From contig BDTS01000085.1 in assembly GCA_002897915.1 (NCBI GenBank), positions 1 to 39,289 of the forward strand: 39,289 nt of DNA, read 5' to 3'. Positions 1 through 39,289 of this stretch are shown here, one piece after another; positions within the stretch are counted from its first letter, which is position 1; the number at the start of each line of letters is the position of its first letter. This DNA comes from a bacterium BMS3Bbin09. Its GTDB lineage: Bacteria > Nitrospirota > Thermodesulfovibrionia > UBA6902. The translations under genes and the position numbers were made by a program. The notes under the pieces are model-generated. The model had not been told where the DNA came from. It did no database searches and saw only the letters and a program-made list of their open reading frames with translations.

Positions 1-754
1 CGGTTATGGAAAGCGGGATGTCCTGAAATTCCAGGTCCGCCTTTTCTATCTGTATATCAAGTGTCTCAAGATTGACCCTCACGTCATATTCAAGGGCCGC
101 CTTCATGTCCCTGATCAGTCCTTCTTCAGGTCCCCTCATAATAATTTCATCAAGCACGAGGTCTATGTTTCCTTTTGTGGATATTTCAGAGGTGCCGACG
201 CTTTTGATGCTAATTTTAATATCCGTGGTGGTCTTAAGGTCAGGCAGCTCCTTCTTGAGGTCCACAAGTGAGAACTTCGCGTCACTGATAACAATACTGT
301 CCACGAGCAATGAGATCGGGAGGGCTCCGCTTGCTTCGCCTTCTTCGGCCGACTTGGCCTCCACTGTTCCTTCTTTTTTACCGATGTCCTCGAAATTGAA
401 CTTACCCTCTTTGTCACGCCAGATACTGACCTCAGGTGAAACGAGCTTTATCTCGTCAATGACAACCTGCTTTGAGAGGAGCGGTAAGAGTTTGAACCTG
501 AGAACGAATTCCTTACACTTAATAAAGTCGTTTTTCTTGTCCGCTTCTTTTATGGCAAAGTCCTTCAGCCCTATGCCCGTAAAAATATTTATGTCTATTT
601 CCCCGATATCGACTTTTCTGTTCAGGGCGCTCTCCGCCGCAGGAACCACAAACGCCTTGACCCTTTCGGGAGTAATGTAGATCTTAATGAACGCAATGGC
701 AGCAATGATGACCACGACGATCAGCGCAGTGATTATCAATAATATTTTTTTCAT
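1..754 (-). CDS. AsmA-family membrane-anchored protein, 3' part outside window
   Basis: This reading frame is absent from the ORF track because it runs off the window edge; I translated it by hand. It opens with MKKILLIITALIVVVIIAA, a single N-terminal membrane anchor, followed by ITPERVKAFVVPAAESALNRKVDIGEIDINIFTGIGLKDFAI. That segment is the characteristic AsmA start: anchor, then a beta-rich periplasmic region beginning with a conserved 'NRKVDIGEIDI..' strand. Later segments (LVSPEVSIWRDKEGKFNFEDI) also match AsmA/DUF748-type repeats. AsmA-like proteins bridge the inner and outer membranes and are implicated in lipid transport and outer-membrane assembly; the specific role here is unknown. 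About 251 codons are visible and the C-terminus lies beyond position 1. A GGAGG lies about 16 bases upstream of the ATG. It is divergent from the thioredoxin-like gene at 862. Confidence 0.7.
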   Translation of the reverse strand, partial: MKKILLIITALIVVVIIAAIAFIKIYITPERVKAFVVPAAESALNRKVDIGEIDINIFTGIGLKDFAIKEADKKNDFIKCKEFVLRFKLLPLLSKQVVIDEIKLVSPEVSIWRDKEGKFNFEDIGKKEGTVEAKSAEEGEASGALPISLLVDSIVISDAKFSLVDLKKELPDLKTTTDIKISIKSVGTSEISTKGNIDLVLDEIIMRGPEEGLIRDMKAALEYDVRVNLETLDIQIEKADLEFQDIPLSIT

Positions 755-861
755 TATGTAATTTAACATACCTCCGTCCAAAATTATCTTGATTTTCACA
801 ACGATATGTTTTATTTTTGACTATCAAATGCATTTAATGAAAATTAAAAAGGGGAACTAAT

Positions 862-1209
862 ATGGCAGAAGAGATCAATTGGGAAAACCGCCTCAGCAAT
901 TCTCTTAAGCTTGCGAAAGAAAATAATAAATCAGTGTTGATCGATTTCTACTCCCCGACATGAGGAGCGTGCAACAGGATGGAAACAGTTACGTTTCTCC
1001 AGGAGAATGTCCAGGATTACATCAACAATAATTTCGTGGCAGTGAAATACAACTCCGGCCCTGACGCTGAACAGTTCAGGCGTTTCGATGTAAGGATGAC
1101 CCCAAGCTATATTGTCCTTGACGCGGAAGGGAATGAGATCGGAAGAGTCATCGGTTATCAGGCACCCAATGAGTTTATTAGTCAGATAAATGGATTGGGG
1201 AAGTTCTAG
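862..1209 (+). CDS. Thioredoxin-fold protein, probable selenoprotein (UxxC active site)
   Basis: The ORF track shows only the 3' part (979-1209). An ATG at 862, seven bases after GGGG of AAAAAGGGG, opens the same frame and is interrupted only by TGA at 961-963. Reading that TGA as selenocysteine (U) gives VLIDFYSPT-U-GAC-NRMETVTF, with U at the first position of the thioredoxin CxxC motif, about residue 34. Downstream are a beta strand (NFVAVKYNSG), the cis-proline segment RMTPSYIVLD and GNEIGRVIGYQ, all standard for the thioredoxin_7/DUF255-like fold. Total length is 115 aa. UxxC thioredoxin-like selenoproteins are an established bacterial family. A possible SECIS hairpin follows (separate entry). 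No signal peptide is seen, so a cytoplasmic thiol/selenol reductase is inferred. The alternative is a recent nonsense mutation (TGC or TGT to TGA) or a sequencing error; the conserved coding on both sides and the exact position of the TGA argue for recoding. Confidence 0.75.
981..999 (+). promoter_or_regulatory. Candidate bacterial SECIS hairpin after UGA
   Basis: GGAAAC (981-986) can pair with GTTTC plus C (993-997, 999), leaving one bulged U at 998 and a six-base loop AGTTAC. A bulged U in the stem and a G (then U) at the start of the apical loop are features of bacterial SECIS elements recognised by SelB, and the loop begins about 23 bases after the UGA, inside the usual window. An overlapping outer pairing GGAG/CTCC (964-967 with 997-1000) is also possible. 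Pairing was done by eye; no energy calculation was made. Confidence 0.45.
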
Positions 1210-1247
1210 AGTTTAGGAGTTGTGGAGTGTTTAAGTACTTCTATATC

Positions 1248-1682
1248 TCACCCATCCGGAAACATCTTTAAAAATGCCGAAGCGCTTATGATCTTGACCG
1301 ACTTGTAATGGCCGATATCCAGCAGATCCATGTCCCCGGTAACAATAAGGTCTGCTGATGCGGATTCAGCACTGGATATGAATTTATCATCATCAGCGTC
1401 CCTGCATACTCCGCGTATCTCATCCGTGATATCTACAATGTCGAAAAAGGGAAGAACTTCTTCTTCGATTATCACCCGGATATCTTCAACAGTCAGAGAA
1501 AACTTCGGATATTCAAGAACGGCCCTGAATTCTTCAAAGGTTTCTTTTGAGAGCAAGGGAATGAATTTCCTCTTTTTCCAGAGATCAACTATTCCTGAAA
1601 GTTCTCCCCTGAATAACAGGGCTGATACCAGTATATTGGTGTCGAGAACAACTGTCTTTAGCGTTTTTTCTTTCTTGCCCAT
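1248..1682 (-). CDS. PIN-domain toxin (putative RNase of AbrB/PIN TA pair)
   Basis: A 144-aa protein with the PIN-domain pattern: VVLDTNILVSALL near the N-terminus (first acidic residue Asp14), a glutamate in ETFEEF, then CRDADDDKFI and ADLIVTGDMDLLDI carrying the C-terminal acidic residues that together bind the metal for RNA cleavage. It best fits the 'putative toxin, PIN family' group (COG1569-like) rather than classical VapC, which is usually slightly shorter. It overlaps the upstream AbrB-type gene by 25 bases on the same strand, the usual antitoxin-first arrangement. Its target RNA cannot be read from sequence. Confidence 0.85.
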   Translation of the reverse strand: MGKKEKTLKTVVLDTNILVSALLFRGELSGIVDLWKKRKFIPLLSKETFEEFRAVLEYPKFSLTVEDIRVIIEEEVLPFFDIVDITDEIRGVCRDADDDKFISSAESASADLIVTGDMDLLDIGHYKSVKIISASAFLKMFPDG

Positions 1683-1897
1683 TTAACTGCTCCGGCAACG
1701 TCGTCTTCCGTGATGCCGAGCTTTTTGAGTTTGTCCCTTACGCCCTCAAGGGGCGCATCATCAGAGGCTATCCTGACAGGCATAAGGATTATTTTCCTGT
1801 CCTGTATCGATATATCAAAATATTCGGTATCAGGAAATGACTTTACAATCTCCTTGGGCAGTGTGAGCTGATTTTTTGATGTCTTCTTTGCAAGCAT
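1658..1897 (-). CDS. AbrB/MazE-type antitoxin (swapped-hairpin DNA-binding)
   Basis: A 79-aa protein starting MLAKKTSKNQLTLPKEIVK, the SpoVT/AbrB swapped-hairpin motif (KNQLTLPKEI) that binds DNA as a dimer. The following YFDISIQDRKIILMPV is the second hairpin, and the C-terminal part (EGVRDKLKKLGITEDDVAGAVKWARKKKR) is the helical tail expected to mask the toxin. The ATG is preceded by AAGGAGGTAAGGAA, a strong ribosome-binding site that lies inside a palindrome (next entry), so autoregulation is likely. It precedes and overlaps the PIN toxin gene, forming a two-gene TA operon. Confidence 0.85.
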   Translation of the reverse strand: MLAKKTSKNQLTLPKEIVKSFPDTEYFDISIQDRKIILMPVRIASDDAPLEGVRDKLKKLGITEDDVAGAVKWARKKKR

Positions 1898-2242
1898 ATT
1901 TCCTTACCTCCTTACTGTAAGGATATCCTATATCAAGGAAAATATCAATCCCCAAGCCATGTTTTTCAAGAAAAACCCGCCAATATTTAGCATGCACAGC
2001 AGAAGTTGAGTGTGCTGTCGATAGTCTATTGTTCTACAGCAGGCATGTCACCTGCAACTTTTTCAGGTGGAAGTTGAACATAAAGCAAAGGGTGACAAAT
2101 TGTCACGGGTTCAGAACCCAGGAAAATCTGTTTTCCTAATTCGCGAAGTCCCTATGTCCAGATTTTAAAGAAATCTATGGGGATAATTGCGGTTTTAGTG
2201 TAGACGCGACACCACTCACTTATCAAGCAAGTCATTAGTTTT
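1898..2242. other. 345-base gene-free stretch with several short inverted repeats
   Basis: No convincing reading frame was found. It contains CACCTG/CAGGTG (2049-2054 with 2064-2069), the interleaved CAACTT/AAGTTG (2055-2060 with 2071-2076), and a perfect GTGACAA-A-TTGTCAC palindrome (2092-2106). The two interleaved stems cannot form together because the connecting loops are too short, so they would be alternative hairpins. No function is assigned. Confidence 0.4.
1901..1923 (-). promoter_or_regulatory. Palindromic operator candidate before AbrB/PIN operon
   Basis: CCTTAC-T-GTAAGG (1910-1922, extended by one pair to 1909-1923) is a perfect inverted repeat, with an additional CCTTAC half-site at 1902-1907. 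On the minus strand this covers the Shine-Dalgarno region of the antitoxin gene. AbrB-family antitoxins commonly repress their own operon through such sites; binding here is inferred. Confidence 0.45.
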
Positions 2243-2851
2243 TTACAAAAGCTTGCCCTGGTCGTCTTCTGATTCAAACAATGTGTCTTGCCTTGATTGT
2301 TTGGTTTTAGCTATTTCTTCCCATTTACTGGAAAACTCTGTATCTAATTGTTCCTGATATGTTTTGACTGAATCATCAAGTTTATCAATATTATTCATAG
2401 TAAGCACACGATAGAGCAGACTGCGATTCAGTAGAGGTAAAGGAATGCTTGTATTAACAGTAGCAGATCTTATCTTTCTGCATTCACTGCAATAGATGCT
2501 TGCAAAATGTTCTTTGTCGTGTACTTCTACAAAGTGCAGATCATCAATTGAGGAACATACAGAGCATGAAGGGAATATGCTTTCCGGTTCGGGATCGTCT
2601 GGAAAGTCTAATGATAGCTGTAGCTTATTTGTATCTTCGATCTTGCCCGGCCCGGTTCCATGCGTGAAGGCTTCTCCTGTGCGATATAAATCAAATAAAA
2701 GTGCCCTTTTGAAACGGTCTTCCTTTTTTATCCCGGCTTTTGATAATTTTTGATGTCCTTCATCAGTCAACTGAAAAGTTACAATACTGCCGCTGATTGA
2801 GGTAAGGACATAATATTTTTCTCTGTCTTTGTATTTATGCAATATGGGCAT
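2243..2851 (-). CDS. Unknown protein with zinc-ribbon-like CxxC pair
   Basis: A 202-aa protein I do not recognise. The N-terminal 60 residues (KYYVLTSISGSIVTFQLTDEG) are beta-rich. In the middle, SCSVCSSIDDLHFVEVHDKEHFASIYCSECRK has two CxxC pairs about 27 residues apart, consistent with a treble-clef or zinc-ribbon fold. The C-terminal 60 residues are helical and charged, ending in an acidic tail (FESEDDQGKLL). The start at 2851 has a GGAG about a dozen bases upstream. It lies alone between two toxin-antitoxin modules at the edge of the defence region, so a defence or nucleic-acid role is possible but not shown. Confidence 0.6.
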   Translation of the reverse strand: MPILHKYKDREKYYVLTSISGSIVTFQLTDEGHQKLSKAGIKKEDRFKRALLFDLYRTGEAFTHGTGPGKIEDTNKLQLSLDFPDDPEPESIFPSCSVCSSIDDLHFVEVHDKEHFASIYCSECRKIRSATVNTSIPLPLLNRSLLYRVLTMNNIDKLDDSVKTYQEQLDTEFSSKWEEIAKTKQSRQDTLFESEDDQGKLL

Positions 2852-2967
2852 TTACCCTGGCTCCGATTATATATTTTTCCATTAATACAAAAGCATATTA
2901 TTGTTTTTCTGACATTTCACATTTTGTTTGACGGTGAGGATATGGGATTAATGAGGAAGATGGTGAG

Positions 2968-3153
2968 TTAAAGCCCAAGCTCTTTCTTGAGATTGTTATG
3001 AGATGTCCAATTTTTATTCTTTTTCTTTACATCCATAGCTGAATCATAGTCAATCTTATCCTGCTCAATTTCCTTTAACCTCTTGTATTCATTGTAGTCA
3101 AGAACTACTGCTACCGGTTTATTATCCTCTTTTACAATCTGTGTCTTAATCAT
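2968..3153 (-). CDS. Phd/YefM/RelB-like antitoxin
   Basis: A 61-aa protein beginning MIKTQIVKEDNKPVAVVLDYNEYKRLKEIEQ. This short beta hairpin followed by a helix, 'PVAVVLDYNEYKRL', is typical of Phd/YefM and related RelE-partner antitoxins; the charged C-terminus (KKKNKNWTSHNNLKKELGL) would wrap the toxin. It overlaps the upstream RelE-like toxin gene by 8 bases and lies second in the operon, the reverse of the common antitoxin-first order (as in higBA). Family assignment rests on size, motif and neighbour. Confidence 0.75.
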   Translation of the reverse strand: MIKTQIVKEDNKPVAVVLDYNEYKRLKEIEQDKIDYDSAMDVKKKNKNWTSHNNLKKELGL

Positions 3154-3409
3154 GATAAGCCTCCTGTCTGTGCTTTATCTCATAGATTAATATAACATTT
3201 TTATCGTCTTCAAATATAATTCTGTAATTCCCTGCACGTAGTCTTTTAAGGTTACCATATTTTCCCTTTAAAACTTTCACATTAACACTCCTGGAAGGTT
3301 TGACGGCATAAGTCTCTATCGACTGCAATATTATCGCCGCACTCTTCCTGTCTCCTTTATGAATTTTCTTAAATTGTTTGACAGCTTTCTCTGAGTACTT
3401 TATTTCCAT
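3146..3409 (-). CDS. RelE/ParE-family toxin
   Basis: An 87-aa protein with the RelE/ParE signature: MEIKYSEKAVKQFKKI at the N-terminus (helix of the toxin fold), KVLKGKYGNLKRLRAGNYRIIFEDD in the middle (the conserved 'RLRAGNYRIIF' strand pair) and VILIYEIKHRQEAYHD at the end, with the catalytic-type basic and aromatic residues in the C-terminal strand (HRQEAY). Most RelE relatives cleave mRNA in the ribosomal A site, while ParE relatives poison gyrase. The HRxxAY ending favours the RelE/YoeB-like RNase side. It is co-directional with, and overlaps, the antitoxin gene downstream. Confidence 0.85.
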   Translation of the reverse strand: MEIKYSEKAVKQFKKIHKGDRKSAAIILQSIETYAVKPSRSVNVKVLKGKYGNLKRLRAGNYRIIFEDDKNVILIYEIKHRQEAYHD

Positions 3410-3423
3410 TGTGTTATATCCAA

Positions 3424-3501
3424 TTAATCCTCTTCCGGCAATGAAAAAGCCTCATATTCTTTTTCCGTCATTTCAAATTCAGGAGCAGTGATTTTTATCA
3501 C
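3424..3501 (-). CDS. Possible 25-aa ORF between EVE and RelE genes
   Basis: A GTG at 3501-3499 overlaps the TGA of the EVE gene (GTGA) and opens a short frame, VIKITAPEFEMTEKEYEAFSLPEED, stopping at 3424, just before the toxin ATG. The peptide is acidic and has no recognised family. The tight overlap suggests translational coupling, but the length is too short for confidence; it may be the remnant of a longer gene. Confidence 0.2.
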   Translation of the reverse strand: MIKITAPEFEMTEKEYEAFSLPEED

Positions 3502-3911
3502 TTCTTTATATTTGCCTTTTTTCTAATTATCTCAAATTCTTCTTTTGATAAGGGCAGTACAGAAACTCTCGGTTGTTTAATGAGTCCGATGTTATGTAAT
3601 TTACTATCATTTTTTATTTGTTGTAATGATATTGATTGTTCAAATGTGTTAATCGGTTCAAAATCAATCGATAACCATACCTCACTTTTTGTAGTTTTAT
3701 CATTGTACGGTAAGGTGCTCACTTTCATTATGCCGTATATTGATTTAGAAGACGGGCTATGATAGTAAAGCACTAAATCTCCTTTTTTCATTTGTGCGAT
3801 ATTATTCTTTGCCTGATGGTTGCGGATTCCATAGAGTTTGAAGACACCCTCAACCAAAACATTCTGCCATGAACGGATACGAAAAGGCGATTTGACAAAC
3901 CAGTAGTTCAT
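3498..3911 (-). CDS. EVE-domain (PUA-like) protein, modified-base reader
   Basis: A 137-aa single-domain protein. It starts MNYWFVKSPFRIRSWQNVL and continues with GIRNHQAKNNIAQMKKGDLVLYYHSP and IYGIMKVSTLPYND. The 'G.RN..A..N...M..GD..L.YHS' segment is the hallmark of the EVE domain (thymocyte-nuclear-protein-1-like), a PUA/YTH-related fold that binds modified bases such as methylated or hydroxymethylated cytosine. Its ATG overlaps the methylase stop by four bases (ATGA) behind GAGGGG, so the two are translationally coupled. Stand-alone EVE proteins are frequent in defence loci and are thought to sense modified DNA. Here it would add modified-base recognition to the methylase/helicase cassette (inference). 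Confidence 0.85.
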   Translation of the reverse strand: MNYWFVKSPFRIRSWQNVLVEGVFKLYGIRNHQAKNNIAQMKKGDLVLYYHSPSSKSIYGIMKVSTLPYNDKTTKSEVWLSIDFEPINTFEQSISLQQIKNDSKLHNIGLIKQPRVSVLPLSKEEFEIIRKKANIKK

Positions 3912-6900
3912 GACCCCTCAGTGTTGATTTTATTATTCTGCGCCTTGACAAGCTTTGGATACCGCCGGGCGTACCAGTTCTCGACCTCTGCAATGTCTTC
4001 ATCATTCAGGCCATATGCCTTATAAACCAGGCGGTCTATCTCAATCTGCTCGTTTGAGGCATAATCATAGCGAGGATTCATCTTTTGTTTACTTATAACT
4101 GCCGAAACTAAGTGTTCAATCGGAGACAAAGATATATAATCAAAAACAATGTTAATCGGCTTTAGCCCCTCAACTTGGGTATGGACAGTATGGTTAATAT
4201 AGTTCTTGACTTTGTATCTGACAAGTTTTGACGCTAACAGGCCTAATAAAATTAACTCGTTCCCCTTTTCTATGAAAATTGACATGCCCATGACATCATA
4301 GAGGGTGCCAGAACTTATCCTGAAAGTGGGAGCGTAATAACCGGTGTCAGAAAATGTTATGCTTTTCTCAAAATAAGTATCAATATTTCGAAAAACAGCA
4401 CAAGGTGTTGTATTATAATGAGGCTTAACTTCCTTTTGGTCCCCTTTATCTTTAAGCTTCTGCGCAATCGTATATGTCTTCATCCTCTTTACGGCCCACT
4501 CGCTCCAGTCAATGTAATAATTCGTGGGCACATAATAGTTTGGCATCCAGCCTTCAGCAGAATCGGATTCGCCGCCTTTGTCATACGGCAAAATATAACG
4601 TCCATCAAAATATCTACTGGACTTTGGGTTCTTAGAAATGCCTTTTTCAATAGTGTCTATTCGTAACTTCTCGTTTATAATTATTTTCTGTATGTCATCA
4701 TCCGTCAAAAGAAAATCCTTAAAATCATCAATGCTTCGGTAAGTACCTCGTGCTTCGGGATTCTGGAATAGGTAGGACTCATTGTCTCCTGTCTGTAAAC
4801 CGACCTTCACCTCAGCTATCTGATCTAACTTTGCCAGCTTGAGCCTCTTGACATTGAGACTGATTTTTCTCACCTGAACAGACTTGCCGCCAAGGTCAAC
4901 GTATTCTACTGAGGCACTTTTATCATTCATCAGTGCAAACAGTGTCGGTGATGCCACAAAGAACGGAAGATTGGAATTAGTCTCGATCAATTCCTGAGGG
5001 TAATAATAGATGGCATATTCAGGGCTTGAGATGCTCGCCCTTTTTTTAAATCCCTCTGTCTTGTAAAGAATCTCAAGAAACCGCTCATAGTCATCGTAAA
5101 TGCTAACATTGGTCATATCAACCATTTGGCAGTGATGACCAGCGTCTATGGTTATTTGATCTGCTGGTCTTCCCGGAGAGAATACGTTTCTTTCGCAAAT
5201 GATGATCGCCGTATTGACCGTGGCCTTGAAGGTGTCAGGATGCACTCGGATCATCTTGTGAATATAATTGCGCATCATCTGCTGACGAAGAGGGAAGTGC
5301 GTTTTGATTGTCATGAAGGTGTCAGAAACTATATAGGCAAGGATGCCCTTGTTTTTGAGAGGTGTAGTATTTTCTCCGTTACCGAGGAACCGGGCAATAA
5401 AGGCTCCATAAGGGTCTTTCTTGCCCAGCTCAAGTCTATTCTTAACCTTAACGGAAATATCCTTGCCGCCATACGGCGGATTGCCGATTACGATATCAAA
5501 GGGCTGATGTATCAGTTCAGGAAAGAACAGATCGAGATTGAAAAATGGAGCGCAGAGATTGGCATGCTGAAACCATTGCTTTAATATAACCTTATTCCGA
5601 ATGCTCTCGGACTGCGGGTCTTTAAGCTTCTTGCCGGTAGCCCGTTCAGAAAAATTAGGGAAATACGTAGCCAAAATCTCACTAATCTCTGAGGCTATCT
5701 GTTCCTTCTCATCCCTTGAAAGGTTGGGCCTGTAGTACTTCTCTTTAGCATCCCTCAGATGTGCAAAAACAGTTTCATCAAATAGGCCGATGTCCAGATC
5801 CACCAAAGAGTCAGCGCAGATGATCTTCGTTTCAATATTAGGAAGCGGGATAATATGGTAATTTTCTTCTGGCTTTTTCAGGTCAATCTGCTGTTCGATC
5901 AGAAGAGTTATGAAAAATCTTAGCTTGGTTATAAGCACGGCCAGCGGCTGATTGTCTATGCCGTATATGACATTCTTGATAATGCCGAGCTTCCGGGGAT
6001 AGTCTTCCAAGTGCTGTTCAAGAATCTTCGCAAAGTTGTTGCGCTGAAACTTGTCCTCAATCCTTGAAAGCTGCTTGTCGAGCCATAAATGGTTCTTGGG
6101 GTCAACAAGCTTAAGTATAGAGACAATCCTGTGCAGCATGCCCATCGGAAAAGCGCCCGAACCACAGGCCGGATCGAGCACCTTTATACTGTCGAGCGCA
6201 TCGACCACGATTGCATTAAAAGCCTTGTCATCGCCGTCGAGCCGGTCAAAGTAGATTAGACTATTCAAACTCTTTATGTGAGCCTTTTTACCCTTCTGTT
6301 TAAAATAATTTAAAAGGTAGAGAATCAACGATTCATTGACCATATAGTCAATAACTTTACGTGGTGTGTAGAACGAGCCGGATTCTTTTCTGGCAGTCTT
6401 TGCGACACCCTCATCAGGGTCAATTTCCGCAAGAAGGTTTTCAAAGACCAGGCCCAGTAACTCAGGATCAAGCGCAACCTCCTCTTCCAGAGGAGTGCTT
6501 TCGTGAACAGTAAATACGTATGAAGCCAATATCCTATTAAGCCCCTCAGTTTTCAAGGTCTTCTTCCCGAAGCCTACCGTCAATTGTTTTGCATAGAATA
6601 GTTCGTTCGGAATATACAGAGGCCCGTCTTCGGTGGTTTCGTTGTAATTGTCTTCTTCAAGGCGGTCGAAAAGTCCGCCGTTTAGAAAAGGAATGCTGTC
6701 AAAAAGACCAAAATTAAAATCTTCAGACAGATATTTCTTGCCGAGATATTCGGCCATTCTCTTTGATGCATTCATAGGCGAGTTCAGACAGCTTAGAAAG
6801 ATATTTTGCAATATCCCCCGATAGTAGCTGTTTTCCGTGTCAAAGTCTTTATTTGATTTTCTAACAAGTACAATCGGACTACCTGCATAGTCATAGAGTT

Positions 6901-7732
6901 CGAGCAATTTGGGATCGATCAATCCCTTTTCTTTAAGAAACCAGCAAAAGATCATCCGGCATATCAGCCTCACAGTGAAGTTTTTAACGTTATCCTTGTC
7001 GTCTTTATAATATTCTGGCCTGATTGGAAGCTTTATGACATTTGTTGCATAGTAATACCAAGCTGAGATTTTTCGATAAAAAGACTCATTCAACACCTGA
7101 ACATCGAATACTTCCTGCCACTGCTTATAAAGGGCATTAAAGTCCGTTACATCAGGCTCAACTTTTAAATCATACAAAATCTTTAAATGCCCGGTATGTG
7201 GTGAATCAGTATTGATGTCCTTAAGAAGCGAAATCTTGCCTATCTTTTCCCCTTCTCTCCATGCCTGTTTATATTTAGTTCTTTCAGAAGCTGCGAAAGA
7301 AAGGAGGTCTCCATATTGTAAAAGTAGAACAACAGGTATATATTCGCTTACACGGTTAAATGCCCTTGTCAGCTCGGCTATCCTGCCTCTTGCAGGAGAA
7401 TAAGAATCATCCAGTTTGACAGCAAAAACCATCAAGCCGTTATAATCTGCATTGATCTTACCCGTAGCTTCCTGGAGAGAGATTTTGTCATCGCTTAACA
7501 AAGGGGCATTCCCGTCAAAAACAGAATCATCGACAAGACCTAAAAAATATGTTTCGGTAACGGCCTCAAAAATATCTTTGTCTTTATATTGATCCTTTAA
7601 CAGCTCTTTTGCCTCTAATGAAGAAGCAGTATTGCTATTCAAACGTACGCCTAACTGGTTGAAAAACTCAGTGCCCGCCTCGAAGAGGTTGTTTTTGAAA
7701 ATGGTCAGGTTTATCCGAGTTGTCTGTTTCAT
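3908..7732 (-). CDS. Eco57I-type N6-adenine DNA methylase (type IIG/PglX-like, 1274 aa)
   Basis: Residues 1-200 form an N-terminal domain (YSPARGRIAELTRAFNRV, TKYKQAWREGEKIGKISLL) common in these large methylases. NESFYRKISAWYYYA and FCWFLKEKGLI (about 215-270) belong to the helical linker. SGSFYTPRKVIDYMV precedes methylase motif I, VLDPACGSGAF (about 518-528). Motif IV, IGNPPYGG (about 749-756), defines an N6-adenine amino-methyltransferase. The C-terminal 450 residues should hold the target-recognition domain (KVGLQTGDN appears there). I see no clear PD-(D/E)xK nuclease signature, so cleavage may be supplied by the PLD-helicase encoded upstream. The start has no obvious Shine-Dalgarno; a TATAAT box lies 27 bases upstream. 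It would methylate host sites and so mark self DNA. AT-rich composition relative to the housekeeping genes suggests transfer. Confidence 0.9.
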   Translation of the reverse strand: MKQTTRINLTIFKNNLFEAGTEFFNQLGVRLNSNTASSLEAKELLKDQYKDKDIFEAVTETYFLGLVDDSVFDGNAPLLSDDKISLQEATGKINADYNGLMVFAVKLDDSYSPARGRIAELTRAFNRVSEYIPVVLLLQYGDLLSFAASERTKYKQAWREGEKIGKISLLKDINTDSPHTGHLKILYDLKVEPDVTDFNALYKQWQEVFDVQVLNESFYRKISAWYYYATNVIKLPIRPEYYKDDKDNVKNFTVRLICRMIFCWFLKEKGLIDPKLLELYDYAGSPIVLVRKSNKDFDTENSYYRGILQNIFLSCLNSPMNASKRMAEYLGKKYLSEDFNFGLFDSIPFLNGGLFDRLEEDNYNETTEDGPLYIPNELFYAKQLTVGFGKKTLKTEGLNRILASYVFTVHESTPLEEEVALDPELLGLVFENLLAEIDPDEGVAKTARKESGSFYTPRKVIDYMVNESLILYLLNYFKQKGKKAHIKSLNSLIYFDRLDGDDKAFNAIVVDALDSIKVLDPACGSGAFPMGMLHRIVSILKLVDPKNHLWLDKQLSRIEDKFQRNNFAKILEQHLEDYPRKLGIIKNVIYGIDNQPLAVLITKLRFFITLLIEQQIDLKKPEENYHIIPLPNIETKIICADSLVDLDIGLFDETVFAHLRDAKEKYYRPNLSRDEKEQIASEISEILATYFPNFSERATGKKLKDPQSESIRNKVILKQWFQHANLCAPFFNLDLFFPELIHQPFDIVIGNPPYGGKDISVKVKNRLELGKKDPYGAFIARFLGNGENTTPLKNKGILAYIVSDTFMTIKTHFPLRQQMMRNYIHKMIRVHPDTFKATVNTAIIICERNVFSPGRPADQITIDAGHHCQMVDMTNVSIYDDYERFLEILYKTEGFKKRASISSPEYAIYYYPQELIETNSNLPFFVASPTLFALMNDKSASVEYVDLGGKSVQVRKISLNVKRLKLAKLDQIAEVKVGLQTGDNESYLFQNPEARGTYRSIDDFKDFLLTDDDIQKIIINEKLRIDTIEKGISKNPKSSRYFDGRYILPYDKGGESDSAEGWMPNYYVPTNYYIDWSEWAVKRMKTYTIAQKLKDKGDQKEVKPHYNTTPCAVFRNIDTYFEKSITFSDTGYYAPTFRISSGTLYDVMGMSIFIEKGNELILLGLLASKLVRYKVKNYINHTVHTQVEGLKPINIVFDYISLSPIEHLVSAVISKQKMNPRYDYASNEQIEIDRLVYKAYGLNDEDIAEVENWYARRYPKLVKAQNNKINTEGS

Positions 7733-7759
7733 ACAATTAAAACATTAACAAATATTTGA

Positions 7760-7801
7760 ATTATAATGATTTATTATTTATTTGCAGAGCCTCCTGCAAA
7801 T
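7760..7801 (-). promoter_or_regulatory. Promoter with overlapping inverted repeat upstream of the methylase
   Basis: On the minus strand a perfect TATAAT (7765-7760) lies 27 bases before the methylase ATG. CTGCAA sixteen bases further upstream could serve as a weak -35. That -35 lies in the 3' arm of a perfect inverted repeat, ATTTGCAG/CTGCAAAT with a six-base centre (7780-7801). The layout fits an operator that blocks RNA polymerase and would give the methylase its own control, separate from the upstream helicase gene. No regulator is identified; the nearby wHTH protein or the WYL protein are candidates. Confidence 0.45.
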
Positions 7802-7806
7802 TAGTT

Positions 7807-8032
7807 GTCCGGTTTGTCCAGTTTATGTCCTGTTTGTAAGCTTCCTGAATTCATGGCCCCTTTGCGATGGGTTTGACGGATTTCGCAATCAATTGTTACC
7901 TCCTGCTTGTCCAGTTTCCCGATGAGCCATTTATGAGCCGTTTAGTGTCCCATATGTCTCATAAATGTCTCATTAAGTGAAAATCATCTTTCAGTAAAGC
8001 AGAACGTCTCATATGTCTCAAATATGTCTCAT
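7807..8032. repeat. Periodic 9/11-bp short repeats after the DUF4062 gene
   Basis: Two blocks share the same spacing. Near the DUF4062 stop, ATGTCTCAT-like nonamers start at 7945, 7954 and 7965 and again at 8004, 8013 and 8024, spaced 9 then 11 bases each time. They form a 29-bp direct repeat (7945-7973 and 8004-8032, five mismatches), the second copy overlapping the stop codon. Further out, GTCC(G/A/T)GTTT units start at 7807, 7816 and 7827, again 9 then 11 apart, and TGAGCC units sit at 7923 and 7934. No complete gene is in this 296-base gap. Confidence 0.6.
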
Positions 8033-9465
8033 TTCTTGCCAGCCAGAATGTAGTAGCTTCCGCGTTTTTCTCCCATACGTTCAAGAATACCCTTCTCGAC
8101 AAGATCATCCAAGTCACGAGCAGCAGTTTTGCGGATGACTCCTGTAAGTTTCTGGTACTCAGAGTTGGTAATCCGTCGCGTTCCTTTGATATGGGCCACT
8201 GCCTTCATCTGCCGCTCGTTCAGGTTGTATCCCGCCAGCAGTTCCGGTGTCAGCCAATCGCGCCATAGGGTTATGACAAAGGAGCCGCTGCGCTGCTCGA
8301 ATTCGGGTTCAGGCAGTCCCGCTTCACGGCAGAGCTCGATCATGCGTTGGGTGCCTGAGCCGGCCTTTTCAATATAGCGGGTCAGATACAAAGACTCAGC
8401 AAGAAGCGGGTTGTTCGGAACTGAAGGGTGATCAGTACGCAGATCGTCGAGCGAAAGTGTCCCGGGAAGTCTTCCTGGATTCCATACTTCGAGACGGTCC
8501 GTAAAGAGACGGACCTCAACGGACGCATTGTTGTTGTAATCCCTGTGCGCAATGGCATTGACAACTGCTTCGCCTATGGCGTCAGGGGGCAGTTCATAGG
8601 CAGCCGGAGCAATGTTGCTATCAGCGCGTACTCCTACGGCCCGGCTAATTTTGGAGAGCACGAAGTCACGGGCCTGATCTGCCTGCTCAAAAAGATCACC
8701 GGAATAAATCTGCTGGGATGCAAAGGGGCGGCGATAGCCAGTGCCGTGGCAATGCACGCACTTTGTCTCAGCCGAGCGGTGAAACCTTTGCGGTGTCGTG
8801 CCAAACAGAAGAATTGCAGCATTGGTCGGTTTTCCATGGGCAAGCAGATTCAGATGTATGAGAAGCGCCTTTGTCGCGGAATTGCGCTTGAGCGGAAAAG
8901 CGCGTTCCCTTCGGGCAGTCTCTAAAAACCACTCAACACGCTTACGTGAGAGATTTTTCAATGTCACACCCTGACAAACAGCGGTATCAAAGGGCGGCAC
9001 GCGGAGCGCGCCCATGCCGTCAAGGTGGTCAATAAGACTTGCATATACTTCTGAGGTCAGGGCATTAAAGTCTTTGATGCGGCGGCGGACAAGTTCGCCG
9101 CTGGCCCTACTGATAAGTTTCTTCATTTTAGGATCACGTTTCTTATCGTCAGAGCCCCATACATAGATTAGCCGGGTTTTCCGGTGTCTCGTGGCCTGGT
9201 TGTATTCGCGTTCAGTAGGTGATAACCCGTTTGGGTCCTCATTGCCATATTCATAACCAAAGATTCCGAGATATATATCACAGCGCTCCACTTCCTGGAG
9301 ATAAACCTGATCAGAGCGCCGGTCCCTTGCGGGAAGCTCTTCAAAAAGAAAAACCTCGGAGATAAACCGGTGCAACACCGCATCACCAAGGAGAAAGGCC
9401 TTTAAATCCAGACGAATTTGCTTAAATTCACCCTGAACACTGCTGACAAAGATTTTATATTTCAC
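8029..9465 (-). CDS. DUF4062 - HATPase (AlbA/Schlafen-like) - winged-helix protein
   Basis: A 478-aa protein with three parts. Residues 1-100 are a DUF4062 domain: MKYKIFVSSVQGEFKQIR, CDIYLGIFGYEYGNEDPNGLSPTEREYNQA; DUF4062 has a TIR/nucleoside-deoxyribosyltransferase-like fold and its conserved SxTExEY glutamate is visible. Residues about 160-400 are the putative transcriptional-regulator/HATPase_c_4 type: NAAILLFG, PPDAIGEAVVNAIAHRDY, VEVRLFTDRLEVWNPGRLP, EKAGSGTQRMI. The C-terminus is a winged helix (ITNSEYQKLTGVIRKTAARDLDDLVEKGILER). Translation starts at GTG behind AAGGA. It lies 33 bases after the helicase gene. The gene looks more GC-rich than its neighbours, suggesting a separate origin. 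A sensor/effector role in defence is inferred from domains and context. Confidence 0.8.
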   Translation of the reverse strand: MKYKIFVSSVQGEFKQIRLDLKAFLLGDAVLHRFISEVFLFEELPARDRRSDQVYLQEVERCDIYLGIFGYEYGNEDPNGLSPTEREYNQATRHRKTRLIYVWGSDDKKRDPKMKKLISRASGELVRRRIKDFNALTSEVYASLIDHLDGMGALRVPPFDTAVCQGVTLKNLSRKRVEWFLETARRERAFPLKRNSATKALLIHLNLLAHGKPTNAAILLFGTTPQRFHRSAETKCVHCHGTGYRRPFASQQIYSGDLFEQADQARDFVLSKISRAVGVRADSNIAPAAYELPPDAIGEAVVNAIAHRDYNNNASVEVRLFTDRLEVWNPGRLPGTLSLDDLRTDHPSVPNNPLLAESLYLTRYIEKAGSGTQRMIELCREAGLPEPEFEQRSGSFVITLWRDWLTPELLAGYNLNERQMKAVAHIKGTRRITNSEYQKLTGVIRKTAARDLDDLVEKGILERMGEKRGSYYILAGKK

Positions 9466-9498
9466 AGTTGATCCTTAAAGTATTTTTTCAGGATAAGA

Positions 9499-12400
9499 TT
9501 ACTCTGACACCACAAACCAGGTGATTAAATCAAAATTGTCCAGTTTAAATTTATCTTCCAGCCTCTTTTCATTCGAAGACTTTTTCCTGGGGACACCATC
9601 TGTAAAAATACCCTGAATTTCATCAATGGCCTTTTTGGGCGCCTGCCCATCAATCCATGCCTTAATCTTGTCGCTTAACCACTGCAACGCTTCCTTATCT
9701 CCATTTTCAACATCATCAGGAACAAACCTGATCTTGTTTTTATGCTTTCTTAATATACATAGTATTTCCTGATTGTTATTGTAAGTAGAAAAACCTTTGT
9801 TATTGGAATAGAGCAAATGATACTCATTATATGTATGTGTGTCAGCGTCATCGGGCTTTTTGGGATAACCTAATAATGCAATTATGCCTTCCGGCAATTC
9901 AGTATATTTTTTGTCAGGTTCTGCTTTGAAGCCAGTAAATATGCCATTAGGCATTCCTTCAAAAATTTCTTTATTCTTCTGGAAAATATCGAATAATTCC
10001 TGTCTAAACTGCTCAAGGGACAGGTTATCCAGGCTAAGACTTTCATCGCTGGTCTCAACATCTTCCCATGTAAACTGCATTTGATTGAGCATTTTTTCAG
10101 TCTGTCTGGTGACTATTGGGTTGTTTTCAACAATCTTTTCAATTTCCGGCGTCATCTTCTCATCAATCTCAGCGCCAACCACAGACATGGCAGCCATCCG
10201 GTTTTCAACTCTTGCTTTGAGCCTGAGGTAGTCTTCATAATTTTTACCCGGCCAAAAATTTATCCCTTTAATGGTTTGATTGGGAGAGCCAAGACGGTCT
10301 ATACGTCCCATTCGCTGAATAATTCTGACTGGATTCCAATGTATATCGTAATTGATCACACAATCACAATCTTGTAGATTTTGGCCTTCACTTAAACAGT
10401 CCGTAGCTATCAAAATGTCCAAGGGCTCTTCTAATTTTTTCAAAGTATCAGGATCGTGCTTTTTTATGATATTCTTCCAGTCTTCAAAACTCTCCGGCTC
10501 TAATATGCCTTTTTCATCATATAAATAACTCCAATCTTTTTCTTTATACAATTTAGTGTATGGAGCAAAACGCTCTAAAATGCCCTCGAACTTTTTCCCA
10601 CTGTAGCCGTAATCTGTTTCGGATAATGAGCCTGACACGCAAGCAATATTGCAAAATCCTTCATTTATCAATTGGTTATATAAATACTGTGCAGTATCAG
10701 TAAAGACAGTAAACACTACCACTTTCTGGTTGTCTCGCTCTTTCCTTTTTTTCTTAATATGTTCAATTAATTTTTCTAATTTAATATCTTTTATTTTCTT
10801 TTCTTTCAGATTTTCTTCAAATATAACAAGATTTGACTTGAGGTTCTCCAGCCTTGCAATATCATCTTCCAGATGCCTCTTAAACATATCAATGTACCTG
10901 ATATCTGAAAGTTTAATAGGGTTCTTTTTCCCAAGGGTAAATTCTTCAAGCTGTTCTGTTTCATTGTCGGAGCCGGCAAACTCAACAGATGTTTCTTCAA
11001 GATCATCTTCGAAATTATTTTGCTCTGATATTTCATCTTCAAGAACAGTGTCTTCTTTTGCATCTATAAAGTCATTAACTTTCTGCAAAGCGTTAGTGTG
11101 ATGGTCATAAATATTGTTTACTGTATTTCTAAATGAATACCAGCTTGATTCAAGACGCTTCATCAAGAGAATGTACATCATCTTGACCAGAAAACCCTCA
11201 CGCTGGACCTCATCTTTCAATACACTTTCAGGTGTTATTTTTTCTGTATATTTATGTGGCATATATGCAATGAGGTTAATCGACTCAATTGCGTTTAACA
11301 ACTCCTCAAAAGACTTTAAGTTGCCAATGTTTTCAGGATTAATATATTCATTCTCAGGATCTTCTTTTTTAGGAAATGACATGCCGCCAAACTCACTCTC
11401 TATCAACTTCCTTGTTCTTGCAACAATCAATGCATCCGTAAGAGAAAAGAACTTTTGTGGCAGCATCTGAATAAAGTCGCTGATTTTTCTGTTCTCTTTT
11501 TCCTGCCATGATTTGAAATCTTTTTGAGCTGTCCGGAATATGCTTTCTAAACTACCGATTTCGAGGTTTGTCTCTTTGAACCCATTGTCATGCCCTTTTA
11601 CGATCAATTTGAATTGGTTTCTTACATCAATCAGTTTATTGTTTATTGGTGTAGCAGACAGTTGTAATACCTTTACTTCCTTATTTTTCCGTAAGATATT
11701 TTCAACCAGAAATTTGTAGCGGGAAGATTTATCATTTCGCAGATTGTGACTTTCATCAATTACAACTAACAGTTTTGGATTGCCCTGAAAGAATGTCTTT
11801 ATCTTATAGCCATCCTGATATGACTCTAATCTGTCATCCTGTAAATCAGTATGATAACGAATCGTATACTTCAATCTGTCTCTTTCAAATTTTGAAAGAT
11901 GTCCTTCAAGATATTGTCTCCAGTTAGCATCCAGTTTCTTCGGGCAGAACAAGATTATCCTGTACCCTTTTATTTCAAAATACTTCATAACGGCCAGGGC
12001 AGTCCATGTTTTGCCTAATCCCACTGCATCAGCCAGAATAGCACCGTCATTTTTTTGAAGCATTTTAATAAGACTGATTACACCCGTTTTCTGGAAGGGA
12101 TAGAGGATTTTATAAATACCAGTATCCTCTAAATGACTTATCTCTTTATTAAATTCAGGATCAAGCGACAGTGATAATAAGTCCTCTTTAAAGAGCTCAT
12201 ACAGCACCTTGTAATAAAGTTGGAAAGGAGTGTATTTGCTATACAGGTCTTGAATGAGAGTGATGATATGTTCTTTAACACTTACTTTAGACTTGTCAGG
12301 TAGTTCGATATTCCCTAAAGTATCTTTGCTTTTCCACAGATCACTGAACCATTGAGTCAACTCCTTGAAATCGTTATCATTACCAGTACCTGCTGAATTT

Positions 12401-12858
12401 AATTCAATATTACCAGACTCTCTTATTCCTAACCCTGCATCGGTTAAATTGGAACTGCCTATAACGTGGAAATTCTTACGGGGGTCAGGATCATGGTACA
12501 TATAGGTCTTAGCATGGCAAAAACTTCGTTGAATAGTTTTGACCTGGACTTTTTCCTGCCGTAGAAAATCAACGGCCTTTTTTGCTGACTGATTAAGATT
12601 TAATACTTGGGTAACACCTAGAGTGTCGCTTAGAAGATTTATAATCTTATCATGTTGATTGTCCTCATTAAGTAAATTACCGAGTACCAGGCGAAATCTT
12701 TCAGTATCATTCATCTCGTCCATTACCCTGGCAAGTGCATTGACAGAAAAATATCCGGTAACTATATCAACTTTTCCCTGCTCGATATAGTTACGTAAGA
12801 AGCCATATACAGTCGAGTACTCGTTGTCTTCAGTTTTTGTTTTGTTATCCAACAGCAT
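9499..12858 (-). CDS. PLD-nuclease / SNF2-family helicase fusion, putative restriction motor
   Basis: A 1119-aa protein. Residues 1-180 form a phospholipase-D-like domain with one HKD-type motif (CHAKTYMYHD, His115/Lys117, followed by GSSNLTDAGLG). Such domains cut DNA in NgoAVII/CglI-type restriction enzymes and DISARM DrmC. Residues about 250-420 are SF2 helicase domain 1: Q-like YPFQKTGV, Walker A ADAVGLGKT, DESH box VIDESHN, motif III SATP. Helicase domain 2 follows: KVVVFTVFTDTAQYL, LIATDCLSEGQNLQDCD and motif VI RIIQRMGRIDRLGS. A helical, acidic insertion (EDEISEQNNFEDDLEETSVEF) separates the two. The ATG has a GAGG upstream. It is the first gene of the cassette DUF4062-methylase-EVE and is the likely DNA-translocating nuclease (inference). 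Composition is AT-rich compared with the housekeeping genes. Confidence 0.88.
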   Translation of the reverse strand: MLLDNKTKTEDNEYSTVYGFLRNYIEQGKVDIVTGYFSVNALARVMDEMNDTERFRLVLGNLLNEDNQHDKIINLLSDTLGVTQVLNLNQSAKKAVDFLRQEKVQVKTIQRSFCHAKTYMYHDPDPRKNFHVIGSSNLTDAGLGIRESGNIELNSAGTGNDNDFKELTQWFSDLWKSKDTLGNIELPDKSKVSVKEHIITLIQDLYSKYTPFQLYYKVLYELFKEDLLSLSLDPEFNKEISHLEDTGIYKILYPFQKTGVISLIKMLQKNDGAILADAVGLGKTWTALAVMKYFEIKGYRIILFCPKKLDANWRQYLEGHLSKFERDRLKYTIRYHTDLQDDRLESYQDGYKIKTFFQGNPKLLVVIDESHNLRNDKSSRYKFLVENILRKNKEVKVLQLSATPINNKLIDVRNQFKLIVKGHDNGFKETNLEIGSLESIFRTAQKDFKSWQEKENRKISDFIQMLPQKFFSLTDALIVARTRKLIESEFGGMSFPKKEDPENEYINPENIGNLKSFEELLNAIESINLIAYMPHKYTEKITPESVLKDEVQREGFLVKMMYILLMKRLESSWYSFRNTVNNIYDHHTNALQKVNDFIDAKEDTVLEDEISEQNNFEDDLEETSVEFAGSDNETEQLEEFTLGKKNPIKLSDIRYIDMFKRHLEDDIARLENLKSNLVIFEENLKEKKIKDIKLEKLIEHIKKKRKERDNQKVVVFTVFTDTAQYLYNQLINEGFCNIACVSGSLSETDYGYSGKKFEGILERFAPYTKLYKEKDWSYLYDEKGILEPESFEDWKNIIKKHDPDTLKKLEEPLDILIATDCLSEGQNLQDCDCVINYDIHWNPVRIIQRMGRIDRLGSPNQTIKGINFWPGKNYEDYLRLKARVENRMAAMSVVGAEIDEKMTPEIEKIVENNPIVTRQTEKMLNQMQFTWEDVETSDESLSLDNLSLEQFRQELFDIFQKNKEIFEGMPNGIFTGFKAEPDKKYTELPEGIIALLGYPKKPDDADTHTYNEYHLLYSNNKGFSTYNNNQEILCILRKHKNKIRFVPDDVENGDKEALQWLSDKIKAWIDGQAPKKAIDEIQGIFTDGVPRKKSSNEKRLEDKFKLDNFDLITWFVVSE

Positions 12859-12950
12859 TAGTTATTAATTCCTCAGAAAAGATAAAAATATAGTTTACCC
12901 CTATGAATCAAAGATCATCCATTTTAACGGAAAACCGGGATGTTCGGCAA

Positions 12951-12988
12951 GAAAATATCGTAGGGGTGTGAAAATATCGTAGGGGCGT
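12951..12988. repeat. 19-bp direct duplication with GTAGGGG core
   Basis: GAAAATATCGTAGGGGTGT (12951-12969) is immediately repeated as GAAAATATCGTAGGGGCGT with one mismatch. The second copy continues as GTAGGGGCGTATTGC..TGCCC, an eroded member of the dispersed GTAGGGGC palindrome family. It lies in the 200-base gap between the HIRAN and helicase genes; no gene or clear promoter is seen there. Confidence 0.6.
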
Positions 12989-13058
12989 ATTGCTGTGCCC
13001 TTTGGATATCGTACGCATTTACAGATGGTCCCGCTAATAAATGAAAGTCCGGGAAGTT

Positions 13059-13424
13059 TTAAACCCTCAATTCAACCGCAACCCCCACCCTCTCATTCGG
13101 GCTTCCTTCCTCCCTGATCCCGCTTATCCGGGCCTTAACATCCACACCCTTATCCATCAGCTGGGCAATAACCATATTATCGGAACGGGGAAGGTAGCCA
13201 ATCTTCTCGTTTTCGTGGTATATCTCGACGGCGTCGTAGTCGAAGGGGTTTCCGGGTTCTCTCTTGAGGTCAAGGGACCTGCCGGGTTCGAGTTTTTTCC
13301 ATATCTCTTCACCACTGTAATACCGGAAACCGGCTACAGAGGAATCAAGCAGTAATATGTTTTTTTTGTGGGCGGGTCTTGTTGCTGCCGGAACGATCAA
13401 TCCGAGGACTCTTCTTCTTTTCAT
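13059..13424 (-). CDS. Stand-alone HIRAN-domain protein
   Basis: The track ORF reaches 13616, but its first 64 residues translate dispersed repeats. I take the ATG at 13424, eight bases after GGAGG, giving 121 aa. AGFRYYSGEEIWKKLEPGRSLDLKREPGNPFDYDAVEIYHENEKIGYLPRSDNMVIAQLMDKGVDVKARI is a complete HIRAN domain: G..F......W..L..G..L.L.REP.NP.D..AV.I......IGY.PR. HIRAN domains bind DNA ends or stalled forks and are often fused to SNF2 helicases (Rad5/HLTF). Here the domain is separate but encoded just upstream of a SNF2-type helicase gene on the same strand, so it may be a DNA-recognition partner of the cassette (inference). Confidence 0.85.
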   Translation of the reverse strand: MKRRRVLGLIVPAATRPAHKKNILLLDSSVAGFRYYSGEEIWKKLEPGRSLDLKREPGNPFDYDAVEIYHENEKIGYLPRSDNMVIAQLMDKGVDVKARISGIREEGSPNERVGVAVELRV

Positions 13425-13499
13425 TGTTACCTCCAGGTTTAAATTTACCTGTATAGTAAACCATGCACTATGCCATATGATGTCATAGTGGATCGAGTG

Positions 13500-13539
13500 C
13501 AAAAGAGCAATAGTGCAATAGTGCAATAGTTCAAAAGTA
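13500..13539. repeat. Five tandem 8-bp units (CAATAGTG type)
   Basis: CAAAAGAG, CAATAGTG, CAATAGTG, CAATAGTT and CAAAAGTA follow each other without gaps and run into a GTAGGGGC palindrome. A degenerate version of the same arrangement is at 26835-26878. Its translation produced a false N-terminal extension of the HIRAN ORF. Confidence 0.7.
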
Positions 13540-13634
13540 GGGGCAGGTCCCTGCGCCTGCCCTTGTAGGGGCGAGGTTGCCTCGCCCTGTGGATATGTCT
13601 GCCCACGTAGGGGCACGGCATGCCGTGCCCCTAC
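13537..13634. repeat. Three GTAGGGGC palindromic repeat copies
   Basis: Copies begin at 13537 (core AGG..CCT), 13565 (core GAGG-TTG-CCTC) and 13607. The last is a perfect 28-bp palindrome, GTAGGGGCACGGCA and its complement, ending at 13634 just past the WYL gene stop region. Each can form a hairpin; the outer bases are constant and the core varies but stays self-complementary. They separate the WYL and HIRAN genes and could act as transcription attenuators. Confidence 0.75.
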
Positions 13635-13637
13635 ATT

Positions 13638-14609
13638 TCAATCATATATCTTCCCCATCTTCTTTATCTCATTCTTCACTTCATCGGCAAGCGCCTTCGG
13701 CGAAACCACCTTCACGTCAGGACCGTGGCTCAATATCCTCTTTGTCAGTTCATTGAAGTCAGCGGCAGGGAAGCTGAGTTCGAGTGCCCCGTCCTTTTTG
13801 AGAACGAGTTTCTGTTCAGGGTGCCAGATCTGTTCCTCTATCCAGTCCGCGACTGAAGGAGAGAACCTCAGGCAGACCTTACGGGTCTTCCCTCCCTGCA
13901 TTATCCCGAAGTGTTTACGGGTATATTCCTTTACAGGCGGCAGGCCGTCCGGAAGACGGATGTTCTCATCTGAAAAAGCTATGGACCTGACCCTCGACAG
14001 GGCAAAGTCCCTCATATCATTTCGCAATGAACAGAAGGCGATCAGGTGCCAGCTTCCCATGTACTGCACCAGATGAAGGGGCAGGATGTTCCTCTCTGTT
14101 TCTTTTTTTGAATGAGGTGAATAATATGAGATGGAGATAGGCGTTTCCTGAAAGAGCGCGTTAACTATGGAGTGAAAGTCTTCTTCATTGACGCGTGAGT
14201 ACTCAACATTCTTTACCGATATCTTTTCGGACATCTCCCGGATATCGGGTCTCGATCCATGATCACTGACATTGAAGACCTTCCCGATAAAATCATAGAG
14301 TTCATCCTTTATCCGCGTATCAGGGATGGTAGAGGCGAGCCGGACAGCAAGGGCAAAAGAGATGACGCTCTCTTCACTGTACCATTGGGACGGAAGCTCG
14401 TATGAATCATCGGTATAATAATATCCCTTTCTGGTGTGATCATACTCAAGCGGGGCCTTCAGCCTGTCCCTTATAAAATCGAGCTCACGCTGGGCAGTGC
14501 GGGGGGATATCTCAAATCTCTCGGCAAGGTGGCGCGCGTTCGGATATTTAGAGGCCTTTACCCTGTCATGAAACCAGAGGAACCTCTCATATTTAAGCCT
14601 CTCTCCCAT
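13638..14609 (-). CDS. WYL-domain transcriptional regulator (DeoR/HTH_11 type)
   Basis: A 323-aa regulator. The N-terminal HTH is [29 protein letters not shown] (about 22-50), followed by [20 protein letters not shown], the usual connector. The WYL domain (about 160-230) has [53 protein letters not shown], in which the canonical W-Y-L triad is varied (GSWHLIAF). The WCX extension follows ([43 protein letters not shown]). WYL proteins bind nucleotides or nucleic acids and many repress phage-defence operons (BrxR, CapW). It starts four bases after the purE stop, so it can be co-transcribed with pur genes, yet it also lies directly upstream of the HIRAN/helicase cassette, its most likely target (inference). 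Confidence 0.88.
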
Positions 14610-14613
14610 CTAT

Positions 14614-15114
14614 CTATGAAAAATTTTCCTCAACCTTCTTCGCTTTTCTTACTACCTCGGCAGCCATCTTCTTTTTGAATGCCTTAAGCGCAATAGCGAT
14701 CTTTTTATCGCTGAGCCCTATGATCTGGGCGGCCAATATACCGGCATTCTTTGCGCCGCTTTTTCCCACAGCCATCGTGGCAACAGGGATGCCGGGCGGC
14801 ATCTGTACTGTTGCAAATAGGGCATCCACTCCCTCTAAAGGCGAGGAGTCTATTGGTACGCCTACTACCGGAAGTATTGTATGCGCGGCAACCACACCCG
14901 CAAGATGCGCGGAAGCGCCTGCTCCGGCAATGATCACCTGAACTCCGCCTTTTTCCGCATCCCTTATAAGTTTAACTGTCCTCTCAGGGGTTCTGTGCGC
15001 GGAAGATACGGTCATGTAATACGATATCTTGAAATCATCCAGCATTTTTGCAGCTGCCTTCATTATTGGCAGATCCGAATCACTACCCATAAGAATCAAT
15101 ACTTTCACTTTCAT
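14614..15114 (-). CDS. purE: N5-carboxyaminoimidazole ribonucleotide mutase
   Basis: A 166-aa class I PurE that converts N5-CAIR to CAIR in purine synthesis. [13 protein letters not shown] is the nucleotide-phosphate loop, [10 protein letters not shown] holds the catalytic histidine, and [28 protein letters not shown] and [14 protein letters not shown] are near-invariant family blocks. The length is typical. It is the last pur gene of the run purH-purD-purE on the minus strand, 43 bases after purD. A PurK partner is not in the window. Confidence 0.95.
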
Positions 15115-15157
15115 GTTTCACTACCTCCAAGTAAATTTACGGGGGTCATGTTCATAA

Positions 15158-16429
15158 TTATTTCTTTATCGCTTTGTCCCCGATGTCCTTCCTATAATAC
15201 ATCCCCTCAAAATCGATCTCTTTTATCGCCTTATACGCGTTATCCTGCGCGGTCCTGATGTCCTTGCCGAGCGCCGTCACTCCAAGTACCCTGCCGCCTG
15301 AGGTGACCACATCCCCGTCTTTCAGTCCGGTGCCGGCATGGAAGACAACAACATCCTTTTTATCCTTAAGGGAATCGAGGCCCTTGATCTTTTTCCCTTT
15401 TTCATACTCACCGGGATATCCCTTTGAAGAGAGGACAACGCAGATAGCGACCTCGTCTTTCCATTTAACTTCCACCTCGTTGAGCCTGCCCTCAGCCGTT
15501 GCCTTCAGTAGCTCGAACAGATCGCTGTCGAGCCTCGAGAGGATCGGCTGAGCCTCGGGGTCGCCGAAACGGACATTGAACTCAAGGACATAAGGCTTAC
15601 CTTTGCACATCATTATCCCTACATAAATAACGCCGCGGTAATTTATCCCTTCCCTCTTCAGTCCCTTCATTATCGGTCCGACGACATCCTCCATAATCTC
15701 TTCATTCAGTTCTTCGGTAAGTACAGGGGCCGGGCTGTACGCACCCATTCCGCCCGTATTGGGTCCCTTATCTCCGTCAAATATCTGTTTGTGGTCCTGA
15801 GAGGTCGCGAGAGGCACTACTGTCTTTCCATCGGTCAGGAACATGAACGAGGCCTCTTCACCCACCAAACACTGTTCCACCAGCACCTTTTTGCCGGCAT
15901 CACCAAAGGCCTTGTCTTTCATGATCAGGCTGAGGGCATCTGTCGCCTCCTCAACGGTCTTCGCGACTATAACTCCCTTGCCTGCCGCAAGTCCGTCAGC
16001 CTTTATTACGATAGGCGCTCCCTTAAGCCTTACATACTCTGCCGCCTGCAGGTAAGATGAGAATGTCTTGTATTCAGCGGTAGGTATGCCGTACCTGAGC
16101 ATGAAGTCCTTTGAAAACACCTTACTGCCCTCAAGCTGCGCGCCTGCGGCAACAGGACCGAAGATCACGCGGTCTTCCTTGATAAAACTGTCTACTATCC
16201 CTGTAGTAAGGGGCACTTCCGGACCAACAACAGTAAGGTCGATCCAGTTATATTTAACAAAATCGAGTAATGCGTCCGCATCGTCACCCTTAATGTCAAC
16301 GCACTCGGCGATCTCTGATATGCCCGCGTTCCCGGGCGCGCAATATACCTTGGTCACCTTGGGACTCTGTTTGAGCTTCCATACAAGTGCATGCTCCCTG
16401 CCTCCGCCTCCGATAACCAGAACCTTCAT
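15158..16429 (-). CDS. purD: Phosphoribosylamine-glycine ligase
   Basis: A 423-aa GAR synthetase that joins phosphoribosylamine and glycine using ATP. KVLVIGGGGREHALVWKL is the N-terminal nucleotide-fold start, FSKDFMLRYGIPTAEY begins the ATP-grasp part, IVIKADGLAAGKGVIVA is the glycine-rich ATP loop, and GPNTGGMGAYSPAP and LEFNVRFGDPEAQ are the PurD signatures with metal-binding Glu/Asn residues. Full length. It lies between purH and purE; a structured spacer precedes it. Confidence 0.96.
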   Translation of the reverse strand: MKVLVIGGGGREHALVWKLKQSPKVTKVYCAPGNAGISEIAECVDIKGDDADALLDFVKYNWIDLTVVGPEVPLTTGIVDSFIKEDRVIFGPVAAGAQLEGSKVFSKDFMLRYGIPTAEYKTFSSYLQAAEYVRLKGAPIVIKADGLAAGKGVIVAKTVEEATDALSLIMKDKAFGDAGKKVLVEQCLVGEEASFMFLTDGKTVVPLATSQDHKQIFDGDKGPNTGGMGAYSPAPVLTEELNEEIMEDVVGPIMKGLKREGINYRGVIYVGIMMCKGKPYVLEFNVRFGDPEAQPILSRLDSDLFELLKATAEGRLNEVEVKWKDEVAICVVLSSKGYPGEYEKGKKIKGLDSLKDKKDVVVFHAGTGLKDGDVVTSGGRVLGVTALGKDIRTAQDNAYKAIKEIDFEGMYYRKDIGDKAIKK

Positions 16430-16443
16430 CTAATATCTCCCAA

Positions 16444-16531
16444 GCAACTAGTAGTTGCGCCGCCCCCGCGTCTTAGATTTGTAAAGTCCCTTACGTAGTT
16501 TGTGAATCAAACTATAGGGGACGTCAAATCT
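16444..16531. repeat. Structured purH-purD spacer: palindrome plus long imperfect hairpin
   Basis: GCAACTA-G-TAGTTGC (16444-16458) is a perfect palindrome. Next to it a nested structure pairs AGATTTG (16475-16481) with CAAATCT (16525-16531), GTCCC with GGGAC inside, and AGTTTG (16497-16502) with CAAACT (16508-16513) around a TGAAT loop. It has no T-run, so it is not a classical terminator. It could stabilise or process the pur mRNA, or be a small inserted repeat. Confidence 0.5.
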
Positions 16532-16542
16532 GCAGGGGGTAT

Positions 16543-18102
16543 TTAATGCTTAAAATGCCTCATCTCGGTAAAGATCATCGCAATGTTGTGTTCATCCGCT
16601 GCAGCGATAGTATCAGCGTCCTTTATCGAACCTCCGGGCTGGATGATCGCGGTAGCACCGGCATTGGCAACAGTATCTATGCCGTCCCTGGCAGGAAAGA
16701 ACGCATCTGACGCGACAGCTGAACCTTTCAGTGATACGTCGTAGTTCGCTGCCTTCATCGCCGCAAGCCGAGCAGAATCAACCCTGCTCGTCTGCCCGCA
16801 GCCGATCCCAAGTGTTCTGTTTGACGATGAATAAATGATCGCGTTTGACTTCATGTGCTTGCAAATCTTCCACGCAAAGGCCATGGCCGCGTATTCATCA
16901 TCTGTGGGTTTCCGCTTGGTCACGACCTTCAGGGTCTTCAGGTCCTCTATCATGCCCCTGTCCTTTTCCTGTACAAGGAGTCCGCCCTGGATCTTCCTCA
17001 TATCATAACCGGTAACATCTTTTGTGATATCAAGCTCGAGCAGCCTTATGTTGGGCTTGGCGCTCAGGAGTTTAAGTGCCGCAGTATCGAACGAGGGGGC
17101 AATGATTATCTCGCAAAAGAGGCTCAATATCTCTTTTGCAGTGGCCTCGTCAACCGGCCTGTTTATGGATATGACACCGCCAAAGGCAGAGACAGGATCT
17201 GTCGCGAACGCCTTCTTATATGCCTCGCTGATTGACTCATCTACAGCTACGCCGCACGGGTTGTTATGTTTAACTATGACCGCCGCAGGTTCAGTGAACT
17301 CCTTTGCAAGGTCTATAACAGCGCTTGAATCAAGGTAGTTATTGAAGGACATATCCTTGCCCTGTAGTATCTTCGCATCTACAAGTGAGAGCCCGGCATT
17401 CAGCGGTTCCCTGTATACGGCTGCCTTCATGTGCGGATTCTCGCCGTACCTAAGGCTGTTTATCCTGCTGAAGCTCAGATTAATGCTCGGCTGGAACGGG
17501 TTGTTCGGCTCGGCCTGCTTGTTGAGCCAGTTCGAGATCAATGTATCGTATCTGGCAGTATAGGCAAAGACCTTTCTGGCAAGATAGTATTTTGTCTCAT
17601 CACGAGCCTCGCCGTTATTCGTGTTCAGTTCATCAATGACCTTCGAATAATCGGCAGGGTCAACAATGACAATTACATCCTTGAAGTTCTTTGAAGCGGC
17701 CCGCAGCATTGTCGGGCCCCCTATATCGATGTTCTCTATCGCCTCCTCGAACTTGACGTCCGGCTTTGATACAGTCTGTTCAAAGGGATAAAGATTCACA
17801 ACAACTATATCAATAGGTTTTATCCCATGCTTTTCTGTCTCTTCCCTGTCTTTAGGATTGTCTCTCCTGTAGAGCAGTCCGCCGTGGACCTTTGGATGGA
17901 GTGTCTTGAGCCTGCCGTCCATCATCTCCGGGAAACCGGTATGTTCGGATACATCCTTTACATTCAGGCCCGCGTCCTTTAACGCCTTTGCGGTCCCGCC
18001 GGTAGAGAGTATCTCGACGCCGAGCTTATTGAGCCCCTGCGCAAATTCAATTATTCCGGATTTATCTGAAACGCTTATTAGTGCCCTTTGAACCTTTGCC
18101 AT
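16543..18102 (-). CDS. purH: Bifunctional AICAR transformylase / IMP cyclohydrolase
   Basis: A 519-aa PurH carrying out the last two steps of IMP synthesis. The N-terminal IMP cyclohydrolase (MGS-like) domain shows ALISVSDKSGIIEFAQGL, EILSTGGTAKAL and MDGRLKTLHPKVHGGLLYRR. The C-terminal transformylase domain has KHNNPCGVAV (substrate Lys-His pair), SAFGGVISINR and SDAFFPARDGIDTVANAGATAIIQPGGSI. It ends FTEMRHFKH, the typical PurH C-terminus. The ATG follows AGGAGGGCATT. First gene of the pur run. The 174 bases upstream, to radC, contain no gene I can support. Confidence 0.97.
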   Translation of the reverse strand: MAKVQRALISVSDKSGIIEFAQGLNKLGVEILSTGGTAKALKDAGLNVKDVSEHTGFPEMMDGRLKTLHPKVHGGLLYRRDNPKDREETEKHGIKPIDIVVVNLYPFEQTVSKPDVKFEEAIENIDIGGPTMLRAASKNFKDVIVIVDPADYSKVIDELNTNNGEARDETKYYLARKVFAYTARYDTLISNWLNKQAEPNNPFQPSINLSFSRINSLRYGENPHMKAAVYREPLNAGLSLVDAKILQGKDMSFNNYLDSSAVIDLAKEFTEPAAVIVKHNNPCGVAVDESISEAYKKAFATDPVSAFGGVISINRPVDEATAKEILSLFCEIIIAPSFDTAALKLLSAKPNIRLLELDITKDVTGYDMRKIQGGLLVQEKDRGMIEDLKTLKVVTKRKPTDDEYAAMAFAWKICKHMKSNAIIYSSSNRTLGIGCGQTSRVDSARLAAMKAANYDVSLKGSAVASDAFFPARDGIDTVANAGATAIIQPGGSIKDADTIAAADEHNIAMIFTEMRHFKH

Positions 18103-18276
18103 AATGCCCTCCTGAGATATAAATATGAAAGACTGGATAATTATTTATTATTGTTAATTACTACAGGTCCACCCCTAAAAAACAGGGTCGGTAAGACATT
18201 TTAGACTATTTCCTGAAAAAATTCATTGAATTATGATTTTCTCTTGAAATACAGGAGGTTAAGCGGTTATAGATCT

Positions 18277-18969
18277 TCAGCTCATATAGCCCTTTTCCAT
18301 CAGACTGAAGTATTTACCGTCAGAAATGATCAGGTGGTCAAGGACCTTTATCCCGACGACATTTCCGGTCTCGACGAGTCTTTTTGTTATGTTAATATCA
18401 TCTCTGCTCGGGCTCGGGTCCCCGCTCGGATGATTGTGAATAAATAGCACGGATGCGGCGGCCTCCTTGATAGCATCCCGAAAGACTTCCCTCGGGTGCA
18501 CTGGAGATGAAGTAAGTGTCCCCTCTGACACGACGTTCTCCTTGAATACCCTGTTCTTTGTATCAAGCAATGCGCAGAGGAACCTCTCTTTCTTCAGTCC
18601 GTAAAAAAGAGGTCTATAATATTCAAAGACAGCCTTGCTGTTTTTGAAAAATGGATTCTTTGCAGAGGTTTCATTCCCGGAGCTCAAAAGCCTCCTGCCC
18701 AGTTCAAAGGCAGCCTTGATCTGTGCCGTCTTCGCGGGGCCGATCCCCTTTATATCCGAGAATTCGGCGGACGCGGCAGACTCTATCTCGTGCAGAGTCC
18801 CGAAGTGGATCAGAAGTTCCCTTGCGAGCTTGATCGCGCTCTTGTCCCTGCTGCCGGTCCTCAGTATGATCGCAAGCAAATGAGCGTTGCTCATGCCAGA
18901 CGCGCCGAATTTGATGAGCCTTTCCCTCGGCCTTTCATCCTCCGGCCATTTATTTATACCCTTGTCCAA
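18277..18969 (-). CDS. radC: RadC-family JAB/MPN-domain protein
   Basis: RadC proteins carry an N-terminal helix-hairpin-helix region (FSDIKGIGPAKTAQIKAAFELGRR) and a C-terminal JAB metalloprotease-like domain with FIHNHPSGDPSPSRDD, the HxHx(n)D zinc motif, and an upstream glutamate in VSEGTL. Their cellular role is unsettled despite the name. The track starts at 19011, but that ATG lies in the loop of a strong terminator for rph, so I use the TTG at 18969. This gives 230 aa starting just before NKWPEDERPRERL, the usual RadC opening. An extended -10 (TGCTATTCT, 18984-18976) lies six bases before that TTG and no Shine-Dalgarno is visible, so initiation may be leaderless. The start is uncertain; the product is not. 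Confidence 0.85.
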   Translation of the reverse strand: MDKGINKWPEDERPRERLIKFGASGMSNAHLLAIILRTGSRDKSAIKLARELLIHFGTLHEIESAASAEFSDIKGIGPAKTAQIKAAFELGRRLLSSGNETSAKNPFFKNSKAVFEYYRPLFYGLKKERFLCALLDTKNRVFKENVVSEGTLTSSPVHPREVFRDAIKEAAASVLFIHNHPSGDPSPSRDDINITKRLVETGNVVGIKVLDHLIISDGKYFSLMEKGYMS

Positions 18970-18975
18970 GAGGTA

Positions 18976-18984
18976 AGAATAGCA
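18976..18984 (-). promoter_or_regulatory. Extended -10 promoter candidate for radC
   Basis: TGC-TATTCT on the minus strand, right after the rph terminator T-run and six bases before the proposed TTG start. No good -35 is seen, as is usual for extended -10 promoters. TATTCTTAC also occurs at the argH promoter, at nearly the same distance from its start codon. Confidence 0.35.
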
Positions 18985-18986
18985 GG

Positions 18987-19027
18987 AAAAACAAAAACGC
19001 TCACCTGTCATTAATAACAGGTGAGCG
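18987..19027 (-). terminator. Rho-independent terminator of the argH-rph operon
   Basis: Read on the minus strand: CGCTCACCTGT, an eight-base loop, ACAGGTGAGCG (perfect 11-bp stem, 19027-18998), then TTTTTGTTTTT. It lies 41 bases after the rph stop and contains, in its loop, the ATG that the ORF track uses for radC. Confidence 0.9.
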
Positions 19028-19032
19028 GCTTC

Positions 19033-19062
19033 TGTAGGGGCACGGCACGCCGTGCCCTTACA
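19033..19062. repeat. GTAGGGGC-family palindrome downstream of rph
   Basis: TGTAGGGGCACGGC-GTG..GCCCTTACA type hairpin (one mismatch) between the rph stop and the terminator. Same family and nearly the same core (ACGGCA/CGCCGT) as the copy at 13607. Confidence 0.75.
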
Positions 19063-19068
19063 AAAAAG

Positions 19069-19785
19069 TTATTCTCCCAGAGTCTCTTTCTGAACAGTTA
19101 TGAGATCACTGATCCCATCACCGGCAAGGCCGAGCATCTTCTGAAGATGGTCACTTCCGAACGGCTCGGTCTCGGCAGTTCCCTGGATCTCTATGAACTT
19201 CCCCGAACCTGTCATTACGATATTCATGTCAACCTCGGCGTTAGAATCCTCCAGATAACAGAGATCTAACCTCGGCTCGCCTTCAACAACACCAACACTT
19301 ATGGCAGCTACGTAATCCTTTATAGGCTGTTTCGTAATAGTACCGTTTGCAAGCAAGGTATTAACCGCATCCTTCATTGCCACAAACGCCCCGGTTATCG
19401 AAGCTGTCCTTGTGCCGCCGTCGGCCTGTATAACATCGCAGTCGATCCAGACGGTCCTCTCTCCGAGCGCCGTGAGATCAACCACTGAACGCATGGACCG
19501 GCCTATCAGCCTCTGTATCTCATGTGTCCTGCCGCCAACTTTACCCCTGGCAGCCTCTCTGACCATCCTGGTACCTGTCGAACGGGGAAGCATGGAATAT
19601 TCTCCAGTAACCCAGCCCTTTTTCTTGTCCCTGAGAAAGGGAGGAACCTTATCCTCGATCGACGCGGTGCAGATGACCTTTGTGTCTCCCATCTCTATAA
19701 GGACAGAACCCTCCGCTGTATTTAAAAAATTCTTTGTGATCTTAATTCCTCTGAGCTCATCAGCTTTTCTTCCATCTGGTCGCAT
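19069..19785 (-). CDS. rph: Ribonuclease PH
   Basis: A 238-aa phosphorolytic 3'-5' exoribonuclease that trims tRNA 3' ends. [15 protein letters not shown] is the family start, [18 protein letters not shown] carries phosphate- and RNA-binding residues, [28 protein letters not shown] is the catalytic core with paired aspartates, and [22 protein letters not shown] follows. Complete and standard in length. It is the last gene of the seven-gene minus-strand operon, 16 bases after murI, followed by a palindromic repeat and a strong terminator. Confidence 0.97.
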
Positions 19786-19801
19786 TTATTTATATTCCTT
19801 T

Positions 19802-20605
19802 CTATAAATCTATTTTCGTTATGTTATTTATTTTGTGATCCAGAAATCTCTCCCCTACACGGCTGAACTTTTCAGGGAAATCCGTGACAAAGAACTCCCT
19901 CGAGCCTTCCTCTCTGGATTGACGGAGCATCTCTTTTTCTTCAAGTATCCGCATAACCTCTTTCGCGGTCTCGACTGCCGAATCGATCAACGGCACTTCC
20001 GTGACTTCTTTTATTATGTCCTTTATCATCGGATAGTGCGTACAACCGAGTACAAGAGAGTCCACACCATTATGTCTCAAGGACAGGAGATATTTCTCTA
20101 CAGTTAATTTTACTATCTCGCCATCAAGCCAACCCTCTTCGATCAATGGTACAAAGAGAGGACACGCAATACCCGAGACCTGTATGGAAGCATCCAAGGC
20201 GTTTATGGCATCTTCATAGGAACGGCTGTTCACAGTCGCCTCGGTCCCGATCACCGCGACCCTTTTCAGCTTTGTAGCTGCTGCGGCGGCCCTGGCTCCG
20301 GGCTCGACAACCCCTATCACCGGCACGGGGAATTCCCTTCTAAGTAAAGGCAGACTGATCGAAGATACAGTGTTACATGCAACCACAAGGGCCTTGATCC
20401 CCTTTGACATAAGGAACTCGGTATTCTCTATGGAATATTTCGTTACTGTCTCGCGCGACCTTGTCCCGTAAGGCACCCTTGCTGTATCTCCGAAGTAGAT
20501 CATATTCTCTCCAGGCAGCAGCTTTATTAACTCCTTCATGACAGTAAGTCCGCCTACCCCTGAATCAAATATCCCTATAGGCAGTTCATCAGATACTTTC
20601 CTCAA
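19802..20605 (-). CDS. murI: Glutamate racemase
   Basis: A 267-aa cytoplasmic enzyme producing D-glutamate for peptidoglycan. PIGIFDSGVGGLTVMKEL and YFGDTARVPYGTRS are the N-terminal blocks. The two catalytic cysteines are in VVACNTVS (Cys77) and LVLGCTHYP (Cys188). GVVEPGARAA and LIDSAVETA are also family-specific. Its first 17 bases overlap the 3' end of the GerMN-domain gene, indicating translational coupling. The last 40 residues (EEKEMLRQSREEGSREFFVTDFPEKFSRVGERFL) are a typical tail. Surrounded by cell-wall genes. Confidence 0.96.
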   Translation of the reverse strand: MRKVSDELPIGIFDSGVGGLTVMKELIKLLPGENMIYFGDTARVPYGTRSRETVTKYSIENTEFLMSKGIKALVVACNTVSSISLPLLRREFPVPVIGVVEPGARAAAAATKLKRVAVIGTEATVNSRSYEDAINALDASIQVSGIACPLFVPLIEEGWLDGEIVKLTVEKYLLSLRHNGVDSLVLGCTHYPMIKDIIKEVTEVPLIDSAVETAKEVMRILEEKEMLRQSREEGSREFFVTDFPEKFSRVGERFLDHKINNITKIDL

Positions 20606-21167
20606 TTTCTTCTCCTATCGGTCTTGAAATATCAATATGTCCGCCGAAGCTCTCGGTCTCTTCCCCGTTTATAAGTATTTTCAGCGCCGTAAAGCCCGGG
20701 ACCTTAAATTTTATTCCCTTGTATAGACCGGCGATTATATTTAATTCTTCGGTCGCGTCCCCCTTGAAGTTGTTCTTGAGCTCACCTCCAAAGTCTATAT
20801 AAACAATTCCCTCCCTGTCCATGTACAGGTCCAGGAGCCTTACTTTGTAAGGCTTCATATTCCTCTTTATTATGTCCTCGACGACAAAAAGCAGCGCGTC
20901 TTTCCTGAAGACAGTGCCGCTCCTGATCACCGGACTGCTTCTCTTGCTCTCATACAGCCTTAAAGGGTCACCCTTCCGGTCTTCAGATGAGGATTCATCC
21001 TGCACAAGCCCGATGTCAGCTATATAGGACGACTCAAACTTGAACTGGCCCTTGAAATAATAATAGCTCATCCCCATGGTAACGGTATAAGTGATAATGA
21101 GAAGGAATACCACAAGCCAACTGCTCATTTTCTTTCTCTTTCTTTTAGTTGGTTTTGATCTCTTCAT
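20589..21167 (-). CDS. GerMN-domain membrane-anchored protein
   Basis: I start at the ATG at 21167 (MKRSKPTKRKRKKMSSW) rather than the track start at 21194; AAGGGA lies about ten bases upstream and the result is 192 aa. A very basic N-terminus is followed by one transmembrane helix, WLVVFLLIITYTVTMGMSYYY, so it is inner-membrane anchored with the rest outside. The C-terminal half (VRLLDLYMDREGIVYIDFGGELKNNFKGDATEELNIIAGLYKGI and VKILINGEE-like TALKILINGEETESFGGHIDISRP) is the sporulation/spore-germination GerMN domain, also common in non-sporulating bacteria next to amidase and murI. The function is probably cell-wall related. It overlaps both the amidase and murI genes. Confidence 0.85.
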   Translation of the reverse strand: MKRSKPTKRKRKKMSSWLVVFLLIITYTVTMGMSYYYFKGQFKFESSYIADIGLVQDESSSEDRKGDPLRLYESKRSSPVIRSGTVFRKDALLFVVEDIIKRNMKPYKVRLLDLYMDREGIVYIDFGGELKNNFKGDATEELNIIAGLYKGIKFKVPGFTALKILINGEETESFGGHIDISRPIGEEIEESI

Positions 21168-22170
21168 AAATATATAATCCCTTATACAGAGCATTTGCCA
21201 TTTTCGTCTTCACTTCTTCCGTGTAAACAACATTATCAAAAGACGGCAGCTCAATCATAAGCGAAGCAGATTCGGTCTTTGAGAGAATACTGTATGGAAG
21301 GGGCTGTATTGAGACCATATCTTCACCGAATTCCACTGTTATCGCCTCTTTCATCGCGTTCAGCAGGGTCATGGTCTTTTGTATATGTTCTTCCTGTCCC
21401 TTATTGCTCAGATAAAGTTTAACGACATCGGACGCGTCATCCGTGATCACAGGCAGATATATCACCATATTCTTACGTGTGCCTATGTGAATACTCAAAA
21501 ATATTTCCGGCCCCTTTGCATTCGCGAACTCGGCCCTCTCAAGCAGTGTCATGAACCCGTCGCTGCCCCTGGTAAGATATCCCTTGAAAGCTCCCCTGTT
21601 TATGAGGTTGTTGAGCTTCCTTGCTATATCAAGGACAACGTTCTTCTCGATGTATCTGCCTTTTGTCAGGCCTTTGTCATATCCCCCGTGTCCAGGATCG
21701 ATAATGACGGTGCTGACCTTGGAGGCCCTTCTGTTCTTCCTCACGTCAGGCATGGCAAAAAAAGGAGGCGGGGGTTTTTTCTCTTGGGCTGGAGGAAGGG
21801 TGCGTCCCACCCGTTTTTGCTTTTTCTGGAGATATACATCAATAACAAGCCTGTCAGGATGCTTCAGCCTGAACACCTTCAATCCCCTGAATTCACCAGG
21901 GTAGAACATAATGCTATTATCGTCGTTTTTGGAAAATGGGACCTCTATCTTTTCTTTCTCTATTGAAAAAGACTGATCCGGGAACTTGACGAGTATATTC
22001 TTTTGCCTCTGGTAGACTCTTGCAGCCTCTATTGCCGACAGGTCACCCTCAAGAACTATCCTCAGGAATTCGGAATGGTTACTTGCCCTTAATTTCAGAA
22101 CATTTGTTTTCCCGCTCGAAACAAGCGGCAAGAGCAAAAGGAAGACCAGTAACAGAACAAATTTTTTCAT
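21145..22170 (-). CDS. N-acetylmuramoyl-L-alanine amidase (Amidase_3)
   Basis: The ATG at 22170 overlaps the gmhA stop (ATGA) and gives a clear signal peptide, MKKFVLLLVFLLLLPLVSSG; the longer track start (22215) lacks this logic. The result is 341 aa. Residues 20-115 look like an AMIN domain (beta-rich; FLRIVLEGDLSAIEAARVY, RLVIDVYL) that targets the cell wall. A proline-rich linker (EKKPPPPFF) follows. The Amidase_3 domain has the zinc ligands STVIIDPGHGGYD (His161), YIEKNVVLDIA (Glu175) and FLSIHIG (His228; usually SIHAN), plus SLMIELPSF with the catalytic-type glutamate. It cleaves the amide between MurNAc and the stem peptide in the periplasm during septum splitting or turnover. Confidence 0.9.
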   Translation of the reverse strand: MKKFVLLLVFLLLLPLVSSGKTNVLKLRASNHSEFLRIVLEGDLSAIEAARVYQRQKNILVKFPDQSFSIEKEKIEVPFSKNDDNSIMFYPGEFRGLKVFRLKHPDRLVIDVYLQKKQKRVGRTLPPAQEKKPPPPFFAMPDVRKNRRASKVSTVIIDPGHGGYDKGLTKGRYIEKNVVLDIARKLNNLINRGAFKGYLTRGSDGFMTLLERAEFANAKGPEIFLSIHIGTRKNMVIYLPVITDDASDVVKLYLSNKGQEEHIQKTMTLLNAMKEAITVEFGEDMVSIQPLPYSILSKTESASLMIELPSFDNVVYTEEVKTKMANALYKGLYIYEEIKTN

Positions 22171-22751
22171 CTCTTTCTGTGTGACTCGAAGATGATCTCC
22201 TCCACCATCTGGCAAAGGACATGGCCGAGGACAATATGGGTCTCCTGCACCCTCGGGGTATTGTCGGAAGGCACAGCAAAGACATAATCCGCCAGAGAGG
22301 CAAGTTTATCGCCTTTGGCGCCTGTGAATACAATAGTTTTGAGTCTCTTGCTTTTCGCTGCCTCAACAGCCTTTATGACATTGGGGGAAGTGCCGCTTGT
22401 GCTTATCGCGATAACAGCATCACCTGCCTGAGCGAATGCCTTTAACTGGCGCTCAAAGATATTATCATAGTCATAGTCATTTGCTATGGAGGTCAGGACC
22501 GCGGTATCGGTATTAAGTGCGATCGCCGGGAACGCGGGGCGCTCCATCTTGAACCTGTTAACGAATTCAGCGGCAATATGAGACGCATCGCTAGCACTGC
22601 CGCCGTTGCCAAAGAGTATAAGCTTGTTACCCTTGCTGAAGGTGTCTGCAAGAAGCACCGAGACTTCTATGATAGTATCAATATTCTCATCAAGGAACCT
22701 CTCTTTAACAGCTATACTCTCTTTAAATATATTTATTATCTTCTGCTTCAT
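22167..22751 (-). CDS. gmhA: Sedoheptulose-7-phosphate isomerase (GmhA) or DiaA-like SIS protein
   Basis: A 194-aa SIS-domain protein. KLILFGNGGSASDASHIAAEFVNRF is the sugar-phosphate loop of GmhA with substrate-contacting residues, TDTAVLTSIANDYDYDNIFERQL is the GmhA-specific block, and IAISTSGTSPNVIKA and VQETHIVLGHVLCQMVEE complete the pattern including metal-type Glu/His residues. GmhA makes D-glycero-D-manno-heptose 7-phosphate for LPS core, supporting a Gram-negative host. The close paralogue DiaA (replication regulator) lacks catalytic residues present here. It is followed by the amidase with a 4-base overlap. Confidence 0.9.
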   Translation of the reverse strand: MKQKIINIFKESIAVKERFLDENIDTIIEVSVLLADTFSKGNKLILFGNGGSASDASHIAAEFVNRFKMERPAFPAIALNTDTAVLTSIANDYDYDNIFERQLKAFAQAGDAVIAISTSGTSPNVIKAVEAAKSKRLKTIVFTGAKGDKLASLADYVFAVPSDNTPRVQETHIVLGHVLCQMVEEIIFESHRKR

Positions 22752-22753
22752 TA

Positions 22754-23245
22754 TCAGCGGACCTCCGTTATGATCACTATCTCCTTCGACGGCAGGCTCT
22801 CCAAAATTCCTACTGCAGTGACCTTGTAATGATATTTAGTATCGGGATTAACCTCCCGGTCAGTGAACGCCGGAGTAGCCGTATCTCCTAAAAACAGATA
22901 CCCATCTCCGGAAGAGCGGTAGACCTTGTACCGCCTTACATCCTGACCCTTGACCTCATCCCATGTAAGGACAACTGCCTTTTGCGTATAAAGTAGCATC
23001 AGCCCCCCCGGCACATCAGGCATCGTCGTCCCGGATCCCTGCTTTCCCGTCACATCTTCTGCCGGGCCCTGACCTTTCAGACCATCTGCATCCCCTTTAA
23101 CTACATCTCCATCATACGGTGCGATCAACACCGGGTCTCCCCTTCTGCCGCATGCCGTAAAAGAAAAAACATAAAAAAGGCAGGAAGTGATGATCAGGAA
23201 GCTGGATACAAGGCGCATCCCTTTATTTAAATTCTGAAAAACCAT
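22754..23245 (-). CDS. Lipoprotein with fibronectin type III-like domain
   Basis: A 163-aa protein. SSFLIITSCLFYVFSFTAC-GRRGDP is a lipoprotein signal with the lipidated cysteine at about residue 32; 'CGRRGDP' resembles the short LptM/YifL-type start found near argH or lysA in many Gram-negatives. After a low-complexity linker (GDADGLKGQGPAEDV), VPGGLMLLYTQKAVVLTWDEV..VRRYKVYRSS..YLFLGDTATPAFTDREVNPDTKYHYKVTAVG is a fibronectin III fold. The gene starts 24 bases after argH and ends two bases before gmhA. An alternative ATG lies at 23218. It is probably an envelope protein; the specific function is unknown. Confidence 0.75.
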   Translation of the reverse strand: MVFQNLNKGMRLVSSFLIITSCLFYVFSFTACGRRGDPVLIAPYDGDVVKGDADGLKGQGPAEDVTGKQGSGTTMPDVPGGLMLLYTQKAVVLTWDEVKGQDVRRYKVYRSSGDGYLFLGDTATPAFTDREVNPDTKYHYKVTAVGILESLPSKEIVIITEVR

Positions 23246-23269
23246 TTGATTATTTATATCCGGACCGCT

Positions 23270-24637
23270 TTACTTTTTCTTTATATTTTTGATACGGGCA
23301 AGGACCATCTTCCTGGCCGTCCCGCCGAATGACTTCCTGGCGTCAACAGATGCCTCAATGCTTATGTGCTTAAAGATATCGCTGCCAATCTTTTTCGAAT
23401 ACTTCTTAAACTCTTTAAGTTCCAGCTCCATCAGGGTCTTGTCCTTATCAATACAATGCTTGACTATACTGCCCGTAATAGCGTGCGCATCCCTGAAAGG
23501 AACGCCCTTATTCACCAGATAGTCGGCAATGTCGGTCGCGGTCAGGAAACCGGCATCCGTCGCGCTGACGATATTCTTCTTTTTGAACTTCATCCCGGGC
23601 ATCATTTTGTTCAGGACATCAAGGCAGGCCTTGACCGTATCAACGGTATCGAATACCGGCTCCTTGTCTTCCTGCATGTCCCTGTTGTACGCGAGCGGAA
23701 GTCCCTTCATTATTGTAAGGATAGACATCAGGTTTCCGTACACCCTTCCTGTCTTGCCCCTTGTGAGTTCGAGCACGTCAGGGTTCTTCTTCTGCGGCAT
23801 AATACTCGAACCCGTAGTGAACGCGTCCGGGAGCTCCACAAACCCGAACTCCTCGCTGTTCCATATTATGATCTCCTCCGCAAACCGCGAGAGGTGCATC
23901 ATCAGCATGCTTGCCGCGGATATAAATTCAACCGCAAAGTCCCTGTCGGAAACAGTGTCTATACTATTCTCTGTTACAGCTGGAAACTTCAGAAGCTTTG
24001 CCACATACTTCCTGTCTATAGGCAGTGTGGTTCCCGCAAGCGCGGCAGCGCCGAGCGGCAGAACATTCAACCTCTTGAGGCAGTCCGCGAACCTTCCGCT
24101 GTCACGTTCAAGCATCTCATAGTACGCGAGCATGTGGTGCGATAGAAGGACGGGCTGCGCCCTCTGCAGGTGCGTATAGCCCGGCATGATCATATCAATG
24201 TTCTTTTCAGCGATCTTCAGGAACGCTTTCTGAAGGCCCTTTATCAGTTTTTGGATCGTATTTATCTCATCCCTCAGATAGAGCCTGAGGTCGAGCGAGA
24301 CCTGGTCGTTCCTGCTCCTGGCAGTATGGACCTTGCCCCCGACAGGGCCTATCTTTTTGATAAGGGCGTGCTCTATGTTCATATGCACGTCTTCGAGGCT
24401 CTCCTTAAAGCGGAACTTCCCGCTCTCAATCTCTTTGGCGATCTCATTGAGACCCTTTATAATAGATACCGATTCTTTGGATAAAATTACCTTCTGCTTT
24501 GCAAGCATCTTTACGTGCGCAATGCTCCCCTCGATATCGTGCCTCCAGAAACGCGCGTCAAAAGATACGGACTCGGTAAAGCTCTCAACCGTGCCTTCTG
24601 TCTGTTCCTTGAACCTTCCACCCCATAGTTTCTTCAT
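23270..24637 (-). CDS. argH: Argininosuccinate lyase
   Basis: A 455-aa fumarase-superfamily enzyme that splits argininosuccinate into arginine and fumarate. [27 protein letters not shown] is the family start, [20 protein letters not shown] and [17 protein letters not shown] hold substrate-binding residues, and [14 protein letters not shown] is the signature loop with the catalytic serine. I use the ATG at 24637; the track start at 24673 is the TTG of a perfect -35 box. No Shine-Dalgarno is present and the -10 ends seven bases before the ATG, so the mRNA is probably leaderless. It heads the operon running to rph and is divergent from lexA. Confidence 0.96.
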
Positions 24638-24644
24638 GAAAGTA

Positions 24645-24673
24645 AGAATAAAAGAAATACGGTTAAATGTCAA
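24645..24673 (-). promoter_or_regulatory. argH operon promoter (TTGACA-N17-TATTCT)
   Basis: TTGACA (24673-24668), a 17-base spacer and TATTCT (24650-24645) form a near-consensus sigma-70 promoter. Only seven bases separate the -10 from the argH ATG, so the start of transcription would fall on or next to the start codon. Confidence 0.75.
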
Positions 24674-24717
24674 AATTTTAGATAAATATTGAGGTTGAAT
24701 CTCGATATGAAATAATC

Positions 24718-24748
24718 TTGACTTATACTATACGTTTGTATAGTATAA
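24718..24748 (+). promoter_or_regulatory. lexA promoter with SOS-box-like palindrome
   Basis: TTGACT (24718-24723), 17 bases, TAGTAT (24741-24746), then ATG at 24753. Inside it is a perfect inverted repeat, TTATACTATAC-GTTT-GTATAGTATAA (24723-24748), covering spacer and -10. This is the expected position for LexA autorepression, but it differs from the E. coli CTGT-N8-ACAG and the Gram-positive GAAC-N4-GTTC boxes. It may also influence the divergent argH promoter 45 bases away. Confidence 0.75.
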
Positions 24749-24752
24749 TAAT

Positions 24753-25373
24753 ATGACGCCCGCAAGATCAAAAGAACCTACAAAAAAGCAGCAGTCTGTG
24801 CTCGAATTCATCAAGGCCCACCTGATCGAAAAAGGCTTTCCCCCAACTGTGCGTGAGACAGCCGCGCACTTCGGTTTCGCGAGCCCCCTCTCGGCACAAC
24901 TGCATATAAACGCACTGATCAAGAAGGGCTTTTTAAAAAAGACCCCGTTCAAGCAGCGCTCCCTTGAAATAATCGGGCTCAAACCCGCGGAAGACACAAA
25001 GATCCCCCTGCTCGGAACCGTCAGGGCGGGCGCGCCCATGCTGGCTGAAGAGAACATAGAATACTACATTAATATCGACAAGGACCTCTTCCGGACTGAG
25101 GACGGCTTTGCGCTCAGGGTCATAGGTGACAGCATGATCGACGCGGGGATACTCGAAGGCGACATAGCCCTGATCGCCCCCGGCAAAGAGGCACGCAACA
25201 GGGACATCGTCGTTGCTCTTATAGAAAACGAGGCCACGATCAAGAGGTTCTTCCTTGACAGAAGCACCGTAACGCTCGTGCCCGAGAATAAGGACATGGA
25301 GCCTATGAAGTTCAGCCCAAATGACGTAACGATAATCGGCAGGGTCATAGGCATAATGAGGACGATCAGATGA
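24753..25373 (+). CDS. lexA: LexA repressor
   Basis: A 206-aa SOS repressor. The N-terminal winged helix (TKKQQSVLEFIKAHLIEKGFPPTVRETAAHFGFASPLSAQLHINALIKKGFL) has an altered recognition helix (FASPLSAQLHIN), in keeping with its unusual operator. The C-terminal S24 peptidase domain has the Ala92-Gly93 self-cleavage site in TVRAGAPML, Ser127 in GDSMIDAGI and Lys164 in ATIKRFF. RecA-stimulated autocleavage would derepress the operon. No Shine-Dalgarno precedes the ATG and promoter spacing predicts a leaderless mRNA. It overlaps the next gene by ATGA; lexA-unknown-dinB form one SOS operon. Confidence 0.95.
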   Translation: MTPARSKEPTKKQQSVLEFIKAHLIEKGFPPTVRETAAHFGFASPLSAQLHINALIKKGFLKKTPFKQRSLEIIGLKPAEDTKIPLLGTVRAGAPMLAEENIEYYINIDKDLFRTEDGFALRVIGDSMIDAGILEGDIALIAPGKEARNRDIVVALIENEATIKRFFLDRSTVTLVPENKDMEPMKFSPNDVTIIGRVIGIMRTIR

Positions 25374-25618
25374 TCGAGATCGGGGAGCGCGTATTCGTTA
25401 TCGCTGCCTTCGGAAGGAGCATAAGGCTCAAACCCCTCAGGTTCACATGGTCCGACAGGCAGATCAATATAAAGGATGTCACATATGAATGGACCACATC
25501 AGAAGGAACAAGCAAACTGCTGCACTTCTCGGTCACTGACGGCAATACACTTTACGAACTAAGCTTCAATACAAACTCTATACTGTGGATGCTTGAGGGA
25601 GTGGAGACGGATGCGTGA
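25370..25618 (+). CDS. 82-aa unknown protein between lexA and dinB
   Basis: I do not recognise a named family. The protein is mostly beta-strand with several aromatics: ERVFVIAAFGRSIRLKPLRFTWSDRQINIKDVTYEWTTSEG, then KLLHFSVTDGNTLYELSFNTNSILWMLEGVE. It is not ImuA, SulA or RecX by length or motif. It has weak resemblance to short proteins of the DUF6504 kind, which also occur next to Y-family polymerase genes; this is a tentative comparison. Overlaps of ATGA with lexA and GTGA with dinB show it is translated as the middle member of the SOS operon, so a DNA-damage or Pol IV accessory role is inferred. Confidence 0.8.
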   Translation: MIEIGERVFVIAAFGRSIRLKPLRFTWSDRQINIKDVTYEWTTSEGTSKLLHFSVTDGNTLYELSFNTNSILWMLEGVETDA

Positions 25619-26826
25619 GAACTATCCTCCTCATAGACATGGATTCTTTCTTCGCGTCGGTCGAGCAGCAATCAAACCCCGGACTCCGCGGAAAGCCGAT
25701 CGCGGTCATCGGCTCCAGAAAAAGGACCGTCATCACGACCGCGTCTTATGAAGCAAGGACATTCGGTGTAAAGACCGGGATGAACATGTGGGAGGCAAAA
25801 AAACTCTGCCCCCATCTGATATTCGTTGTCGGCGACAACAGAAAATACGCGCACACCTGCGAAGGACTCAAGAATATCTATTCCTCTTACACATCCGAGG
25901 TCGAGGTCTATTCAATCGACGAGGCGTTCCTGGACATAACCGCCTCCAGTCTTTTCGGAAGCCCGCTCGAGATAGGGGGAAAAATAAAACAAAGAATAAA
26001 AAAAGAGTTCGGACTGAATGCGAGCGTGGGCATCGGGCCGAACAAACTGATCGCAAAGCTCGCGTGCGGCCTCTCGAAACCTAACGGGTTAATGTGGATG
26101 ACGCCCGAGACCATCCAAGCTATACTCGAAAAACTCCCGGTCAAGGAGCTATGGGGCATCGGGAAAAAGACCGCGAAAAAACTTAACTCGCTCGGCATAT
26201 ATACCTGCGGTCAACTCGGCAGTACCCCTGCAAGTTTTCTAAGAGATCAGTTCGGGATAATCGGTGAAAGACTCAGGCTGATGGGTATGGGCATATATAG
26301 TTCAGAGATCGATTGCGAAAGAGAGGAGCCGAAGTCAATCGGTCACAGCATGACCCTCCCGCATGATATATGGCACGAAAAAGATATCCGGGCATACATC
26401 CTGAAACTCTCCGAAATGGTCGGGAGCCGCGCAAGGAGATACAGCCTTATGGGAAACGTAATAAGCGTGACCATCAGGTACAAAAATTTTGAGACCTTTT
26501 CGAGGCAGTCAAGGATAACACACACGAACGATACGCACATTATTTATAACAATGCAATGAGAATATTAAAAGGCATAAAGCTCAAGGCACCGATAAGGCT
26601 TCTTGGTATCAGTATCTCCGGGCTAGCAGAATCTGAAAGGCCCGAACAGCTTCACCTGCTGCGGGAACATTCGAAAAGACACGATCTGCTCAGGGCAATT
26701 GACAGTATTAATGACAGGTACGGCGGGGCCACACTTTCATGGGCGGGCTATATGCCCTGCAGATCAAGGAGGCCTGTGATCTCACCGGCCTGGAGGCCGA
26801 ACGGAATCCATCGAACTAACGTTTAA
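25615..26826 (+). CDS. dinB: DNA polymerase IV (Y family)
   Basis: A 403-aa translesion polymerase. RTILLIDMDSFFASVEQQ holds the first metal-binding aspartates, KRTVITTASYEARTFGVKTGM is the fingers/steric-gate region, and VEVYSIDEAFLDIT carries the catalytic Asp-Glu pair. ASVGIGPNKLIAKLACGLSKPNG follows and the helix-hairpin-helix is PVKELWGIGKKTAKKLNSLGI. The little-finger domain is at about 235-350. The usual C-terminal beta-clamp motif is not obvious; the tail is basic (CRSRRPVISPAWRPNGIHR). Translation starts at GTG overlapping the upstream stop. LexA control is inferred from the operon. Confidence 0.94.
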   Translation: MRTILLIDMDSFFASVEQQSNPGLRGKPIAVIGSRKRTVITTASYEARTFGVKTGMNMWEAKKLCPHLIFVVGDNRKYAHTCEGLKNIYSSYTSEVEVYSIDEAFLDITASSLFGSPLEIGGKIKQRIKKEFGLNASVGIGPNKLIAKLACGLSKPNGLMWMTPETIQAILEKLPVKELWGIGKKTAKKLNSLGIYTCGQLGSTPASFLRDQFGIIGERLRLMGMGIYSSEIDCEREEPKSIGHSMTLPHDIWHEKDIRAYILKLSEMVGSRARRYSLMGNVISVTIRYKNFETFSRQSRITHTNDTHIIYNNAMRILKGIKLKAPIRLLGISISGLAESERPEQLHLLREHSKRHDLLRAIDSINDRYGGATLSWAGYMPCRSRRPVISPAWRPNGIHRTNV

Positions 26827-26834
26827 GAAAAGTG

Positions 26835-26879
26835 CCATAGAGCAATAGTACAGAAATGCAATAGGGAAATGTAGGGGCG
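26835..26879. repeat. Degenerate 8-bp repeats plus GTAGGGGC half-palindrome
   Basis: CCATAGAG, CAATAGTA, CAGAAATG and CAATAGGG (26835-26866) lead into GTAGGGGCGGG (26871 onward). This is a decayed version of the arrangement at 13500-13634. It lies between the convergent dinB and glgC genes. Confidence 0.55.
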
Positions 26880-26890
26880 GGAAATGATAA

Positions 26891-28111
26891 TTAGAGATGC
26901 GATGTCTTCTTGTCACTCGCGATTACCGTGATCCCTGACGGGTCGTTATGCGCGCGCCAGTAAGGCTCCTTACTGTCATATCCTATATGGACGTTTTCTT
27001 CGATTACATTGTAGGAATCAACAATCACCTTGTTCAGCTTACAGCCCTTCTTTAATAGAACCCTGTCCATTACTATAGAGTCCCTTACTTCAACGCCGTC
27101 CTCGATAATGGTTCCTTTTCGTATCACGGAGTTTATGATCTTTGCCTTGTTGATCACCACTCCCTCGGCAACTATGCTGTTGGTGACCTCACCGCCTATG
27201 ATCCTTGTTGCCGGAAGTTCGTTCCTTGACGGGCGGATGGGCCAGCGGTCATTATAGATATCAAAGAGAGGCTTCTCCCCGAGCATGTCCTGGTGCGCGT
27301 CCCAGAAGGCCTTGATATTACCGACGTCGCGCCAGTAGCCCTTCTCTTCATAAGGCTTGGTCTCTGGAATGTCATTGTTCACAAAGTCATAGGCAAAAAT
27401 ATCCTTGCCCTTTTTCAGAATGTTTGGTATCACGTGTTTGCCGAAGTCATACTCCTTGTTCCTCTCCGCCTGTATCAATCCCTCTATCAATACATCAGTG
27501 TTAAAGATATAGTTCCCCATAGAACAATAGGCCCGGTTCGGGTCATCCGGCATGGATGGAGGATTTTCCGGTTTCTCTATAAAGTCCTTTATCCTGCCGT
27601 CACTCCCGGCATCGATAATACCAAACGCACTCGCATCAGCGATAGGCACCGGCATTGCGGCAACAGTTGTCTGAGCGCCGCGAGCCAGGTGAAACTCTAT
27701 CATCTGACTTATGTCCATCCGGTATATATGGTCTGCCCCGAATATGAGAACAAGGTCAGGTTTGTGCTGGCGAATGAGATTCATGTTCTGGAACACAGCA
27801 TTGGCCGTCCCATGGAACCAGTCCTTCCCGTACATCATCTGCGGGGGGACAACTGTAACAAAGTGGTCACTCATAACAGCGGACAGTCCCCAATTCTCTC
27901 TTATATGTTCAATAAGGGACTGGGACTTGTACTGCACCAGGAGATAGATCGAATATATCTGTGAATTAATAAGATTGCTAAGGGCAAAGTCAACGATACG
28001 GTAACGTCCGCCGAACGGGACAGATGGTTTGGAACGTTCGAACGTAAGGGGAAAGAGCCTTTCGCCCCTGCCGCCTGCCATTATCATTGCCAGAACTTTT
28101 GGATTTGCCAT
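26891..28111 (-). CDS. glgC: Glucose-1-phosphate adenylyltransferase
   Basis: A 406-aa enzyme making ADP-glucose for glycogen. AMIMAGGRGERLFPLTFERSKPSVPFGGRYRIVDFALSNLINS is the nucleotidyltransferase signature, followed by GTANAVFQNMNLI, ILIFGADHIYRMD-type metal site (LVLIFGADHIYRMDISQMI), FIEKPENPP and YIFNTDVLIEGL. The C-terminal part (GVVINKAKIINSVIRKGTIIEDGVEVRDSIVMDRVLLKKGCKLNKVIVD) is the left-handed beta-helix with hexapeptide repeats. Complete. It appears monocistronic, convergent with dinB; no other glg genes are nearby. Confidence 0.95.
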   Translation of the reverse strand: MANPKVLAMIMAGGRGERLFPLTFERSKPSVPFGGRYRIVDFALSNLINSQIYSIYLLVQYKSQSLIEHIRENWGLSAVMSDHFVTVVPPQMMYGKDWFHGTANAVFQNMNLIRQHKPDLVLIFGADHIYRMDISQMIEFHLARGAQTTVAAMPVPIADASAFGIIDAGSDGRIKDFIEKPENPPSMPDDPNRAYCSMGNYIFNTDVLIEGLIQAERNKEYDFGKHVIPNILKKGKDIFAYDFVNNDIPETKPYEEKGYWRDVGNIKAFWDAHQDMLGEKPLFDIYNDRWPIRPSRNELPATRIIGGEVTNSIVAEGVVINKAKIINSVIRKGTIIEDGVEVRDSIVMDRVLLKKGCKLNKVIVDSYNVIEENVHIGYDSKEPYWRAHNDPSGITVIASDKKTSHL

Positions 28112-28188
28112 CGCACCTGCCTTATAACATAAGTATATATTTCAAGAGATTAGGATAACTAAAAATTTAAATTAAATGCAAACAACAA

Positions 28189-28216
28189 GTAGGGGCAATT
28201 CATGAATTGCCCCTAC
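28189..28216. repeat. Perfect 28-bp GTAGGGGC palindrome downstream of tmRNA
   Basis: GTAGGGGCAATTCA followed by its exact complement. Same constant ends as other copies, but the core is AATTCA/TGAATT. It starts 20 bases after the tmRNA 3' end in the direction of transcription and is followed by TTGTTGTTT, so it may serve as the ssrA terminator. Confidence 0.75.
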
Positions 28217-28235
28217 AGTTCTTTCGATTTTTATT

Positions 28236-28583
<348 letters not shown>

Positions 28584-28601
28584 TCATTTGGTTGTTCAAA
28601 T

Positions 28602-28607
28602 ATTATA
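28602..28607 (-). promoter_or_regulatory. -10 element candidate for ssrA
   Basis: TATAAT on the minus strand 18 bases before the mature tmRNA 5' end, leaving a short leader for RNase P removal. No strong -35 is visible at 17 bases. Confidence 0.4.
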
Positions 28608-28754
28608 ACACATCAAAAAACTATAATATGACCATTGCATAATACCTTATCCTGACTGTATATTTTCCCTATAACAATTCGGTGTATTATTGAGTTATCA
28701 GGAGTTATTTATAGATAACAGCTAATTCATACCAATTTTAGCGTATTTCCCGCC

Positions 28755-28783
28755 TTGTCTATAAATTCATTTTTTATTATATT
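28755..28783 (+). promoter_or_regulatory. groESL promoter
   Basis: TTGTCT (28755-28760), a 17-base spacer and TATATT (28778-28783). The -10 abuts and slightly overlaps the CIRCE element, so HrcA binding would block transcription. Confidence 0.7.
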
Positions 28784-28808
28784 AGCACTCGCCTCGTTAG
28801 AGTGCTAA
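28782..28808 (+). promoter_or_regulatory. CIRCE operator (HrcA binding site)
   Basis: TTAGCACTC-N9-GAGTGCTAA, a perfect match to the CIRCE consensus, 59 bases upstream of the groES ATG. It implies that an HrcA repressor is encoded elsewhere in the genome. Confidence 0.97.
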
Positions 28809-28867
28809 TAACGTATAGTATTTTCAATTAAATAAAATACTTACATAAACAAGAAAGGAAAAAGACT

Positions 28868-29161
28868 ATGAATTTTAAACCGCTAAGAGACAGACTTTTG
28901 GTCAAATATTCTGAAGAGGCCGAAAAGAGCGCTGGAGGGCTCTATATCCCGGACTCAGCAAAAGAAAAACCCCAGGAGGGCAAAGTTGTAGCAGCAGGCA
29001 CGGGCAGGGTAACTGACGACGGCAAGCTGCAGGCAATGGAAGTAAAAGTTGGCGACATAGTGCTTTTCGAAAAGTATGGCGGTTCCAAACTTAAGTTAGA
29101 CGGCACCGAATACATTATCATCAAAGAAGACGAAGTTCTCGGTATATTGGCTAATAAATAA
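28868..29161 (+). CDS. groES: Co-chaperonin GroES
   Basis: A 97-aa lid of the GroEL chamber. NFKPLRDRLLVKYSEEAEKSAGGLYIPDSAKEKPQEGKVVAAGTG covers the beta-barrel and the mobile loop (SAGGLYIPDSAKEKP) that contacts GroEL; VKVGDIVLFEKYGGSKLKLDGTEYIIIKEDEVLGIL is the standard C-terminal half. AAGAAAGGAAAAAG precedes the ATG. Controlled by CIRCE/HrcA and followed 33 bases later by groEL. Confidence 0.97.
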   Translation: MNFKPLRDRLLVKYSEEAEKSAGGLYIPDSAKEKPQEGKVVAAGTGRVTDDGKLQAMEVKVGDIVLFEKYGGSKLKLDGTEYIIIKEDEVLGILANK

Positions 29162-29194
29162 ATCAATTTTCAGTCTTAAAAGGAGGAGTACTAA

Positions 29195-30856
<1,662 letters not shown>

Positions 30857-30885
30857 CATCCGTTTTATCTTTAAAAGTAAAACCC

Positions 30886-30917
30886 AAAGGGAGAAGGCAG
30901 TTGCCTTCTCCCTTTTT
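30886..30917 (+). terminator. groESL Rho-independent terminator
   Basis: AAAGGGAGAAGGCA-GT-TGCCTTCTCCCTTT, a perfect 14-pair stem with a T-run, 30 bases after the groEL stop. The supplied ORF for the following radical-SAM gene starts inside it (TTG at 30901), so that start is rejected. Confidence 0.92.
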
Positions 30918-30948
30918 ATGTAATATACTGGATTTTAGAGACAGTATA

Positions 30949-32817
30949 ATGGAAGCAACAAAACTAAGAAACATCTACTTTATCGAGGCCAGGTCACCCG
31001 GCTCTCACATCTTCAGCTTCACAACTTTGCCCAGGCTCGGTTCCATCCTTTTGGGCACGATACTAAAACGTAAGGGCTACAATGTTAAGGTCTTTATAGA
31101 AGATATAGCCCCACCCGCGTGGGACATGCTCGATGACGCTGATATGGTCTGTATATCCTCGATCACCCCGACTGCAAACAGGGCCTTCCAGCTGGCTGAG
31201 AGGTTTAAAAAAAGCGGAGTACATGTCGCAATAGGCGGCCCCCATTCCACTTTTCTGCCGGACGAGGGGCTGAAGCACGCGGACTACGTGGTAAGGGGAG
31301 AAGGGGAAAAAACGATAGTAGAACTGGTCGAGCACCTCGAGAACAATATACCGCTTGATACCATAAAGGGCCTCTCATTCTTAAACGGGAGCGGGCAGGC
31401 AGTTCATAACCCCGGGCGAGAACTGGAGAGGGAGCTGAGCGATTCTCCGATCCCTGACTTCAACCTTGTGTACCGGTGGGACAGGTCAAAGGTCGTGCCA
31501 ATAGCAACATCCAGGGGTTGTCCTTTCGGATGCAAATTCTGCTCGGTTATCCCGATGTTCGGCAGGAAGTACCGTTTTAAACCGATCGAACGGATACTTG
31601 AAGAGATACGGGCGTCACAGGGAAAAAAGAGACACTTCTTTTTCATCGACGACAATTTCACGGCAAACAGGCAAAGGACCAAAGAACTCCTGCGCGCTAT
31701 GATAAAAAATAATGTAAAGATCGAATGGAGCGCCCAGGTGCGAACAGACGCTGCTAAGGATCCTGAGATGCTGAGTCTTATGAAAAGGGCCGGATGTTTT
31801 GCTGTCTATATTGGCTTTGAATCGATCAACCCGGCAACCCTTTCACTTTACAATAAGGGGCAGGGGCTCAAGGACATCGAGGACTCCATAAGGTCGTTCA
31901 AGAAACACTCTATAAATATTCACGGAATGTTCGTGCTCGGTTCGGATACTGACGACATATCGACGATAAAAAATACAGCTAAGTTCGCGAAGAAACTCAA
32001 CATCGAATCAATACAGTTTATGGTGCTCACTCCGTTTCCCGGCACCCCGGTATTCGAGGACCTAAAAAGCTCGGAACGCCTTATACACAGGGACTGGAGC
32101 AAGTACGACGCGCACCACGCGGTATTCGAACCCAAGCTTATGACAGCCTTTGAACTCCATGTCGAGACACTTAAGGCAATGGCAAGGTTCTATTCCTGGA
32201 GGAATTTTTTCCGCAATCTCTGGCAGTTTGATTTTTTTTATTCGGTTGTCTGCCTCTATGGGAAACGGTCTGTAAAAAAGGCACTTGGCGGCGCCAGAAA
32301 ATACCTGGACAACTTAAAGGAACAGCTTACGGCCGAATTCGATCTAAAGACCGAAAAACTGAGGCAGTATCTACCCCTGAAAAAAGGAAGAGTAAAGAAC
32401 ATTGTTTTAAACACCGAGACGCTCGAAACTAACGAGTCCCGGTTCTTTGCTGTCTTCCTCGGCAAACTGGGCAAGCGACTGGTCGTTACCAGGGAACGTT
32501 TCAGCATAACCAATGAAACCATTGCGATAACCCCGCTTGTCGAACATTTAAAGAACAGGCAGCAGCAGAGTAAGCAACTGTTGGGGGAGTTCTACGAAAA
32601 ACATCGGGAAAAACTGGATTCCGCAAGGGTAATCGATATGGAATCCATTTCACTCTACAAAAGCTGTGTGAACATCGGCCTGCTCCTGAACGCTAACACC
32701 AGAAAGGTCCGCAAGGCTTACGAAAAAGCCCTCAAGAGCGCGGGCGGCAAGGCATTTGAGTGCAACCATATACTGGTAATCATGGAGAGGCAGAAACCTA
32801 CTTCTACCCTTTGTTGA
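30949..32817 (+). CDS. B12-binding-domain radical SAM protein
   Basis: Start at ATG 30949 (622 aa), since the track start lies in the groEL terminator. Residues 1-150 are a cobalamin-binding-like Rossmann region (LGSILLGTILKRKGYNVKVFIEDIAP, ADMVCISSITPTANRAFQLAERFKKSGVHVAIGGPHSTFLPDEGLKHADYVVRGEGE) without an obvious DxHxxG base-on motif. The radical-SAM core has RGCPFGCKFCSV (CxxxCxxC, Cys191/195/198), HFFFIDDNFTANR and YIGFESINPATLSLYNKGQ. About 190 C-terminal residues (after VFEPKLMTAFELHVETLKAM) are poorly recognisable and contain basic helices. The reaction is unknown; relatives act in methylation, hopanoid or pigment pathways. Its 3' end overlaps the convergent ogt gene by 14 bases. Confidence 0.85.
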   Translation: MEATKLRNIYFIEARSPGSHIFSFTTLPRLGSILLGTILKRKGYNVKVFIEDIAPPAWDMLDDADMVCISSITPTANRAFQLAERFKKSGVHVAIGGPHSTFLPDEGLKHADYVVRGEGEKTIVELVEHLENNIPLDTIKGLSFLNGSGQAVHNPGRELERELSDSPIPDFNLVYRWDRSKVVPIATSRGCPFGCKFCSVIPMFGRKYRFKPIERILEEIRASQGKKRHFFFIDDNFTANRQRTKELLRAMIKNNVKIEWSAQVRTDAAKDPEMLSLMKRAGCFAVYIGFESINPATLSLYNKGQGLKDIEDSIRSFKKHSINIHGMFVLGSDTDDISTIKNTAKFAKKLNIESIQFMVLTPFPGTPVFEDLKSSERLIHRDWSKYDAHHAVFEPKLMTAFELHVETLKAMARFYSWRNFFRNLWQFDFFYSVVCLYGKRSVKKALGGARKYLDNLKEQLTAEFDLKTEKLRQYLPLKKGRVKNIVLNTETLETNESRFFAVFLGKLGKRLVVTRERFSITNETIAITPLVEHLKNRQQQSKQLLGEFYEKHREKLDSARVIDMESISLYKSCVNIGLLLNANTRKVRKAYEKALKSAGGKAFECNHILVIMERQKPTSTLC

Positions 32818-33298
32818 TCTTCGAATAAAATTCTATATCAAGCAGTCGCCTCTTGATATCCACACCCAATGAATATCCGCCGATAGAGCCGTCAGACTCA
32901 ATAACCCTGTGACACGGAATAACGATAGGGACAGGGTTTTTTGAGAGAGCCCTGCCAACCGCCCTTGTAGCCGATGGATTACCGATCTTTTCCGCAACCC
33001 ATTTATAGGTCCTTGTCTCACCGAAAGGGATCTCTCTCAATGAGTTCCATACCTTTTTCTCAAAGTCGGTCCCTATGAGGAACTTTATTTTCTGGTTAAA
33101 ACCAGTGCCGGTCCCGGCGAAATATGAGACAATTTCCTTTTTAAAACTTTCTGCTGCAGCAGATTTTTTAAAGGAGATGCCGGAAGGTTTTTGATAAGAT
33201 ATCCGGGTCAGAAATTTCTCTGAAAATTCAATGTAGAACGGTCCAAGTGGTGAATCAAAGATATCATAATAAAGCTGATGTCTGGGTTCACGGCTCAT
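32804..33298 (-). CDS. ogt: Methylated-DNA-[protein]-cysteine S-methyltransferase
   Basis: A 164-aa suicide repair protein that transfers methyl groups from O6-methylguanine to its own cysteine. The N-terminal ribonuclease-like domain is followed by FEKKVWNSLREIPFGETRTYKWVAEKIGNPSATRAVGRALSKNP (HTH with the arginine finger region) and the active site IPCHRVI (Cys129), then GGYSLGVDIKRRLLDIE. No Ada regulatory domain is present. Its ATG overlaps the rel stop by one base (TGATG), indicating co-translation with the ppGpp enzyme. Confidence 0.95.
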   Translation of the reverse strand: MSREPRHQLYYDIFDSPLGPFYIEFSEKFLTRISYQKPSGISFKKSAAAESFKKEIVSYFAGTGTGFNQKIKFLIGTDFEKKVWNSLREIPFGETRTYKWVAEKIGNPSATRAVGRALSKNPVPIVIPCHRVIESDGSIGGYSLGVDIKRRLLDIEFYSKINKG

Positions 33299-35451
33299 CA
33301 GGTCTCTATCCTTTTAACCTCTAATACACCGTTTATCTGTGCTACCCTGGCGATCACCTGATCGAGCTGCCGCTTGTCCCTGATCTCAAGCGTAAAATTG
33401 AACAATGCCTTCTTATCATGTGTTGATGAGGCAGCGAGGTTACTGATATTGACATTGAGTGTTGAGAGAACAGCACTCAGTTCAGCAAGCAGACCTCTCT
33501 TATCTATGGTAAGCACCTGCACCTTGACCGCAAAGGTGACCTGTCCGTCTCCGGCCCACTCCACTTCGAGAAGCCGGTCCACGTCTATTGTATTTGTATC
33601 GAGCGTCGGGCAGTCGATCTTATGGATCGAAACACCCCTGCCCCTTGTCACAAAGCCGGCAACCTTTTCTCCTGGCAGCGGATAACAGCACTTGGAGCGG
33701 TGGAACATTATGTTATCAACGCCCTCAATTGTTATGCCTTTACCCTCATCTGATCTTTTATCTCCCCCTGCGTGGATCATTTCTTCTTCCGTCTTTTCAG
33801 ACTCTGGCAGGAGTTTGTTTATGATCTTATGTACAGAGAGCCTTCCATAACCTATCGCGACAAAAAGGTCCTCATGAGTCTTTATCCTGAAGGAGCTGGC
33901 CGCTTCAAGGACATCATCGGATCTGGCCAGATCCTTGCTCAGCTTATTTCTCCTGAGGGCCTTCTCGAGCATTTCTTCTCCAAGGGCCAGCCCCTTCTTT
34001 CTTTCCTCGATCTTCAACCACTGTTTTATTCTCGCCTTTGCCCTCTGGGTCTTTACGAATTTCAGCCAGTCCCTGCTCGGGACATGTCCATGGGATGTTA
34101 TTATTTCAACGGTATTACCGTTCTGCAGCCTGTACCTCAGAGGGACTATCTTCCTGTTTACCTTAGCGCCGGTGCACTGGTGTCCCACCTCGGTATGTAT
34201 GCTGTAAGCAAGGTCAACAGGAGTGGCATCCTGGGGAAGCTCGACTATATCCCCTTCAGGGGTAAATACATAGACAACACCCGGAAGTATATTACCCTTG
34301 ACAGCCTCGAGGAACTCCTTAGCATCAGGGGTGTCTTTCTGTGACTTCACGATCTCCCTGAGCCAGCTGACATACTTATCATCCATTTTCCCGGACTTGT
34401 CACGCTCTTTATATTTCCAGTGGGCCGCGATCCCTTCCTCCGCTATCCGGTCCATCTCTTGTGTCCTTATCTGGAACTCGATCCTCTCGCCCTTGGGCCC
34501 TATGATCGTTGTATGAAGGGCCTGATAAAGATTCGATTTCGGCGCCCCGATAAAGTCCTTGAACCTTCCTGGCACCGGGGTCCAGAGCGAATGAATAAGC
34601 CCGAGTGAGGCATAGCACGTTGCCTGCGTGTCCGTTATTATCCTGATCGCTATTACGTCATATACGAGCTCAAAGGGAATTTGCTGTTTCTGCATCTTTT
34701 GATAAATGCCATAGTTATGTTTCACCCTCCCGTTTACCGTTCCTGGGATCAAGGCGGCCTTCAGGTGCGCCTCAACTATCTTCACGACCTCGTTCAGATA
34801 ACCTTCCTGTTCCTCTCTCTTCTTTGCGACCTTATGGACCAGTTGTTCATAAATATCCGGATGAAGGAACTTAAAGCTCAGGTCTTCGAACATGGACTTC
34901 AGCCAACCAATCCCGAGTCTGTTAGCGAGAGGGGCGTATATCTCAAGCGTCTCGGTCGCTATCCTCTGCCTCTTATCAACCGAGAGATGTTCCAGGGTGC
35001 GCATATTATGGAGCCTATCCGCGAACTTGATGAGTATGACCCTCATGTCTTCGGCCATTGCGAGAAACATCTTCCTGAAGTTCTCTGCCTGGGCATCCTC
35101 ACTCGTCCTGAACTCCATCTTGCTCAGTTTTGTCATGCTCTCGACAAGAAAGGCTACGTCCTCCCCGAAAAGGTCCTTTATCTCCTCGATCGTTGTGACA
35201 GTATCCTCGATAGTGTCATGGAGAAGGCCGGCAGCAATAGAATTGGTGTCCATCCGCATGTTGCAAAGGATAGCGGCGACCGCAAGCGGATGCTGAATAT
35301 AACGGTTCCCGGCCTTTCTCTTCTGCTTATAGTGCATCTCGTTCGAGAAGGCATAGGCCCTCCGCAAAAGGTCGGCATTCGCTTCGGGGTTATACATAAA
35401 GACCCTGTCAATAAGGCCGTCTACTGTGTTTATGTCATGTAAGATAACCAT
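33298..35451 (-). CDS. Bifunctional (p)ppGpp synthetase/hydrolase (Rel/SpoT)
   Basis: A 717-aa long RSH enzyme. The HD hydrolase domain has RYIQHPLAVAAIL and AAGLLHDTIEDT with intact metal residues. The synthetase domain shows GRVKHNYGIYQKMQKQ, YDVIAIRIITD and VPGRFKDFIGAPKSNLYQALHTTIIGPKGERIEFQIRTQEMDRIAEEGIAAHWKYKE. TGS (VYVFTPEGDIVELPQDATPVDLAYSIHTEVG) and C-terminal ACT (VLTIDKRGLLAELSAVLSTLNVNISNL) domains follow. Both active sites look intact, so it should make and degrade ppGpp; whether to call it rel or spoT depends on what else the genome encodes. It sits 43 bases downstream of recJ and overlaps ogt. Confidence 0.95.
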   Translation of the reverse strand: MVILHDINTVDGLIDRVFMYNPEANADLLRRAYAFSNEMHYKQKRKAGNRYIQHPLAVAAILCNMRMDTNSIAAGLLHDTIEDTVTTIEEIKDLFGEDVAFLVESMTKLSKMEFRTSEDAQAENFRKMFLAMAEDMRVILIKFADRLHNMRTLEHLSVDKRQRIATETLEIYAPLANRLGIGWLKSMFEDLSFKFLHPDIYEQLVHKVAKKREEQEGYLNEVVKIVEAHLKAALIPGTVNGRVKHNYGIYQKMQKQQIPFELVYDVIAIRIITDTQATCYASLGLIHSLWTPVPGRFKDFIGAPKSNLYQALHTTIIGPKGERIEFQIRTQEMDRIAEEGIAAHWKYKERDKSGKMDDKYVSWLREIVKSQKDTPDAKEFLEAVKGNILPGVVYVFTPEGDIVELPQDATPVDLAYSIHTEVGHQCTGAKVNRKIVPLRYRLQNGNTVEIITSHGHVPSRDWLKFVKTQRAKARIKQWLKIEERKKGLALGEEMLEKALRRNKLSKDLARSDDVLEAASSFRIKTHEDLFVAIGYGRLSVHKIINKLLPESEKTEEEMIHAGGDKRSDEGKGITIEGVDNIMFHRSKCCYPLPGEKVAGFVTRGRGVSIHKIDCPTLDTNTIDVDRLLEVEWAGDGQVTFAVKVQVLTIDKRGLLAELSAVLSTLNVNISNLAASSTHDKKALFNFTLEIRDKRQLDQVIARVAQINGVLEVKRIET

Positions 35452-35494
35452 TCATTTTATTATACACGCAAGACACTACTCTGTGAAGAAGGAT

Positions 35495-37189
35495 TTATTT
35501 GCCAGGCCGGATGGCCTTGACGTTCAGTTGGATGTTCTTCATACCGTTCCATTCATTGATACCCGGAACAAAGGCAACGTCCAGGGATGTAGCGGCTTCG
35601 AGTTCTTCGACCTTATCACCCTGGTTAAAAGCGATCGCGTCCATGTCTTTTCTGTCCTGTCTTAACCGCATCTTGAGGTGATTATTTCCGACTATCCTGT
35701 GATTAACGATCTTGATCTCTTTTGTGGCAAAGACGGGTTCACGGTTCAACTCGCCGTAGGGTTCAAGCAGACCCAGTTCACGTACAATGGTAAAGTTCAC
35801 GTCAGACAACTTTAATGCCGCGTCGATCTCCAGCACCGGCATCATCTCTTCAGGGCTCAGGGTCTTTTCAACCTCGGCATTCATACTCTCCCGAAAGGCC
35901 TGGAGGTTTTCAGTTGAGATCTTGAGTCCGGCTGCCTGGTGATGACCTCCGAATGCTATAAGAAGATCCGAACATTCAACGATCGTCTTATAAAGGTTCA
36001 GGGGCGGAATGCTTCTGGCCGAACCCTTTGCAAGAGAATCCTTTACTGAAAAAAGAAAGACAGGCCTGTAGAACATTCCCACAAGCCGCGAAGCCACAAT
36101 ACCTATGACCCCGGGGTGCCATTCATCCGACCAAAGCACAATGGCACTCCCTGGATCTTCGGGGTCGATCATTTTGACAGCCGATTCAAGAACAATTGCC
36201 TCGATCTTCTGTCTTTCCCTGTTCTGTTCATCAAGATGCTGTGCGATCTCTTTCGCCTTATCCCTGTCTTCGGATAAAAATAGTTCGACAACTTCGCTTG
36301 CGTCACCAAGTCGGCCGGCCGCGTTAATACGGGGGATCAATGTATACGAAAGCCGTCCGGACTGCATGTCCTTGTCTACACCAGCGACTTCTTTTAATGC
36401 CGCAAGCCCGGGCCTGCAGTGTTGCCTCCTGATCTCTTCAAGCCCATAGGCTGCGAATATCCTGTTCTCATCAACAAGCGCGACAGAGTCAGCGATCGTG
36501 CCAAGCGCCACCAGATCAAATAATTCATTAAGCTGTAAGCTGTCAGCTGTAAGTTGTAAGCTTTTTATAAGAGCCTGTACCAGTTTATAAACAACCCCTA
36601 CCCCTGCCAGATATTTGAACGGATACTCCGAGTCCTTCCTATGAGGGTTAACAACCGCAAGGGCAGCCGGGAGTTCTTCAGGGGGTTCATGATGATCTGT
36701 AACAATAATATCTATACCCTTTGAGTTCGCAGCCGCAACCTCTTTTGCGGAGGTTATGCCGCAGTCAGCTGTGATAATAAGGCCGGCCCTGCATTCCACC
36801 GCCTTTTCTATCCCCTTATCACCGAATCCGTAACCTTCAGTCATCCTGTCAGGGATGTAATAGAAGGTCTTGATCCCAAGTCTTCTTAACACAGAGACGA
36901 GCAGCGTAGTGGATGTTATCCCGTCCGCGTCATAGTCGCCGTGCACCAGCACTGTCTCGTCTTTTTCGCGGGCGGCCTTCAGCCGGAGAACGGCCTTGTC
37001 CATATCAGGCATAAGGAAAGGGTCATGAAATGACTCCATGGAGGGGTTGAGAAAATCTTTTATTGCAGCAGCATCCTTGATGCCCCGGTTCACGAACACC
37101 TGGGCAAGCACAGTGGATATGGACGCCTCTCTCGAAAGGTAATCAATAAATTCAGAATTGGTTCTGCTTACCACCCATTTATGGTTCAT
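35495..37189 (-). CDS. recJ: Single-stranded-DNA exonuclease RecJ
   Basis: A 564-aa 5'-3' exonuclease. DHH-family motifs: VLVHGDYDADGITSTTLL (metal Asp residues), ITADCGI and IIVTDHHEPPEELPAA (DHH at about 165-167), then LAGVGVVYKLVQAL. The DHHA1 domain follows: SYTLIPRINAAGRLGDAS, VIGIVASRLVGMFYRPVFLFS, KGSARSIPPLNLYKTI and IAFGGHHQAAGLKI (GGH motif). The OB-fold is at the C-terminus. Residues about 210-222 (SLQLTADSLQLNE) are encoded by a tandem heptamer repeat and look like an insertion in a loop between core helices. Minus-strand neighbour of rel. Confidence 0.96.
   Translation of the reverse strand: MNHKWVVSRTNSEFIDYLSREASISTVLAQVFVNRGIKDAAAIKDFLNPSMESFHDPFLMPDMDKAVLRLKAAREKDETVLVHGDYDADGITSTTLLVSVLRRLGIKTFYYIPDRMTEGYGFGDKGIEKAVECRAGLIITADCGITSAKEVAAANSKGIDIIVTDHHEPPEELPAALAVVNPHRKDSEYPFKYLAGVGVVYKLVQALIKSLQLTADSLQLNELFDLVALGTIADSVALVDENRIFAAYGLEEIRRQHCRPGLAALKEVAGVDKDMQSGRLSYTLIPRINAAGRLGDASEVVELFLSEDRDKAKEIAQHLDEQNRERQKIEAIVLESAVKMIDPEDPGSAIVLWSDEWHPGVIGIVASRLVGMFYRPVFLFSVKDSLAKGSARSIPPLNLYKTIVECSDLLIAFGGHHQAAGLKISTENLQAFRESMNAEVEKTLSPEEMMPVLEIDAALKLSDVNFTIVRELGLLEPYGELNREPVFATKEIKIVNHRIVGNNHLKMRLRQDRKDMDAIAFNQGDKVEELEAATSLDVAFVPGINEWNGMKNIQLNVKAIRPGK
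36531..36563 (-). repeat. 7-bp tandem repeat inside recJ
   Basis: Minus strand: GCTTACA, ACTTACA, GCTGACA, GCTTACA, GCTTA, i.e. nearly five copies of a heptamer in tandem. Three heptamers equal seven codons, so the insertion stays in frame and encodes SLQLTAD repeats. Confidence 0.75.
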
Positions 37190-37269
37190 ATCAATCAGGA
37201 ACTTTCGTTAAAGAGTAGATTAAATATTAATTAAGAACCGGAAATAGACCGACGGGAAAGACGCGGCCG

Positions 37270-38181
37270 TTATCTCTTGCTAAACGCCTTATCTTCACCG
37301 AACAGCAGAACAACGGGGCTTGCAACAAACATGGAAGAGTAAGTTCCTATCACTATTCCGAGCATGATCGCCAGTGCAAAATCATGAATGACCTCGCCCC
37401 CGAGCAGATAAAGCATGGCTGCGGCAAAGAAGGTCGTAAGTGAAGTGATCAGCGTCCTCGATAGACACTCGTTTATACTCTGGTTCACGATATCGGATGT
37501 AGACTTCTTCTTTCTGGAACTAAGGTTCTCCCTTATCCTGTCAAAGATAACAACCGTATCGGTCAGGGAATAACCCGCTATCATAAGGAGCGCGCTGACA
37601 AGTATAAGATTGATCTCTTTGCCCGTCAGGAAAAAGATACCCAGGACAGCGAGAACATCATGGAACGTGGCAACAGTCGCGCCCACGCTGAACTTGAACT
37701 GGAACCTTACGGTTATATAAATAAGAATGCCTATGATCGACGCGATTACCGCCCAGAAAGCGTCGTTCCGAAGCCTTCCTCCTACCTTAGGGCCTATCTC
37801 TGTGGTGGAATCGACCACTATATTCTCTTTGGAATATTTATCAGAGAGGACAGTGATTATTTTCTTTGAGCGGCCTCCGAGCGTCTGCTCACCCTTTTTT
37901 ATCCTTATAAGAACCTTGTTCTCCGATGTCAGGGTCTGAAGGTCAAATTCGGTTACCCCGCCGTCGACAAGGGTCTTCCTTATATCCTGCAGTGGAATGT
38001 CAATATTAAATTTTATTTGCACAGCGGTACCGCCGGCAAAATCAATCCCGAGATTGGCTTTCCCTCTTGAGATCTGGACAATGGAGACAATGCCTAATAT
38101 TATCATCAGCGCCGAAAAAACAAGAGCAAATATTCTCTTGCCCATAAAATCGATCTTTGTATTTCTTATTAGTTCTATCAT
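37270..38181 (-). CDS. secF: Protein translocase subunit SecF
   Basis: A 303-aa inner-membrane protein that, with SecD, uses proton motive force to pull exported proteins through Sec[28 protein letters not shown] is TM1, [14 protein letters not shown] the conserved periplasmic start, and [59 protein letters not shown] covers TM2-3. [25 protein letters not shown] is the TM4 signature with the Asp/Arg relay, and [43 protein letters not shown] is TM5-6. The ATG overlaps the secD stop (ATGA). Confidence 0.96.
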
Positions 38182-39289
38182 ATGCTTATACGCTTCACTT
38201 CCCTCTTGTCGGTTATCAGATCAAAGATCGTCTTTGTACCAATTAGCGCCGTAAAAAGGTTTATAAAAACACCCCATCCGAGCGTTACGGCAAACCCCTT
38301 TATGGGTCCGGTGCCGAACTGAAAAAGAACAACAGCGGTTATCAGTGTAGTTACATGTGAATCAAATATGGTCCAGAAGGCCTTGTCATAGCCCGAATCT
38401 ATCGCGGCCTTCGGGGTCTTTCCGAGCCTGAGTTCCTCACGTATCCTCTCGAACATGAGAACGTTACTGTCAACAGCCATTCCTATCGCGAGTATGATCC
38501 CGGCAATACCAGGCAGTGTGAGCGTCGCGTTAAAAGCGGAGAGGACCCCTATCAGAAAGATTATATTGAGGACGAGCGCAAAATCCGCGATCAGGCCCGA
38601 CATTTTATAGTAGACGACCATAAACACAATAACTATCAGTGCAGCGACCAGGCCCGCATTAATTCCGGCCTTGATGGAATCCGAACCGAGCGACGGTCCG
38701 ACAGTGACATTCTGCAGCATTGTGAGCGGCGCTGGAAGGGAGCCTGACCTAAGTACGATCGCAAGGTCCCTCGCCTCCTGCATCGTGAACGAACCGCTTA
38801 TCTGCGCGTTCCCGCCAGCTATCTTTTCCTGTATAACAGGTGCGGAATATACATTGCTGTCCAGTATTATCGCGAGGCGCTTCTTTTTATTATTAGCAGT
38901 GACCTGTTCAAAGATCTTTGCGCCGGTAGAATCAAAAGATATCGAAACATACGGCTCATTGGCCCTCTGGTTAAGACTGACCCTTGCCTCTGTAAGGAAC
39001 TCGCCTGTCATTAGGGTCTGTTTCTTCATTAAATATACTGTCTTGGTCTCGACCCCGGTCTCCTGATTGAAATGCCTTCCAAAGAGTATCTCGTCACCTT
39101 CGGTGACCTTGTCGCCAAACTCTTTCATGACCTTGTCTTCTTCGCTAGATGGTATAACACCCGGAAGTTTTGATGCCAGGGGGGAGTCTTCATCGAGCAG
39201 TTTAAATTCAAGTATCGCTGTCTTGCCGACCAGTTCGATGGCGCGGGCAGTGTCCTTCACGCCGGGGAGCTCTATTACTATTTCATTAT
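38178..39289 (-). CDS. secD: Protein translocase subunit SecD, 5' part outside window
   Basis: The track begins at a GTG at 39260, but the frame continues to the window edge as [34 protein letters not shown], an internal SecD segment, so the N-terminus lies beyond 39289. About 369 codons are visible. The periplasmic domain is seen ([79 protein letters not shown]). The membrane half follows: [125 protein letters not shown] is the TM4 proton-relay motif. Forms an operon with secF. Confidence 0.96.

Follow-up and report, generated by a model that had tools for sequence, protein, structure and literature searches.

A contig of 39,289 nt from the bacterium BMS3Bbin09 (Nitrospirota; BDTS01000085.1, in its full length called the window in the following) carries the genes for a free-standing HIRAN protein and a WYL regulator between purE and the gene for a PLD-SNF2 helicase. 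This arrangement raises the question whether the two genes are part of the helicase cassette or form a unit of their own, and which promoters the WYL protein controls. A sequence-only reading had suggested that HIRAN may serve the helicase as a detached sensor of DNA ends and that WYL may be the switch of the cassette. HIRAN (121 aa) and WYL (323 aa) are real genes upstream of the helicase and on its strand, as judged from Pfam matches and coordinates, and the distance of 4 nt between purE and WYL given there was confirmed. The gaps between WYL and HIRAN and between HIRAN and the helicase gene are 213 nt and 200 nt, respectively. All features are listed in Table 1.

Table 1. Position and assignment of features around the WYL and HIRAN genes (window coordinates)
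Feature	Position	Strand	Basis
HIRAN-domain protein, 121 aa	13059..13424	-	PF08797
wHTH-WYL-WCX transcription factor, 323 aa	13638..14609	-	PF13280 + PF25583
purE, closing the purine cluster of the chromosome that carries WYL at its end	14614..15114	-	AIRC, E 1.6e-59; synteny with G010 C176
PLD-SNF2 helicase, neighbouring cassette, outside the module	9499..12858	-	PADLOC 'HKD+Snf2', E 1.1e-79
Candidate WYL operator, 25-bp dyad CACTATGACA-TCATA-TGGCATAGTG	13466..13490	-	conservation before HIRAN (five genomes)
-10-like TACTAT, 7 nt after the dyad	13453..13458	-	TAnnAT at +7 in 11/12 dyad sites
Probable own promoter of the cassette, ATTTTCTTG ... TAAAAT	12921..12956	-	conserved upstream of helicase orthologs; approximate cassette border

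The WYL-HIRAN pair and the dyad upstream of HIRAN

WYL followed by HIRAN, in the same order and on the same strand, was found in five other genomes (G007, G002, G018, G060 and G418, in the last of which stops disrupt HIRAN in the assembly). In G010 the two genes lie at facing contig ends that do not overlap, and we infer their junction. In the window genome (G000) a single HIRAN gene was found, the copy in Table 1; our survey of genome contigs for HIRAN returned only 8 loci due to its strict peptide pattern. In a tree of 37 WYL proteins a fully supported clade of 17 comprises all seven HIRAN-linked and five of the six cas-linked members, the HIRAN-linked ones falling into two subclades. Three members of this clade (G381, G263, G210) stop at contig edges, with their neighbours beyond the edge out of view. 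We consider WYL-HIRAN a separate two-gene module whose place behind the purine genes does not depend on the cassette, and this forms part of the main reading given below.

A dyad of the form YACTAYGACA-N5-TGACATAGTG is present upstream of HIRAN in G000, G007, G010, G018 and at both HIRAN copies of G002. Within one sequence, the probability that such a dyad arises by chance is only moderately low (P 0.0045, mononucleotide shuffling), and the case for it therefore rests on its conservation and on a fixed spacing to the -10 region. A score matrix was built from five of the HIRAN-upstream sites, leaving the TAnnAT position outside the matrix, and used to scan 1.6 Mb of loci. Further strong sites appeared in loci of the WYL clade only: before Bro-N/cas3 in G287, at three positions downstream of WYL in G388 (one of them before the type I-G cas3) and ahead of WYL in G381. 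Scanning of genomes gave one more site in G381, located before Bro-N. Of the 12 sites, 11 have a TAnnAT box that starts exactly 7 nt after the dyad, the exception being the site ahead of WYL in G381 (C159). Since the six sites upstream of HIRAN are homologous, it is G287, the Bro-N site of G381 and the three sites of G388 that support the spacing independently.

The genomes G000, G007 and G018 each have one match to the dyad, which is located before HIRAN. With up to two mismatches the dyad was seen in WYL-clade genomes only and not once in eight genomes that lack this WYL; a clear site was not found in the clade members G255, G293, G195 and G174. A dyad with one mismatch on contig C67 of G002 falls within an flhB-like coding region and was taken as chance. 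A sigma-70 scan detected no promoter before HIRAN, and there is no TTGACA at 17 nt from its -10 box. WYL is the presumed binding protein of the dyad; some of the loci also encode Bro-N, KilA-N or ORF6N proteins, which could be the binders instead. REP-like GTAGGGGC palindromes were rejected as operator, as they are dispersed (seven in the window). The interval between WYL and HIRAN contains such palindromes together with a tandem octamer, AGTGCAAT (5.4 copies, 13496-13538), the exact doubled form of which occurs in none of the other loci examined.

The WYL protein as activator or repressor

The WYL protein matches PF13280 (E 1.2e-18) and the WCX family PF25583 (E 5.2e-16), both over the cut-off, and shows a weak match to HTH_11 (E 0.0055). 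Its best solved relative in a profile search is PafBC (6sj9, E 8.4e-25); DriD (8tp8) ranks among the other WYL proteins, and BrxR and CapW give weaker matches than PafBC. The F-R-L-x-R motif of PafB/PafC reads F-A-L-S-R in the window protein, which replaces one of two ssDNA-binding arginines by alanine, the others being conserved. An AlphaFold model was set aside due to a mean pLDDT of 51 and a shallow alignment.

The window protein has the same wHTH-WYL-WCX layout as Caulobacter DriD and mycobacterial SiwR, which are homodimeric activators in genotoxic stress. DriD activates from sites overlapping the -35 region and does not act on its own gene (PMC12340889), and the palindrome of SiwR is located upstream of the -10 region of a neighbouring operon (PMC10693628). 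The candidate site described here is likewise palindromic and placed at the -35 region of the neighbouring operon; no such dyad precedes WYL in the window, and in the other genomes the WYL gene mostly lacks a site as well. The candidate targets differ from those of DriD and SiwR, being HIRAN and type I cas operons. PafBC, which is activated by ssDNA (PMC11804915), resembles the window protein most among solved structures and has its regulator element near the -10 region of the target promoter. It is, however, a heterodimer recognizing a non-palindromic motif, whereas we find one gene, a dyad and the loss of one ssDNA-contact arginine.

Starting from what is directly observed, namely the genes and their order, their co-occurrence, and the dyad with its spacing, we favour the following reading, to which we assign a probability of about 0.6. 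WYL most likely binds the 25-bp dyad, which would stand in for the -35 element of the HIRAN promoter; the position of the dyad fits activation. Upon binding of a nucleic-acid ligand to its WYL domain, probably ssDNA as in the precedents DriD and PafBC, the regulator would turn on HIRAN, and HIRAN would next bind 3′ ends of ssDNA. Defence operons would become attached to this controller: as the same promoter element precedes type I CRISPR-Cas operons in relatives, the module is best read as responsive to damage or invasion. It is by analogy to the known systems that we infer both activation instead of repression and ssDNA as the ligand.

The most serious rival, though clearly the less probable one, is that WYL acts like BrxR and CapW, the WYL repressors of defence islands, with the dyad as an operator from which it is released by infection or damage. 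Here, too, WYL lies beside defence genes, and the 10-bp arms and 5-bp spacer of the dyad are similar to the 11-bp inverted repeats with 5-bp spacer that are bound by BrxR (PMC9122601). It is this common spacer that keeps repression a real rival, but the BrxR repeats are located downstream of the -10 region, between it and the regulator's own gene, and the dyad is found before the -10 region, where a -35 element would be. The lack of TTGACA at 17 nt, the lack of a site at the WYL gene itself in most genomes, the greater distance in sequence to BrxR and CapW, and an activator as closest solved relative all speak against a repressor. In total, the architecture looks more like that of the activators DriD and SiwR than that of BrxR.

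The suggestion that WYL is the switch of the helicase cassette holds in kind, in that WYL seems to be a local switch of defence genes. It does not hold for the target, since candidate sites precede HIRAN and, in relatives, type I CRISPR-Cas genes and the genome scan found none before the helicase in the window genome, nor for the implied repression, since the protein is more activator-like. A function of WYL for purE was considered and set aside: among the loci read WYL closely follows purE only in G000 and G010.

HIRAN, its Tat-like relatives and CRISPR-Cas neighbours

The HIRAN gene starts with an ATG at 13424 that is preceded by GGAGG. PF08797 matches residues 26-120 of the 121 aa (E 3.7e-18; 65.6 bits versus a gathering score of 24.7). 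The AF2 model has a mean pLDDT of 81 and is good across the domain; Foldseek aligned it to a free-standing bacterial HIRAN (3k2y, TM 0.72) and to the DNA-bound HIRAN domain of HLTF (4s0n, TM 0.62). The window protein thus shares the HIRAN fold and the NP[YF]D core with HLTF/Rad5 and lp_0118 (3k2y), and it differs from HLTF/Rad5 by the absence of a fused helicase and by relatives with a Tat-like N-terminus. HLTF requires N90 and N91 for DNA binding (PMC4666394); the equivalent of N91 is the invariant N59, that of N90 is Gly in the window. By analogy to HLTF, the window HIRAN may well bind DNA ends (3′ ends of ssDNA). The sequence-only reading described HIRAN as normally fused to SNF2 helicases, which goes too far for bacteria, since free-standing forms exist in them, such as lp_0118 or those of HipA/diDNase clusters (PMC11706625). 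An assignment to PADLOC PDC-M03B (about 250 aa, HIRAN in the C-terminal half) was rejected, as the 121-aa protein matches only profile positions 128-228 of 250.

All 12 HIRAN relatives, including those of Aquificota and a Pelagibacterium plasmid protein, start with RR-x-phi-phi and an uncharged stretch of 12-19 residues. The full rule applies to none of the 17 other HIRANs used as controls; these include proteins from viral contigs, in which only distant HIRANs without Tat-like starts were detected. Among about 619 other ORFs, two passed a similar rule. TatC was found in 10 of 11 genomes, and the one without it is 80% complete. Profile models for Tat signals barely respond: Pfam TAT_signal matches one protein weakly (E 0.045) and NCBIfam is silent. 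The Tat-like signal of the relatives predicts export or membrane anchoring of HIRAN. The N-terminus of the window protein, MKRRRVLGLIVPAAT, is a shortened form of this signal with an uncharged stretch of 10 residues only, too short to rely on, and for this copy export is therefore doubtful.

In two Aquificota genomes the Tat-like HIRAN gene is located between a phosphatase-like gene and htpX (L068 10001-10378, L171 1524-1901), with no cas or WYL gene in the stretch read. G496 has a truncated Tat-like copy (L172 7378-7599). The search of plasmids returned one Tat-like HIRAN, that of Pelagibacterium, directly downstream of a manganese catalase gene (L175 5911-6315); neither WYL nor cas genes are annotated within the 12 kb shown.

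Several WYL and HIRAN genes adjoin CRISPR-Cas operons. Two contigs of G018 overlap by 119 identical bp and give the order WYL-HIRAN-ORF6N-cas3-cas5c. On contig C71 of G002, a complete I-C locus begins with the second HIRAN copy and has the order HIRAN-BroN-cas3-cas5c-cas8c-cas7c-cas4-cas1-cas2-array, in which cas8c, cas7c, cas4 and cas2 were named from reading the ORFs. The same locus (L059 8804-18646) contains a 200-aa ORF with the look of a four-helix bundle between cas7c and cas4. The type I-B operons of G060 and G148 have HIRAN in first or second place, with an overlap of 4 bp between HIRAN and cas6; the cas6 of G148 was named by its similarity to the G060 gene. In G287, G195, G174 and G159, cas genes are adjacent to a WYL gene without HIRAN, and in G388 a type I-G cas3 follows further downstream of WYL. 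Adjacency of WYL to cas genes (6 of about 37 loci) is thus found in a minority. The type I-B cas operon of G148 also includes DUF6922/AbiEii-like nucleotidyltransferase genes (L083 2591-3736), and similar-looking genes adjoin WYL in G036 (L055 1291-2823). In the window genome, cas1-cas2 are located on another contig (C8) beside a reverse transcriptase gene, which lies directly upstream (L228 929-3224).

WYL regulators at CRISPR loci are already known, among them sll7009 of a type I-D system, and the WYL-wHTH genes at type I loci described here resemble them (Makarova 2014, PMC4012209). That study does not mention HIRAN at all, and it describes neither a HIRAN gene in second place nor an operator common to HIRAN and cas operons. 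A search of mostly open-access literature found no report of the HIRAN domain together with CRISPR and cas3 or with twin-arginine signals, and no description of WYL-HIRAN-cas loci, the 25-bp operator or a Tat-like HIRAN.

We regard it as unlikely that HIRAN is a CRISPR accessory, binding for example 3′ ends of Cas3 products or prespacers, that was orphaned in the window. Its place as first gene of a complete I-C operon and as first or second gene of I-B operons, there in translational overlap with cas6, would suit such a role. However, the pair is kept in G007 and G010, in which cas1 was not found, so that CRISPR is not an obligate partner; a Cas3 like that of G018 was not found in G000, G007 and G010 either. 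The Aquificota HIRAN surroundings also speak against an accessory, and a Tat-like signal is unsuited to a cytoplasmic one. Less likely still is an extended form of our favoured reading, in which an ssDNA-triggered WYL activator would control both type I CRISPR-Cas operons and a Tat-exported HIRAN that would catch 3′ ends of DNA in the periplasm or at the membrane, e.g., of incoming phage or transforming DNA, and would thereby place adaptive immunity under the control of damage or DNA entry.

The helicase cassette

HIRAN and WYL are outside the helicase cassette. Orthologs of the helicase (85-92% identity) occur in seven others of 61 related genomes (G017, G033, G016, G040, G029, G036, G004). 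None of the seven has HIRAN or WYL beside the helicase gene, its neighbours being DUF4062 and/or Eco57I genes; a more distant WYL of G036 is encoded on a separate contig from the helicase ortholog. This kind of HIRAN is found in another set of genomes (G002, G007, G010, G018, G060). Apart from the window genome, the genomes with the WYL-HIRAN pair lack this helicase, as judged from the genomes surveyed first. Neighbourhood conservation of HIRAN with this helicase, proposed as a check of the sensor function, is thus absent. In G010 the block murI-rph-radC-purH-purD-purE-WYL is syntenic to the window and a helicase ortholog is lacking: WYL is kept next to purE without the cassette, and the same probably applies to HIRAN at the facing contig end.

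The GC content of the helicase gene (36.5%) is lower than that of HIRAN (50.0%), WYL (49.0%) and purE (48.5%), DUF4062 with 51.5% being an exception within the cassette. Upstream of the helicase gene, the window and four orthologs at other chromosomal sites have ATTTTCTTG without variation and, after it, a box similar to TAAAAT. As these elements are common to five chromosomal sites, the cassette probably has its own promoter, with a border near 12956. A lower-GC insertion with a promoter of its own is how we describe the cassette in the main reading, at the confidence stated for it. The PLD-SNF2/DUF4062/Eco57I cassette (window 9499-12956) occurs in the seven related genomes at chromosomal positions unrelated to each other, for example behind purF or near ubiE, and looks like a mobile defence cassette. 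A 202-aa ORF without Pfam match (window 2243-2851) shares 73% identity with an ORF of G033 (L061 4106-4723) that lies at a distance of about 4 kb from its helicase gene and is a possible, as yet unnamed, component of the cassette.

These observations leave little room for HIRAN as the helicase's detached DNA-end sensor and WYL as repressor of the whole cassette. Both genes share the strand of the helicase, and since no terminator was found on this strand in the gap after HIRAN, read-through into the helicase gene is possible in the window genome. Against this stand the missing co-occurrence outside the window in either direction, the helicase promoter that is common to orthologs elsewhere, the break in GC content between helicase and HIRAN, and the position of the genome's only WYL-type site before HIRAN. 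It is similarly improbable that WYL and HIRAN are unrelated passengers behind purE without joint function, as two separate WYL subclades retain the gene order across families and a conserved promoter element lies between the genes, even though the gap separating them holds REP-like palindromes and a terminator-like stem.

For the two genes, a false association with the helicase is thus replaced by a testable regulon, characterized by a 25-bp site with fixed spacing to the -10 region before HIRAN and before I-C and I-G CRISPR operons. If HIRAN proteins carry an export signal, the assumption that they act on chromosomal DNA only would no longer hold. If WYL indeed activates on ssDNA, CRISPR-Cas would be turned on by a signal of the DNA-damage type, which bears on the question when CRISPR-Cas systems are expressed.
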